Positions 1 to 51,747 of a stretch of 51,747 bases of DNA are shown in pieces (position 1 is the stretch's first letter; each line of letters starts with the position of its first letter). The translations under genes and the position numbers were made by a program. The stretch is from a virus. The notes under the pieces were generated by a model, which did not search any database, had not been told where the DNA came from, and was given only the letters and a program-made list of their open reading frames with translations. The stretch is taken from positions 1 to 51,747 of IMG/VR virus record IMGVR_UViG_3300030019_000045. One strand, written 5' to 3'.

Positions 1-2675
1 TAACTCCTGACTGCCACCATGCAACGAAGGACCAGAAGGTAATTCAGGAAATCATGCTGATTGCCAACACGCATCCCAAGCAGGTAAAGGATACGGACTA
101 CGAGTCTTCGATTCAGATTGAAGACCCGATGAAGCGTCTGGACCACCTTTACGCTGAGGATCGTATGCTGACCTTCAATAAGTTCGACATCCATTTGCTT
201 TCGGGTCAGGAGATGTGGGATGCAATGGGCGATGACGCCCGCGAGGATATGTTCGACAACACCTTCAAGGTTTACGAACAGATCGGTGATTACGTTGTGC
301 CCAAGGGTCTCGACCTTTTGCCGGTACGGTTCGATAACCCAGATGAGGTAGTTCTGGAACGTACCATTGCTGGACTGAGGGCAAAGGGATTGTGGGACAA
401 CCACCCAGAATATCAGGCACGAATCCTTGAAGAGGAAATGCCTGTAATTTCTAGCAAGCACTTCTCCCCGTACTTCCTATTGGTTGGTAACGCAATCGAC
501 TTCTGCCACAAGAACAACATCTGGGTTGGACCCGGTCGTGGTTCTGGTGCAGGCTGTTTGATCGCTTTCGGAATGGGCATCACGAACCTTGATCCTATCA
601 AGGACAAGCTTGAGTTCTTCCGATTCATCAACCCTGAGCGTGATGGATTCCCCGACTTCGATATCGACATTGAGGATAAGCGTCGTGCGGAGGTAAAGGC
701 TTACTTCGCTGAGGAGTACAAGCACGTTGCGTCCATTGCGACGTTCCAAGAGTTCAGCGGCAAGAACATCATCAAGGATGTTTCCCGTGTATTCGGTATT
801 CCTCTGGTAGAGGTCAACCGTGTCAACAAGCAGATTGATGGCTGGGAAGACTTCTTGTTGTCCGATATCAAGAACGTAGTCGAGTTCAGGGACAATTACC
901 CTGAGGTCATCAAGTACGGTGAACAGCTTCGCGGTAGGATCAAGGGTACGGGAGTTCACGCTTCTGGTATTGTTGCATCCAATATCCCGTTGAACCGTGT
1001 TGCACCAATCGAGATGCGCAAGATTGCAGCGACCAAGGAAGAGCTACACATCGTAGCTGTTGACATGGACGAAGCTGCCGACATCGGATTGATCAAGCTC
1101 GACTTCCTCGGACTCAAGGCGTTGTCGGTATTGCACGATGCGGTTGATAAGATTGCGGAGCTACGCGGAATCAAACTTGATTTGGACAGGCTCAGGCTTG
1201 ACGACAGGGATGTCTATAAGATGCTGTCAGATGGTCACACTCTGGGCGTGTTCCAGTGTGAGGCTGCCCCTTACACATCATTGTTGCGTAAGATCAAGGT
1301 AAAGACCTTCGAGGAGCTAGCGGCCACCAACGCCCTCGTTAGGCCCGGTGCTGCAAATACGATTGGTAAATCGTACATCGCTAGGATGCATGGCGAAGAG
1401 ATGACTGAGTATCCCTGTGTGGAGCTACAGCCTTACCTCTCCGACACCTACGGTTGTGTTCTCTATCAGGAACAGGTTATGCGTACCTGCTTCACCATCG
1501 GCGGTATGTCAATGGCAGAAGCAGACAAGGTCCGTCGAATCATCGGTAAGAAGAAGGACTCGAAAGAGTTTAAGCCTTTCGAAGACAAGTTCATCAAGAA
1601 TGCGACAGAGTTCGTAGGCGAAGAGACAGCTTGGAAGCTTTGGCACGACTTCGAGGCTCACGCAGGATATTCCTTCAACAAGTCACACGCTTACGCATAC
1701 TCGTTGATCGGATACTGGACAGCCTACTTGAAGCTGCACTACCCATTGGAGTTCATGTGGGCAATTCTCTGCAATGAGAATGACAAGGACATTCGTACGC
1801 AGTACCTCATTGAGGCAAAGCGTCTGGGTATCCAGATCAAGCTCCCGCACGTCAATGAGTCTGGTGTCAGCTTCACGATTGAGGGTGATGCAATTCGCAT
1901 CGGTCTTTCTCCTGTGAAGTTCCTGTCGGATACTTCTGCACAGAAGTACATCGATCAGCGTCCATTCTTGTCATACAAGCAGGTTGAGGAGTTCGTAGGA
2001 ACCAAGGGCAGCGGTGTGAACGTTCGTTCCTTGGGAGCATTGAATAACATCGGTGCTTGCCTGTTCGATGACAACCCAACCACAATGGCGAGGATCAAGG
2101 CGAATCTTTACGAGTTCCTTAATCTTCCTGAGATGTCTGCTAGGGTTCCTGACCATTGGCCTGCATTCCTGTCAACTACACAGGACGTTGATGAGACTGG
2201 TGCGTACATCATTCTTGGAATCGTTACTGAGGTTGCCAAGAAGCCAACATGGGCGCGTGCTACCTTCATGGACAAGCACGGTGCTGCGTCGGTATTCTGC
2301 TCGCCAGATACAACAATCGAAAAGGGTCACGCCTACGTTCTCCTGATTGGCAACAACAGGATCGTGGACTTTGTCCCATTCGACTTGACCACTCAGTTCT
2401 CCGAGTCTCCCATTGTGGAGTTCCTGAACCATGAGGGTAAGCTTTGTGAAGATGACGAGCTATTCGTTATCGACTTCTCGTCCAGATGGACAAAGAAGCG
2501 TGAGCGTATGGCAACAGTCATTGTTGCGAACAGCGCTAGGGAATTGGATTCCATGATCGTATTCCCCAGCAATTACAGCCAAGCCTTTATCCGTCTACAG
2601 CCGGGTAGAGCCAAGAAGATCGAATGGTCTGAGGGACGCGGTGGCGAAATGATCTATAGGAGTGTTGAACGATGA
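1..2675 (+). CDS. dnaE: DNA polymerase III alpha subunit (DnaE-like), 5' end outside the window
   Basis: Replicative C-family DNA polymerase that copies the phage genome. The frame is open from base 3, so the ATG at 54 is internal; the first visible codons (TPDCHHAT) look like the end of the PHP domain, whose main part lies off the window. Hallmarks are GPGRGSGAG (about 528-555), the catalytic-Asp motif PDFDIDIED (about 650-676), the HASGIV segment, IGLIKLDFLGLK, and GYSFNKSHAYAYS near 1668-1706. The visible part is about 890 residues, against roughly 1160 for a full bacterial DnaE, so the C-terminal region is probably compact. Its stop overlaps the dUTPase start (ATGA), which suggests one replication operon. 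Family assignment is secure; the N-terminal state is unknown. Confidence 0.95.
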   Translation, partial: TPDCHHATKDQKVIQEIMLIANTHPKQVKDTDYESSIQIEDPMKRLDHLYAEDRMLTFNKFDIHLLSGQEMWDAMGDDAREDMFDNTFKVYEQIGDYVVPKGLDLLPVRFDNPDEVVLERTIAGLRAKGLWDNHPEYQARILEEEMPVISSKHFSPYFLLVGNAIDFCHKNNIWVGPGRGSGAGCLIAFGMGITNLDPIKDKLEFFRFINPERDGFPDFDIDIEDKRRAEVKAYFAEEYKHVASIATFQEFSGKNIIKDVSRVFGIPLVEVNRVNKQIDGWEDFLLSDIKNVVEFRDNYPEVIKYGEQLRGRIKGTGVHASGIVASNIPLNRVAPIEMRKIAATKEELHIVAVDMDEAADIGLIKLDFLGLKALSVLHDAVDKIAELRGIKLDLDRLRLDDRDVYKMLSDGHTLGVFQCEAAPYTSLLRKIKVKTFEELAATNALVRPGAANTIGKSYIARMHGEEMTEYPCVELQPYLSDTYGCVLYQEQVMRTCFTIGGMSMAEADKVRRIIGKKKDSKEFKPFEDKFIKNATEFVGEETAWKLWHDFEAHAGYSFNKSHAYAYSLIGYWTAYLKLHYPLEFMWAILCNENDKDIRTQYLIEAKRLGIQIKLPHVNESGVSFTIEGDAIRIGLSPVKFLSDTSAQKYIDQRPFLSYKQVEEFVGTKGSGVNVRSLGALNNIGACLFDDNPTTMARIKANLYEFLNLPEMSARVPDHWPAFLSTTQDVDETGAYIILGIVTEVAKKPTWARATFMDKHGAASVFCSPDTTIEKGHAYVLLIGNNRIVDFVPFDLTTQFSESPIVEFLNHEGKLCEDDELFVIDFSSRWTKKRERMATVIVANSARELDSMIVFPSNYSQAFIRLQPGRAKKIEWSEGRGGEMIYRSVER

Positions 2676-3112
2676 TTGACAAAGTAGATGTGATGATTGC
2701 GTATTTGGATGAACGAGCTTGGACTCCACTGTACGCACATGAAGATGATGCAGGCATGGACCTACATGCTCTGGAACGTGGTGGTCTCGGTGCTGGCAGC
2801 GTTGCCGTTGTCGGCACTGGGATTTCCATTGCAATTCCTGAGGGCTATGTAGGACTTGTACACCCAAGGTCAGGACTCGCTGCAAAGTACGGAATCACCG
2901 TGCTCAACGCGCCGGGTACCATTGACAGCGGGTATCGTGGAGAACTCAAGGTAATCCTGTACAATGCCAATGGCAAGTACTATTCATGGGAAGCTGGTGA
3001 CAGGATTGCTCAACTGGTAATCCAGCGTTACACAAAGGCCAACCTGATTACAGTGTCAGAAATCCCTGAAACCCTTCGTGGTGAAATGGGACTGGGATCG
3101 ACAGGTCTATGA
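2672..3112 (+). CDS. dut: dUTPase (deoxyuridine triphosphatase)
   Basis: Hydrolyses dUTP to dUMP and pyrophosphate, keeping uracil out of phage DNA and supplying dUMP for dTTP synthesis. The 146-residue length is normal for the trimeric family. All five motifs are visible in order: DAGMDL, PRSGLA, GTIDSGYRGEL, GDRIAQLVI and a C-terminal RGEMGLGSTG. The start is the ATG in an ATGA overlap with the polymerase stop, and its own stop overlaps the RecA-like start, so it is translationally coupled to replication genes on both sides. Confidence 0.95.
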   Translation: MIDKVDVMIAYLDERAWTPLYAHEDDAGMDLHALERGGLGAGSVAVVGTGISIAIPEGYVGLVHPRSGLAAKYGITVLNAPGTIDSGYRGELKVILYNANGKYYSWEAGDRIAQLVIQRYTKANLITVSEIPETLRGEMGLGSTGL

Positions 3113-4107
3113 TGGAGCTAGAACAGATTATCGCAGGACTCAGTCCAGCACTACGCAAGCAGATCATCATGGGTTCAGACTTCCCAGAGCCTGAATACGC
3201 AAAGACCCCAAGCCCTAGCCTGAACAAGGCGCTAGGTGGAGGATTGGTTTACGGTCGTCAGGTTTTGATCTGGGGAAACAAGTCAGCAAGCAAGTCCAGC
3301 ACAATGCTTCAATTGATTGCACTGGCACAGGCAGTAGGAAAGGTGTGTGCATGGATCGATGCGGAGTCGAGTTTCGACCCAAAGTGGGCTACAACCCTAG
3401 GTGTGGATACGACCAAATTGATCGTTTCGAAGGCGCAAACAGTCAACAATATGGTGGACGTTGGCACTCACCTAATGCAGGCTGGTGTAGACATCATCGT
3501 AGTGGACTCAATCTCCTCGCTACTACCCGCAGTGTACTTCGACAAGGATAGCAACGATCTGAAAGACCTTGTCGATACCAAGCAGATTGGTGCTGAGGCA
3601 AGGGATATGACGAACGCTGTCAAGATGCTGAACTATGCGAATCAGGGACACACGCTCCTGATCCTAATTAGCCAGACTCGAAACAGTTTCGGTTCCATGC
3701 ACGCAAGCCTCATCCCAACAGGTGGAAAGGCTGTCCAGTTCTACAGTTCCACAATCATCAAGTTGTTTAGCTCCGAGTCTGAAAACCAAGCTATTAAGGG
3801 TGACACCTTCATCGGAGACAAGATCGTGCAGCGTACCATTGGTCGAAAGGTCAACTGGGACATCACTTTCAATAAGACGGGCGCAGGGTTCAGGTCTGGG
3901 GAATACCACTTCTACTTCGACGGTAGCCACATTGGTGTAGATACAGTGAATGACGCAGTGGACCTTGCGATTGAAGAAGGAATCATCACCGGCAAGGGCT
4001 GGTACTACTATGGAGATGAATTGAAGATTCAGGGAAAGGATAATGTGGTCAAGTGGTTCAGGGAAAGTCCTGACAGGCTCAAGGAACTAGAGGCGCGTCT
4101 TGTCTAA
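3109..4107 (+). CDS. RecA-like recombinase / ATPase
   Basis: Strand-exchange ATPase of the RecA/UvsX type, expected to coat single-stranded DNA during recombination-dependent replication and repair. The Walker A segment at residues 56-63 reads GNKSASKS: the usual second glycine before the Lys-Ser pair is a serine. WIDAESSFDP (about 82-91) matches the RecA segment carrying the catalytic Glu, IIVVDSISSLLP (129-140) is Walker B, and a loop-region segment with QIGAEARDM follows. At 332 residues it is slightly shorter than bacterial RecA. Two ATGs sit in tandem (3109, 3112); the first overlaps the dUTPase stop. The altered P-loop may change ATPase behaviour. Confidence 0.88.
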   Translation: MMELEQIIAGLSPALRKQIIMGSDFPEPEYAKTPSPSLNKALGGGLVYGRQVLIWGNKSASKSSTMLQLIALAQAVGKVCAWIDAESSFDPKWATTLGVDTTKLIVSKAQTVNNMVDVGTHLMQAGVDIIVVDSISSLLPAVYFDKDSNDLKDLVDTKQIGAEARDMTNAVKMLNYANQGHTLLILISQTRNSFGSMHASLIPTGGKAVQFYSSTIIKLFSSESENQAIKGDTFIGDKIVQRTIGRKVNWDITFNKTGAGFRSGEYHFYFDGSHIGVDTVNDAVDLAIEEGIITGKGWYYYGDELKIQGKDNVVKWFRESPDRLKELEARLV

Positions 4108-4294
4108 GCCAGAGTACGCAGAGTATTCAGGTAAGTACATTTGCCAAGAATGCGGACTTGAGGTTCGTAAGGCTAGGTTCTGGTACAACGACATCAAGGA
4201 AATGACTTGGCGCTGTTCGTGCGGACATACGTCCAGTGTGTCTTTGCGTAAGCCAACCAAGGCAGAGGTTAAGGCCAGATATGCAGGGGGCTGA
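4100..4294 (+). CDS. Small zinc-ribbon protein
   Basis: A 64-residue protein starting at TTG and overlapping the end of the RecA-like gene by 8 bases. A CQEC pair near residue 15 and a CSC pair near residue 39 form a probable zinc ribbon; the rest is basic. It may bind nucleic acid or a replication protein, but I recognise no specific family. Its place between the recombinase and a possible nuclease fits an accessory role in recombination, which is inference only. Confidence 0.6.
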   Translation: MSKPEYAEYSGKYICQECGLEVRKARFWYNDIKEMTWRCSCGHTSSVSLRKPTKAEVKARYAGG

Positions 4295-4595
4295 CTATAA
4301 CAAGCTGGAAAAGGCTGAGGCAAAGCGCATTGGCGCACGGCAGCACAAGAACAGCGGTAGAAACTTGGAAAAGGCAGATATGTCCACAGAAGAGTTCGTC
4401 ATCGATGCCAAGTTCGCCAAGAAGTCATTCACGCTCAACCAAGATATCTGGGCCAAGCTTTGCACAGATACCATGAGGGTAGACAAGGGTAAGTCTCCCC
4501 TGTTGTACCTCATCATCGGTGAAGGGGACAGAAAGGTCCGACTAGCGGTGATAGAGTACGATATGCTAGAATATCTACTAGAAGGAAACAAATAA
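4281..4595 (+). CDS. Possible PD-(D/E)XK nuclease, Holliday-junction-resolvase-like
   Basis: A 104-residue protein. I chose the ATG at 4281, not the upstream ATG at 4236, because it gives the usual short overlap with the previous gene. The pattern ADMSTEEFVIDAKFA, followed by SFTLNQDIW and then PLLYLIIGEG, resembles small phage resolvase-like nucleases that use an Asp followed by a (D/E)xK pair. The surrounding genes (RecA-like, Cas4-like, RuvC-like) fit this. The similarity is by eye and moderate. The stop overlaps the next start by one base (TAATG). Confidence 0.5.
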   Translation: MQGADYNKLEKAEAKRIGARQHKNSGRNLEKADMSTEEFVIDAKFAKKSFTLNQDIWAKLCTDTMRVDKGKSPLLYLIIGEGDRKVRLAVIEYDMLEYLLEGNK

Positions 4596-4915
4596 TGTCC
4601 ACCACTCTTGAACTGGTGCAACAGGTAGACGAATTCCAGAAGATCAGTGATCTGATGGTAGACGATGACCTGAACGAAGTTCTCGCAGTGATCGTCAAGA
4701 TGATGGTGAATCCCGATATCCCACCGAACAAGGTGGCGACAACGATTGTTCGCTTGGAAGCATTCGCAGCTAAGTTCTCGATGCTTGCCAGCTACTACAC
4801 CAACGTCGATAAGACGAAGCGAGACAAAAAGAATCTGTATTACAGCCTGACCGAAGCTACTCGTAGACTTTGTGATGCACTGAAATACATGGCGAAAGAT
4901 AAGGTATATGGCTAA
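4595..4915 (+). CDS. Hypothetical protein in the replication cluster
   Basis: A 106-residue, mostly helical, soluble protein with many charged residues and no signal peptide, membrane segment or cysteine motif. It overlaps both neighbours (TAATG upstream, 8 bases downstream) and so is co-translated with the recombination genes. I recognise no family. Confidence 0.75.
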   Translation: MSTTLELVQQVDEFQKISDLMVDDDLNEVLAVIVKMMVNPDIPPNKVATTIVRLEAFAAKFSMLASYYTNVDKTKRDKKNLYYSLTEATRRLCDALKYMAKDKVYG

Positions 4916-5687
4916 GAACTTACTCAAGAATCTAATTGGGGAAGCAAGAACTGCAAAGGGTCTGGTTGATACCAAGGCTCTGATCGCAGCAATCGAACAG
5001 GGATATCTCCCAGAGAATCCCATCGAGTACAAGAAGAAGAAGACGTTCGCTCCATCATCGCTAGTATACGGTTCAGGTGAATGCCCCCGTTATTGGTACC
5101 TAGCATTTGATGGTGGAGAGTTCGAATCGGATAATTCTCCGCAGGAAATTGCTAACATGCAAAATGGCTCTTACAGCCATGAGAGAATCCAGAAGGCAGT
5201 AGCGAAGACGGCAATTGTCGCTTCCATTGAGAAGAAGATCATCAACAGTGATCCTCCTATCTTCGGTTACCAAGACCTTGAACTGTTCTGGAATGATGGC
5301 AACCTCCCTGTCGAGATTAAGACGACAAGAGATATCGCCTTTCAGCGAAGGAAGGACGCAGGTAATGCGCTCCCTTATCACCGTTCGCAGCTATTGATCT
5401 ACATGTACATTCAAGGCTTTGACCTTGGTGTAATCCTTTATGAGAACAAGGATACTCATGAACTCCTCGCTATTCCTCTGGAAATGACCCCAGAGAACAA
5501 GGCGTGGGTCGAGAGTGCATTTGGATGGATGCGTACTGTGCATAAGGCTTGGGTTGACCGCAAGTTGCCCAAGAAGAATTACCGTGCCAATTCCAAGATT
5601 TGCAAGTCATGTCCTCTATCAAAGGTATGTGCAACATTGCCCCTCGAAGGCGATATCGCACTGCCAGCTTTGGAGAAGCTTGGATGA
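4908..5687 (+). CDS. Cas4-like PD-(D/E)XK exonuclease with Fe-S cluster
   Basis: A RecB-family nuclease of the Cas4 type, expected to resect DNA ends for recombination. Four cysteines match the Cas4 iron-sulfur arrangement: C59 in GECPRYW, then C232, C235 and C241 in ICKSCPLSKVC. Nuclease residues are visible as H91, a likely metal-binding Asp near 123, EIKTT (E136, K138), and the QLLIY motif starting at Q161. Its 259 residues exceed a minimal Cas4. There is no CRISPR array or cas1/cas2 in the window, so a replication or recombination role is the natural reading. Confidence 0.85.
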   Translation: MAKNLLKNLIGEARTAKGLVDTKALIAAIEQGYLPENPIEYKKKKTFAPSSLVYGSGECPRYWYLAFDGGEFESDNSPQEIANMQNGSYSHERIQKAVAKTAIVASIEKKIINSDPPIFGYQDLELFWNDGNLPVEIKTTRDIAFQRRKDAGNALPYHRSQLLIYMYIQGFDLGVILYENKDTHELLAIPLEMTPENKAWVESAFGWMRTVHKAWVDRKLPKKNYRANSKICKSCPLSKVCATLPLEGDIALPALEKLG

Positions 5688-5968
5688 AGCAATGTGATTG
5701 GTGCCACACCCCATTCTCCCCGACAGTGAGCTTTCAAATTTATTGTTCGGAAGAATGCCGTACAGCGGCAACCAAACACAACCAAGCTATAAAGAGCAAA
5801 GAGCGCAAGCTTAATCGACGTAAGACAAAGAAACGCATTTGTGCAAATAGCGATTGTACAAATGTGCTTTCTGTCTACAACGAATCTAAGTATTGCGCTT
5901 CTTGCTATTTCTCAGAGCATGTCGTCCTCCGTGAAGTAGAGAACCTAAAGAGGAGACACAATGCCTAG
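5684..5968 (+). CDS. Double zinc-finger basic protein
   Basis: A 94-residue protein starting at the ATG of an ATGA overlap with the Cas4-like gene; a longer upstream frame starting at 5600 is not needed. Two cysteine modules are visible: CDWC with YCSEEC, and CANSDC with YCASC. They are separated by a very Lys/Arg-rich linker. This is consistent with a nucleic-acid-binding zinc protein. No specific family is recognised. Confidence 0.65.
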   Translation: MKQCDWCHTPFSPTVSFQIYCSEECRTAATKHNQAIKSKERKLNRRKTKKRICANSDCTNVLSVYNESKYCASCYFSEHVVLREVENLKRRHNA

Positions 5969-6551
5969 AATCACAAAGATTCTCAACGTAGCACCGCCAT
6001 CGAGTTTTGTTAGTATTGACGCTAGCACTAACTCGATGGCATTTGCTATTTATACGGACGGTAAGATCATTCGCTACGGCAAGATCAAGTTCAATGGCAA
6101 TAACATCAACGAGAAGATGAAAGACATCTCGAACAAAACAAAGGCATTCTTTGACAAGCTGCCTAATGGTACAATTATTGTGATCGAAGATACGATTTAT
6201 ACGAACTCACACAATACTGCTGCACAATTGGCAAAGGCTCAGGGAGCATTGCTGGGTGGAGCATTCTTGGGTGGGGCCAAGGAATCGCATTGCGTTAGCC
6301 CTATTGCGTGGCAGTCATTCATTGGTACACGCCTTTTGACAGCGGCAGAGAAAGCAGCCATCAAGAAGGCAACTCCCAATAAGTCTGCCGCTTGGTACAA
6401 GGCCAAGGAACGTGACATTCGTAAGCACAGGACAATCGACACCATGAACAAGACCTACGGGACTAACGTGGATGACGATGACGTTGCTGATGCAATGGGA
6501 ATCGCAACATTCGCCGCAAGCAATTGGGGCAAGGTAATCAAGGAGAAGTGA
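5961..6551 (+). CDS. RuvC-like Holliday junction resolvase
   Basis: Predicted endonuclease that cuts four-way DNA junctions so that recombined DNA can be packaged. The RNase H-fold acidic residues are in place: D20 in VSIDAS, E76 in IIVIEDT, and the DDDDVADAMG cluster at 171-180. Its 196 residues are close to RuvC. It lies downstream of the recombinase and nuclease genes and just upstream of the terminase genes, which suits a junction-clearing role before packaging. Confidence 0.85.
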   Translation: MPRITKILNVAPPSSFVSIDASTNSMAFAIYTDGKIIRYGKIKFNGNNINEKMKDISNKTKAFFDKLPNGTIIVIEDTIYTNSHNTAAQLAKAQGALLGGAFLGGAKESHCVSPIAWQSFIGTRLLTAAEKAAIKKATPNKSAAWYKAKERDIRKHRTIDTMNKTYGTNVDDDDVADAMGIATFAASNWGKVIKEK

Positions 6552-6694
6552 TGGTAGCAAAGCTATATGACAGCCCAGCGTTCCTCCGTCGTCGCTATGT
6601 AATGGAGCGTCGTACGTTGAAGGATATTGCTGAGGAATGCGACACAAGCATTCAGACGATTAGTCGCAAGCTCAAGGAAGCAGGGCTACGATGA
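6551..6694 (+). CDS. Small helix-turn-helix protein
   Basis: A 47-residue frame with a TGATG junction to the resolvase and an ATGA junction to the next gene. The segment RTLKDIAEECDTSIQTISRK has the spacing of a helix-turn-helix, and the protein is rich in Arg and Lys. It probably binds DNA, perhaps in regulation or packaging-site recognition next to the terminase. The coupling on both sides is the main evidence that it is a gene. Confidence 0.7.
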   Translation: MVAKLYDSPAFLRRRYVMERRTLKDIAEECDTSIQTISRKLKEAGLR

Positions 6695-7203
6695 CAGACC
6701 TCGCAGAACACTTGGATGAAGTCAACACAGTTGCCGCAGAATACCTCAAGGGAAAGAGTGAGACACAGATTTCCACTGAACTAGATATTCCAAGGCACAG
6801 GGTTGTCACCCTCGTCAAGGAATGGAAGGTCATGGCTTCCAACTCTGATGCTGTACGGGTCAGGGCAAGAGAAGCACTGGCTGGTGCCGATCAGCACTAC
6901 TCCCAGTTGATCAAGGAAGCATACGACATCATGGAGGATGCTAAGAATGCAGACGCCCTTGGTGCCCGTACTGGTGCATTGAAACTGATCCTTGACATTG
7001 AGAAGTCTCGTATTGAGATGTTGCAGAAGGCAGGACTACTTGAGAACCGTGAGCTAGCTGAGAAGATGCTGGAAACGGAAGCCAAGCAGGCAGCCATCAT
7101 GAGGATCATCACAGAGGTCGTTAGCGAGTGTGCTCACTGTAAGCCAAAGGTATTGCAGCGCATGGCGGGTATCGGTAAGGAAGCTGTGATCATCGATGAG
7201 TGA
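6691..7203 (+). CDS. Probable terminase small subunit
   Basis: A 170-residue protein with an N-terminal helix-turn-helix (about 20-47, STELDIPRHRVVTLVKEW) and a long helical middle with coiled-coil character. This is the usual layout of small terminase subunits, which recognise the packaging site and load the large subunit. It lies directly upstream of the large terminase with an 8-base overlap. The assignment rests on fold pattern and position, not on a family signature. Confidence 0.65.
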   Translation: MTDLAEHLDEVNTVAAEYLKGKSETQISTELDIPRHRVVTLVKEWKVMASNSDAVRVRAREALAGADQHYSQLIKEAYDIMEDAKNADALGARTGALKLILDIEKSRIEMLQKAGLLENRELAEKMLETEAKQAAIMRIITEVVSECAHCKPKVLQRMAGIGKEAVIIDE

Positions 7204-8986
7204 CATGGACTTCTCAGAGTTCTTTGTCGCTCTTGACGACAACCCTTTTGAGGAAGACCCCGTAGAACTAGATACGTTCTTGGGACCGAACTTCCTGAAC
7301 CAACCACCCCTGTCAGAAATTCAACGAGATATGGTTGAGGCCATGTCCCAGATTTATCGTGTCCAAGACCTAGAGCGCCTTATGGGACGTGAAAGAGGCA
7401 GGGCACACTACAAGAAGTACACCAAGAACGAAATCGTCCTCGCATTGGGCAAGGGTAGCGGTAAGGACTATACGTCCACAATTGGCTGTGCTTACATGGT
7501 ATACAAGCTGTTGTGTCTGAAAGACCCAGCAAAGTACTTCGGCAAGCCTCCCGGTGACGCCATTGACCTTATCAACATCGCTATCAATGCAGAGCAGGCG
7601 AAGAACGTTTTCTTCAAGCGCTTCAAGGACTTGATCAAGCGTTGTCCATGGTTCGCTGGCAAGTACAACCCCACCATCATCGCTGTTGAATTCATCAAGA
7701 ATGTCACGGTATACTCTGGACACTCCGAGCGTGAGAGCCATGAGGGACTGAACCTCATCCTCGCAATCCTTGACGAGATTTCTGGTTTCGCCCAGACATC
7801 CAATACAGGCAATGAGCAGGCCAAGACTGGTGATGCTATCTACAAGATGTTCCGCGCTTCTGTAGACTCCCGTTTCGATGAGATTGGAAAGGTCATTCTA
7901 CTTTCCTTCCCTCGTTACAAGGGTGACTTCATTTCCGAGCGTTACGACAAGGTAGTGCGTGAGAAGAAGACTTACGAATTCACACACACATTTAAGGTCA
8001 ATGAGGAACTGCCAGACGACACTGAGGGAAACACCTTCACAATTGCGTGGGAAGAGGATGAGGTAGTCAGCTACGCCATTGACGGAGTGTTCGCATTGAA
8101 GGCACCTTCGTGGAAGGTTAACCCCACCAAGACGATCAATTCGTACAAGCGTAACTTCCTAGAAGACCCCGGTGACGCGCTACAGCGTTTCGCTTGTATG
8201 GGACAGTCCTACACGGATGCGTTCATCAAGAACATCCCAGCCCTGCGAGATTCTATGGTCATTCGTAATCCAATTGACGGCGTCAATCGTGTTGACCAGT
8301 CATGGGTACCTAATCCAGATATCAAGTACTTCCTCCATGCCGACCTTGCCCAGAAGCAGGACCGTGCAGCGGTGGCGGTAGCCCATGTGAACAAGTGGGT
8401 CAAGACTGGACAGTTCAATGACTACGAACAGGTTGTCCCTGAGGTTGTCGTAGACATGGTTGCTTACTGGGAGCCTAAGCCGGGGCAGCCAATCGATTTG
8501 AAGCAAGTACGTAGTTGGATCGTGGGCCTACGTAGACGTGGGGTGAACATCGGAATTGTCACCTTCGACCGTTGGAACTCTCTCGATACGCAGATGGAAC
8601 TCAACAGACTTGGAGTCAATACTGAGACCTTGAGTGTCGCCTTGAAACATTACGACGATCTTGCTATGCTGGTCTATGAGCATCGTGTCAAGATGCCAGC
8701 CAACGACATCCTCTTCGATGAGCTTAGTCAACTACGTATTGTGTCGAACACACAGGTTGACCACCCTCGCAAGGGAAGCAAGGACTTGGCTGACGCCGTG
8801 GCTGGTGCAGTCTACAACTGCATTACCCGTAGTCCGAAGCAGGTTAACGACACAGTTGACATCGTGGACTATGATGATGTACGCTTGAAGCGAAAGATGG
8901 GGGTTGGGGGGAATGATAGTATTCAAACAAAACCTCCAATGCCTTCTGAAATTGAAGAGTATCTATCGAGTATTGGTGCTCTTTAA
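7196..8986 (+). CDS. terL: Terminase large subunit
   Basis: ATP-driven DNA packaging motor with a nuclease domain that cuts the concatemer. The ATPase half shows Walker A GKGSGKD (85-91) and Walker B LILAILDE (187-194) with the adjacent catalytic Glu. The RNase H-like nuclease half shows candidate metal-binding acids at D383 (FLHADLA), D458 (VTFDRW) and D530/D533 (SKDLADAV). At 596 residues it is full length. A second ATG at 7205 is possible, but the first gives the usual overlap with the small subunit. Confidence 0.93.
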   Translation: MSDMDFSEFFVALDDNPFEEDPVELDTFLGPNFLNQPPLSEIQRDMVEAMSQIYRVQDLERLMGRERGRAHYKKYTKNEIVLALGKGSGKDYTSTIGCAYMVYKLLCLKDPAKYFGKPPGDAIDLINIAINAEQAKNVFFKRFKDLIKRCPWFAGKYNPTIIAVEFIKNVTVYSGHSERESHEGLNLILAILDEISGFAQTSNTGNEQAKTGDAIYKMFRASVDSRFDEIGKVILLSFPRYKGDFISERYDKVVREKKTYEFTHTFKVNEELPDDTEGNTFTIAWEEDEVVSYAIDGVFALKAPSWKVNPTKTINSYKRNFLEDPGDALQRFACMGQSYTDAFIKNIPALRDSMVIRNPIDGVNRVDQSWVPNPDIKYFLHADLAQKQDRAAVAVAHVNKWVKTGQFNDYEQVVPEVVVDMVAYWEPKPGQPIDLKQVRSWIVGLRRRGVNIGIVTFDRWNSLDTQMELNRLGVNTETLSVALKHYDDLAMLVYEHRVKMPANDILFDELSQLRIVSNTQVDHPRKGSKDLADAVAGAVYNCITRSPKQVNDTVDIVDYDDVRLKRKMGVGGNDSIQTKPPMPSEIEEYLSSIGAL

Positions 8987-9002
8987 CTAATTAAGGAGGA
9001 CT

Positions 9003-9356
9003 ATGGATATTCCGAACAAAAATGAAATCATGGACGGCATCGTTCGTGTTTCCAGCAGGTATGTTGTAAGCGAAGAAATGCTTGAGTTTACTAATTTGGA
9101 TGCTGAGGAATATATCTACAAGGATATGGCTTTGGCTATTGGACAAGAACTTCAAAGGCACATGGGCACCAGTAAAGGGCCGAATGATTTCATCACCAAC
9201 ACTGTTGAATTCAGGGCATGGACTTATATTGTTCCTGACCTAAAGGCTCTCAAGGCTTCAATCCAGAAAGCTGTAGACGCAGCTTATGCCAAGGGTGTAG
9301 CTGATACAGAAGGATGGACCCCACCAAGCTCTAGGAATCCAGATGACCTTAGATGA
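9003..9356 (+). CDS. Hypothetical protein after the terminase
   Basis: A 117-residue acidic protein with a strong AAGGAGG ribosome site ending 2 bases before the ATG. There is no membrane segment, and the C-terminus is proline-rich (GWTPPSSRNPDD). It overlaps the following gene by 14 bases. Function unknown. Confidence 0.8.
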   Translation: MDIPNKNEIMDGIVRVSSRYVVSEEMLEFTNLDAEEYIYKDMALAIGQELQRHMGTSKGPNDFITNTVEFRAWTYIVPDLKALKASIQKAVDAAYAKGVADTEGWTPPSSRNPDDLR

Positions 9357-9585
9357 ATACTGGGTTGTAGTTTGGAGCAAGGCTCGTCCAGACTCTAGTT
9401 TCAGATACGAGCATGTATGGACAAGAGATGGTAAAGTCACAGGAGTTCCTTGGATGTTTACATCTCCCAAGGCCGCAATTGCAGCGGCACGGAAGACGCT
9501 CTGCGATGGAACAATCACATTCAGGTTGGTCAAGTATACGCCGGTACAAGATACCGAGTTGACAAACTCACAGGATAGTGTATAA
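9343..9585 (+). CDS. Hypothetical protein; last gene before the tRNA array
   Basis: An 80-residue protein with aromatic-rich beta segments (DEYWVVVWS) and no recognisable family. Its final codons contain the promoter that drives the tRNA array, so coding and regulatory DNA overlap here. Confidence 0.75.
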   Translation: MTLDEYWVVVWSKARPDSSFRYEHVWTRDGKVTGVPWMFTSPKAAIAAARKTLCDGTITFRLVKYTPVQDTELTNSQDSV

Positions 9586-9586
9586 T
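9559..9586 (+). promoter_or_regulatory. Promoter of the first tRNAs
   Basis: TTGACA at 9559-9564, a 16-base spacer and a perfect TATAAT at 9581-9586, overlapping the end of the upstream gene. It points into the tRNA array and predicts a start near 9593. Confidence 0.8.
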
Positions 9587-9625
9587 CGTAGTTGTTGGTA
9601 GGGCACGACTCCGCTCTACCACAAT

Positions 9626-9696
9626 GCCTCTTTGGTCTAATGGTAAGATGCTGCTTTCGTAATGCAGTGATGAGGGTTCGATTCCCTTAGGAGGAT
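9626..9696 (+). tRNA. tRNA-Thr (CGT)
   Basis: Anticodon loop TTCGTAA gives CGT. The T arm is GAGGG-TTCGATT-CCCTT. The acceptor is paired except at the first position (G opposite A), and the last anticodon-stem pair is T-T. No CCA is encoded. Confidence 0.8.
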
Positions 9697-9774
9697 CTAG
9701 CTGTAGGGAAAAAGCCACAATCCGGCCCTATAGAGCAGGTAGTCCAGTCGGTGGTATTTGGACGTGACTGCAAT

Positions 9775-9848
9775 GGTACCTTAGCTCCAATTGGTAGAGC
9801 GCGACCTTTGTAACGTCGATGTTGTGAGTTCGAGCCTCACAGGTACCT
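9775..9848 (+). tRNA. tRNA-Thr (TGT)
   Basis: Perfect GGTACCT/AGGTACC acceptor, T arm GTGAG-TTCGAGC-CTCAC, D stem GCTC/GAGC, loop TTTGTAA with anticodon TGT. No CCA is encoded. Confidence 0.9.
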
Positions 9849-9851
9849 CGG

Positions 9852-9880
9852 TTGACAGATAATCCAAGACGTGCTAGTCT
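9852..9880 (+). promoter_or_regulatory. Promoter of a leaderless gene
   Basis: TTGACA at 9852-9857, 17-base spacer, TAGTCT at 9875-9880. Only six bases separate the -10 box from the ATG at 9887, so transcription should begin on the start codon. Confidence 0.75.
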
Positions 9881-9886
9881 CTAGCC

Positions 9887-10075
9887 ATGAACATTTACTT
9901 GGTAACGGAACGTGACTACGACGGAGACATCATCCATGGAGTTTACTCCAATGAGGTTGCTGCTCTGGAACATCAGAAGGCTGGGGGTATGTACCCAACA
10001 CGCCCCGAGTATGAGCCTTGGCCTCGCTACTCAGTTGATGAGTACGTGGTGCTTGACACGTATCAGACTGTATGA
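9887..10075 (+). CDS. Hypothetical protein, probably translated from a leaderless mRNA
   Basis: A 62-residue protein beginning MNIYLVTERDYDGD, a short beta-rich start seen in many small phage proteins. No ribosome site precedes the ATG, which sits where transcription from the promoter at 9852 should start. A second promoter for the downstream RNA island lies inside its last codons. Function unknown. Confidence 0.75.
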   Translation: MNIYLVTERDYDGDIIHGVYSNEVAALEHQKAGGMYPTRPEYEPWPRYSVDEYVVLDTYQTV

Positions 10076-10081
10076 TACAAT
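10053..10081 (+). promoter_or_regulatory. Promoter of a tRNA-like RNA
   Basis: TTGACA at 10053-10058, 17-base spacer, TACAAT at 10076-10081. The predicted start, near 10088, coincides with the first base of the tRNA-like element. Confidence 0.75.
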
Positions 10082-10087
10082 GGTATA

Positions 10088-10165
10088 ACGCTGGTCAGTT
10101 GACCGACAAGAGATGATCCTAGTGCGTATGAGCACACATAGGTCGTAAGTTCATCCACCAGCGTA
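10088..10165 (+). ncRNA. tRNA-sized structured RNA without a normal T arm
   Basis: An 8-bp closing stem (ACGCTGGT with ACCAGCGT) bounds about 78 bases. Inside are a GATGA/TCATC pairing and a hairpin closed by CCTA/TAGG. Its first base matches the predicted transcription start. No TTCRA T loop or convincing anticodon loop is visible, so I do not call it a tRNA. Confidence 0.4.
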
Positions 10166-10169
10166 GCTT

Positions 10170-10245
10170 CGGGATATGGGCCAGTGGCTAGGCCGCCTGT
10201 TTTGGGGACAGGACATCTTCGTGGGTTCGAGTCCCACTATCCCGA
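10170..10245 (+). tRNA. tRNA-Pro (TGG)
   Basis: Acceptor CGGGATA/TATCCCG, D stem GGCC/GGCC, anticodon stem CCTGT/ACAGG with loop TTTGGGG (TGG), T arm GTGGG-TTCGAGT-CCCAC. Confidence 0.92.
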
Positions 10246-10281
10246 CTAGTGACAGGGACTTAAAGACTTGTCACTTATCAA

Positions 10282-10353
10282 TGGGTGATAGTAGACTGGT
10301 TAGAACAGTTCTCTGATACGGAACTAAACTGGGTTCGATTCCCAGTCACCCAA
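10282..10353 (+). tRNA. tRNA-Ile (GAT)
   Basis: Acceptor TGGGTGA/TCACCCA, anticodon loop CTGATAC (GAT), T arm CTGGG-TTCGATT-CCCAG. No CCA is encoded. Confidence 0.9.
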
Positions 10354-10359
10354 CGCAGC

Positions 10360-10388
10360 TTGACAAGTAGTAACAGTCGTGATAGTAT
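10360..10388 (+). promoter_or_regulatory. Promoter upstream of tRNA-Ala
   Basis: TTGACA at 10360-10365, 17-base spacer, TAGTAT at 10383-10388. It predicts a start a few bases before tRNA-Ala. Confidence 0.7.
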
Positions 10389-10401
10389 GAGGATCACGAA
10401 T

Positions 10402-10473
10402 GGGCGATTGATGTTAATGGGAGCATGACTGCCTTGCACGCAGTTCGTAGGGGTTCGAATCCCCTATTGTCCA
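10402..10473 (+). tRNA. tRNA-Ala (TGC)
   Basis: Acceptor GGGCGAT/ATTGTCC with two G-U pairs, anticodon stem ACTGC/GCAGT with loop CTTGCAC (TGC), T arm AGGGG-TTCGAAT-CCCCT. Confidence 0.9.
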
Positions 10474-10700
10474 CAATGGAAATCCATGCAAGATTTCCAG
10501 AATATGGCGGAACACCAGTTCGGGAGAGTCTGGTAACGCACAGGTGGGGGTAACGCCCGATTGAGAGTCAACACTTGGTCTGCTCAAAGGTGTACAATGA
10601 GACACTTTCCCTAGGCAGTAGTGGTAAAGACCAATCCACTTATTCACCCTCTATCCGAGTTTGGGGTTCGGGATAGATCAAGGGAAAGAACCCCGACAAT
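10474..10700 (+). other. Structured spacer with no assigned gene
   Basis: No plausible coding frame and no complete cloverleaf. It contains an 8-bp hairpin (TGGAAATC/GATTTCCA), ACCAG/CTGGT and CTATCC/GGATAG stems, and a distant CTTTCCC/GGGAAAG pairing (about 10603 and 10682). These could be unrecognised structured RNAs or decayed tRNAs. Confidence 0.35.
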
Positions 10701-10782
10701 GGGTCGTCGCTCTTGGTAGAGCAGGGAGTCTGTAAAACTCTCGTCATTATGTACATTGGAAGTTCGATTCTTTCACGGCTCA
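10701..10782 (+). tRNA. tRNA-Tyr (GTA)
   Basis: Class II tRNA with a variable region of about 16 bases. Loop CTGTAAA gives GTA; D stem GCTC/GAGC; T arm GGAAG-TTCGATT-CTTTC; acceptor GGGTCGT/ACGGCTC. Confidence 0.88.
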
Positions 10783-10896
10783 CGCAAGCAGGAAAACTAA
10801 GACTGTGCATGGTCATTGGTTGTAATACCATCCTGTAGCTCCACATCTTGACCGCAATCTGGGCTTTAGTTGGCATACGAAAGCAGGATTGTTTAA

Positions 10897-10967
10897 TCTC
10901 GTATCGTTCAATGGCAGGACAAACGGTTGTTACCCGTTCAATGTTGGTTCAAATCCAGCTATGAGAG
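10897..10967 (+). tRNA. tRNA-Asn (GTT)
   Basis: Acceptor TCTCGTA/TATGAGA, D stem GTTC/GGAC, anticodon stem AACGG/CCGTT with loop TTGTTAC (GTT), T arm GTTGG-TTCAAAT-CCAGC. Confidence 0.88.
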
Positions 10968-10973
10968 CTTAGT

Positions 10974-11043
10974 TTTTCGGTAGCCCAACGGCAGAGGCGG
11001 GGTCGAAAGCCCTAAAGTGTAGGTTCTAATCCTACTTGAAAAA
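10974..11043 (+). tRNA. tRNA-Phe (GAA), unusual anticodon loop
   Basis: Acceptor TTTTCGG/TTGAAAA and T arm GTAGG-TTCTAAT-CCTAC. The anticodon loop TCGAAAG puts C instead of the near-universal U at position 33, and the outer anticodon pair is broken. A second, more regular tRNA-Phe lies at 26177. Confidence 0.65.
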
Positions 11044-11160
11044 ACTATTGATCACCAAAGTACACGGTCTTCCGGTTAGCATGGGTGTGAGTCTTTTAAG
11101 AGCTTCCCACAGCGAAATAGCGGGGCATGGGCACAGGGCAGCATGGATTCTGTCATTTAA

Positions 11161-11231
11161 CGAGGTAGGCAGGAATGGTTCCTGACGACACTCATAATGT
11201 CACCAAACCAGTTCGATTCTGGGTATCTCGA
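11161..11231 (+). tRNA. tRNA-Met (CAT)
   Basis: Acceptor CGAGGTA/TATCTCG, D stem CAGG/CCTG, loop CTCATAA (CAT), T loop TTCGATT on a four-pair stem. A CAT anticodon could also mark a lysidine-modified Ile tRNA; this cannot be decided by eye. Confidence 0.8.
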
Positions 11232-11232
11232 C

Positions 11233-11319
11233 TTCGGAGTAGAGAAGTTGGCATCTCAGCACCCTCATAAGGTGAAGGCTTTCATACGCGCATAAGTGGT
11301 TCAAATCCCGCCTCCGTTC
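11233..11319 (+). tRNA. Possible tRNA-Met (CAT) with irregular T arm
   Basis: D stem GAGA/TCTC and anticodon loop CTCATAA are good. The acceptor pairs over only five positions (CGGAG/CTCCG), and the T arm works only with an 8-base loop (GTGG/CCGC). The long variable region is unusual for Met. It may be a decaying copy. Confidence 0.5.
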
Positions 11320-11330
11320 CCTTTAAACAT

Positions 11331-11402
11331 TCCTCTATAGTGATAACGGCAGCACGGTACCTTGGTATGGTATTGGTAAGGGTTCAATTCCCTTTGGAGG
11401 AT
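11331..11402 (+). tRNA. tRNA-Thr (GGT)
   Basis: Acceptor TCCTCTA/TGGAGGA, T arm AAGGG-TTCAATT-CCCTT, anticodon stem GTACC/GGTAT with loop TTGGTAT (GGT). Confidence 0.87.
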
Positions 11403-11406
11403 CGAA

Positions 11407-11793
11407 ATGAAATGCCTAGTGTGTGGTGAGAAGCTTGGAAGAAACAGAGCCAAGTTTTGTAGTCATGCGTGTCAGCAGGTTAGTCAGTACGACAAATACA
11501 TCGCAAGATGGTTAGTTGGTGCTGAGACTGGTGGTACAGAGAGAGACATTTCTGAGTTTGTGAGAAGGTACATCTATTCGGTACGAGGAAAGATGTGTTG
11601 GCAATGCGGCTGGTCTGGGAAGAACCTAAGGACCGGAGACGTGCCAGTGCAAATTGACCATATCGATGGGGACTCTTCTAACAACGCCGTTGACAACTTA
11701 AGGCTTCTTTGTCCAAACTGTCACTCTCTTACTTGGAACTTCGGAAATGCAGGCCACACGTCTGCAAGAGGGTTCAGATATGGTAAGATATAG
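11407..11793 (+). CDS. HNH endonuclease inserted in the tRNA array
   Basis: A 128-residue protein with an N-terminal zinc knuckle (CLVCGEKL, then FCSHAC), a second CWQCGW motif, and the HNH core QIDHIDGDSSNNAVDN followed by CPNCH. It begins five bases after tRNA-Thr(GGT). A free-standing homing-type nuclease is likely, as tRNA arrays of large phages are common landing sites. No intron boundaries are visible. Confidence 0.88.
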   Translation: MKCLVCGEKLGRNRAKFCSHACQQVSQYDKYIARWLVGAETGGTERDISEFVRRYIYSVRGKMCWQCGWSGKNLRTGDVPVQIDHIDGDSSNNAVDNLRLLCPNCHSLTWNFGNAGHTSARGFRYGKI

Positions 11794-11956
11794 CTAAGGG
11801 TCTGTGACCTGTGTACGACGAGAGGAAAGAGCAATCTCTCCATCCTGCACAAATACAGAATGCACTGCTGTAATGCCGAAAGGTCAGGGCTTAAACCTTG
11901 AACCTGCGCCATACCGGAATAGGGAGGCGTCAACGGATGCTCCATTGCAGCAACAT

Positions 11957-12027
11957 GTGGATGTAGTTCAGAGGTAGAATCCCTGCTTGCCATGCAGGGG
12001 GCCGGGGTTCGATTCCCCGTATCCGCA
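11957..12027 (+). tRNA. tRNA-Gly (GCC)
   Basis: Acceptor GTGGATG/TATCCGC, anticodon stem CCTGC/GCAGG with loop TTGCCAT (GCC), T arm CGGGG-TTCGATT-CCCCG. Confidence 0.93.
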
Positions 12028-12120
12028 CTTAGGTAGGATGTCCACCCTCGATCCTAGGCTGACAGGGACGGCGTTAGAGTCATGATCTTTCGTCGGGCGC
12101 ATTGTGCCTAAACCACTTTC

Positions 12121-12165
12121 TATCATCCCTTAAACGGATGATATCATCCATTTAACGGAGGATAC
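12121..12165 (+). promoter_or_regulatory. Palindromic operator-like site
   Basis: A perfect 14-base palindrome (GGATGATATCATCC, 12136-12149) sits between near-direct repeats TTAAACGGATGATA and TTTAACGGAGGATA. The second repeat contains the ribosome site of the next gene. It could be a regulator-binding site or an RNA hairpin controlling translation. Confidence 0.45.
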
Positions 12166-12588
12166 GTGCCAGAAGTTTACTCGATGTCTCGTTGGAATGA
12201 AGAAGATAAGTACGGTGATCGCCCAATGATGGGTGACCGTTACATTCACAGCATCCGTCACAAGAAGCCAAAGAAGCCTCACGCACCAAGAGGGTGCCCC
12301 AACAACGAACACGGCCCTCATTTCTGGGTATGCAATAAGCGCATCACTCAGTACCTAGACCGTAGCGCATATCAGCGAGAGGTCTACCATCACTTCAACG
12401 TCTTCTGCCTGCTCTGCGGGCTAGACAAGAGGGCATGGGGTAAGACACCTTCCCGCACAATCGAGTGCTTGGTAACAATCGTAGAACGACGTGGACCATG
12501 GCAGAATGGCTTCTGGTCCTCTTACAAGGAACTCCGCTTTGACGGAGAGACAGACCACAATGGAAAGACGGTATCACGATGGACCTGA
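12166..12588 (+). CDS. Hypothetical basic protein with cysteine pair
   Basis: A 140-residue protein with a GTG start six bases after GGAGG; an internal ATG at 12184 is the alternative. It is rich in His, Lys and Arg, with GCPNNEHGPHFWVC near residue 50 and CLLCGL near residue 82, suggesting metal binding. A 10-base overlap with the next gene indicates coupling. Function unknown. Confidence 0.7.
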   Translation: MPEVYSMSRWNEEDKYGDRPMMGDRYIHSIRHKKPKKPHAPRGCPNNEHGPHFWVCNKRITQYLDRSAYQREVYHHFNVFCLLCGLDKRAWGKTPSRTIECLVTIVERRGPWQNGFWSSYKELRFDGETDHNGKTVSRWT

Positions 12589-12944
12589 TTGATCAGCTTG
12601 AAAAGCTCAAGGACGAATCGTCCTACTTCACCCCTAGAGACCTAGATTACGGAGACTACACCGATACCGGAATCATCTACATGGACGAAGAAGAGCTTGG
12701 CGAAGGACGCTGGGCAACCCACATGTTGACAATCGTTCAGTATGGTGGTAAGCTCTGGGGTATCGAGTGGTCAAGGGGACTCACAGAGGACCAAGACGAC
12801 ACGTTCGAGCCTGATACTTCAACGGTATACGAGGTTGACAGGAACGAAAAGGTAGTGTATACTTACAGTAAGAAGAAGTCGCTAGATGCGTCGCGGGTGG
12901 GCGTAACTGCAATAGATGTGGATGGTCTAGACGACTTCTCCTGA
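12579..12944 (+). CDS. Hypothetical acidic protein
   Basis: A 121-residue, strongly acidic protein with beta-strand-like segments (THMLTIVQYGGKLWGIEW). No membrane or metal motif. It overlaps the preceding gene and ends before tRNA-Glu. No family recognised. Confidence 0.72.
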   Translation: MDLIDQLEKLKDESSYFTPRDLDYGDYTDTGIIYMDEEELGEGRWATHMLTIVQYGGKLWGIEWSRGLTEDQDDTFEPDTSTVYEVDRNEKVVYTYSKKKSLDASRVGVTAIDVDGLDDFS

Positions 12945-13020
12945 GTCCTGCTAAGGGAAACCTAAGACGCCCCATAGCTTTCCAAGGGAATGATCCACCA
13001 ACGGACGATAACGGATCAAT

Positions 13021-13092
13021 GGCCTAGTCTTTCAATGGTTAGGAACAGAGGCTTTCAATCTCTTAATCGGAGTTCGATTCTCCGCTAGGTCA
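13021..13092 (+). tRNA. tRNA-Glu (TTC)
   Basis: Acceptor GGCCTAG/CTAGGTC, anticodon loop CTTTCAA (TTC), T arm CGGAG-TTCGATT-CTCCG. Confidence 0.92.
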
Positions 13093-13247
13093 CGTTGGGA
13101 CTGGTAATCCCACAGGTAGTATGATTCCTTAATCATGCGGTGATGGCAAGGACCAGATGCTTGCCAAGGGTTCACATCCTGATTCTACTGTGATAGCAGC
13201 AATGCTAGGAAATTGCGAGGCTCCGCTTACCAAAGTGATCCTCATAT
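13093..13247 (+). other. Structured spacer, possibly a degenerate tRNA-like unit
   Basis: Contains a perfect hairpin ATGATT/AATCAT, a 7-bp TGGCAAG/CTTGCCA stem, and a weak GGTAGTA/TTCTACT closing stem around a TTCACAT loop. The order is tRNA-like, but the D and T arms do not fold properly. No coding frame. Confidence 0.3.
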
Positions 13248-13318
13248 GCCCTATTCGTTCAACGGCAGGACGATGGTTTCTCAGATCATCAACAGGGGTT
13301 CAACTCCCCTATAGGGTA
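13248..13318 (+). tRNA. tRNA-Glu (CTC)
   Basis: Acceptor GCCCTAT/ATAGGGT, D stem GTTC/GGAC, anticodon stem ATGGT/ATCAT with loop TTCTCAG (CTC), T arm AGGGG-TTCAACT-CCCCT. Confidence 0.9.
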
Positions 13319-13424
13319 CGGTCGGCAGGATTACGCTACGAATTGCGCTAGGGTGTTTAATGGGCGTAGGTATACCCTGTGACAAGTATGTGGGATTGCC
13401 TAGCAGTACCCCACATGCGATAAT

Positions 13425-13771
13425 GGGCCATCCCGGTTTTGACAGGTATGGAAAATCTAAATAGCGGCCAGAAACGGATCACATTCTATAAAGTGGTCAA
13501 ACAAATAAATGCTACCGATGAGGTAACAGAGGCTATGAAGGGTGTTGACGCATTCATTGAGTCAGTACTCTCCGGTGCGGACCAGCTAGCGCTCGTCTGA
13601 CAAGCCAAGGGTAAAGGCAGCCCTAGTCAATCAAATGTCTAAGGTGCAGTAAAAGGTTGTCCAACCTAAATGGACTGGTGGAGTGTGGCGGAAGCTACCC
13701 CGTATTACAATGGCCGTATAACTGTTTAGCTGGAACATATTTGGACGCGGGTTCGACTCCCGCATGGTCCA
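13425..13771 (+). ncRNA. ssrA: tmRNA (transfer-messenger RNA)
   Basis: Rescues stalled ribosomes and tags the unfinished protein for destruction. The tRNA-like ends pair perfectly (GGGCCAT with ATGGTCC), and the T arm is GCGGG-TTCGACT-CCCGC. The tag frame runs 13511-13600, from a GCT resume codon to TGA. It encodes 29 residues beginning ATDEVT and ending LALV. From memory, a related mycobacteriophage (Bxz1) tag also begins ATD and ends ALV, which supports the frame. The tag is long compared with usual bacterial tags. No CCA is encoded. Confidence 0.93.
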
Positions 13772-13883
13772 CAAACGCAGAGTCTCATGGTGGGTTTGCC
13801 CCAAGTCCGTCAGATGAGAGACGAAGCGGGGGAGTGCAATAAAGCTTACGACTTGGGTGACGACTAGCTGAGCAATCCCTAAC

Positions 13884-13912
13884 TTGACAGAGCCTATCAG
13901 AGATGGTAGGCT
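13884..13912 (+). promoter_or_regulatory. Promoter after the tmRNA
   Basis: TTGACA at 13884-13889, 17-base spacer, TAGGCT at 13907-13912. An ATG lies six bases downstream (13919) and opens a 9-codon frame; a slightly longer frame begins at 13935. Confidence 0.75.
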
Positions 13913-13934
13913 TTTGTCATGAGCGACAAGAAAG

Positions 13935-14006
13935 ATGGACCCCAATAACATCAAGACAGAAACCAAGGTCAACGGTAGGTGGGTTGACAACGAAGACCTG
14001 ACCTGA
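13935..14006 (+). CDS. Possible 23-residue peptide
   Basis: ATG preceded by a GACAAGAAAG leader like those of neighbouring genes. It encodes a short polar peptide starting MDPNNIKTE. The next promoter overlaps its end. Only its position between two promoters and its leader support it. Confidence 0.4.
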   Translation: MDPNNIKTETKVNGRWVDNEDLT

Positions 14007-14012
14007 TAGAGT
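13984..14012 (+). promoter_or_regulatory. Promoter of the 14041 gene group
   Basis: TTGACA at 13984-13989, 17-base spacer, TAGAGT at 14007-14012. It is followed by a leader with ACGACAAGGAAAGG, the form seen before many genes here. Confidence 0.75.
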
Positions 14013-14040
14013 CTTCCTACACGACAAGGAAAGGTTAGAC

Positions 14041-14247
14041 ATGATTCTCGCAGTCACGTACAAGGAACAGTTCTCCCGTGTTGCTCCTGCTTACAGTCGA
14101 GCACACTGGCCCGAGCACACCGATGAGATGGAAGTCAACTGGGTTACTCAGGCTGATGGATGGCTCGTCTACGAATGGGATGACGAAAGCGTCATTTGCA
14201 GCGATAATATGAACGTCGTCAAGTCTTACACAACGAGGTCCAAGTGA
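14041..14247 (+). CDS. Hypothetical protein
   Basis: A 68-residue acidic protein with its own promoter and an AAGGAAAGG ribosome site. It starts an operon of coupled small genes through 15796. No family recognised. Confidence 0.75.
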   Translation: MILAVTYKEQFSRVAPAYSRAHWPEHTDEMEVNWVTQADGWLVYEWDDESVICSDNMNVVKSYTTRSK

Positions 14248-14672
14248 AGCCCGCAGAGTTTGACAGCTACCCTCAGCCCGCACCCAAGCCCAAGATCAAC
14301 TGGCAGCGGATCAGGGAGAACTTTGCTATTGGATTCGGCTCTGTCATCGGATGGGCTTCTGGTACAGGAGTCATCCTAGGCATTATTGGACTGATCGCTT
14401 TCGGCATCACAAGCTGTACGTCACAATCCAAGGTAGCAGAAGACTGGGCACTGGAATGCCGCAAGGCAGGCAATCAGGTCATCGGAATGACTTCTGATGT
14501 CACCTACTGCATGTCTGAGACTCAGGTGCTTCCTCAGCCAAAGACAGATACGTGGGGTTCATTCGATACCGTTGCCTGTACCGCTCAGGGCGGGTACACA
14601 GCAAGGAACGTCAATGGCAATTTATACAGCTACTACTGCATCAAAGGCAAAGTAATCTCTAAGAGTCCGTGA
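14244..14672 (+). CDS. Membrane protein with cysteine-rich outer domain
   Basis: A 142-residue protein with a GTG start in a GTGA overlap. A proline-rich N-terminus is followed by one long hydrophobic segment (about 30-57) ending GITSC, then an outer part with four more cysteines that may form disulfides. Likely a single-pass envelope protein. The Cys after the hydrophobic stretch could be lipidated, but the long N-terminal tail argues against a classical lipoprotein. Confidence 0.72.
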   Translation: MKPAEFDSYPQPAPKPKINWQRIRENFAIGFGSVIGWASGTGVILGIIGLIAFGITSCTSQSKVAEDWALECRKAGNQVIGMTSDVTYCMSETQVLPQPKTDTWGSFDTVACTAQGGYTARNVNGNLYSYYCIKGKVISKSP

Positions 14673-14682
14673 AAGGATCACA

Positions 14683-14832
14683 ATGGAAAACATGTTCGGA
14701 ACTAAGGTCGTTACGCTTGACGATTTGATTCGTCGCAACGACGCGGGTATCACGGTATGCAAGGTCTGCGGTGGAGAGTTCAAGGCTCTTTACGCAACAG
14801 ACAAGGGATACGTCTGCAAGGAGCACCGATGA
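14683..14832 (+). CDS. Small zinc-ribbon protein
   Basis: A 49-residue frame after a GAAAGGATCACA leader. It has CKVCGG and YVCKEH, a four-ligand zinc ribbon. It ends in an ATGA overlap with the next gene, which supports its reality. Confidence 0.65.
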   Translation: MENMFGTKVVTLDDLIRRNDAGITVCKVCGGEFKALYATDKGYVCKEHR

Positions 14833-15023
14833 TCACGGTAGAGCCAATGGACGGAGTAATCGTGAGCGAGTTTGCTCAGCGCATGGCTAAGGCAGTTGTT
14901 GATGTCCTTAATGCTAAGGGTTCCAACACTGAGCTATTGATGGCTATGATGGGTGAGGTTGTGCTTGAGATTGATGAAATCGGAAAGCGCGTATCCGTAT
15001 TGGAGGCCAGCAATGGGCGCTAG
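14829..15023 (+). CDS. Hypothetical helical protein
   Basis: A 64-residue protein starting at the ATGA junction. Heptad-like hydrophobic spacing near the C-terminus (EVVLEIDEIGKRVSVLEA) suggests a short coiled coil. Unknown function. Confidence 0.68.
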   Translation: MITVEPMDGVIVSEFAQRMAKAVVDVLNAKGSNTELLMAMMGEVVLEIDEIGKRVSVLEASNGR

Positions 15024-15390
15024 TCTGGACATGCACTACGGATTCGGATTCATCACTGGTGATCCTCAGGAAGAGGACAACTCCCTTGCCTTTGAGGCAA
15101 TGGGTATTGAATTCGATGAGGACGATCCGTCTGAGGCGTACTACGCAATCATCAAGAAGTTCCCCGGTGTTGAAGTAGCCAGCTATGGTCACTATGACTA
15201 CTGCTATGGTTACATGATCTACGCAGCTTCCACTGAGGGATACTCTTGGGATGGAGCCATGGAAGTCAGCACTGACACGTTTGGTGTTCCCACCATGGAT
15301 GAAATCGCTGCACTATCTTCTGTTCTAGGCTACTTCTACCCTGATGGTGAGAAGCACCTAGGACACATGGTTACGGTGAGCTACGGATGA
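15013..15390 (+). CDS. Hypothetical protein, paralogue of the 31164 and 31867 genes
   Basis: A 125-residue protein. The start is the ATG giving MGASLDMHYGFGF, an opening shared with MGVDYSANGGYGIF and MGVDFGVAGGWGIV further downstream. Acidic, no membrane segments. The three copies suggest a phage family that has duplicated; function unknown. Confidence 0.75.
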   Translation: MGASLDMHYGFGFITGDPQEEDNSLAFEAMGIEFDEDDPSEAYYAIIKKFPGVEVASYGHYDYCYGYMIYAASTEGYSWDGAMEVSTDTFGVPTMDEIAALSSVLGYFYPDGEKHLGHMVTVSYG

Positions 15391-15659
15391 TTGACGTTCG
15401 CTACAAGGAACCTTGTCACGCAATCCATGTGACAGGGAAGAATAATGATGCCGTATGCTCGGTGCTGGAAAATGCCGACTATATGTGGTACATGTTCAGC
15501 GACCGTGATGACATCATGTTCTACCGCGATGAAAGCCTTCATTTCCCCGTGAAGGTAGGAGACTGGCTCGTAGTTGACCCACAGTTCGGTACTGTGGTAG
15601 TCTACAATCCAGAAGAGTTCGAAGACACGTTCTACCGCAACGTAAGCGTTCTCTACTGA
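15387..15659 (+). CDS. Hypothetical protein
   Basis: A 90-residue, aromatic-rich, beta-type protein in ATGA overlap upstream and TGATG overlap downstream. No family recognised. Confidence 0.75.
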   Translation: MIDVRYKEPCHAIHVTGKNNDAVCSVLENADYMWYMFSDRDDIMFYRDESLHFPVKVGDWLVVDPQFGTVVVYNPEEFEDTFYRNVSVLY

Positions 15660-15796
15660 TGGACGCCTTATTCCTGTTCATCTTGTTTTGGGTGATCTTG
15701 ATTGTCGTCGGAATCTCTGCTATGCTCATTGCACTAGCAATCTTCGGAATCTGGACGGTATGGAGCTTCATCCTCTACTTGATCTACGGGGAATGA
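15659..15796 (+). CDS. Small two-helix membrane protein
   Basis: A 45-residue protein that is almost entirely hydrophobic, with two probable membrane helices (about 4-18 and 22-43). The TGATG junction supports it. Small membrane proteins of this kind may act on the host envelope; function unknown. Confidence 0.65.
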   Translation: MDALFLFILFWVILIVVGISAMLIALAIFGIWTVWSFILYLIYGE

Positions 15797-15807
15797 TGTG
15801 CTATACT
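15779..15807 (+). promoter_or_regulatory. Promoter of tRNA-Trp
   Basis: TTGATC at 15779-15784, 17-base spacer, TATACT at 15802-15807 with an upstream TGC (extended -10). Confidence 0.65.
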
Positions 15808-15844
15808 GGATTACAGTCTCGGGAAGACTCTAAACTACCCCCAA

Positions 15845-15918
15845 GCAAGTGCCACTGTGGGTAAGCCGGGAAGCCTCCAAAACTTCTGTCAGCTAGGGTT
15901 CGATTCCCTACACTTGTG
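15845..15918 (+). tRNA. tRNA-Trp (CCA)
   Basis: Acceptor GCAAGTG/CACTTGT, anticodon loop CTCCAAA (CCA) on a stem with one mismatch, T arm TAGGG-TTCGATT-CCCTA. The D arm is weak. Confidence 0.82.
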
Positions 15919-15935
15919 CTTAGAAGGGAAGTAAC

Positions 15936-16070
15936 ATGGTAGCACTAGGAATCATCCTGTTAGTACTGGGATTCGTCTTTGGCCTCGGTGGTCAGACGCT
16001 CCTGTATGTTGGTGGAGCCTTGGTCATCGTGGGACTCGTCCTGAATCTAATGAATCGCCGTGTCTGGTAG
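15936..16070 (+). CDS. Small hydrophobic membrane protein
   Basis: A 44-residue protein with an AAGGGAAG ribosome site and two glycine-rich hydrophobic stretches separated by GGQT. Probably a two-pass membrane peptide. Unknown function. Confidence 0.62.
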   Translation: MVALGIILLVLGFVFGLGGQTLLYVGGALVIVGLVLNLMNRRVW

Positions 16071-16071
16071 C

Positions 16072-16100
16072 TTGACACGCTGAGGATAGTCTGCTAAGCT
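16072..16100 (+). promoter_or_regulatory. Promoter of the tRNA-Leu (CAA) group
   Basis: TTGACA at 16072-16077, 17-base spacer, TAAGCT at 16095-16100. Confidence 0.72.
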
Positions 16101-16131
16101 ACTCATACAAGTGAATAGCGAAAACACAGAT

Positions 16132-16206
16132 GGTCCACTAGCCCAATCCGGTAGAGGCGTCAGTTTCAAACATTGAAGGTTACGGGTTCGAACCCCGTGT
16201 GGACTA
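16132..16206 (+). tRNA. tRNA-Leu (CAA) with short variable loop
   Basis: Acceptor GGTCCAC/GTGGACT, anticodon stem TCAGT/ATTGA with loop TTCAAAC (CAA), T arm ACGGG-TTCGAAC-CCCGT. The variable region is only AGGTT, whereas bacterial Leu tRNAs normally have a long variable arm. Confidence 0.87.
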
Positions 16207-16613
16207 CTCTGGTGCATACAGGTTGCAATCTGCAATAAGATGAACTTGAAGTGTGTTGTGCGGTATCCAATCCGCCCCGACAAAACACACATGGCAAGTC
16301 GTTCGTCAAAGAGATAGAATCTCCGTTCATGAATTTCCGCCTGTGTGTATCACTAGTATTGGTGATTGTAAACCCCAGCCTGTAATAAGGTGCAGCCCAT
16401 AAGAAAGCTGCTAAGTGAACAATTAGCCACAGCAACAGGGATGGAGCAAACCTGTTGGTCACCAAATATAAGTAGCAAGGCGATGGACTAGCTATCCATC
16501 GATCCATGGCTATCGCAGGTAGCGCTGTGAAAGTTTGCGCACAACACTATGAATGTTGTGGACATGCAAAGTCGTTAACAACCCTCACACGGTTCTAGAC
16601 CAAGTGAGGTCAT
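16207..16613 (+). other. 407-base structured region with no gene assigned
   Basis: No convincing coding frame. It has several strong hairpins: GTGTGTT/AACACAC enclosing GCGG/CCGC, ATCAC/GTGAT, GCAGC/GCTGC, and CACAACA/TGTTGTG with a 7-base loop CTATGAA. The last resembles an anticodon arm. Further tRNA-like or regulatory RNAs are possible, but none folds as a complete unit by eye. Confidence 0.4.
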
Positions 16614-16684
16614 GGTCCGTTAGGTCAATGGTAGACTTCCTCGTTTACACCGAGGCTACAACAGTTCAATTCTGTTACGGACTA
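16614..16684 (+). tRNA. tRNA-Val (TAC)
   Basis: Acceptor GGTCCGT/ACGGACT, D stem GGTC/GACT, anticodon stem CCTCG/CGAGG with loop TTTACAC (TAC), T arm AACAG-TTCAATT-CTGTT. Confidence 0.92.
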
Positions 16685-16686
16685 CG

Positions 16687-16761
16687 GAAGAAAGTCATGG
16701 GTTCGAATCCCATTCGTCAGGCTCACAAGGCAAGTCGATAGTTCAGCGGAAGAACGTCTTC
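16687..16761 (+). ncRNA. Circularly permuted tRNA-like unit 1
   Basis: Reads in the order 3' half then 5' half. A closing stem GAAGA (16687) pairs with TCTTC (16757) at the anticodon-stem position. Next comes a 5-base variable segment and T arm ATGGG-TTCGAAT-CCCAT. An acceptor-like stem pairs only partly (TCGTCAG with AAGTCGA), and the D arm is TA-GTTC-AGCGGAA-GAAC. Read linearly, neither this D arm nor this T arm finds partners. It fills the gap after tRNA-Val with a 2-base spacer. Confidence 0.5.
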
Positions 16762-16764
16762 AAC

Positions 16765-16843
16765 AGGAGAGTCACCGGTTCGAATCCGGTATGTATGCGG
16801 CCATTTAGTTGAGTGTACATTAGCTTAGTGGAAAAGTACTCCT
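16765..16843 (+). ncRNA. Circularly permuted tRNA-like unit 2
   Basis: The 3' half lies first: AGGAG, AGTC, T arm ACCGG-TTCGAAT-CCGGT, and acceptor strand ATGTATG. A loop of about 16 bases follows, then acceptor strand TGTACAT, D arm TA-GCTT-AGTGGAA-AAGT, and CTCCT. All seven acceptor pairs and all five anticodon-stem pairs form between the swapped halves. It sits 3 bases after unit 1 and 4 bases before tRNA-Leu(TAG). No usable anticodon loop is visible, so it is more likely a tRNA mimic than a decoding tRNA. Confidence 0.6.
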
Positions 16844-16847
16844 TAAT

Positions 16848-16921
16848 GGTCCATTAGCCCAATTGGCAGAGGCGCTAGATTTAGGTTCTAGAGGTTGTGG
16901 GTTCGACTCCCATATGGACTA
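16848..16921 (+). tRNA. tRNA-Leu (TAG) with short variable loop
   Basis: Acceptor GGTCCAT/ATGGACT, anticodon stem CTAGA/TCTAG with loop TTTAGGT (TAG), T arm GTGGG-TTCGACT-CCCAT. The variable region is again AGGTT. Confidence 0.9.
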
Positions 16922-17025
16922 CTGGGAAGTGCTTGACACTATAAGATTTTGCAGGTCGAAGCTGAGTGTACACGAAGCTTAGATACCACACTTTCAAATC
17001 TGTCTTTCTGACTCTCCCAATCAAT

Positions 17026-17098
17026 GCGTCTGTATCCCAAAGGCAGAGGAAACACGTTGAGGACGTGTACAGCACGGGTTCGACCCCCGTCAGACGCA
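17026..17098 (+). tRNA. tRNA-Leu (GAG) with short variable loop
   Basis: Acceptor GCGTCTG/CAGACGC, anticodon stem ACACG/CGTGT with loop TTGAGGA (GAG), T arm ACGGG-TTCGACC-CCCGT. The variable region is five bases (ACAGC). Confidence 0.9.
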
Positions 17099-17100
17099 CT

Positions 17101-17209
17101 GAGCTAGATGCGATAGACTTGAGTTACTTCGGCCCATGGCGGGCCACCCATATAATGAATGAGATAAAGTCGGTTCGATTCCGACAGTAAACACTTAGGT
17201 CGCCCTTTT
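17101..17209 (+). ncRNA. Y-RNA-like RNA with a linear tRNA-like body
   Basis: Begins two bases after tRNA-Leu(GAG). It carries GATGCGATAG then TTGAGTTACTTC on the 5' side and AACACTTAGGTCGCC followed by TTTT on the 3' side. These match the RNAs at 25228 and 25438. Between them lie a D-like arm (GGCC/GGCC), an anticodon-like arm and T arm GTCGG-TTCGATT-CCGAC. Its inner Ro-type helix pairs less well than in the other copies. Confidence 0.5.
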
Positions 17210-17246
17210 CTCTAGCTCTTAACTTCCACCACGACGAAGGATCACT

Positions 17247-18080
17247 ATGGATATCACCAAGATCATGACTGCCAAAACTTGGCGGGCATTGAACATTCCC
17301 AAGACCAAGGATGCTCTTAGGGACTTACAGCGTGAATTTCACCCTGACGTGAATACCGATCCCAATGCTCATGAGGCATTCGTGAAACTGGTACCTCTCT
17401 TTGAAGGTCCAGATTACCAACTGCGTGTAGCCAATGGCACCGCAACGACAGCACATGCAATCGCATGGAGCATGGAAAAAGATTTCGATGATCGTAAGAT
17501 CGTCGCTGTGCGTGCGCTTGAGCAACTTGCCAAGCTGCCTGCTGAATTCAATAGGTTCTTTCCTAAGATTCATTCCTTTGGACCTGACCACCTGACCCTG
17601 AATTACGGAGAAGGTTGGTGGTTTGTCGAGGACTTCCCCAAGTTTGATTCCCGCACTGCGGTATGGATCGCTAAGCGTGGAGCGGCGGCAATCAAGAAAG
17701 CTGCTGAGTCTGGAATCGTTCATGGAGATATCAACCCTCGAACAGTCGCACTACTCCCAAGTGAGCATGGCCTCATGCTTGATGGATGGTGGCACAGCGT
17801 TGAATTGGATAGTCGTCTGGCATTGAAGCCTGACGCACCTACTCCTGCAAGGTACTTCGGTGGAGCGGGGGCAGATGAGAAGATGATGGTTGCCCAACTG
17901 GCAGCCATGTTGACAAAGACCTCAGTCCCTGATAAGCTCCTCTTAGAAACGTTCAAGAAGCACTCGTTTGGCGTAGCCAATGCAAGAGACTTCTTCAATG
18001 AAGTTAATGATGTAGCAACCAAGTTGTACGGACCTGCGAAGTGGCATCCACTTGATGTCCCAGCCGTACCGATGATTTAA
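17247..18080 (+). CDS. J-domain protein fused to a kinase-like domain
   Basis: A 277-residue protein. The N-terminus resembles a DnaJ J-domain with HPD at 32-34 (REFHPDVNTDP), the motif that stimulates Hsp70. The rest resembles the catalytic lobe of a protein kinase: GIVHGDINPRTVALL (about 157-170) stands for the catalytic loop and LMLDGWW (about 177-182) for the metal-binding DFG position. The catalytic Asp is kept, but the usual Lys and Asn are not in standard form, so activity is uncertain. It is followed closely by a vWA gene, a pairing also seen in bacterial kinase-vWA systems. It directly follows a Y-RNA-like RNA. Confidence 0.68.
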   Translation: MDITKIMTAKTWRALNIPKTKDALRDLQREFHPDVNTDPNAHEAFVKLVPLFEGPDYQLRVANGTATTAHAIAWSMEKDFDDRKIVAVRALEQLAKLPAEFNRFFPKIHSFGPDHLTLNYGEGWWFVEDFPKFDSRTAVWIAKRGAAAIKKAAESGIVHGDINPRTVALLPSEHGLMLDGWWHSVELDSRLALKPDAPTPARYFGGAGADEKMMVAQLAAMLTKTSVPDKLLLETFKKHSFGVANARDFFNEVNDVATKLYGPAKWHPLDVPAVPMI

Positions 18081-18091
18081 GGAGAAACATA

Positions 18092-19030
18092 ATGGGTGGT
18101 GGAAGTTGGTCGGCAGCGGCCTACAGCGCAGTGAGCGCAACGCGAGCCGCAACAGGAAGTGCATTCGCATACGACAGGACCGTCAAGGCTACTGGTCGCT
18201 ATGAGGCACATGAGCTTGTTGACGTAAAGAAGCTCAACAAGGCTGGCGAGAACATTCGTGAGTCCCTTGACACCGTGGAGCATCCCTTCACGAAGCCGAT
18301 GGTCATTGGTTTTGACCAGACCGGCTCCATGGGTTCGATTCCCGGTGAGATGCAGAAGAAGCTCAACACTGTCTTCGATCTGACCACTGCAAAGGGCGTT
18401 GAGGACGTTCAGATCGCAGTTGCCGCTTACGGTGACGCTGCGAATGATGAGCGTGTTCCGTTGCAGATGAGCCAGTTCGAATCTGGTATCAAGATCGATG
18501 AGGCGCTGGACGTTCTGTTCCTTGAGGGTCATGGTGGTGGAAACAGTGGAGAGACCTCCAACCTGTTGTTCTACTACCTCGCATACCACACCCGCACTGA
18601 CGCTTTCGACAAGCGTGGTGTCAAGGGCAAGGTCTACCTCATCGCTGATGAGAAGCAGATTCCGATTACAGCCGCACACATCGAGAAGTACATCGGTGAG
18701 CAGCCTCTCGGTGACCTGTCCTTCGAGGGTATCGCAGCGGCAGCTACAGAGAAGTGGGATGTCACAATCCTCCTGATCAACAACTCCGCAGCCAAGTACC
18801 AGCGTTCGGAAGAGTTCTACGGAAATCTCTTCGGACCTGACAATGTGGTTATCGTTCAGGATGTCTCGGCAATTCCTGAGATGATCGCCGGTCTCTTCGC
18901 TTACGATCTTGGTCGTAGCATTGATGACATCAAGGCTGATCTGTCCGCAACTGTCGGAAACGCAATCGCTGTTCGGGTAACCGACGCTATTGTCAAGCGC
19001 TCGGGTACGAAGAGTGCAGCCCTCCGCTGA
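18092..19030 (+). CDS. von Willebrand factor A domain protein
   Basis: A 312-residue protein with an AAGGAGA ribosome site. A metal-ion-dependent adhesion site begins at VIGFDQTGSMG (71-81), with D75, T77 and S79 in the DxTxS form. HGGGNSGETSN (about 149-159) may supply the third MIDAS loop, and VYLIADEKQ the fourth strand. vWA domains hold partner proteins through a metal ion. It lies between the kinase-like gene and the adenylosuccinate synthetase, near the Ro60 gene, which has a second vWA domain. Partner unknown. Confidence 0.82.
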   Translation: MGGGSWSAAAYSAVSATRAATGSAFAYDRTVKATGRYEAHELVDVKKLNKAGENIRESLDTVEHPFTKPMVIGFDQTGSMGSIPGEMQKKLNTVFDLTTAKGVEDVQIAVAAYGDAANDERVPLQMSQFESGIKIDEALDVLFLEGHGGGNSGETSNLLFYYLAYHTRTDAFDKRGVKGKVYLIADEKQIPITAAHIEKYIGEQPLGDLSFEGIAAAATEKWDVTILLINNSAAKYQRSEEFYGNLFGPDNVVIVQDVSAIPEMIAGLFAYDLGRSIDDIKADLSATVGNAIAVRVTDAIVKRSGTKSAALR

Positions 19031-20126
19031 TATCGTTGTAGGTCTTGGATGGGGTGACGAGGGTAAAGGCGCAACAGTCGATGCCCTCGTTGCTCATTCC
19101 AATGCTGATCGTGTTGTCAGGTTCAATGGTGGACAGCAAGCTGCCCATAATGTGATCGCTAAGGGAATTCACCACACCTTTGCCAGCTATGGCTCGGGTA
19201 CGATGTCAGGAGTTCCTACTTGGATTAGTTCCTACTGCACGATCAACCCCGTAAACATCTTCAATGAGAAGTCCGCACTCATCAAGAAGGGATTCAATCC
19301 TGTCTTGAATGTGGACGGTAAGGCTCTTGTCACCACTGCTCTTCACGTCTTGGTCAATGTTATTCGTGAGGAAGCACGCGGCAAGGACAACCATGGAACA
19401 ACTGGGAATGGCTTTGGCGAGACCATTGATTACTCCCTGAGGTTCCCAGAGCTTGCACTGCGAGCAGAAGACTTCAAGCTTGGATTCAGCGCGGTATACC
19501 CAAAGATGCTGGCCCTCAGGGACTTCTACATCAGTGACGGTATGATCATTCCTGATCATCCCAACCTCAAGGATTCCAAGATGCAGTCGTTGGTGTGGTC
19601 AATGCTTCCAATGTTTAACCATTTCAATGTTGTCACTACTGTTGATCTGTTTGAAGAGTTGAGGCATGGTCATACGGTATTCGAGGGGGCACAGGGATTC
19701 GTCCTTGATGAGAACTTCGGGTTCAACCCTTACACCACATGGTCTACGACTACACCATCTAACGCTAGGGCAATCTTGCGTGAGGCAGGGGTAACAGATG
19801 TACACACAACCGGTTGCCTTCGCTCCTACGCAACTAGGCACGGTGCAGGACCGCTACCTCATGAGGGAGAGATTGGGTTCACTCCCGACGAACCTCATAA
19901 TACTACTGAATCCAGTATGGCTGGTGAGTTCAGGATTGCTCCGCACGATGTAGAGACTATTCAATGGGCTATTGATATGACCGATGTTGATTCATTGGCA
20001 GTCGGGCACTTGGATGTCTTTGATGGATTCATGACTCACGATGGGCTATTCCCACTTGACACATTCGGTAAGCCGATTAGGTTGAAGGCATGGGGACCAG
20101 CCAGAGAAGATCGCATGGTCATGTGA
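19014..20126 (+). CDS. Adenylosuccinate synthetase family (PurA/PurZ-like)
   Basis: GTP-dependent ligase joining aspartate to IMP or a related 6-oxopurine nucleotide. The motif GWGDEGKG keeps the catalytic Asp (D14), and RFNGGQQAAH keeps the catalytic His, although the usual GGHNAGH is altered. I chose GTG 19014, which gives a short N-terminus as in PurA; TTG 18990 is the alternative. About 371 residues is short against about 430 for PurA. Phage PurZ enzymes make the 2-aminoadenine precursor. As I recall, they lack this Asp, so ordinary AMP synthesis is the simpler reading. Confidence 0.85.
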   Translation: MQPSADIVVGLGWGDEGKGATVDALVAHSNADRVVRFNGGQQAAHNVIAKGIHHTFASYGSGTMSGVPTWISSYCTINPVNIFNEKSALIKKGFNPVLNVDGKALVTTALHVLVNVIREEARGKDNHGTTGNGFGETIDYSLRFPELALRAEDFKLGFSAVYPKMLALRDFYISDGMIIPDHPNLKDSKMQSLVWSMLPMFNHFNVVTTVDLFEELRHGHTVFEGAQGFVLDENFGFNPYTTWSTTTPSNARAILREAGVTDVHTTGCLRSYATRHGAGPLPHEGEIGFTPDEPHNTTESSMAGEFRIAPHDVETIQWAIDMTDVDSLAVGHLDVFDGFMTHDGLFPLDTFGKPIRLKAWGPAREDRMVM

Positions 20127-20132
20127 TATGAT
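20124..20132 (+). promoter_or_regulatory. Extended -10 promoter of a structured RNA
   Basis: TGA directly before TATGAT (20127-20132), no clear -35. The expected start at about 20138 is the first base of the stem of the next RNA. Confidence 0.5.
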
Positions 20133-20137
20133 TGTTA

Positions 20138-20218
20138 GATACGCTAGATGCGCAGGAATGGGTTACTTCTTTCATCCAAAAGCGAAACCACCTATTCCGA
20201 TTCTTTCACTGGCGTATT
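20138..20218 (+). ncRNA. Y-RNA-like RNA, small form
   Basis: Outer stem GATACGC/GCGTATT, internal loops, and an inner 8-bp stem GGAATGGG/CCTATTCC. The inner stem leads into GGGTTACTTC, which matches the conserved GAGTTACTTC of the other Y-like RNAs here. The 5' end coincides with the predicted start and the 3' end lies two bases before tRNA-Ser(CGA). It contains no tRNA-like module. Confidence 0.5.
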
Positions 20219-20220
20219 AT

Positions 20221-20303
20221 GGAGAGTAAACCTGTAAGGTACAGGCGCTGCTTCGAAAACAGATGGGTGCGTAAGCACTGGGAATCGTGTTCTCTGCTCT
20301 CCG
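20221..20303 (+). tRNA. tRNA-Ser (CGA) with altered T loop
   Basis: Class II tRNA with acceptor GGAGAGT/GCTCTCC, D stem CCTG/CAGG, loop TTCGAAA (CGA), a long variable arm with TGC/GCA, and discriminator G as expected for Ser. The T loop is ATCGTGT: the universal T54 and A58 appear as A and T. Confidence 0.75.
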
Positions 20304-20412
20304 CTGGACTGACAGGTAGGCATACTTGCTCCGTATGAGACTATGGGCGGAAGTAATCAGTCATCATGTGCGCTAGGGGTATACACCGAATGCATTTACC
20401 ATGGTCCTCAAT

Positions 20413-20495
20413 GGAAGACGATTTGTTCTGGGAACAACACATGCTGGAACCATGTTGGACGGTAACACGTTGGGGTTCGATTCCTCCTTCTTCCG
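20413..20495 (+). tRNA. tRNA-Ser (GGA)
   Basis: D arm TTGT/ACAA, anticodon stem ACATG/CATGT with loop CTGGAAC (GGA), long variable arm, T loop TTCGATT, discriminator G. The last acceptor pair is mismatched. Confidence 0.83.
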
Positions 20496-20534
20496 CGTTT
20501 GATCAGCAATTATACTAAGACAACCTCAAATCTA

Positions 20535-20543
20535 TGTTATAAT
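20535..20543 (+). promoter_or_regulatory. Extended -10 promoter
   Basis: TGT directly before TATAAT (20538-20543), 27 bases upstream of the TTG start at 20570. No good -35 box. Confidence 0.6.
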
Positions 20544-20569
20544 TGACTGTATTCAACTTAGGAGAACAA

Positions 20570-21049
20570 TTGGCAAGCATGACGCCTGAGGGGTTCAGAT
20601 TCTTTCGTGTAGAGAGAACTCCCTCACGACCTGTTTTGCTGATTGTAATGGGTTGGTTGCTGGGCGGTATCACGCTAGTTCTAGGTACTGTCTTTCCTAT
20701 TGATGTTAACCCCGCCATTAACGTTAACTCTACCGAGTGGGTACTTGGTATGATGTTGGTATTTGGAGCATCCTGTATCAGTTTGTCAGCTTTGCGGTGG
20801 AAGAGAGAATCCACAGCATGGCAACTTGAACTGGTGGGATTCCCGATCTTAGCGGCAGCATGGATGCTCTATACTGCGTTGGTCCTTATTACAAGCTGGA
20901 CCTCGCTATTCCCCCTATGTCTGGGGCTAGCATTCGCTGCTGCAAGTGTGCAGAGGTTCCTTGAAGTAAAGGGTCACATTAGAAGGGCACGCCGAAACGT
21001 CTCCGCGTTTGAAACACAACAACGCGAAGGGGAGGAAGCTAATGCCTGA
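20570..21049 (+). CDS. Multi-pass membrane protein
   Basis: About 159 residues. I chose the TTG start at 20570, five bases after AGGAGA, because the upstream TTG at 20543 lies in the -10 box. Four hydrophobic segments are visible, then a basic and acidic tail. It is coupled to another small membrane protein, an arrangement often seen for holins, but no lysin is nearby, so that label would be a guess. Confidence 0.7.
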   Translation: MASMTPEGFRFFRVERTPSRPVLLIVMGWLLGGITLVLGTVFPIDVNPAINVNSTEWVLGMMLVFGASCISLSALRWKRESTAWQLELVGFPILAAAWMLYTALVLITSWTSLFPLCLGLAFAAASVQRFLEVKGHIRRARRNVSAFETQQREGEEANA

Positions 21050-21425
21050 TTGGATTCTACCGCTGTTGACAATTGTCTTCGGTGGGGGTGGTTTGATTAC
21101 AGCTATCGTAGCATGGAGAAAAGACGCAAGGCAAGGTCCGGTAGAGCACCAAACCGCTCAGGTAGCTGATGCAATGGTTCTTTCCAATGCAGCGTCAGAG
21201 CTTATCAAGACCCTTACTGATCGCCAGAAGAATTTTGAGGATCGCATCGGAGTCAAGGAAGTTGTGTGGGAAGGTAAGCTTGAAGCCCAAGACACCAAGA
21301 TTGACCACTTGCAGTCCCGTGTGGATTCGTGGATTTTCTGGTACAATGACTTGAAGGTCAACTGGTTTCTCCACCGTGTCAAGGATGTTCCTCCGGTTCC
21401 CCCTGACACGTCTGCCCCAATCTGA
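21042..21425 (+). CDS. Membrane-anchored coiled-coil protein
   Basis: A 127-residue protein starting at the ATG after GGGAGGAAGCTA. One N-terminal membrane helix (about 4-24) is followed by a charged helical region (about 40-100) and a proline-rich end. It overlaps the preceding membrane gene by 8 bases. It could be a holin-like or structural partner; unproven. Confidence 0.7.
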   Translation: MPDWILPLLTIVFGGGGLITAIVAWRKDARQGPVEHQTAQVADAMVLSNAASELIKTLTDRQKNFEDRIGVKEVVWEGKLEAQDTKIDHLQSRVDSWIFWYNDLKVNWFLHRVKDVPPVPPDTSAPI

Positions 21426-21434
21426 TGCTATAAT
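21426..21434 (+). promoter_or_regulatory. Extended -10 promoter
   Basis: TGC before TATAAT (21429-21434), upstream of the gene at 21460. A CTGACA lies 20 bases before it, too far for a standard -35. Confidence 0.5.
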
Positions 21435-21459
21435 GGTTCTGACATGAAAGGGGACCATT

Positions 21460-21729
21460 ATGGGACCAGCTAACATTGCGGTATTGAAAGTACTGTCAGA
21501 TCGTACAGACTTTGATAGCCTCGCAACTAGACTTACGGACCTAGCCGGTCAGTTCACTGACCTAGAGGCAGCACTCAACGCACCTGACGACATGCCAGAT
21601 GTAGACGCAGCATATGAGGTCTTCCGTCATTCGGGTATCGATGCATGGATCAAGACACTCAAGGCAACGCTTGACGCAATCGAGCCACTTGTTGTAGACT
21701 TGAAGACAGCAGCTAAGTCTTCTTACTGA
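21460..21729 (+). CDS. Hypothetical helical protein
   Basis: An 89-residue acidic, all-helical protein with leucine-rich segments, its own promoter and an AAAGGGGA ribosome site. No family recognised. Confidence 0.72.
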   Translation: MGPANIAVLKVLSDRTDFDSLATRLTDLAGQFTDLEAALNAPDDMPDVDAAYEVFRHSGIDAWIKTLKATLDAIEPLVVDLKTAAKSSY

Positions 21730-21735
21730 TTTAAA

Positions 21736-21751
21736 GCGAACGCAAGTTCGC
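21736..21751 (+). terminator. Hairpin between a gene and tRNA-Cys
   Basis: GCGAAC/GTTCGC stem with a GCAA loop just after the stop codon. There is no T run, so termination is uncertain; it may protect or separate the transcript. Confidence 0.35.
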
Positions 21752-21754
21752 CGT

Positions 21755-21825
21755 GGTCCCTGTCCAGACGGTCTGGAAGCAGATTGCAACCCTGTTCATA
21801 GCGAGTTCGACTCTCGCAGGGACTT
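21755..21825 (+). tRNA. tRNA-Cys (GCA)
   Basis: Acceptor GGTCCCT/AGGGACT, D stem CCAG/CTGG, loop TTGCAAC (GCA), T arm GCGAG-TTCGACT-CTCGC. Confidence 0.87.
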
Positions 21826-21841
21826 CTACGAAAGGAAAACA

Positions 21842-22057
21842 ATGCTAGTACATGACAAGAATCTCGCAAAGCTGGATCAGATTGCTGATACCACTGTCGA
21901 GTCCATTGACCTGTTCTCACAGGAACAGATCGAGAATGCCATTGCGGCAGTCAAGCGTATTGCCAAGTCACTGACGGAAGCAAAGAAGTCTTTTGCCAAG
22001 CCCGTTGAGGTCGTTGAAGTTACCGACGAGGAAGTTGACAACGACACCGAAGAGTGA
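21842..22057 (+). CDS. Hypothetical acidic helical protein
   Basis: A 71-residue protein with a GAAAGGAAAAC ribosome site. It is helical with a very acidic C-terminus. The promoter of the Ro60 gene overlaps its last codons. Unknown function. Confidence 0.72.
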   Translation: MLVHDKNLAKLDQIADTTVESIDLFSQEQIENAIAAVKRIAKSLTEAKKSFAKPVEVVEVTDEEVDNDTEE

Positions 22058-22063
22058 TATGCT
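22035..22063 (+). promoter_or_regulatory. Promoter of the Ro60/Rsr gene
   Basis: TTGACA at 22035-22040, 17-base spacer, TATGCT at 22058-22063, inside the end of the preceding gene. Confidence 0.75.
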
Positions 22064-22124
22064 CTTCTTATGAGTAGAAACCTGCTCATTTAACCATTCG
22101 ATGTATTCACGAAAGGGGACTTTT

Positions 22125-28881: not shown

Positions 28882-28927
28882 TTGAGGGCGTCACCCTCAA
28901 AGGTAACCCAACACCACATATTGGGTA
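28882..28927 (+). terminator. Tandem hairpins downstream of a gene
   Basis: TTGAGGG/CCCTCAA followed by ACCCAA/TTGGGT shortly after a stop codon. No long T run; probably transcript-end or boundary structures. Confidence 0.45.
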
Positions 28928-29063
28928 TGTTGTTTCAGGCTCAGAAAAAGTCTGGATATTTTGCGGATAAGAAAGAATCTGCCGGGTGATTGCCGATCAA
29001 TCAAAGACCTACTGCATGGGTCAAGAGATATGCAGAGTCAACGGTGTGACAAGCCGTGACCAT

Positions 29064-29135
29064 GCGCCCGTAGCTCAGAGGAAGAGCAACTGACTTTTAA
29101 TCAGTGGGTCGAGATATCGTAATTCTCTGGGCGCA
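29064..29135 (+). tRNA. tRNA-Lys (TTT) with altered T loop
   Basis: Perfect acceptor GCGCCCG/TGGGCGC, D stem GCTC/GAGC, anticodon stem ACTGA/TCAGT with loop CTTTTAA (TTT). The T loop reads ATCGTAA instead of TTCGANN, and the pair closing it is T-T. Confidence 0.83.
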
Positions 29136-29252
29136 CCCATTGCCCTAGCCTACAAGTTACGAAGCAAGATAGTGTTGCTAACGTCTTCTAGTAGTACACA
29201 ATAGGGCTGTTGTGAGCGAGACATAAGCAACTCGACGCCACGTTCAGTGGGT
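29135..29252 (+). other. Structured spacer after tRNA-Lys (TTT)
   Basis: ACCCATTG (29135) can pair with CAGTGGGT (29245). Inside, GCCCTA pairs with TAGGGC, and GCAA/TTGC forms a 7-base-loop hairpin. No coding frame. The first base overlaps the tRNA discriminator, so the long pairing may be accidental. Confidence 0.3.
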
Positions 29253-29280
29253 GCCCTCGGTAAGCACTCCAATGGTCCAC

Positions 29281-29309
29281 TTGACAGCCTACCTGAAACA
29301 TGGTAGGCT
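29281..29309 (+). promoter_or_regulatory. Promoter of the 29343 operon
   Basis: TTGACA at 29281-29286, 17-base spacer, TAGGCT at 29304-29309. Confidence 0.77.
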
Positions 29310-29342
29310 CTTGCTATATCCAAACACGAACAAGGAGTAGAC

Positions 29343-29636
29343 ATGAACACGCTTACCATTGACCGCAACGACTTGGGCGACTTTGTTGCCTACGATGGTT
29401 GCCACAAGTTCTACGTGCTCGCTGACCACGCTGAGTATGATGAGGTCAAGAGCTACGGCTACACGATCTATCACATCGCTCAGCTTCCCGCACTGTGGGA
29501 GACTGCCTGCTTCCTCCGGTTCATCAACCCTTGGGACTTGAAGACCGACATCGTTCCTCAGGATCGTGAGTGCGATACCCTTGTCTTCACCAACTTCGGC
29601 AAGGCTGACATTGTCTACCACGGAGAGGATGCGTAA
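29343..29636 (+). CDS. Hypothetical protein
   Basis: A 97-residue acidic protein with leader ACACGAACAAGGAGTAGAC. It is the first gene of a long run of coupled small genes to 32238. No family. Confidence 0.77.
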   Translation: MNTLTIDRNDLGDFVAYDGCHKFYVLADHAEYDEVKSYGYTIYHIAQLPALWETACFLRFINPWDLKTDIVPQDRECDTLVFTNFGKADIVYHGEDA

Positions 29637-29815
29637 TGAACGTGGATGCACAACTGGACGTAAAGACCTTCACTGTTGCTCAATTGATTATGGCTCTGGG
29701 AACATTCCCACTGACTGCCATTGTCGGTATTGACTACGACACTGAGACCCTGACGCTCAACTGGGATGCTCTGGAAGTATCTCAGGAACTCGCTAACCCA
29801 GATGACCTCCGATGA
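29636..29815 (+). CDS. Hypothetical protein
   Basis: A 59-residue protein joined to the previous gene by TAATG and to the next by ATGA. The end NPDDLR resembles the end of the 9003 gene product (RNPDDLR). Unknown function. Confidence 0.7.
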   Translation: MNVDAQLDVKTFTVAQLIMALGTFPLTAIVGIDYDTETLTLNWDALEVSQELANPDDLR

Positions 29816-29979
29816 AGATTGGTGACCGCGTAGTTGTCCGTAACGTCACCCTTGCAAGGGGTAGGGGAGACTTCCATGCCGTGTTGGTCGAGTACGATCA
29901 CGAATTCGACACTTGGGAAATCAGGGACGACTTCCACAATACCCGCTACTACCCCGCACACATGTTGGAGCTAGAATGA
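29812..29979 (+). CDS. Small KOW/SH3-like protein
   Basis: A 55-residue protein with an SH3-like start MKIGDRVVVRNVT and a beta-rich body. ATGA junctions on both sides. The fold suggestion is weak. Confidence 0.65.
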   Translation: MKIGDRVVVRNVTLARGRGDFHAVLVEYDHEFDTWEIRDDFHNTRYYPAHMLELE

Positions 29980-30383
29980 GAATCGGAATTGACCTAGGTA
30001 ATGTCCTCATTGGTGGGGACACCGAATGGTTTGGCTCTGACTTCCTCAATGCTCCTATCGTTACGGGTGGATATGAGGCGGTAGTCAGGTTGTATAACCT
30101 CGGCCATGAGCTATTCATTGTCTCCAAGGCTTACCCCCGTAATCAGATCAAGTCTAAGGACTGGCTGTACGCTAATGGATTCAATATGTGGATCAGTGAC
30201 AGGAACAAGTTCTTTGTCTTGCACAGAGAAGACAAGACTGTCGTGTGCGACAACTTGAAGCTGGACTTGATGATTGACGACAGAAGTGATATCATCGACC
30301 ACATCAACACATACTCCAAGGATACGAAGGGTTACCTCTTCGAGACTTGGGATGAATTTTGGAGGAAGTATGATCAGTTATGA
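29976..30383 (+). CDS. HAD-like protein
   Basis: A 135-residue protein starting at an ATGA junction. GIDLGNVLIGG at the N-terminus resembles the HAD nucleophile motif, and LDLMIDDRSDIIDHI resembles the acidic motif IV. HAD enzymes are usually phosphatases. The first motif is DLGNV rather than DxDGT, so the catalytic Asp count needs checking. Substrate unknown. Confidence 0.65.
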   Translation: MRIGIDLGNVLIGGDTEWFGSDFLNAPIVTGGYEAVVRLYNLGHELFIVSKAYPRNQIKSKDWLYANGFNMWISDRNKFFVLHREDKTVVCDNLKLDLMIDDRSDIIDHINTYSKDTKGYLFETWDEFWRKYDQL

Positions 30384-30660
30384 CGAACTATGCGACCGCT
30401 GTGGATACCCCAACGGTTTGCACAAGACAATTAAGCTTGGCTGGGAACAGGCAAGTGTTGATGGAACCAAGAAGGAACATGTGAGTTTTTGGCAAGCGGG
30501 TCTTTGTCCAGACAGCCACAACATGCAACAGCCTAGCTGGGACATGTATCTCTTCCAGTACAAGGTCAACGGTAAGCTTACGTTCCCGTACGAGGACATT
30601 GCGTCCCGCAAGATGCGTGAGTCCAGAGCTAAGAGAAAGGCAGCCAATGAAGCTCCCTGA
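30370..30660 (+). CDS. Hypothetical basic protein with cysteine pair
   Basis: A 96-residue protein with a GGAGGAAGT ribosome site inside the previous gene. CDRCGYP near the start and a single CPDSHN later may bind metal; the C-terminus is a Lys/Arg-rich helix. Unknown function. Confidence 0.7.
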   Translation: MISYDELCDRCGYPNGLHKTIKLGWEQASVDGTKKEHVSFWQAGLCPDSHNMQQPSWDMYLFQYKVNGKLTFPYEDIASRKMRESRAKRKAANEAP

Positions 30661-30907
30661 TGTTGGGACGGTAGCAATTAGTGTCATCCCCAGTAGGATG
30701 CAGACCGTCAAAATCCATATGGCTTTGTTCGAAGCCAAGAAAGCAGTGCTGGCCCAGAAGTACAATGACTGGCGCAGAGAAGCCTTCAACTTAGATAGGG
30801 TTCCAGAGGCACAGATTTACACCATTGTTGACAACCAGTGGTTCCTGTTGTACGATATCAAAGCTGGCACAATGGTCAGCGAACTACCATGGAAGAAGGA
30901 TAAGTGA
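30647..30907 (+). CDS. Hypothetical protein
   Basis: An 86-residue protein overlapping the previous gene by 14 bases. Mixed charge, ending LPWKKDK. No family. Confidence 0.7.
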   Translation: MKLPDVGTVAISVIPSRMQTVKIHMALFEAKKAVLAQKYNDWRREAFNLDRVPEAQIYTIVDNQWFLLYDIKAGTMVSELPWKKDK

Positions 30908-31173
30908 ACGTTACAGTTGCAGTTGAGGAAGTCCACATCGGAGACGAAATCTCGATGGGTGGACCGCGTAAGACCGTCAAGTGGAAGTCAGAGCGTGATG
31001 GCGAAGTCAAGTTCGGCTTCGGAGCTTACCTCGTTGGTGACTCCATGACTTATGAGCGTGGCACTCTCGTTGACATCAAGGTAGGTGAAGACGCCAACAA
31101 GGCTTACATGACCTACGACGGAACTTCAATGAAGATGATGAGCGTTCTTCTCAAGGATGACGCATGGGTGTAG
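30904..31173 (+). CDS. Hypothetical protein
   Basis: An 89-residue beta-rich protein with a GTG start in a GTGA overlap. No motif recognised. Confidence 0.7.
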   Translation: MNVTVAVEEVHIGDEISMGGPRKTVKWKSERDGEVKFGFGAYLVGDSMTYERGTLVDIKVGEDANKAYMTYDGTSMKMMSVLLKDDAWV

Positions 31174-31556
31174 ACTACTCCGCTAATGGCGGGTATGGAA
31201 TCTTCCTGACCTCAGAGCAGGTAATGGAGATTGCCGAGAATCATAAGGACAAGATCATCCTTCCTGAGAACACCTACTACGACTCTGTAGATGAGCTTCT
31301 GGAAGATGGCGCATACGAGGTTATGGAATACCTGTTGAAGGAAACCAATCTCAGTTATGTCGCTGTTGGATCAGAGCCTTACGGTGGTGAGGGTGGTTTC
31401 ATTGTCGGCAAGTGCTGGTCTGCTGACTGGAATGAGGTTGCACAGAAGATCACCTTGCCAGATATGGCAGATGCCGAAGACGACATTAAGCAATTCATGA
31501 TCAAGTTTGACCTTGCGGCAGAAATTGCCATTTGGTCAGGCGTGTACATGCACTAG
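31164..31556 (+). CDS. Hypothetical protein, paralogue A of a phage-specific family
   Basis: A 130-residue acidic protein opening MGVDYSANGGYGIFLTSEQV. It shares the opening and general layout with the genes at 31867 and 15013. Two copies flank a single unrelated gene, suggesting local duplication. Confidence 0.75.
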   Translation: MGVDYSANGGYGIFLTSEQVMEIAENHKDKIILPENTYYDSVDELLEDGAYEVMEYLLKETNLSYVAVGSEPYGGEGGFIVGKCWSADWNEVAQKITLPDMADAEDDIKQFMIKFDLAAEIAIWSGVYMH

Positions 31557-31564
31557 GAGAAACA

Positions 31565-31867
31565 ATGAAAGATGATGTAGCAACACTTCTGGAACCCATT
31601 GGTCTTGATGACGATGAGGGTACCATCCATTACGGTGAGGCTGTCCTAGCTTCAATGATGGTTGAACCCGGTGACACGTTCACCAAGGATGAATTCATTG
31701 CTGCAAGCCAGTCGTTCTATGCTGGACTGACTTATCTCTACCCTTGGCTGGTTGCTCCGGTATGGGATAAGGGATTTGCTTCTGGCAAGAGCAGGGCAAT
31801 GCGACACATGAGTGACGAGCCTGACTTGCCTCTAGCCATGTCCAACCCTTACTTGATGGAGTCCTGA
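31565..31867 (+). CDS. Hypothetical protein
   Basis: A 100-residue protein with an AGGAGAAACA ribosome site; start chosen at MKDDVATLL. No family. Confidence 0.72.
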   Translation: MKDDVATLLEPIGLDDDEGTIHYGEAVLASMMVEPGDTFTKDEFIAASQSFYAGLTYLYPWLVAPVWDKGFASGKSRAMRHMSDEPDLPLAMSNPYLMES

Positions 31868-32238
31868 TGGGCGTAGATTTCGGTGTAGCTGGTGGTTGGG
31901 GCATTGTCCTGACTGAGACCAAGCTTGAGTCATTGCGTGAACGCATTGAGGAAATTCTCGGGCATGAGTTTGATGTCTGGGAATGCTATGAGCTTGCAGA
32001 GAAGTATGGTCTCGAAGCTGTAGAAGCCAGTGACCATATGAGCGGCCCTGAACAAGAGTGGCTGTTCGGATTCAACACCTTCCATGATGAGATTGATAGC
32101 ATGGATACGTTTGGGTTCGGCACAACTGCCCCAACCCCATCTGTAGATAAGCAGATCAAGCTTGATAGATTCTTGATGGACCTTGGTCTTGGCCTCAACT
32201 ACAAGCCTCAGTATCATCTAGGGTTCTGGGTTTCCTGA
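31867..32238 (+). CDS. Hypothetical protein, paralogue B of a phage-specific family
   Basis: A 123-residue acidic protein opening MGVDFGVAGGWGIVLTETKL, related to the 31164 product. It overlaps the previous stop by one base. Confidence 0.75.
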   Translation: MGVDFGVAGGWGIVLTETKLESLRERIEEILGHEFDVWECYELAEKYGLEAVEASDHMSGPEQEWLFGFNTFHDEIDSMDTFGFGTTAPTPSVDKQIKLDRFLMDLGLGLNYKPQYHLGFWVS

Positions 32239-32250
32239 TATACTGTAATT

Positions 32251-32320
32251 GGTCCGTGCTTCGGATAAGCATTAGTGCCTTCTAACCACAAAGCAATGGG
32301 TTCGACTCCCATACGGACTG
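32251..32320 (+). tRNA. tRNA-Arg (TCT)
   Basis: Acceptor GGTCCGT/ACGGACT, short D arm GCTT-CGGAT-AAGC, loop CTTCTAA (TCT), T arm ATGGG-TTCGACT-CCCAT, discriminator G. The anticodon stem has two mismatches. Confidence 0.82.
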
Positions 32321-32420
32321 CGGTGAGTGATAAGCGTGGGATGAGCCAATCGCAAAAGGCCCGCCACTCCTAGTCTGAATTCGGTCCCGTCACTCAGACT
32401 CTAATGAATAAGACGGGTAT

Positions 32421-32489
32421 GTCCTGTGCAACGGATTTGCCAGAAGGTTTCCTAAACCATCTTGCTGGGTTCGACCCCCAGACGGGATG
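32421..32489 (+). tRNA. tRNA-Arg (CCT)
   Basis: Acceptor GTCCTGT/ACGGGAT, short D arm GCAA-CGGAT-TTGC like tRNA-Arg(TCT), loop TTCCTAA (CCT), T arm CTGGG-TTCGACC-CCCAG, discriminator G. Confidence 0.75.
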
Positions 32490-32493
32490 CCAT

Positions 32494-32522
32494 TTGACAG
32501 CGGTAGCCAGACATGGTATTCT
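32494..32522 (+). promoter_or_regulatory. Promoter of a leaderless gene
   Basis: TTGACA at 32494-32499, 17-base spacer, TATTCT at 32517-32522; the ATG at 32529 follows after six bases. Confidence 0.75.
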
Positions 32523-32528
32523 AAGGCC

Positions 32529-32744
32529 ATGAGATGCTACTACTGCGTAAGACAAGACGTGCCCTGTGTGTTTGAGCACAGCATGGTCTACGAAGCTTAC
32601 ATGTCTCTTGGTTCCACCCGCAGCACACACTTCTTCTTTTCAATGGAAGACATGGTGGACTTTGTGGGGGAACAGGATGACCTTGCAATGTTCAGGCTCT
32701 TTGAGCGAAACCTAGAATCAGGAGAGGTAATTGAGTTCACGTAG
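32529..32744 (+). CDS. Hypothetical protein, probably leaderless
   Basis: 71 residues from the ATG at 32529, chosen because the upstream ATG at 32487 lies before the promoter. CYYCVRQDVPCVFEH may form a small metal site. No ribosome site. Unknown function. Confidence 0.7.
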   Translation: MRCYYCVRQDVPCVFEHSMVYEAYMSLGSTRSTHFFFSMEDMVDFVGEQDDLAMFRLFERNLESGEVIEFT

Positions 32745-32783
32745 CATATGCTACAATTAGTACAGCTTCTTCGGAAGCACGAT

Positions 32784-32854
32784 GGCGCATAGCAAAGCGG
32801 TAATGCATCCGGCTCTGACCCGGTAATTCGGGGGTTCGAATCCCTCTGTGCCTG
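32784..32854 (+). tRNA. tRNA-Gln (CTG)
   Basis: D stem GCA/TGC, anticodon loop CTCTGAC (CTG), T arm GGGGG-TTCGAAT-CCCTC, acceptor GGCGCAT/TGTGCCT with one mismatch. Confidence 0.87.
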
Positions 32855-32855
32855 C

Positions 32856-32926
32856 TGAGGTATAACATAATGGTAATGTAGGAGGTTTTGGCCCTCCGTA
32901 TTGGGGTTCGATTCCCTATACCTTAA
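32856..32926 (+). tRNA. tRNA-Gln (TTG)
   Basis: Acceptor TGAGGTA/TACCTTA, D stem ACAT/ATGT, anticodon stem GGAGG/CCTCC with loop TTTTGGC (TTG), T loop TTCGATT. Confidence 0.92.
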
Positions 32927-32931
32927 CGCAT

Positions 32932-33017
32932 GGAGAGTTAACGATGAAGGTTCATCGGCCTTGCTGCTAACAAGTGCGCTGTCTCACACCAGTGGGTTTC
33001 GATTACTCAACTCTCCG
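32932..33017 (+). tRNA. tRNA-Ser (GCT)
   Basis: Class II tRNA: acceptor GGAGAGT/ACTCTCC, anticodon loop CTGCTAA (GCT), long variable arm, T arm TGGGT-TTCGATT-ACTCA, discriminator G. Confidence 0.87.
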
Positions 33018-33028
33018 CTTTGGTTAAT

Positions 33029-33048
33029 GGTCTGCTTACGAGCAGGCC
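33029..33048 (+). terminator. Hairpin at the end of the tRNA array
   Basis: 8-bp stem GGTCTGCT/AGCAGGCC with a TACG loop between tRNA-Ser(GCT) and the next gene. No T run follows, so it is only a possible terminator or processing structure. Confidence 0.4.
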
Positions 33049-33070
33049 ATAGCCTATTTAGGGAGGAACT

Positions 33071-33370
33071 ATGCAAACAACCTTTACATTCTTGGGCGGT
33101 ATCGTCACAGGGATCATGGCTACACTTACGTATTTCTATGTAAGGGGCGCAAGGGCAATGCGCAGGGACTCCTTAATGCCAGAGCAAGGCGCTAACGTTG
33201 TGTTCAACAGCGATGGCTTTGCCTACTGGCGTAATGAGAATGGTTTCTTTAAGGCACCAATTGTTGGCACAGACACAGTCAATTTCAAGGGTATCAAAGT
33301 AGTGGACCCGATGACTGAGCCAACAGAAGACCTACATATGCTTCTTGAAATCATGTCTCGTCTTGAATGA
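33071..33370 (+). CDS. Membrane-anchored hypothetical protein
   Basis: A 99-residue protein with a strong AGGGAGGAACT ribosome site. One N-terminal membrane helix (about 4-25) is followed by a basic stretch and a soluble acidic part. Unknown function. Confidence 0.75.
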   Translation: MQTTFTFLGGIVTGIMATLTYFYVRGARAMRRDSLMPEQGANVVFNSDGFAYWRNENGFFKAPIVGTDTVNFKGIKVVDPMTEPTEDLHMLLEIMSRLE

Positions 33371-33402
33371 CGCATCGCGTCATCTGAACGAAAGGAACGA
33401 CG

Positions 33403-33747
33403 ATGAATGTAATCGTCCAAGGCACAAAGGATTTCAAGGATTACTCCATTTTCCTCAGGGCAATGAGTGTAGCCATGTCCGGTCTCAAGGAAGATGAGTT
33501 CAACATTTACACCGTTGGTCCCGCGACAATCAACAACTACACCGCTGAGTTCTCGAACAAGATTGAATCGTCCATGCGTGCCAGAGGCAAGCGTGTGAAG
33601 TTCTATCGTGTCCCAGTCCAGACGGTAGAAGAGTCCCTAGATAAGTTTGCTTACTTTGCGTTCTTCGCAACGCCCGGTGAGAAGCTAAGCCCGCTGTACT
33701 ATGCTGCACAGGCTACCGATATGGAAACGGCGGTGTTCAGATTCTAA
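33403..33747 (+). CDS. Hypothetical Rossmann-like protein
   Basis: A 114-residue protein after a GAAAGGAACGACG leader. The opening MNVIVQGTKDFKDYSIFLRA resembles small SLOG/YspA-type proteins that start with a beta strand, a glycine turn and a helix. The similarity is weak. It lies just upstream of a nucleotide deaminase. Confidence 0.6.
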   Translation: MNVIVQGTKDFKDYSIFLRAMSVAMSGLKEDEFNIYTVGPATINNYTAEFSNKIESSMRARGKRVKFYRVPVQTVEESLDKFAYFAFFATPGEKLSPLYYAAQATDMETAVFRF

Positions 33748-33773
33748 AGAAGAAGGACGTATACTTCCTTGGG

Positions 33774-34115
33774 ATGGCTCGCACCATAGCTGAGTCCTCC
33801 CGTGAGCGTAAGCGCCACGGAGCCGTTGTAGTGAAGAATGGTAACATCGTGGGCATCGGATTCAACAAGTACCGCAACAACCCTGACCAAGTGTCCCCCG
33901 AACACATCAAAACCGACTGTAGCTATCATGCTGAATTCTTGGCACTGCGTCAGGCAGGGGAGAAGTGCAAGGGGGCTACGCTTTATGTCGCCAGACTAAA
34001 TAGCGATGGACTTGACAGATACAGCGAACCGTGCAATAATTGTAAGCAAGTGATCAACACGGCCCAAATCAAGAGAGTCGTGTACACCGAGACAGGAGAA
34101 TACGATGTTGGTTAA
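33774..34115 (+). CDS. Cytidine/dCMP deaminase-like protein
   Basis: Zinc-dependent deaminase, probably turning dCMP into dUMP for thymidylate synthesis. Zinc motifs are YHAEFLAL (HAE) and SEPCNNCKQV (PCxxC). Its 113 residues form a compact core. The frame stays open upstream (KKKDVYFLGM), so the true start may lie earlier, but no better start codon with a ribosome site is visible. Confidence 0.83.
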   Translation: MARTIAESSRERKRHGAVVVKNGNIVGIGFNKYRNNPDQVSPEHIKTDCSYHAEFLALRQAGEKCKGATLYVARLNSDGLDRYSEPCNNCKQVINTAQIKRVVYTETGEYDVG

Positions 34116-34317
34116 TACATTGGATAAAATGGAGAAGATCGTCCGCCGCCAGAAGAATTTGGTCTGGGATGGCTATGATGTACTCATTCTCGTCCGTCAC
34201 CCGAACCCCGTGGTGTATAAGGACGCGAGATTTATCAACGGCAAGTGGTTCCGTACGAACCGCATTGCGTTGACAAGGCAAGGCTGGGAACTCCCGAATG
34301 TCCACAGGAAGGCATAG
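34105..34317 (+). CDS. Hypothetical basic protein
   Basis: A 70-residue, Arg/Lys-rich protein overlapping the deaminase end by 11 bases. No family recognised. Confidence 0.7.
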   Translation: MLVNTLDKMEKIVRRQKNLVWDGYDVLILVRHPNPVVYKDARFINGKWFRTNRIALTRQGWELPNVHRKA

Positions 34318-34594
34318 GTGGCAGGAGGAAGGTAGTTGCGACGGTCTGCCTTTCGATCTGTTCTTCGAAAGATACGAAGAAGATGAGAATATCAGACCGC
34401 TCGTAGATGCTGTGTGTATGCAATGTCCTGTCCAACGTACTTGCTTCGGTAACGGATTCGTTGTCGATGAGAACGGGAACAAGACATGGGGCGTATGGGG
34501 TGGAGTTTACTTCACCGATGGGGAAATTGACCCTCTACTTAATGTCCATAAGGATTGGAATGCCGTCTACGAATCGATGACAAACGATGTATAG
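34298..34594 (+). CDS. WhiB-family transcription factor
   Basis: A 98-residue Actinobacteria-specific Fe-S regulator. It carries the four cluster cysteines (SCDGLP, then CMQCPVQRTC) and the turn motif GVWGGVYF. The C-terminus is acidic rather than the usual basic DNA-binding tail, so it may act mainly through sigma-factor contact. Phage WhiB proteins can interfere with host WhiB control. The gene overlaps the previous one by 20 bases. Its presence supports an actinobacterial host. Confidence 0.9.
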   Translation: MSTGRHRWQEEGSCDGLPFDLFFERYEEDENIRPLVDAVCMQCPVQRTCFGNGFVVDENGNKTWGVWGGVYFTDGEIDPLLNVHKDWNAVYESMTNDV

Positions 34595-34835
34595 TAGGCA
34601 AGCACAGATGGCGGTGCATAGCATCGCTGTTCCCGTTGAGGGATTCAAGTGGCAATTGGTGAATTACGATAGCTTTCTGACTATCGAGTTCTACTACTCG
34701 CAGTGGAAGACCTACACAGAGGCAGAGCAACAGCGTCTGCTTAATTACTTGGACAAAGTCAAGCGAACTCTCGAAGCCTATGGTAACAGGGTGGCACTTG
34801 ACCCTATCATGGACGTGAAAAATGTATCGCTATAA
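34587..34835 (+). CDS. Hypothetical protein
   Basis: An 82-residue protein with aromatic-rich segments and a C-terminal helix; overlaps both neighbours. No family. Confidence 0.7.
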   Translation: MYSRQAQMAVHSIAVPVEGFKWQLVNYDSFLTIEFYYSQWKTYTEAEQQRLLNYLDKVKRTLEAYGNRVALDPIMDVKNVSL

Positions 34836-35022
34836 GAGACTTGACAAGTTCCTCACCCATGCTGTATGGTTGATCCGTGTTGATGAGCACGACGGCTTCG
34901 TTACAGAGCATTTGATGAATTTTAATGTGTTCGTAACAAAGCGTAGTGCCGACAACTGGCTATACAAACAGGTATTCAAGATCAGCGACGTGAGGAGTCT
35001 CAATGAGTGTAAGCAAGATTGA
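34822..35022 (+). CDS. Hypothetical protein
   Basis: A 66-residue basic protein, overlapping its neighbours by 14 and 20 bases. No motif. Confidence 0.68.
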   Translation: MYRYKRLDKFLTHAVWLIRVDEHDGFVTEHLMNFNVFVTKRSADNWLYKQVFKISDVRSLNECKQD

Positions 35023-35188
35023 TCAGCTTCGAAAGATGCAGGACATGTTTCAAACGGCAGTCAGGACTGACGACGATTCTGTCGCCACGTTCTATGACGT
35101 GTCGTACCTTTCCCTAGCAATCTTGGAACTAGCTGACAACCTCAGCAACATTCGCTTTCCAACATGTGACTGCGGGCGTGAACGATGA
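35003..35188 (+). CDS. Hypothetical protein
   Basis: A 61-residue helical protein ending CDCGRER. Joined to the next gene by ATGA. Confidence 0.67.
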   Translation: MSVSKIDQLRKMQDMFQTAVRTDDDSVATFYDVSYLSLAILELADNLSNIRFPTCDCGRER

Positions 35189-35334
35189 AACTCTTTGTCC
35201 CACTAGCACTGCTAGTGCTACTGCTTATCAGCCTAGGCTGGGGAATCTATTACTGGATCAAGATGATTCAGCATGACCATGCGGTTGCCAAGGCGGCAGC
35301 TAAGGAAAAGGAAGAATGGGAGAACTACCGATGA
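35185..35334 (+). CDS. Small single-pass membrane protein
   Basis: A 49-residue frame with a hydrophobic N-terminal helix (about 3-25) and a charged helical tail. ATGA junctions on both sides support it. Confidence 0.68.
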   Translation: MKLFVPLALLVLLLISLGWGIYYWIKMIQHDHAVAKAAAKEKEEWENYR

Positions 35335-35708
35335 ACGAATACGTTGGTTGGATCGTTGGCTATTTCATCGTTCTCTGCATTTGGATTGGATGGAATGCTG
35401 ATGAGCTAGGTACATGGCCCCGAGCCTCCCAAGAGGAACGCAGGCACACCCTGAGGCTTCTCTGGTTGTCTCCTGTATGGCCCGTCTACACAGCCATTCT
35501 CTTTATCTTCAAGGGCATTCCATGGATCGTCAAGGAACTCAGTGAGGCTCTGCCAGAAACTGGCAAGAGAATCAGGAAGGGTTTCGCTGATGCTTGGCTC
35601 CCCGTGAAGGAAGAGGTTGACATCACTGATGAAACTAAGTACGAACGAAGTGAGGAAACAAACTTCGAGGCAACACCCCGACTTGACATCGAGTTCGGAC
35701 GCTGGTAA
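35331..35708 (+). CDS. Membrane protein with RSEETNF tail
   Basis: A 125-residue protein with an N-terminal membrane helix (about 4-23), a second hydrophobic region (about 44-68) and a polar tail containing YERSEETNFEATPRL. The 38109 membrane protein has a very similar tail (FSRSEETNFTTKPRI). The promoter of the SPFH gene uses its stop codon as part of the -10 box. Confidence 0.75.
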   Translation: MNEYVGWIVGYFIVLCIWIGWNADELGTWPRASQEERRHTLRLLWLSPVWPVYTAILFIFKGIPWIVKELSEALPETGKRIRKGFADAWLPVKEEVDITDETKYERSEETNFEATPRLDIEFGRW

Positions 35709-35711
35709 AGT
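35683..35711 (+). promoter_or_regulatory. Promoter of the SPFH-domain gene
   Basis: TTGACA at 35683-35688, 17-base spacer, TAAAGT at 35706-35711, overlapping the preceding stop codon. Confidence 0.75.
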
Positions 35712-35758
35712 TCTACCCGTAACGCCAACAAGGCGAAAACAACCACGAAAGGGTTAAC

Positions 35759-36697
35759 ATGGTTTGGTTTGTAATTGCGATCATCTTGCTTCTGATCGCT
35801 GCCGCAGGATTCATCCTCGGCCCCATTATGGATGAGAAGGGGATCGGATTCACCGTTGGTGGAATCGCTCTTGCAGTCGCAGGACTCTTCTTCTTCTTCG
35901 CATCGTTCTACCAGAACAGCATCGGTGAGGCTCAGGTTGTTGTCAACAGCGTTGACCGAACTGTCGTTCGCACCATTACGCAGCCCAGTGCAGGCTTCAA
36001 GGCTCCTTGGGAAGACTTCGTCACCTTCGACATGTTCTCTCAGGATGTCACCTATGCTGGTCCTCCCGGCAAGGCTCCCGAGTATGCCAAGGGTTCTGTG
36101 AACGGCGCTGAGGTCACCGTATCTGTCGGCGGTATCAATGGTGGCTCTACGCAGGGTGATGTGGACATGCAGGTTGTCTACAACATCAACCCTGACAAGA
36201 TCAAGGACATCTACGATCAGTACAAGACTCAGGAGCGCTTCACGCAGATGATCGTGGAGAAGCAGGTTCTGAACTTGACTCGTCAGGTTCCTTCGCAGTA
36301 CACCGCAGTTGAGTTCCGTGGCACCAAGCGTGCAGAGGCAGTCCAGAAGATTCAGGATGGTCTGAACGGTGCTCTCGGTGGCATGGGAGTTGAAATCACT
36401 TCTGTAACCATTCAGGATGTTCGCTACTCCCAGCCTGTTGAGGATGCTCTCCGAGCAGTTGAGGTTGCCAACCAGAACAAGCAGGCGGCAGCAGCAGACG
36501 CACAGTCCCGAGTCATCAAGGCTCAGGGTGAAGCTGACGCGGCAGTTGCTACTGCTAAGGGTGAGGCAGAGTCCAACCGTTTGCTGAACGACTCTCTGAC
36601 TGACAAGGTGTTGCAGTCTCGCTACATCGATGCGATTAACAAGGCAGGAACTGTCATCGTCTCTGACGGTAAGGCTCCGGTCATCGTCTCCAAGTGA
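35759..36697 (+). CDS. SPFH/Band 7 (prohibitin-like) membrane protein
   Basis: A 312-residue protein with two N-terminal membrane helices (about 2-22 and 29-50), then a Band 7 domain (about 55-215), and a long Ala/Gln/Glu-rich coiled coil. The latter includes AAADAQSRVIKAQGEADAAVATAKGE written here only in part: QSRVIKAQGEADA. This is typical of prohibitin and flotillin relatives, which form membrane scaffolds and can modulate membrane proteases. It has its own promoter. A role in membrane protection or in controlling host FtsH-type proteases is inference. Confidence 0.87.
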   Translation: MVWFVIAIILLLIAAAGFILGPIMDEKGIGFTVGGIALAVAGLFFFFASFYQNSIGEAQVVVNSVDRTVVRTITQPSAGFKAPWEDFVTFDMFSQDVTYAGPPGKAPEYAKGSVNGAEVTVSVGGINGGSTQGDVDMQVVYNINPDKIKDIYDQYKTQERFTQMIVEKQVLNLTRQVPSQYTAVEFRGTKRAEAVQKIQDGLNGALGGMGVEITSVTIQDVRYSQPVEDALRAVEVANQNKQAAAADAQSRVIKAQGEADAAVATAKGEAESNRLLNDSLTDKVLQSRYIDAINKAGTVIVSDGKAPVIVSK

Positions 36698-36718
36698 GCG
36701 ACTAGCTTAGGGCAGGAC

Positions 36719-36747
36719 TTGACAAGAGTCCTGCTCTTTGCTATGCT
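36719..36747 (+). promoter_or_regulatory. Promoter of the 36778 gene
   Basis: TTGACA at 36719-36724, 17-base spacer, TATGCT at 36742-36747. Confidence 0.78.
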
Positions 36748-36777
36748 CTTACTAACAACACGACGAAAGGTACGACA

Positions 36778-37245
36778 ATGGGAACCAGAGGATTTTGGGG
36801 ATTCGTAGTTGATGGACAGGACAAGTTCACCTACAATCACTTCGACAGCTATCCTGAGGGATTGGGTTCGGACCTGATGAAGGCATTCAGGAAGACGGAC
36901 CTTAATACACTCAAGGACCGCGTCCGTGCAATCGTCATGGTTGGTGAGGATGCCAAGCCAACAGACGCTGAGCAGGCAACATATGGTGAGTTCTGGCATG
37001 ATGTGAGCACCGGCAAGGACTGGTACTCGCTGCTCCGTGACTTGCAGGGTGACTTCGAGCGGCAGCTTGAAGCTGGTGTCATGGTTGAGACCGTTGGTTT
37101 CCAAGAGTACGGCTACGTCTTCGACCTTGACAAGAATGTCCTCAGGTTGTACGACGACGAGAAGGTTGTCGGAGAGGTTGATCTTGACGACATTCTTAAT
37201 GATCCGGCTTACTTCATCGATCTGGGTAGCTACTACAATGAGTGA
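36778..37245 (+). CDS. Hypothetical protein
   Basis: A 155-residue acidic protein beginning MGTRGFWGFVVDGQDKFTYN, a start found in a widespread phage and bacterial family of unknown function with an NTN-hydrolase-like opening. Leader ACACGACGAAAGGTACGAC. Overlaps the next gene by 8 bases. Confidence 0.75.
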   Translation: MGTRGFWGFVVDGQDKFTYNHFDSYPEGLGSDLMKAFRKTDLNTLKDRVRAIVMVGEDAKPTDAEQATYGEFWHDVSTGKDWYSLLRDLQGDFERQLEAGVMVETVGFQEYGYVFDLDKNVLRLYDDEKVVGEVDLDDILNDPAYFIDLGSYYNE

Positions 37246-37549
37246 TGAACTCCCGATCCATTTCTTCCGTGGAAATTCACCGGCAGGCCGAGGAGAGGTT
37301 TACATCCCCAGTGCTTGGTACCTCAACGGCAAATTGGTGGGTACGGATATGTCTCAGGACATCTTTATGCGTAACTTCATGCGAGTCCACTTCGACCACA
37401 ATCACTGGGATGGCGAGAAGGTCATGGAAACCATGGACGATGTTAAGTCTAATTCTGTTGCAAAGCAGAAGGCCATGCTCGAAACCATGATTGCCAGAAA
37501 TCAGGCTGATATCGACCGGTACAAAGAGGAACTTGACAGCCTCTCCTAA
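37238..37549 (+). CDS. Hypothetical protein with C-terminal coiled coil
   Basis: A 103-residue protein; start chosen at the 8-base overlap. HFDHNHWDGE may bind metal, and the C-terminus is a charged helix. Unknown function. Confidence 0.7.
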   Translation: MSDELPIHFFRGNSPAGRGEVYIPSAWYLNGKLVGTDMSQDIFMRNFMRVHFDHNHWDGEKVMETMDDVKSNSVAKQKAMLETMIARNQADIDRYKEELDSLS

Positions 37550-37561
37550 AGCTGCTACGCT
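37533..37561 (+). promoter_or_regulatory. Promoter of the 37597 gene
   Basis: TTGACA at 37533-37538, 17-base spacer, TACGCT at 37556-37561, within the end of the previous gene. Confidence 0.77.
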
Positions 37562-37596
37562 TACTCTGTAAACAACCACGAACAAAGGAAAACACA

Positions 37597-38106
37597 ATGG
37601 ATTTCGAAATTGGTCAGAAGGTCACCGTTCCGGCTGGAACTGCTCTGAACGGCAGCTACTACGACAAGCAGGGTGTTGAGGCAGTTGGCACCATTACTCG
37701 CTTCACCACGCACAAGATTTACGTCACCAACCTTCGCCCGAGTGGTGGATGGGCAGGATCGTACTGGGTTGCCAAGAGTGACATCACTGTCACCGACCCC
37801 AACGCTCCCCGCGCTCGCAAGTATGGTGAGACTCCTGAGGGCATGATCGCCATTGACGATCCTCGTATCGACTGGATTTGGCTGGACGTTGCCAAGTACG
37901 CAACCGCACAGGGCTACTGCACCACCTTTGACACCATGGCATCTGCTCTTGGTATCCCCGGTCGTGAGCGCAACTTCAAGGTTGTCACCAAGATCAACGG
38001 TCTCAACGCCACGATCAATATGAAGGCCCGTTCCAAGGATGAGGCTGAGAAGAAGGTTGCAGAACAGATCGCTTCTGCCATCGACATCAAGGCATCGGAA
38101 GACTGA
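37597..38106 (+). CDS. Hypothetical protein with SH3-like N-terminus
   Basis: A 169-residue protein: a beta-rich N-terminus (FEIGQKVTVPAG, then GTITRFTTHKIYVT), a middle with aromatic residues, and a C-terminal helix. Leader ACGAACAAAGGAAAACACA. Unknown function. Confidence 0.75.
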   Translation: MDFEIGQKVTVPAGTALNGSYYDKQGVEAVGTITRFTTHKIYVTNLRPSGGWAGSYWVAKSDITVTDPNAPRARKYGETPEGMIAIDDPRIDWIWLDVAKYATAQGYCTTFDTMASALGIPGRERNFKVVTKINGLNATINMKARSKDEAEKKVAEQIASAIDIKASED

Positions 38107-38108
38107 TC

Positions 38109-38501
38109 ATGGATATCTTCCTGTGGTATGTGGCAATTGGATTCGTTAGTCTGATTGTCACTACCGTATGGGTCAAGACTGACAGCAGGATTGACGATTA
38201 CTTCCCCACGTCAATCGCTCAGGTTCTGTCGTTCTCCTTCTGGTGGATTGTCATTCCAGTTGAAATCATTGCTCTTCTTGTATGGTTCGTCAATAGGCTC
38301 GTTGATAGGGTCATTGGTGCAATCGAGAAGGTCAAGGCTGATAAGAAGGCGGCAGCAGATGCTATCGCCAAGGAAGCTGCAAGGGTAGCCAAGGAAGCAT
38401 TCAATAAGGACGAGAAGAACTTCTCTCGCTCTGAGGAAACAAACTTCACTACGAAGCCACGGATCAAGGACTACGGGTCTGGATACAGGATCGCACGATG
38501 A
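38109..38501 (+). CDS. Membrane protein with RSEETNF tail
   Basis: A 130-residue protein with two membrane helices (about 4-22 and 36-63), an Ala/Lys-rich helix, and the tail FSRSEETNFTTKPRIKD shared with the 35331 product. Confidence 0.75.
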   Translation: MDIFLWYVAIGFVSLIVTTVWVKTDSRIDDYFPTSIAQVLSFSFWWIVIPVEIIALLVWFVNRLVDRVIGAIEKVKADKKAAADAIAKEAARVAKEAFNKDEKNFSRSEETNFTTKPRIKDYGSGYRIAR

Positions 38502-38692
38502 CAGCACACAAGCTCTTCTACATGGCAGGAGCAGGAGCAATCATTGCGGTTGCTCTGCTCGTTGCAACAATTGCTTCGGCAATCGGATTTGGTGGCGCTG
38601 TTGGTTGGCCCATGTTTGTCTTCTTCCTCATCATGGCAGTTGCCTCTGGACTTACCGCTCTCTTTGCGGCATATACTGAGGACAATGAGTGA
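38498..38692 (+). CDS. Small two-helix membrane protein
   Basis: A 64-residue protein with two hydrophobic helices (about 8-29 and 36-58). ATGA junction upstream, GTGA downstream. Confidence 0.72.
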   Translation: MTAHKLFYMAGAGAIIAVALLVATIASAIGFGGAVGWPMFVFFLIMAVASGLTALFAAYTEDNE

Positions 38693-38970
38693 AGGTCTCA
38701 CGCAAGCTCGAAGCTGAGTGTGCTCGCTGGACAGGTCACAACAACATTGAATTCATCAATTGGCTTAAAGCGTCTGGCCTTGATTGGCAGTATGACTCAG
38801 CCAATAATGAGTTCTGGTTGAGTGACTGGGATGACAGTGAGTACACCGTGAAGGTATGCATGGGAAACTATGTGGTTACCTACTTCCATGGTGAACTTGA
38901 CAGGCACGTCATCGTTGTGTACTCTAGTCTCACAAGGTTGGAACGAGACGGATGGAGTTGTAACGAATGA
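38689..38970 (+). CDS. Hypothetical protein
   Basis: A 93-residue protein with a GTG start in a GTGA overlap. Tryptophan-rich, beta-type. No family. Confidence 0.7.
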   Translation: MKVSRKLEAECARWTGHNNIEFINWLKASGLDWQYDSANNEFWLSDWDDSEYTVKVCMGNYVVTYFHGELDRHVIVVYSSLTRLERDGWSCNE

Positions 38971-39209
38971 CAGACTTTGAACAGCCGTCAGTCAGGCCCA
39001 ATCCGACCATTGAGGTCTACGTCAAGTGGAAAGATGCCACCACGTATGCTGAGAGCACCCAGAGATTTCAGGGGTACAACGTACGGGGTGGAACCGACTA
39101 CACAAGACTCTTCACCACCCCGAGTGAAGCCCGTGACGAGTATGTCACGATCAACGACCGAGCAGTAAAGTACATTGAAGTAAGAAAGCTAGGAGGGAAC
39201 CTTAGATGA
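38967..39209 (+). CDS. Hypothetical protein
   Basis: An 80-residue protein, beta-rich, with ATGA junctions on both sides. No motif. Confidence 0.72.
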   Translation: MTDFEQPSVRPNPTIEVYVKWKDATTYAESTQRFQGYNVRGGTDYTRLFTTPSEARDEYVTINDRAVKYIEVRKLGGNLR

Positions 39210-39913
39210 AGATTGCACTGGTAGGAGACGTACATGGTGGAACCACCGACGCTCTGACAGCTATTTACCATGCCGCTGACATGGGCGCTGAGCGCATCAT
39301 CTTCCTAGGTGACTTCGGCTACAACTTCACAGACAGCTTCGTGTATGAACTCACGATTGCTGGTGCTGCATGTGGTCTGATCATCGAATGGATCGATGGC
39401 AACCATGAGAACTTCGACAAACTACAGAGCCTTGGCTTTGATTTGGGTCCGCAGTTCAAGTACCATCCTCGCGGTTCCACTGAGGAAATCGACGGAGTTA
39501 AGTTCATGTTTGTTGGTGGAGCTACTTCGGTTGATCGCCAGTATCGTGATATTGGTAGGTCTTGGTGGCCTCAGGAAGCACTCACTTTTGGTGAGATTGC
39601 TAGCGCATTTGACAAGGCACCGGGTACTAGTGTTATGCTTATGCATGACGCACCTTATCTACCTCCCATGATGGATGACTCCAAGTCTTCCTTCCCAAGG
39701 GTTGATCTGGCTATCAGTGCAGCACACAGGACGCTCATCAAGATCGTCTACAAGGAAGCTAAGCCCAAGTTCGTATTCCATGGGCACTTCCACGTTCCCT
39801 ATATCGATGTTCACGCTGAGCCGTGGGGAGAAACGACCATCCAAGGTCTCAATTGCAGCGGTAACCCGCTGTCGGAATACATGACAATCATCGACACGGA
39901 GGAAATGAAATGA
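39206..39913 (+). CDS. Calcineurin-like metallophosphoesterase
   Basis: A 235-residue two-metal phosphoesterase. The motifs appear in order: GDVHGG (DxH), IIFLGDFG (GDxx), IDGNHENF (GNHE), MLMHDAPY and FHGHFHVPY (GHxH). Such enzymes cleave phosphate esters in nucleotides, nucleic acids or proteins; the substrate is not evident. It sits in a coupled operon with small membrane proteins. Confidence 0.9.
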   Translation: MKIALVGDVHGGTTDALTAIYHAADMGAERIIFLGDFGYNFTDSFVYELTIAGAACGLIIEWIDGNHENFDKLQSLGFDLGPQFKYHPRGSTEEIDGVKFMFVGGATSVDRQYRDIGRSWWPQEALTFGEIASAFDKAPGTSVMLMHDAPYLPPMMDDSKSSFPRVDLAISAAHRTLIKIVYKEAKPKFVFHGHFHVPYIDVHAEPWGETTIQGLNCSGNPLSEYMTIIDTEEMK

Positions 39914-40113
39914 CGTACGGAGAAAAGATGGCAGCTTGGGTTGCCACCGGAATTGCTACCATTCTGCTTAGCATGGCAGCAACCAGCATGGTTATGGGCC
40001 ACATTGGTTGGCAGAACCTGAACAACGCCTGTGTCGCTCGCGGCGGAAACGTTATTAGGGTTGACTCCAATGATATCTGTGCCACAGTGGAGTACAAGGT
40101 AACACCGCGATGA
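39910..40113 (+). CDS. Small membrane protein
   Basis: A 67-residue protein with an N-terminal membrane helix (about 8-30) and an outer part with two cysteines. ATGA junctions on both sides. Confidence 0.72.
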   Translation: MTYGEKMAAWVATGIATILLSMAATSMVMGHIGWQNLNNACVARGGNVIRVDSNDICATVEYKVTPR

Positions 40114-40412
40114 ACCAGACCCAGAGCACGACAGTTAGTGGTGGAGGAATTGCTGCCGTACTCTTGTCTGGACTCTTCGTCTGGCTCAAGGTTAGCGGTG
40201 TAGCTCCCTTTGCAACATGGGATTGGATTTGGGTATTCGCTCCGCTCTGGATCGGATTCGCAATCTTCCTTGCAATCGCAATCATCATCTTCCTTACCTT
40301 CATCTTTGCAACGCTGGTGTCTGACGCCATGGTGCAGGCAAAGCGTAAGAAGGCGAGAGAAGAAAACCAGAAGCTTGAGAAGGAACGTCAAGACAAGCGA
40401 GACTTCCGTTGA
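40110..40412 (+). CDS. Two-helix membrane protein with charged tail
   Basis: A 100-residue protein with hydrophobic segments at about 12-30 and 40-70, then a Lys/Arg/Glu-rich helical tail. Unknown function. Confidence 0.72.
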   Translation: MNQTQSTTVSGGGIAAVLLSGLFVWLKVSGVAPFATWDWIWVFAPLWIGFAIFLAIAIIIFLTFIFATLVSDAMVQAKRKKAREENQKLEKERQDKRDFR

Positions 40413-40567
40413 GCTACATTCTCTCACTAGCAGTATGGCTAGGCTTCATCACAGATGACGATGCGATGTACTGCATGGTTAGGCAGAACATCAACAGGGC
40501 TAGGCGTCGGGGTACTCTTGACAAGAGCATCCTCGACGTGCTAGACTCAGGTAACAACACAGAGTAA
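40409..40567 (+). CDS. Small protein with TTG start
   Basis: A 52-residue frame whose TTG overlaps the previous stop (TTGA). A hydrophobic start (SYILSLAVWLGF) is followed by a basic middle. The next promoter lies in its end. Confidence 0.55.
   Translation: MSYILSLAVWLGFITDDDAMYCMVRQNINRARRRGTLDKSILDVLDSGNNTE
40518..40547 (+). promoter_or_regulatory. Promoter of the 40579 gene
   Basis: TTGACA at 40518-40523, 18-base spacer, TAGACT at 40542-40547. Confidence 0.68.
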
Positions 40568-40578
40568 AGGAAAACACA

Positions 40579-40995
40579 ATGACTTTTCAGATCATCCAGA
40601 ATGACGTAAAGACTCCGCAGGAGGCGCTTGACGCCATCGAACTGCTCAAGGAATACGGCTATGACATCCCCAAGCGATCCACAGGCAAGGTTATCACCGA
40701 GCTTCATGACATCGACAAGGAACTCCTGTCGTTCTTCCGCAGGTTCATCGTTCGCGGTTGGCCTGAGTGGGAGACCGGCATCAAGGTTTCTTACCAAGAC
40801 CTCGAACTGCTTGACTTCGTTGGCAAGCAGATTGCAGATGCTCGCGGTGATGAGAACCGTGATCTTCGCCATGCAATCGTGAAGAAGTATTTCGACTCCG
40901 CTACGTCCACGCAGCTTTACCGAAACATCGCAGGTTTCCGTAAGGCATTCGCACAGATGGACTACCGCGCTACCTTCACTGTACGTACCGTATAA
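40579..40995 (+). CDS. Hypothetical protein
   Basis: A 138-residue, helical, charged protein with an AAAGGAAAACACA leader. It starts an operon with a short lipoprotein-like peptide and the cell-wall-anchored protein. No family. Confidence 0.75.
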   Translation: MTFQIIQNDVKTPQEALDAIELLKEYGYDIPKRSTGKVITELHDIDKELLSFFRRFIVRGWPEWETGIKVSYQDLELLDFVGKQIADARGDENRDLRHAIVKKYFDSATSTQLYRNIAGFRKAFAQMDYRATFTVRTV

Positions 40996-41093
40996 TGAAG
41001 TTCATTCTTATGGCTACCCTCGTTTTGGCGGGGGTAGCTGTAGGTGCATTGGTAGCATGTAAGGTAGCTACCACACAAGTGTCATACAACTAA
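40995..41093 (+). CDS. Tiny lipoprotein-like peptide
   Basis: A 32-residue frame: a hydrophobic start, then ALVAC, a plausible lipobox with Cys near residue 22, and ten polar residues. TAATG junction. It may be a minimal lipoprotein, comparable in size to phage superinfection-exclusion lipoproteins; that role is speculative. Confidence 0.52.
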   Translation: MKFILMATLVLAGVAVGALVACKVATTQVSYN

Positions 41094-41103
41094 AGGGGGA
41101 ACA

Positions 41104-41799
41104 ATGAGAAAGATTATCCAGTCGTTCTCCATCATGCTTGCCACGCTTGGGCTGATCATTCTCGGAATGAATGTCGCCTTTGCTGGTGGTGGTGGAGGCT
41201 CGAACACGGATTGCAAGGATAAGTGCCCACCTTGCCCTCCGACAAAGACTGTAACAGCAACAGCTACAAAGACTATTCCCGGTCCTACGCAGACGGCAAC
41301 GGTTAAGATTACCGTTCCCGGCCCTACGAGCACCGTGACAAAGCCTGCTGAAACTGTCACTGCCACATCTTGGGCAACTGCTACGGCTACTGAAACCAAG
41401 ACAGTTACAACTCCCGGTCCTACAACGACCATTACGGAAGTTGCTCCAACTCAGACGGTAACAGCTACTGAGACTGCTACAGCGACAGAGACGGCAACGT
41501 CTTTCGTCACTGAGACTGCTACTCTTCCTGCTGAGACTGTGACTGCTACAACTACTGCTACTGCTACAGAGACAACTACGTTGCCTGCTGTGACGGAAAC
41601 AGCAACGGCAACCGAGACTGCTCTCTCGACAGCAACAGTTGAGACTACCAAGATTAAGACAATCGTTGGTGAAGGTTCTCAGCTTGCCAAGACTGGTCTT
41701 GACTGGCCGGTATGGGTATGGTGGTTGATTGCTCTAGGTCTCGTCGGTGGTACTGGCTTGGTTATCTGGTCTAAGTTCGGATACAAGCGCAAGCACTAA
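41104..41799 (+). CDS. Thr-rich surface protein with LAxTG sorting signal
   Basis: A 231-residue secreted protein. A signal peptide ends near residue 27 (NVAFA). A short Cys/Pro segment follows, then a long Thr/Ala-rich stalk with irregular TVTATETAT repeats. The C-terminus is LAKTG (194-198), a hydrophobic helix and a basic tail (KFGYKRKH), the three parts of a sortase signal. LAxTG is the class E sortase motif used by Streptomyces chaplins. The host sortase would anchor it to the cell wall during infection. The AAAGGGGGA ribosome site is strong. Confidence 0.85.
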   Translation: MRKIIQSFSIMLATLGLIILGMNVAFAGGGGGSNTDCKDKCPPCPPTKTVTATATKTIPGPTQTATVKITVPGPTSTVTKPAETVTATSWATATATETKTVTTPGPTTTITEVAPTQTVTATETATATETATSFVTETATLPAETVTATTTATATETTTLPAVTETATATETALSTATVETTKIKTIVGEGSQLAKTGLDWPVWVWWLIALGLVGGTGLVIWSKFGYKRKH

Positions 41800-41802
41800 G
41801 AT

Positions 41803-41831
41803 TTGACATCATGAAGTCCCTGTGGTAAGTT
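41803..41831 (+). promoter_or_regulatory. Promoter of the 41874 operon
   Basis: TTGACA at 41803-41808, 17-base spacer, TAAGTT at 41826-41831. Confidence 0.75.
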
Positions 41832-41873
41832 ATAACTAACAAGCCACAGGGGCTTTGTGTTACAGGAGGAACC

Positions 41874-42155
41874 ATGAACATCAAAACCGTCACTCCCATC
41901 GAGAACACTCTCAAGGCATTCCAGATCGACTACGACAACATGCAGGAGGTCGTTGATTTCCTGAACGACATGTTCGGTCATGCGTTCACGTTCACCATCG
42001 TTGAAGACAGCGGTATCAAGTGGATCAATCAGGCGTCCGAGTTCGACCCCTCCCTCATGACCCCGGTCTCGGGTGACTGGGCAGTCATCAACTACGGTCG
42101 TGTCTGGTTCCTCTCCAACTACGATTTCATCAACACCTACGAGGAAGTAAAATGA
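41874..42155 (+). CDS. Hypothetical protein
   Basis: A 93-residue acidic protein with an AGGAGG ribosome site, first in a long coupled operon (to 46908). No family. Confidence 0.75.
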   Translation: MNIKTVTPIENTLKAFQIDYDNMQEVVDFLNDMFGHAFTFTIVEDSGIKWINQASEFDPSLMTPVSGDWAVINYGRVWFLSNYDFINTYEEVK

Positions 42156-42418
42156 ATCCACCTATCTATTTCACTATTGGTATGTTGCTTGGAGCCTTGG
42201 TTCCGCCCATCGGCATTCCCATCACCATCAATAAGGTGAAGAGTAACTATGACTTTGGCTGGGACATGATTGGAGTCATTGTTGGTTTCGCTTGTCTTGG
42301 TGCCGTTGTTACTGTCCTGTTCTGGCCTTTGGTTATCTTGTGTGCCATCGGTATTGGCATCTGGAAGATCGTGGAAGGAGTTCAGAATGCACAGAGTTCT
42401 CGTAACAGGAAGTCGTAA
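42152..42418 (+). CDS. Membrane protein
   Basis: An 88-residue protein with two or three hydrophobic segments (about 5-25 and 40-75). ATGA junction upstream. Confidence 0.73.
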   Translation: MNPPIYFTIGMLLGALVPPIGIPITINKVKSNYDFGWDMIGVIVGFACLGAVVTVLFWPLVILCAIGIGIWKIVEGVQNAQSSRNRKS

Positions 42419-42785
42419 CCTCGACAGAGGCTATGGACAGGGACGTGTGCTCTGGTCTGCCCTTGAGTTCGAGCTTGAATATAGTTCAATGCACGGCAAC
42501 GATGGCATGACCCTAGTACATGGAGCCTGCCCAACAGGCGCAGACGCTCTGGCAGAAGATTGGTACTGGCACAAGATGGACGATTACGTCCGTGGACTCT
42601 ACATTGAGCGCTACCCTGCTGATTGGTCTCTTGGTCGTAGTGCTGGTCCCAAGCGCAACAGGGTCATGGTTGACAGCAAGCCAGACATCGTGCTAGCATT
42701 CCCCTTGGGTGAGTCCAGAGGAACGAGGGGCACAATGAAGATGGCTCTTGAAGCTGGTATCCCTGTCAAGCAACTAGGAGAGTAA
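42387..42785 (+). CDS. SLOG-family protein (YspA/DUF2493 type)
   Basis: A 132-residue Rossmann-like protein. Hallmarks are VLVTGSRNLDR at the N-terminus, LVHGACPTGADALAE (the GxxxGAD ligand loop), AGPKRNRVMVDSKPDIVLAFP, and RGTRGTMKMALEAGIPV. SLOG proteins bind or cleave nucleotide-derived ligands, and some act in defence signalling. It overlaps the upstream membrane gene by 32 bases. Confidence 0.87.
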   Translation: MHRVLVTGSRNLDRGYGQGRVLWSALEFELEYSSMHGNDGMTLVHGACPTGADALAEDWYWHKMDDYVRGLYIERYPADWSLGRSAGPKRNRVMVDSKPDIVLAFPLGESRGTRGTMKMALEAGIPVKQLGE

Positions 42786-42976
42786 TGTACGCAACCTTAT
42801 ATGCCGAACCACATTACTGTCTCGTCTGCCTTGAAGAGTCAGAGAGATACATTATGGTCCAACTTGGATCAATCAGGCATGGCTTCTCAATCTGCAAGGA
42901 CATCCCATGTGTCCTTGAATTCAGAATGTGGCTACGCTCAGACGCACTAGTACTAGGGAGCATTCCATGGGAGTAA
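42785..42976 (+). CDS. Hypothetical protein with CxxC
   Basis: A 63-residue protein with YCLVCLEES near the start and a second Cys pair later, probably a small zinc protein. Overlaps both neighbours. Confidence 0.68.
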   Translation: MYATLYAEPHYCLVCLEESERYIMVQLGSIRHGFSICKDIPCVLEFRMWLRSDALVLGSIPWE

Positions 42977-43239
42977 CCGCAGTGGATTATGAGATTGACA
43001 TTCTTAACGCACTCGACTTTGAGATTGCCCTGCCTTGTGAGTCCAAGTTCCATGAGGAGTTTGGTTTCGAGGGTGTGGCCGAATGGGTCGTTGACGTAGT
43101 ATGTGAGTGTGGCATGACCACGCGCTACCTGCTCTGTCAAGAGTGCCTGAACACATTGGTCAACGCTGCTCTGGGATGTCCTCAGTGCGGTAAGGTAGAC
43201 CCCGGCAGGGAATGCTTGAGGGTCATTCGACACGTCTAG
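42967..43239 (+). CDS. Zinc-ribbon protein
   Basis: A 90-residue protein with CECG, CQEC and CPQCG motifs. Start chosen at MGVTAVDYEID. Unknown function. Confidence 0.7.
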   Translation: MGVTAVDYEIDILNALDFEIALPCESKFHEEFGFEGVAEWVVDVVCECGMTTRYLLCQECLNTLVNAALGCPQCGKVDPGRECLRVIRHV

Positions 43240-43247
43240 GAGGAACC

Positions 43248-43451
43248 ATGGCACTGCTACCACCGATGTTTGATAAGTCTAGTAAGGGCATCCCTACCCT
43301 GTTCACTTGGCGCAGTGTCGAACTTGACATCCCTTGCAAAGTGTGCGAGGATATGGCTACTGGTTACTTCCGAGTGAACGGTCACCCAGCACCTTGCTGC
43401 GGTAGCCAAGTATGCAAGGACAAGATCACCGCTATCAAGACTAAGAAGTAG
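43248..43451 (+). CDS. Cysteine-containing hypothetical protein
   Basis: A 67-residue protein with an AGGAGG ribosome site; CKVCED and CCGSQVC suggest a zinc site. Confidence 0.7.
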   Translation: MALLPPMFDKSSKGIPTLFTWRSVELDIPCKVCEDMATGYFRVNGHPAPCCGSQVCKDKITAIKTKK

Positions 43452-43464
43452 AACGGAGGAAGAC

Positions 43465-43920
43465 ATGGACGCAGCCTACGCAGACAAGTTCTGGCAGAAG
43501 GCTGTTGTTCGTGACGGTTGTTGGGGCTGGAAAGACAAGCCATATAGCAACGGATATCCATATCTCCAAGTAGGAAGAAAGGGACCGAAGCTCAGAGCCA
43601 GCAGAGTTTCTTACTTCATTAAGCATGGCTATTGGCCTACCGTGGTCAGGCACACATGCGACAACCCAATCTGTACGAACCCAGATCACCTTCTGGACGG
43701 CACCCAACTTGACAACATCAATGATCGTAGGGTAAGGTTCAGAGCAAGGAACCAGAACATAAACAAAACACATTGCGTTCGTGGGCATGAGTTCACCGAA
43801 GAAAACACGTATGTATCCAAGAAACAGCGCCACTGTAGAAAGTGCGCGGCGCTAAGAGCAAAAGAGAGACGGGTGATCAAAATGAAGATGATGACGCAAG
43901 ACGCTGTTATCTTCGATTGA
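43465..43920 (+). CDS. HNH endonuclease running into the phosphatase N-terminus
   Basis: A 151-residue protein with the HNH_3-type core VRHTCDNPICTNPDHLLDGT, a second zinc motif (CVRGHEF, then CRKCAALRAKERR), and a GGAGG ribosome site. Its last residues, MTQDAVIFD, look like the start of the next phosphatase rather than the end of an endonuclease, as if the frames were joined by insertion and then separated by a frameshift. Confidence 0.85.
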   Translation: MDAAYADKFWQKAVVRDGCWGWKDKPYSNGYPYLQVGRKGPKLRASRVSYFIKHGYWPTVVRHTCDNPICTNPDHLLDGTQLDNINDRRVRFRARNQNINKTHCVRGHEFTEENTYVSKKQRHCRKCAALRAKERRVIKMKMMTQDAVIFD

Positions 43921-43921
43921 C

Positions 43922-44356
43922 ATGGACGGCACTCTAGCTGATGTGTCTTCCATCCGTCACTACCTGCGTGGCATTCGGGCAACTGGAAAGCCAGACAAGA
44001 ACTTCGACAAGTTCCACGAAGAGGGCGTAAACGTTCCTCCCCATGAGTGGGTGGCAGAACTTGCGAGAGACTTCCATGACCTAGGTATCGCTGTTCTCAT
44101 TGTAACAGCACGGAAGCACAAGTGGCGCAATCACACCGCTTGGTTCCTTGCACTCAATAACATTCCTAGCGACGGTATGTGGATGCGCGGTAATGATGAT
44201 GATCGCCCAGACTACGTGCTCAAGAAGGACATTCTTAAGCAAATCAGGGGTCACGGATACAACGTGATTCACGCCTTTGACGACAATCCCGCAGTCATTC
44301 AATTGTGGGCAGAAGAAGGCATTCCAACTACAATCGTGCCGGGATGGGAAGACTAA
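43922..44356 (+). CDS. HAD / Pnkp-type 3'-phosphatase, N-terminus displaced
   Basis: A 144-residue protein resembling the phosphatase half of T4 polynucleotide kinase: MDGTLADVS, VLIVTARKHKWRNHTAWFL, MWMRGNDDDRPDYVLKKDIL and VIHAFDDNPAVI. The normal motif is hhhDxDGT, whose first Asp is the nucleophile. Here translation from ATG 43922 starts at DGT and would lack it; the missing strand (AVIFD) lies in another frame at the end of the HNH gene. Either it is inactive, or a +1 shift at GAT-TGA-C restores it. Expected role: removing 3' phosphates during RNA or DNA repair. Confidence 0.72.
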   Translation: MDGTLADVSSIRHYLRGIRATGKPDKNFDKFHEEGVNVPPHEWVAELARDFHDLGIAVLIVTARKHKWRNHTAWFLALNNIPSDGMWMRGNDDDRPDYVLKKDILKQIRGHGYNVIHAFDDNPAVIQLWAEEGIPTTIVPGWED

Positions 44357-44517
44357 TGTTTGGTCCGTACTGTGAAGTTACATCCAATAATGGATTCCTC
44401 TACAAGGGATACTCTGAGTCAGTGGCATTCAGTATTTACCTGCTTGCTATTGAGGGCGGTAGTGCAAGGATGACAGTTGATGGATTCCTCTGGCACACGA
44501 ATGAAAAGGAAAGCTAA
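44356..44517 (+). CDS. Hypothetical protein
   Basis: A 53-residue protein with TAATG junctions at both ends. Beta-rich; no family. Confidence 0.67.
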   Translation: MFGPYCEVTSNNGFLYKGYSESVAFSIYLLAIEGGSARMTVDGFLWHTNEKES

Positions 44518-44681
44518 TGGATGTATCAGTTGTAATCAAATGGTCTTGCCCTCAGGGAGATGGATTTACGACAATGGACTTGGAGTTCTTTGCCGAAGAA
44601 GCTCTTGACCTCATCCTAGAAGGATGGCACATAGATAAGGTAACCGCATATGTTGATTCTGAAAACGATAACAGGCTCTAG
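44517..44681 (+). CDS. Hypothetical protein
   Basis: A 54-residue acidic protein with a TAATG start, overlapping the nucleotidyltransferase start by 32 bases. No family. Confidence 0.65.
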   Translation: MDVSVVIKWSCPQGDGFTTMDLEFFAEEALDLILEGWHIDKVTAYVDSENDNRL

Positions 44682-45153
44682 GCTGTACGGATTCGCACAC
44701 GCTGACAGTGACTTCGATGAGTACATCGTTGACACGACAGCAAAGACTGGTCAATCTATCGTTGGCAAGTCTGACGTTGTGACGCTCCACATCTCCAACT
44801 TCGTACAACAGGTGGGTAAAGGCGTTCCGCAGGCTATGGAAGCACTTTACTCTCCTATCAAGTGGGTACATGATGACTATGCTGGTTGGTTCGCGGGTAT
44901 GGAACCAGACCAAAATGAACTGATCCGCACATACAGAAGGACCATCCGTCACTTTGTATTGGCGGACACAGACAAGCACAGGCGTCATGCCATGCGCTTG
45001 ACGATCAACCTTGCTGAATGGTGGAATATGGGTAGTTTCAACCCTACCCTGTATCCACAAGACATTGCAGAAATCACGGAGTACGCAAAGAGCGAAACGC
45101 TCACGGTTGCCTACATCAATGACGTGGCTCCGGTGACGATATGGGATCAATGA
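44650..45153 (+). CDS. Nucleotidyltransferase, RlaP-like (RNA repair pathway)
   Basis: A 167-residue DNA polymerase-beta-fold nucleotidyltransferase. GSRLYGFAHADSDFDEYIV is the GS...DxD active-site motif, with a third acidic position expected after VTLHIS. The sequence resembles the RlaP family, named for co-occurrence with RNA repair enzymes. Its neighbour is a Pnkp-type phosphatase, and the phage carries dozens of tRNAs. Together this suggests repair or modification of cleaved RNAs. Family placement is by eye. Confidence 0.75.
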   Translation: MLILKTITGSRLYGFAHADSDFDEYIVDTTAKTGQSIVGKSDVVTLHISNFVQQVGKGVPQAMEALYSPIKWVHDDYAGWFAGMEPDQNELIRTYRRTIRHFVLADTDKHRRHAMRLTINLAEWWNMGSFNPTLYPQDIAEITEYAKSETLTVAYINDVAPVTIWDQ

Positions 45154-45221
45154 CCCTTTGGGGCATGGTCCCTATCGTTGCTGTGCTCGTTCTAGCAGAA
45201 CTATACAGGAGGTTTGGATGA
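45150..45221 (+). CDS. 23-residue membrane peptide
   Basis: A short frame with ATGA junctions to both neighbours and a hydrophobic core MVPIVAVLVLAELY. The double coupling is the main support. Confidence 0.48.
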   Translation: MTLWGMVPIVAVLVLAELYRRFG

Positions 45222-45418
45222 CCCAACAGTTCATCATTGGCGTTTCGACGCAGGTATGTGCTAACCTTATGATTCGCGCCGAATCAGCACAGGAGGCGTG
45301 GGAGAAGGCCAAAGCATGGCAGTTGACGGAACAAGAGAACGAGAGCGTTTATCTTGACGAAGACCGTTTCATCGAAGACATGTGGAAGCTGGACAGCATC
45401 GAACCAATTGGAGATTAA
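45218..45418 (+). CDS. Hypothetical protein
   Basis: A 66-residue acidic protein whose start QQFIIGVSTQVCANLMIRAE is followed by a helix. No family. Confidence 0.7.
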   Translation: MTQQFIIGVSTQVCANLMIRAESAQEAWEKAKAWQLTEQENESVYLDEDRFIEDMWKLDSIEPIGD

Positions 45419-45676
45419 ATGAAGAAGCTTGTAATGTTCACAAGCCCCACATGTGCGCCATGCAAGATGGTCAAGCCAACGCTGGACAGGTTGGTCGAAG
45501 AGCGCGGGTATAGCGTTCAGTCAGTCGATATCTTTAAATTCCCCGACGTAGCAGATGGTTTTAGTGTCATGAGTACACCTACCTTCATTATGTTCGATGA
45601 GATGGGAACTGAAATGCGCAGGGTAGTCGGAGCAATGACACGTCCCAACCTGATCAAGTTGTACGAAGGTGCATGA
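45419..45676 (+). CDS. Thioredoxin/glutaredoxin-like protein
   Basis: An 85-residue thioredoxin-fold redox protein. MFTSPTCAPCKMVKP holds the CxxC active site (CAPC) and MSTPTFIMF the cis-Pro. Shorter than thioredoxin, in the range of phage glutaredoxin-like electron donors, for example for ribonucleotide reductase, which is not in this window. Confidence 0.88.
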   Translation: MKKLVMFTSPTCAPCKMVKPTLDRLVEERGYSVQSVDIFKFPDVADGFSVMSTPTFIMFDEMGTEMRRVVGAMTRPNLIKLYEGA

Positions 45677-45850
45677 GTGCCCAAGTATGATTACAAGTGC
45701 CTACAGTGCAAATCCTACACGGAGTTGACACACGGCTTCCATGATGCTAGCATGAAGACATGCCCAAAGTGTGGCGGCGGCATGAAGAAGGTCTTCACTC
45801 CCACCCCCACACACTTCAAGGGTAACGGATTCTACAAGACCGACAAATAG
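45677..45850 (+). CDS. FmdB-type zinc-ribbon protein
   Basis: A 57-residue protein with a GTG start right after the thioredoxin-like stop. MPKYDYKCLQCKSYTEL, then TCPKCGGGMKKVFTPT, matches the FmdB regulatory zinc-ribbon family (two CxxC pairs). Confidence 0.78.
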   Translation: MPKYDYKCLQCKSYTELTHGFHDASMKTCPKCGGGMKKVFTPTPTHFKGNGFYKTDK

Positions 45851-45858
45851 GAGCTAGC

Positions 45859-46065
45859 ATGGCAACCACGACAACCATCGTCACCATCTGTGACCACTGC
45901 AAGGTGGACAGGGCCATTGTTGATTTCAACTACGGTGACATCAATGCCACTCTCAAGGTGAAGACCAGCGTGCCTTACGGGTACATGGGTGAAGGATTCG
46001 TTGACAAGATTTGGCTGTGCCCGACTTGCACCGAACAGTTCCTTGCTTGGTTGTACAACCGATGA
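45859..46065 (+). CDS. Zinc-binding hypothetical protein
   Basis: A 68-residue protein with CDHC near the start and CPTC near the end. ATGA junction downstream. Confidence 0.7.
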   Translation: MATTTTIVTICDHCKVDRAIVDFNYGDINATLKVKTSVPYGYMGEGFVDKIWLCPTCTEQFLAWLYNR

Positions 46066-46307
46066 GGAAGCCAAGCATTCAGAAGCGTGACGGATGGTGG
46101 TTCCTCAACATCCCAGCGATCAACTACAGTGGCGGCTGGTACGACTGGGTTAGCTGCATGATTGGCCTTAAGTTGTACTATGAGAACTCAGATACCCTCG
46201 GAAAGTACAGCGGCAACCTTAACATTCTGATCAACAAATGGATGGACGCTCACCGCTACGATGGTTACTACCAGTACTCTCTCAATGATTGGAACCGTGG
46301 ACGATGA
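46062..46307 (+). CDS. Hypothetical protein
   Basis: An 81-residue, tyrosine- and tryptophan-rich protein starting at an ATGA junction. No family. Confidence 0.7.
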   Translation: MRKPSIQKRDGWWFLNIPAINYSGGWYDWVSCMIGLKLYYENSDTLGKYSGNLNILINKWMDAHRYDGYYQYSLNDWNRGR

Positions 46308-46528
46308 AGAACAAACTGATCAACAAGGTCTACGTCGTCATCCTCCTGTCTGCATGGTCAGGTACATGGTGGGATGCAGGATTCAAGGCATTGATTAAAG
46401 CGGATTACATTGATGCTATCCTGTCATTGGTGATCCTTGCATGGATCGTGATGGTGATTATTCGCCGGTATAAGGAAATCACCACCATGATCAATGAACT
46501 GGAAGAGAGAAAGAATGAAGTACTTTAA
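46304..46528 (+). CDS. Membrane protein
   Basis: A 74-residue protein with hydrophobic segments at about 8-26 and 38-56 and a C-terminal charged helix. Confidence 0.72.
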   Translation: MKNKLINKVYVVILLSAWSGTWWDAGFKALIKADYIDAILSLVILAWIVMVIIRRYKEITTMINELEERKNEVL

Positions 46529-46709
46529 GATGGCTGTCGCCCTTGTTGGCGCAGTTGCAATCTCGATCCTTGGAATGAGCGTCATGGCTGATACTCAGCT
46601 ACTCTTCCTTGGACTACTGCTCAACATCATCGGCTCCATCGGTGCTGGTTTGATCGTTGGCACGATGTACAGTGTCTGGAAGTTGGAACATGGAAACAAA
46701 GCTCCGTGA
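46515..46709 (+). CDS. Two-helix membrane protein
   Basis: A 64-residue protein, mostly hydrophobic. The start overlaps the previous gene by 14 bases. Confidence 0.7.
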   Translation: MKYFKMAVALVGAVAISILGMSVMADTQLLFLGLLLNIIGSIGAGLIVGTMYSVWKLEHGNKAP

Positions 46710-46908
46710 CCTGATCTTCACCACCCTGATCGGTGGTGCCAACGCTGCCCTGTCCATCGAAGCAATCATTGATCTGAGACCTTGGGCGGTAGCGTTTGGG
46801 GTAGCAGCTACAAGCTACTGCTACTACATCGGCAGAAAACAATACATGGACATCATGAGGAACTACGTGATCCTGTTGGCGTTCTTCAAAGAGCTAGGCA
46901 AAAAATAG
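46690..46908 (+). CDS. Membrane-associated hypothetical protein
   Basis: A 72-residue protein with two moderately hydrophobic stretches and a basic C-terminus. Last gene of the coupled run from 41874. Confidence 0.7.
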   Translation: METKLRDLIFTTLIGGANAALSIEAIIDLRPWAVAFGVAATSYCYYIGRKQYMDIMRNYVILLAFFKELGKK

Positions 46909-46998
46909 AACCATCTTTCGTTTGCCAAGATGTAAATAGACTCGATTTTCATTTTTGGGTTTAGGCAAAAGACTTAACTATCATTTCGGAGGTACAGC

Positions 46999-47454
46999 AT
47001 GGGTGCAGAGAACCCAGAACACTACAAGAATCATCCCAGCGGCATTGAGTGCATTCAAGTCATCTATCCGCTATTCTATGGGGCAGGCAATGCCATCAAG
47101 TACCTTTGGCGCTTGGGTATGAAGGACTCAGACCTGCAAGAGCTAGCCAAGGCAATGTGGTACACAAAGCATTCCATGGAGGCACAGCTACAATACAATT
47201 GGGAAGCCAACCCCTTTGCAAGCAAGGTAGCATATGCAATGTGGGACGCTGAGGAACCCGAGGGGTATCGTAAGTGGGCCATTGAGTTCATCTATGAAGG
47301 ATACTACGACAAGGCAATGCTGGTCATCAAGGATTGGTATGCCGACATCATGGGTATTGACTCCGTTGACGTACTGGAACCTGCTGTGCCAGCGGTATCG
47401 ATGAATCCTTATGCTGTTGAACCACATCCCGTTTTGCCGGGGGTAGTCGGATGA
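46999..47454 (+). CDS. DUF3310-domain protein
   Basis: A 151-residue protein with a CGGAGG ribosome site. The N-terminal part HYKNHPSGIECIQVI, then GNAIKYLWRLGMKDSDLQ and LAKAMWYTKH, matches DUF3310, a domain common in phages and linked to nucleotide metabolism. The C-terminal third is proline-rich and unassigned. Confidence 0.82.
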   Translation: MGAENPEHYKNHPSGIECIQVIYPLFYGAGNAIKYLWRLGMKDSDLQELAKAMWYTKHSMEAQLQYNWEANPFASKVAYAMWDAEEPEGYRKWAIEFIYEGYYDKAMLVIKDWYADIMGIDSVDVLEPAVPAVSMNPYAVEPHPVLPGVVG

Positions 47455-47603
47455 GCGACAAGCTATCAGAACAAGAGCTAGACCTATTGGTATATGTACT
47501 TGATGTATGGGTACAGTCCAATGACCAACACCCAGCGGTACAGAAGGTGGAAGACTTAAGTGACAAACTAAGTAGATGTAGCGGAGCACGGTTGAAGGAC
47601 TGA
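47451..47603 (+). CDS. Hypothetical small protein
   Basis: A 50-residue acidic, helical frame starting at an ATGA junction. No family. Confidence 0.6.
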   Translation: MSDKLSEQELDLLVYVLDVWVQSNDQHPAVQKVEDLSDKLSRCSGARLKD

Positions 47604-47837
47604 AAAATCTATGGATGAAGCATGAGCCTTAAGCCAAATGACTTAATATCTAAGATTTAAGGCTTGTGACTTCACATATAGAATCATCGATTTGTCAATA
47701 AACTGACAAGCCATAGGTATTTGTGCTGAGTATATGGATCATATACCATCCATAATCATATGCTTAATCTTCCTCAGAACACAGCAAAACCCCTTGTCAC
47801 AGTTGACAAGAGGCTTAGAACGTGCTAGATTAGAGCC
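47604..47837 (+). other. AT-rich intergenic region with inverted repeats
   Basis: No gene until the leaderless frame at 47838. It contains AGCCTTAA/TTAAGGCT, TTGTCA/TGACAA and TATGGA/TCCATA inverted repeats in DNA clearly richer in A and T than elsewhere. Confidence 0.5.
47803..47831 (+). promoter_or_regulatory. Promoter of a leaderless gene
   Basis: TTGACA at 47803-47808, 17-base spacer, TAGATT at 47826-47831, six bases before ATG 47838. The boxes and flanks resemble those at 9852. Confidence 0.75.
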
Positions 47838-48008
47838 ATGAACACAGCAGGAACACCTGAAAGCACTGAGAATCATCCTTGGACAGCCAAATATCAGCCT
47901 TGGCCCTCAGAAATTAACTTGTTTTTCATGATAACTGACCCAAACTATGTCAATTTGTCTACAAATCTACCCCGTTTTGCACAGAAACAGCGTAAAACAC
48001 CCAAATGA
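47838..48008 (+). CDS. Small hypothetical protein, probably leaderless
   Basis: A 56-residue frame starting MNTAGTPEST where transcription should begin. No ribosome site. It is the last rightward gene before the leftward arm. No family. Confidence 0.55.
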   Translation: MNTAGTPESTENHPWTAKYQPWPSEINLFFMITDPNYVNLSTNLPRFAQKQRKTPK

Positions 48009-48226
48009 TGAATTATTGGCACTTAAAGCTAACATGGGTTAGCAACAGCATGAGTGCTCAAAAATCCTAGGAAAACATCTCGCCTTCTTAAAACAGCTTT
48101 TGTTGCGAATGATGAATTGTTTGGGTCTCAACATCTGCGGATTTATTCGAAGCTTCTTAAAGCAAGTAATTGTGGGGGTCGGGCGAAGCCCGACCTTGCA
48201 AGCCCCCGAAGGGGCTTACTTGGTCC
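48009..48226. other. Convergent intergenic region
   Basis: Rightward and leftward genes meet here. The left part is AT-rich and holds no convincing gene. The right part holds the tandem hairpins described next. Confidence 0.55.
48177..48217. terminator. Tandem hairpins ending the leftward arm
   Basis: GGTCGGG/CCCGACC and AAGCCCC/GGGGCTT stems with CGAA-type loops, just past the stop of the last leftward gene. They can fold on either strand. Confidence 0.6.
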
Positions 48227-48352
48227 TTACTTCGCCGCAGCGAGTCGGAAGGTCAGGGATTCCTTGAGGTCTGCCATGACATCGACAGCACCAACGGGAA
48301 TGGAAGCCAGCAGTGCAGCAGCCTCAGCGTTGGACAGGTAGAGCGTGATCAT
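48227..48352 (-). CDS. Small helical protein
   Basis: A 41-residue frame with a GAGAGG ribosome site, rich in Ala and Leu (NAEAAALLASIPVGAVDVM). Last gene of the leftward unit. Confidence 0.55.
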   Translation of the reverse strand: MITLYLSNAEAAALLASIPVGAVDVMADLKESLTFRLAAAK

Positions 48353-48363
48353 GGTGTGGCCTC

Positions 48364-48552
48364 TCAGTTGAAGAAATCGATTTGGATATGTCCGTGGACA
48401 TTCTTGTGGAAGCTGACGTTACGAGCGATTGCCCCGTCTGCCTTGAACTTGTCAACGATGCTGCGAACCTCAACCTCGCACACGCTGTTGACAGAAACGT
48501 GTGAGAAGAAGATCGTGAAGATGAGGTCTTTCTCTGCCTGTGTGAGTTCCAT
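48364..48552 (-). CDS. Hypothetical protein, probably leaderless
   Basis: A 62-residue protein starting MELTQAEKDLIFTIFF, preceded six bases upstream by a -10 box. It resembles a short winged-helix-like or regulatory fold, but no family is recognised. Confidence 0.65.
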   Translation of the reverse strand: MELTQAEKDLIFTIFFSHVSVNSVCEVEVRSIVDKFKADGAIARNVSFHKNVHGHIQIDFFN

Positions 48553-48558
48553 GACTAA

Positions 48559-48587
48559 AGACTACACCCTCACACGTTGCATGTCAA
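48559..48587 (-). promoter_or_regulatory. Leftward promoter of a leaderless gene
   Basis: On the minus strand TTGACA, 17-base spacer, TAGTCT, then six bases to the ATG. It overlaps the end of the next upstream gene. Confidence 0.75.
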
Positions 48588-48746
48588 GTCGCCTGCATCC
48601 CAGCAGAAGCGGTTGACAGCGGACCAAGCGGACTCACCCTTGAAGGTCTTGCGATGGGCCTTCTTGGGACCATGCTTGACGGTGAAGGTCATGCCGTCTG
48701 CCGACATGAGGACGGTGGTGTGAAGTCCGGTGAACACGGTGGTCAT
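48570..48746 (-). CDS. Hypothetical small protein
   Basis: A 58-residue frame with an AAGGAGAC ribosome site. Thr-rich N-terminus, basic middle (KHGPKKAHRKTFKG). No family. Confidence 0.62.
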   Translation of the reverse strand: MTTVFTGLHTTVLMSADGMTFTVKHGPKKAHRKTFKGESAWSAVNRFCWDAGDLTCNV

Positions 48747-48775
48747 GTTGTCTCCTTGGTTGATTGCCTAGCTAA

Positions 48776-48804
48776 AGCTTATACGGTCGGGCGTAGTCTG
48801 TCAA
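48776..48804 (-). promoter_or_regulatory. Leftward promoter of the 48570-48746 gene
   Basis: Minus-strand TTGACA, 17-base spacer, TAAGCT. Confidence 0.7.
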
Positions 48805-48827
48805 GCCATACCGGCAGAAATATAGGG

Positions 48828-48919
48828 TTGACTTAAACGGATATGTGTGGTAGGATGGTCGGGCTACGCCCGACCCCGCGAAGCGGGGCATTGTATCATG
48901 CCCAGCTAAGCGTTGTCAA
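48828..48919. repeat. Promoter-hairpin element with facing promoters (copy 1)
   Basis: Rightward TTGACT-17-TAGGAT (48828-48856) runs directly into GGTCGGG/CCCGACC and CCCCGC/GCGGGG hairpins (48857-48888). A leftward TTGACA-18-TACAAT (48890-48919) runs into the same hairpins from the other side. No gene lies between. Confidence 0.6.
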
Positions 48920-48922
48920 GCC

Positions 48923-49270
48923 CTAGCCCTTCGGAATGTATGCACATCCTCCCATATTCCATGCCTCATTCTTTTCCTGCCGCATTCCCTTTGCCGTCAT
49001 TTCGGCGGCAGTCAAACAATACCGCTGCTCATTGTTTTCCGAAATGATCTTGCATCCCCCACCTAGAGCAAAGGCAACGTCAGCAGGGAGAATCTGAACA
49101 ATGCCTTGGAATGGGTCACGCATAAGCGTGTAGAGATAGGCGACTGCCGTATGCATATCGCCTGCCTTTGTGTTATTGAATGTCTCATGACAGCCCTTGC
49201 AATGCTCCATCTTGAGACCCGTCCACGTTTTGCCACAAACGCAGTGGAATCGCTGTTCAGAAATCGTCAT
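48923..49270 (-). CDS. FDxHR-like zinc-binding protein
   Basis: A 115-residue protein. FHCVCGKTWTGLKMEHCKGC followed by HETFNNTKAGDMH resembles the FDxHR-type zinc modules common in actinobacteriophages, though the FDxHR motif itself is degenerate (GDMHT). The rest is unassigned. It overlaps the upstream gene by 14 bases. Confidence 0.65.
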   Translation of the reverse strand: MTISEQRFHCVCGKTWTGLKMEHCKGCHETFNNTKAGDMHTAVAYLYTLMRDPFQGIVQILPADVAFALGGGCKIISENNEQRYCLTAAEMTAKGMRQEKNEAWNMGGCAYIPKG

Positions 49271-49430
49271 GGAGAAACCTTTCGCAGAAGTGGACTATCT
49301 TTGCCAGTACAACAACATTGGCGCTATTCCTTACCCAACTAGCTACCCTTGAAATGTCGTCATGGTCAAGAGAAGCAACGTCGAATAGCGCAATGATCTT
49401 CATTGCCAGCTTTTCGGTGTATGACTTCAT
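49257..49430 (-). CDS. Hypothetical protein, probably leaderless
   Basis: A 57-residue helical protein starting MKSYTEKLAMKIIALFDVAS. The ATG lies six bases after the -10 box. First gene of a two-gene leftward unit. Confidence 0.65.
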   Translation of the reverse strand: MKSYTEKLAMKIIALFDVASLDHDDISRVASWVRNSANVVVLAKIVHFCERFLHDDF

Positions 49431-49436
49431 GTTTGC

Positions 49437-49465
49437 ATTCTATCCGATCTAGACAGGAATGTCAA
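49437..49465 (-). promoter_or_regulatory. Leftward promoter of a leaderless gene
   Basis: Minus-strand TTGACA, 17-base spacer, TAGAAT, then six bases to the ATG. Confidence 0.77.
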
Positions 49466-49498
49466 AGGGGGAGGTCTCCCTCCCCCCATGACTAACTG

Positions 49499-50560
49499 TC
49501 AGACGCGGACCAGACGGTGAGCGTTGGCAACTGCCATGCAGACCTCGCGCATCTTGTCCTTAGCGTCGTTGTCCGCTTCGATGAAGCCAGAGCCGGAAGC
49601 CATGACACGCTCAGCGGTTCCCTTGCGAGGAGCGGCAAACCAGTCCTTCTGCTCGGTCAGAGCATTGAAGACCTTCCAAGCGTTGTCACCGTCGAGGTTT
49701 TCGAGGGTAGCACCGTTGTAGATGCCGTGGAACTGATCGCGCTTGGTCTCCCACTTGGTCAGTGCGCCACGGGTATTCGCCTCAGGCTCAGGGTTGAGCG
49801 TTTCGAAAATCTCGTTGACGGCGTTCTTGGTGAGTTCAAGCTGGATCATTTCGTTAGCCATCTTCGAGAACTCATCCATGTAGAGCCGGTTGAGGTTCAG
49901 AGCCTCACGCGCAACGGTCATCTTGTCAGCGAGGTTCGTCGTGTGACGAATCTTGAAAACGCGCTTGGCGTTCTTGAGCGAGGAGGTCAGAGCGTTCATG
50001 CAACGCAGACGCATTGCCGTGTTCGCTGCCACGATAGCGGTTGAGCCGTTGTGAGACGTGGAGACGATGATCGAGTCCTCAATCTCATCGTTGGCACCGT
50101 TGGGGTCGATGAAGAGGGAGCGGTCGAACTTGAGGACACCGAAGACCGTGCGCCCGTAGTTGAACTGACCAGCAACATCCCAGTAGCCTCCACCATGCAC
50201 AAGGCCATCAGCGAAGTCGAAGAGGTCGCGGTTTTGCAGTTCCTTGTACTGCCCGCCAACCATGCCCAAGACCCACTCCTGATCGGCAGCCTCACCGAAG
50301 CCGTCACGAATGACCTCGTACCACTTTTTGTCAGAGCCAGCGTGCAGGTTTGCCTCTTCGAGGCGGACATTCCAGTCGAGACCAGAAGCCTTGAGCATCG
50401 CGCCCGTGTCCTTCGAGACATCTTCGTCCACGACAGTGCCCAGACCACCGTAGAGCGGGACACGCAGGGAGGCAGCGCTCGCGTAAGCGTTGTAAGAGCC
50501 GGGGGTACGGTCAGCGAGGGTGTGATCGAACTGATCGAGACGATTCCAGTAGCCGCGCAT
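49499..50560 (-). CDS. DUF932 / TIGR03299-type phage-plasmid protein
   Basis: A 353-residue protein. STSHNGSTAIVAANTAMRLR, then CMNALTSSL and IRHTTNLADKM, match the conserved core of the DUF932 family found on phages and plasmids. Its role is unknown; proximity to replication functions has been noted for the family. Own promoter and leader CACAACGAAAGG. Confidence 0.83.
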   Translation of the reverse strand: MRGYWNRLDQFDHTLADRTPGSYNAYASAASLRVPLYGGLGTVVDEDVSKDTGAMLKASGLDWNVRLEEANLHAGSDKKWYEVIRDGFGEAADQEWVLGMVGGQYKELQNRDLFDFADGLVHGGGYWDVAGQFNYGRTVFGVLKFDRSLFIDPNGANDEIEDSIIVSTSHNGSTAIVAANTAMRLRCMNALTSSLKNAKRVFKIRHTTNLADKMTVAREALNLNRLYMDEFSKMANEMIQLELTKNAVNEIFETLNPEPEANTRGALTKWETKRDQFHGIYNGATLENLDGDNAWKVFNALTEQKDWFAAPRKGTAERVMASGSGFIEADNDAKDKMREVCMAVANAHRLVRV

Positions 50561-50594
50561 TTCAAGCCTTTCGTTGTGGTTGATTACAAGAGTA

Positions 50595-50623
50595 ACCTTA
50601 CTCCTGCCTAGCTAGTTTGTCAA
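50595..50623 (-). promoter_or_regulatory. Leftward promoter of the DUF932 gene
   Basis: Minus-strand TTGACA, 17-base spacer, TAAGGT. Confidence 0.75.
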
Positions 50624-50658
50624 GTAGGGCGAAGGCTGAAAACAGGGGATTTTTGGGC

Positions 50659-50717
50659 TTGACTTAAAGGCTAGAGTGTGGTAGGATGGTCGGGCTTCGC
50701 CCGACCCCCGAAGGGGG
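50659..50717 (+). repeat. Promoter-hairpin element (copy 2)
   Basis: TTGACT-17-TAGGAT followed at once by GGTCGGG/CCCGACC and CCCCC/GGGGG hairpins. Same order as copy 1. It may also end the leftward gene at 50829. Confidence 0.6.
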
Positions 50718-50828
50718 CCGAAGCCTATTTGTTTTGATGGTGCTCCAATTGTTGGATTCGCATTGTCTGTATCCTTAGCTGAATGCTATTCAACACAAGA
50801 ATGACAAACATTACGACCTCCTGCCAAC

Positions 50829-51533
50829 TCATTTCTTGCTCACAGAGAAAAGGACATTAGCGCGTCCCATTACGCAAAGGCCACAAGCAACGCACGCGCC
50901 ACCCTTATCCGAGATAAGCGGAATGGCTTTGTTTTGCTCGGGACAACGCGCACCCTTGAATGCAGCCTTAGCGTCATCAAAGGTATTCGCTACCATTGCA
51001 ACGCGAATACCCTTATCCGCCATTGTGTGCGCCATTGCCTCATTGACGGGATCGCCGCTAAAGTAAAGTCCGAGGTTAGGCAGGTTTTCCTTGTGCAGGA
51101 AATCGGCGGCAAAGTCAGAACGGGTATAGGCCCAGAATTGAATGCTTTCGTGCTCAGCAATAACCCAAGACCATGCCTCAACATAGAACATGTTAAAGAA
51201 ATCACCGTCAGCATGAATGCGGAACTTCTTCGGCGCATTCCACTTATCGCATTCTGCCTCGAATGCATCAATCATGTTTGTGAGTTCCACGTACATGACA
51301 TCAATACTGGCATCCTTGAGGATATCCCAGTTGCGCATTGCCAGAGCGAGAAAACTAGGGTACATTTTCTCAAGCTGACCGGCATAGCAAATCTTCTGAC
51401 AAAATGACGTGGCACCGGGGCAAGAGAATGCATTACCAGCGGGCAGGCTGAAAGCATTCTTGATTTTGCTTTGCAGGCCATTCTTGGTTGAGAGGTTGGC
51501 AGTCTTACGGTCGTTCGTTCGGTCTAGTGGCAT
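50829..51533 (-). CDS. GP88-family protein
   Basis: A 234-residue protein of the actinophage gene-product-88 type: FSLPAGNAFSCPGATSFCQK, then FRIHADGDFFNMFYVEAW, FWAYTRSDF, and a C-terminal CVACGLCVMGRANV. Several cysteines and the histidine-Asp motif suggest a metal or Fe-S cofactor. Function unknown. Confidence 0.83.
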   Translation of the reverse strand: MPLDRTNDRKTANLSTKNGLQSKIKNAFSLPAGNAFSCPGATSFCQKICYAGQLEKMYPSFLALAMRNWDILKDASIDVMYVELTNMIDAFEAECDKWNAPKKFRIHADGDFFNMFYVEAWSWVIAEHESIQFWAYTRSDFAADFLHKENLPNLGLYFSGDPVNEAMAHTMADKGIRVAMVANTFDDAKAAFKGARCPEQNKAIPLISDKGGACVACGLCVMGRANVLFSVSKK

Positions 51534-51541
51534 GTCGCCAG

Positions 51542-51569
51542 CCTATACCCTCAAGCCAGTGGTTGTCAA
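51542..51569 (-). promoter_or_regulatory. Leftward promoter of the GP88 gene
   Basis: Minus-strand TTGACA, 16-base spacer, TATAGG, eight bases before the ATG. Confidence 0.65.
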
Positions 51570-51604
51570 GATGGCGAAGCACGAAAAATGGGGGATTTTG
51601 GGCC

Positions 51605-51747: not shown

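Follow-up and report, generated by a model that had tools for sequence, protein, structure and literature searches.

Phage tRNA arrays are usually taken to consist of tRNA genes and the spacers between them, and TROVE/Ro60-family proteins are the protein partners of Y RNAs. The bacterial Y RNA with which we compare our locus is YrlA (Rfam family RF02553; structure 6CU1). Its basal stem holds Rsr/Ro60, its tRNA-like domain is a binding site for PNPase and a modification substrate of TruB and DusA (PMC8394870), and it has been suggested to act as a competitive inhibitor of an anticodon nuclease (PMC7790460). Phage Y RNAs are already known: as PMC12282133 cites them, Chen et al. (2014) reported Y RNAs in mycobacteriophages, and a Y RNA has also been proposed for a Listeria phage (PMC12282133). 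A sequence-only reading of our locus, which had named Y-RNA-type mimics and permuted tRNA genes as candidates and knew of no phage precedent, was therefore wrong on precedent as far as Y RNAs are concerned. In permuted tRNAs, the termini are bridged, a bulge-helix-bulge lies at the joint, and maturation proceeds by splicing through a circular RNA (PMC4090602). We describe here two adjacent elements, units 1 and 2, that are probably (at roughly 0.74) two copies of the tRNA-like module of a YrlA-type phage Y RNA, placed in a tRNA array without the Ro60-binding stem and acting as a Ro60-independent tRNA mimic.

The window, by which we mean the whole stretch of DNA analyzed, corresponds to a 51.7-kb fragment of a phage in IMG/VR and has near-identical sister contigs, one of them 76 kb long. 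Its terminase is ~52% identical to that of Karimac-type Streptomyces phages, and, apart from single tRNAs, phage records yielded no related nucleotide sequence. ARAGORN predicted 28 tRNAs and a tmRNA, the latter of the ordinary one-piece type (13425-13772). Two of these tRNAs, both on the plus strand, border the region of interest: tRNA-Val(tac) upstream (16614-16684 or 16685; Rfam 60.3 bits) and tRNA-Leu(tag) downstream (16848-16922; Rfam 58.3 bits). The gap between them is filled exactly by the two units, in the order tRNA-Val, 2-nt spacer, unit 1 (16687-16761), AAC, unit 2 (16765-16843), TAAT, tRNA-Leu. Two T arms and two D arms with swapped halves, tiling the gap with 2-, 3- and 4-base spacers, had been proposed from the letters of the sequence, and our analysis recovered the same coordinates and spacers. 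Elsewhere in the window, a PurA-like 2-aminooxy adenylosuccinate synthetase gene (phrog_1211; 18990-20126) adjoins the gene of a phrog_2971 protein, a pair common to I3/Bxz1-type mycobacteriophages, and weak matches to the tRNA-Sec model at 20413-20494 and 21754-21825, where ARAGORN made no prediction, may be type II tRNAs, for example the missing tRNA-Ser.

Both units, on the plus strand, have the T arm before the D arm and are closed by a 5-bp stem in the position of the tRNA anticodon stem. Unit 1 is delimited by the stem GAAGA/TCTTC (16687-16691/16757-16761, 5/5 pairs), within which lie a T arm (16697-16713, 5/5 pairs), an acceptor-like hairpin (16714-16738), the dinucleotide TA (16739-16740) and a D arm (16741-16755, 4/4 pairs). 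Its acceptor is partial, as had been claimed for it along with the five closing pairs: TCG/CGA and interrupted pairs give 4/7 in register, and the stretch from T to D arm forms a further hairpin besides these. Unit 2 has the same order with more complete pairing, consisting of the closing stem AGGAG/CTCCT (16765-16769/16839-16843), a T arm of ACCGG-TTCGAAT-CCGGT (16774-16790), an acceptor-like hairpin of ATGTATG/TGTACAT that can be extended to 8 bp (16791-16820), TA (16821-16822) and a D arm of GCTT-AGTGGAA-AAGT (16823-16837); the seven acceptor and five anticodon-stem pairs previously read from it are all present (7/7 and 5/5). The T-loop TTCGAAT and the D-loop bases A14-R15-G18G19-A21 are intact in both.

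When folded by itself, unit 1 adopts the permuted cloverleaf as its minimum free energy (MFE) structure; for unit 2, the permuted structure is less stable than the MFE structure by 3.3 kcal/mol. The latter value is at the edge of the range for the real tRNAs of this phage, 25/28 of which fall within 3.0 kcal/mol of their MFE (the other three resemble parsing failures). In a joint 162-nt RNA, a hairpin between the units (TCTTC-AACA-GGAGA) competes with both closing stems and is used by the unconstrained MFE structure, as would be expected if the D arm of unit 1, this hairpin (TCTTC/GGAGA) and the T arm of unit 2 were together one degenerate tRNA in ordinary linear order. Such a tRNA would have no acceptor stem pairs and an anticodon loop of 4 nt, would account for neither the outer T arm nor the outer D arm, scores under the Rfam tRNA cut-off and is not predicted by ARAGORN, and we consider it highly improbable.

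To score the swapped order, we built a covariance model, CM R1, from 12 YrlA modules of eight Ro-encoding phages, with no window sequence in the alignment. Compensatory changes occur in 18/22 pairs of this alignment, and its covariation score is 0.616, compared with 0.187 in shuffles. Unit 1 was the best match in the window (51.7 bits, E 1.9e-17) and unit 2 the second best (37.0 bits, E 7e-12), with the boundaries that had been drawn by eye. The model also produces artefacts at side-by-side ordinary tRNAs, where a T arm is followed by the D arm of the neighboring tRNA and the permuted order is thereby imitated; many mid-score matches were of this kind (e.g. 32820-32885) and were discarded. The highest-scoring artefact has 30.9 bits within the window and 45.2 bits among other phages. 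By score, unit 1 stands above all of them, whereas unit 2 falls within their range and is supported by its pairing instead. As a null for that pairing, we took nine phage sequences and, within each phage, joined the 3' half of each ordinary tRNA to the 5' halves of all the others, keeping the registers unchanged. Only 2/5474 swapped combinations reached the 7+5 pairs of unit 2, and 70/5474 reached the 4+5 pairs of unit 1. These frequencies bear on the possibility that the gap holds ordinary tRNA gene debris, in which a stray 3' half and a stray 5' half flank a chimeric tRNA (D arm of unit 1, T arm of unit 2) and the swapped pairing is left over by chance. Phage tRNA arrays do turn over, and a partial linear match to the Rfam tRNA model spans 16739-16790 (24.7 bits, under the cut-off of 29), but chance pairing of real tRNA halves at this level is rare and the units tile the gap exactly, with spacers of 2-4 nt, which makes debris an improbable source.

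A direct search with the Rfam YrlA model gave a match to unit 1 of 21.8 bits in the swapped order, covering model positions 23-86 of 114, i.e., the tRNA-like module only. This score is under the gathering threshold of 69 bits; the tested phage Y RNAs that do have a Ro stem are also under that threshold, with a best score of 47 bits. The window encodes a TROVE/Ro60-family protein on the plus strand (22101-23636; PF05731, E 1.5e-15; phrog_850) that shares 46% identity with Ro-like proteins from Streptomyces phage pSt2308 and Arthrobacter phage Atuin. In most Ro-encoding actinophages that we examined, YrlA-like matches, often two modules, lie near the Ro gene, and most full-length phage Y RNAs examined have a Ro-stem motif, GATGCG...TACTTC, ~10-25 nt 5' of the module, together with a U-rich 3' strand. 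Four exact copies of this motif (searched as GATGCGN{8,22}TACTTC) occur in the window, at 17107, 20147, 25230 and 25446, where 0.02 would be expected. They lie scattered to either side of the Ro60 gene, and the loci of pSt2308, BRock, LuckySocke and Neville have 4-5 motifs each, in a cluster just upstream of Ro. The same pattern used by itself on viral contigs gave mostly chance matches, with high-scoring modules at 5/80 loci.

All four motif sites in the window fold into long closed stems on the plus strand. The RNA at 25222-25362 is a full-length Y RNA, with a Ro stem, T arm, acceptor hairpin and short D-like arm (fold z -4.0). The others are Y RNA-like: that at 17101-17218 has the Ro-stem motif and a T arm and no D arm (z -2.9), that at 20138-20218 has a Ro stem and no tRNA-like module (z -2.8), and that at 25440-25548 has the motif and no canonical T loop or recognizable tRNA-like module (z -2.3). 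The tRNA-Ile(aat) predicted by ARAGORN at 17122-17194 is probably a miscall of the Ro stem and T arm of the first of these three, and the GenBank annotations of tRNA-Ser(gct) in LuckySocke (10738-10811) and tRNA-Arg(tct) in VanLee (65454-65525) seem to be miscalls of the same kind.

None of the four motif copies in the window is located at units 1 and 2, and the sequences flanking them show no complementarity (z 0.0 and +1.4). Many other viral YrlA modules, by contrast, have strong flank complementarity corresponding to a Ro stem, with z values from -2.5 to -7.3. Because intact tRNA genes lie on both sides, there is no room for a Ro stem at this locus. Since the stem was looked for and is absent, we do not file the units as members of YrlA; the match to YrlA in swapped order, the presence of Ro60 and other Y RNAs in the genome, and the lack of a Ro stem together lead us to regard them as Y-RNA-type mimics.

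A third stand-alone permuted module without a Ro stem is present on the plus strand at 26680-26751 (CM R1, 26.1 bits unfiltered). It has a closing stem of 5-6 bp (CTGAC/GTCGG), a T arm, an acceptor hairpin (8 bp, GAAA cap) and a D arm; its MFE structure is the permuted cloverleaf and its flanks are not complementary (z +0.7). A search of viral contigs for a T arm, a GNAA-capped hairpin and a D arm, in which the closing stem was not used, returned 109 places that could be parsed, 48 of them with a nearly fully paired acceptor and most of these outside ARAGORN tRNAs. A minority of the places adjoin tRNA genes and have no flank complementarity, and at least three further contigs of phages (L154, L269 and L302) thus contain Ro-stem-less modules. 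In the 135-kb viral contig L154, two modules exactly fill gaps in the order Phe, module, Pro, module, Ala, with an acceptor sealed by a GTAA tetraloop; L302 has one module 3 nt after tRNA-Asn, and in L269 a single module precedes a tRNA by 4 nt. The region of L154 from 5000 to 8700 is a dense array of 36 tRNAs, and further mid-score CM R1 matches in this contig resemble tRNA adjacency. No Ro homolog was found in the records of these three contigs, at least some of which are fragments.

Searches closer to home did not add further examples. The syntenic Val-Leu gap of Streptomyces phage Karimac showed no permuted units by eye, its CM R1 matches resembling tRNA adjacency. For the Val-Leu gap itself, viral contigs searched by way of the 277-aa, Ro and phrog_2971 genes held no divergent orthologs, only near-identical copies of this phage, and the 20 loci checked among terminase relatives had few tRNAs and no module that could be confirmed. 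Among the seven stand-alone modules parsed by hand, the closing-stem cells are paired in 35/35 cases, with several pair types per position; at least one acceptor in this set is out of register, and for three of the seven the closing stem played no part in their selection. The same architecture thus recurs with different sequences in unrelated phage contigs, which further argues against debris. The units could also be decaying former Y RNAs that have lost their Ro stems and their function, as the imperfect acceptor of unit 1 and the retention of other Ro-stem Y RNAs by this phage might suggest. However, all three stand-alone modules of the window have intact closing stems and tertiary-contact bases, and modules recur in contigs without a detected Ro gene, so that we regard decay as unlikely.

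The swapped order, the cloverleaf pairing (7+5 in unit 2), a loop that bridges the termini like that in the permuted tRNAs of Cyanidioschyzon (PMC4090602) and the long acceptor loops of both units are also what a permuted tRNA gene would show, its ends being matured by RNase P and 3' processing and its anticodon halves spliced or ligated to yield a decoding tRNA. By inspection, however, neither closing stem is accompanied by a bulge-helix-bulge or by a 4-bp helix outside it, and the joined loop halves contain no U33 and no sensible anticodon (AAC + TAAT in unit 2). To our knowledge, the splicing endonuclease is absent from bacteria. An RNA ligase of the PF09414 or PF09511 families was not found in the 76-kb sister contig, although related phages have one, and a tRNA from unit 2 would start with T1-G72. 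Moreover, the acceptors of the equivalent modules at 26680 and in L154 are sealed by a GNRA tetraloop, indicating a closed end and not a leader-trailer junction. A permuted tRNA gene is therefore a very unlikely reading, and, by the features tested, the units are not decoding tRNAs. Of the two interpretations that had been offered for the locus, the Y-RNA-type mimic without a Ro stem is the one that our data favor, and the permuted tRNA gene is not.

We are considerably more confident in the structural assignment of units 1 and 2 as YrlA-type modules, which is very likely correct, than in the proposed function as Ro-independent mimics, for which we see about an even chance. The units would be co-transcribed with the flanking tRNAs and could be freed by RNase P cleavage at the 5' end of tRNA-Leu together with processing of the 3' end of tRNA-Val. 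Lacking both a free acceptor end and an anticodon loop, they could be neither charged nor used in decoding; because the tRNA elbow is kept, they most likely mimic tRNA. Their most likely role would be that of a Ro60-independent competitor or decoy during infection, and candidate binding partners are PNPase or tRNA-elbow enzymes, which recognize such a fold. More tentatively, and with somewhat less than even odds, the modules may represent a class of acceptor-sealed, anticodon-less tRNA decoys that have been freed from Ro60, occur as stand-alone genes in tRNA arrays, including those of phages without Ro60, are released by tRNA processing, and act on host proteins of tRNA binding or RNA decay (PNPase, for example) or on defences that target tRNAs.

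In the open-licence literature, we found no reports of stand-alone modules without a Ro stem in tRNA arrays, and modules packed in this way between tRNA genes appear to be undescribed so far. If some spacers are acceptor-sealed tRNA mimics, then the gaps of these arrays encode RNAs that tRNA finders miss and, where Ro stems join a T arm, sometimes miscall as tRNAs. A module split from the Ro60-binding stem would also make the module's own role testable, for Y RNAs generally.

Our data indicate that the units resemble YrlA in the order of T arm, closed acceptor-like hairpin and D arm, in the elbow nucleotides, in the closing stem that replaces the anticodon stem and in the presence of a Ro60 gene in the same phage, and that they differ from it in lacking the Ro60-binding basal stem, in their direct tandem arrangement between tRNA genes and in their sub-threshold Rfam score. 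They share the module with the Y RNA-like elements of pSt2308, BRock, LuckySocke, Neville, VanLee, Sixama, Atuin and JustBecause (the source of CM R1), the Ro-encoding actinophages with which this phage groups by its Ro protein and tRNA arrays. Most elements of those phages have the GATGCG...TACTTC Ro stem and are located near the Ro gene, whereas units 1 and 2 have no such stem and lie 5 kb away from that gene. In the permuted tRNA genes of Cyanidioschyzon merolae and Thermofilum pendens, as in the units, the 3' half precedes the 5' half, but the units are found in a bacterial virus and have no bulge-helix-bulge, usable anticodon loop or detected ligase. Two-piece, permuted tmRNA genes likewise give rise to a circularly permuted tRNA-like RNA; the units differ from these in having no tag-peptide part, and the tmRNA of this phage is itself one-piece.
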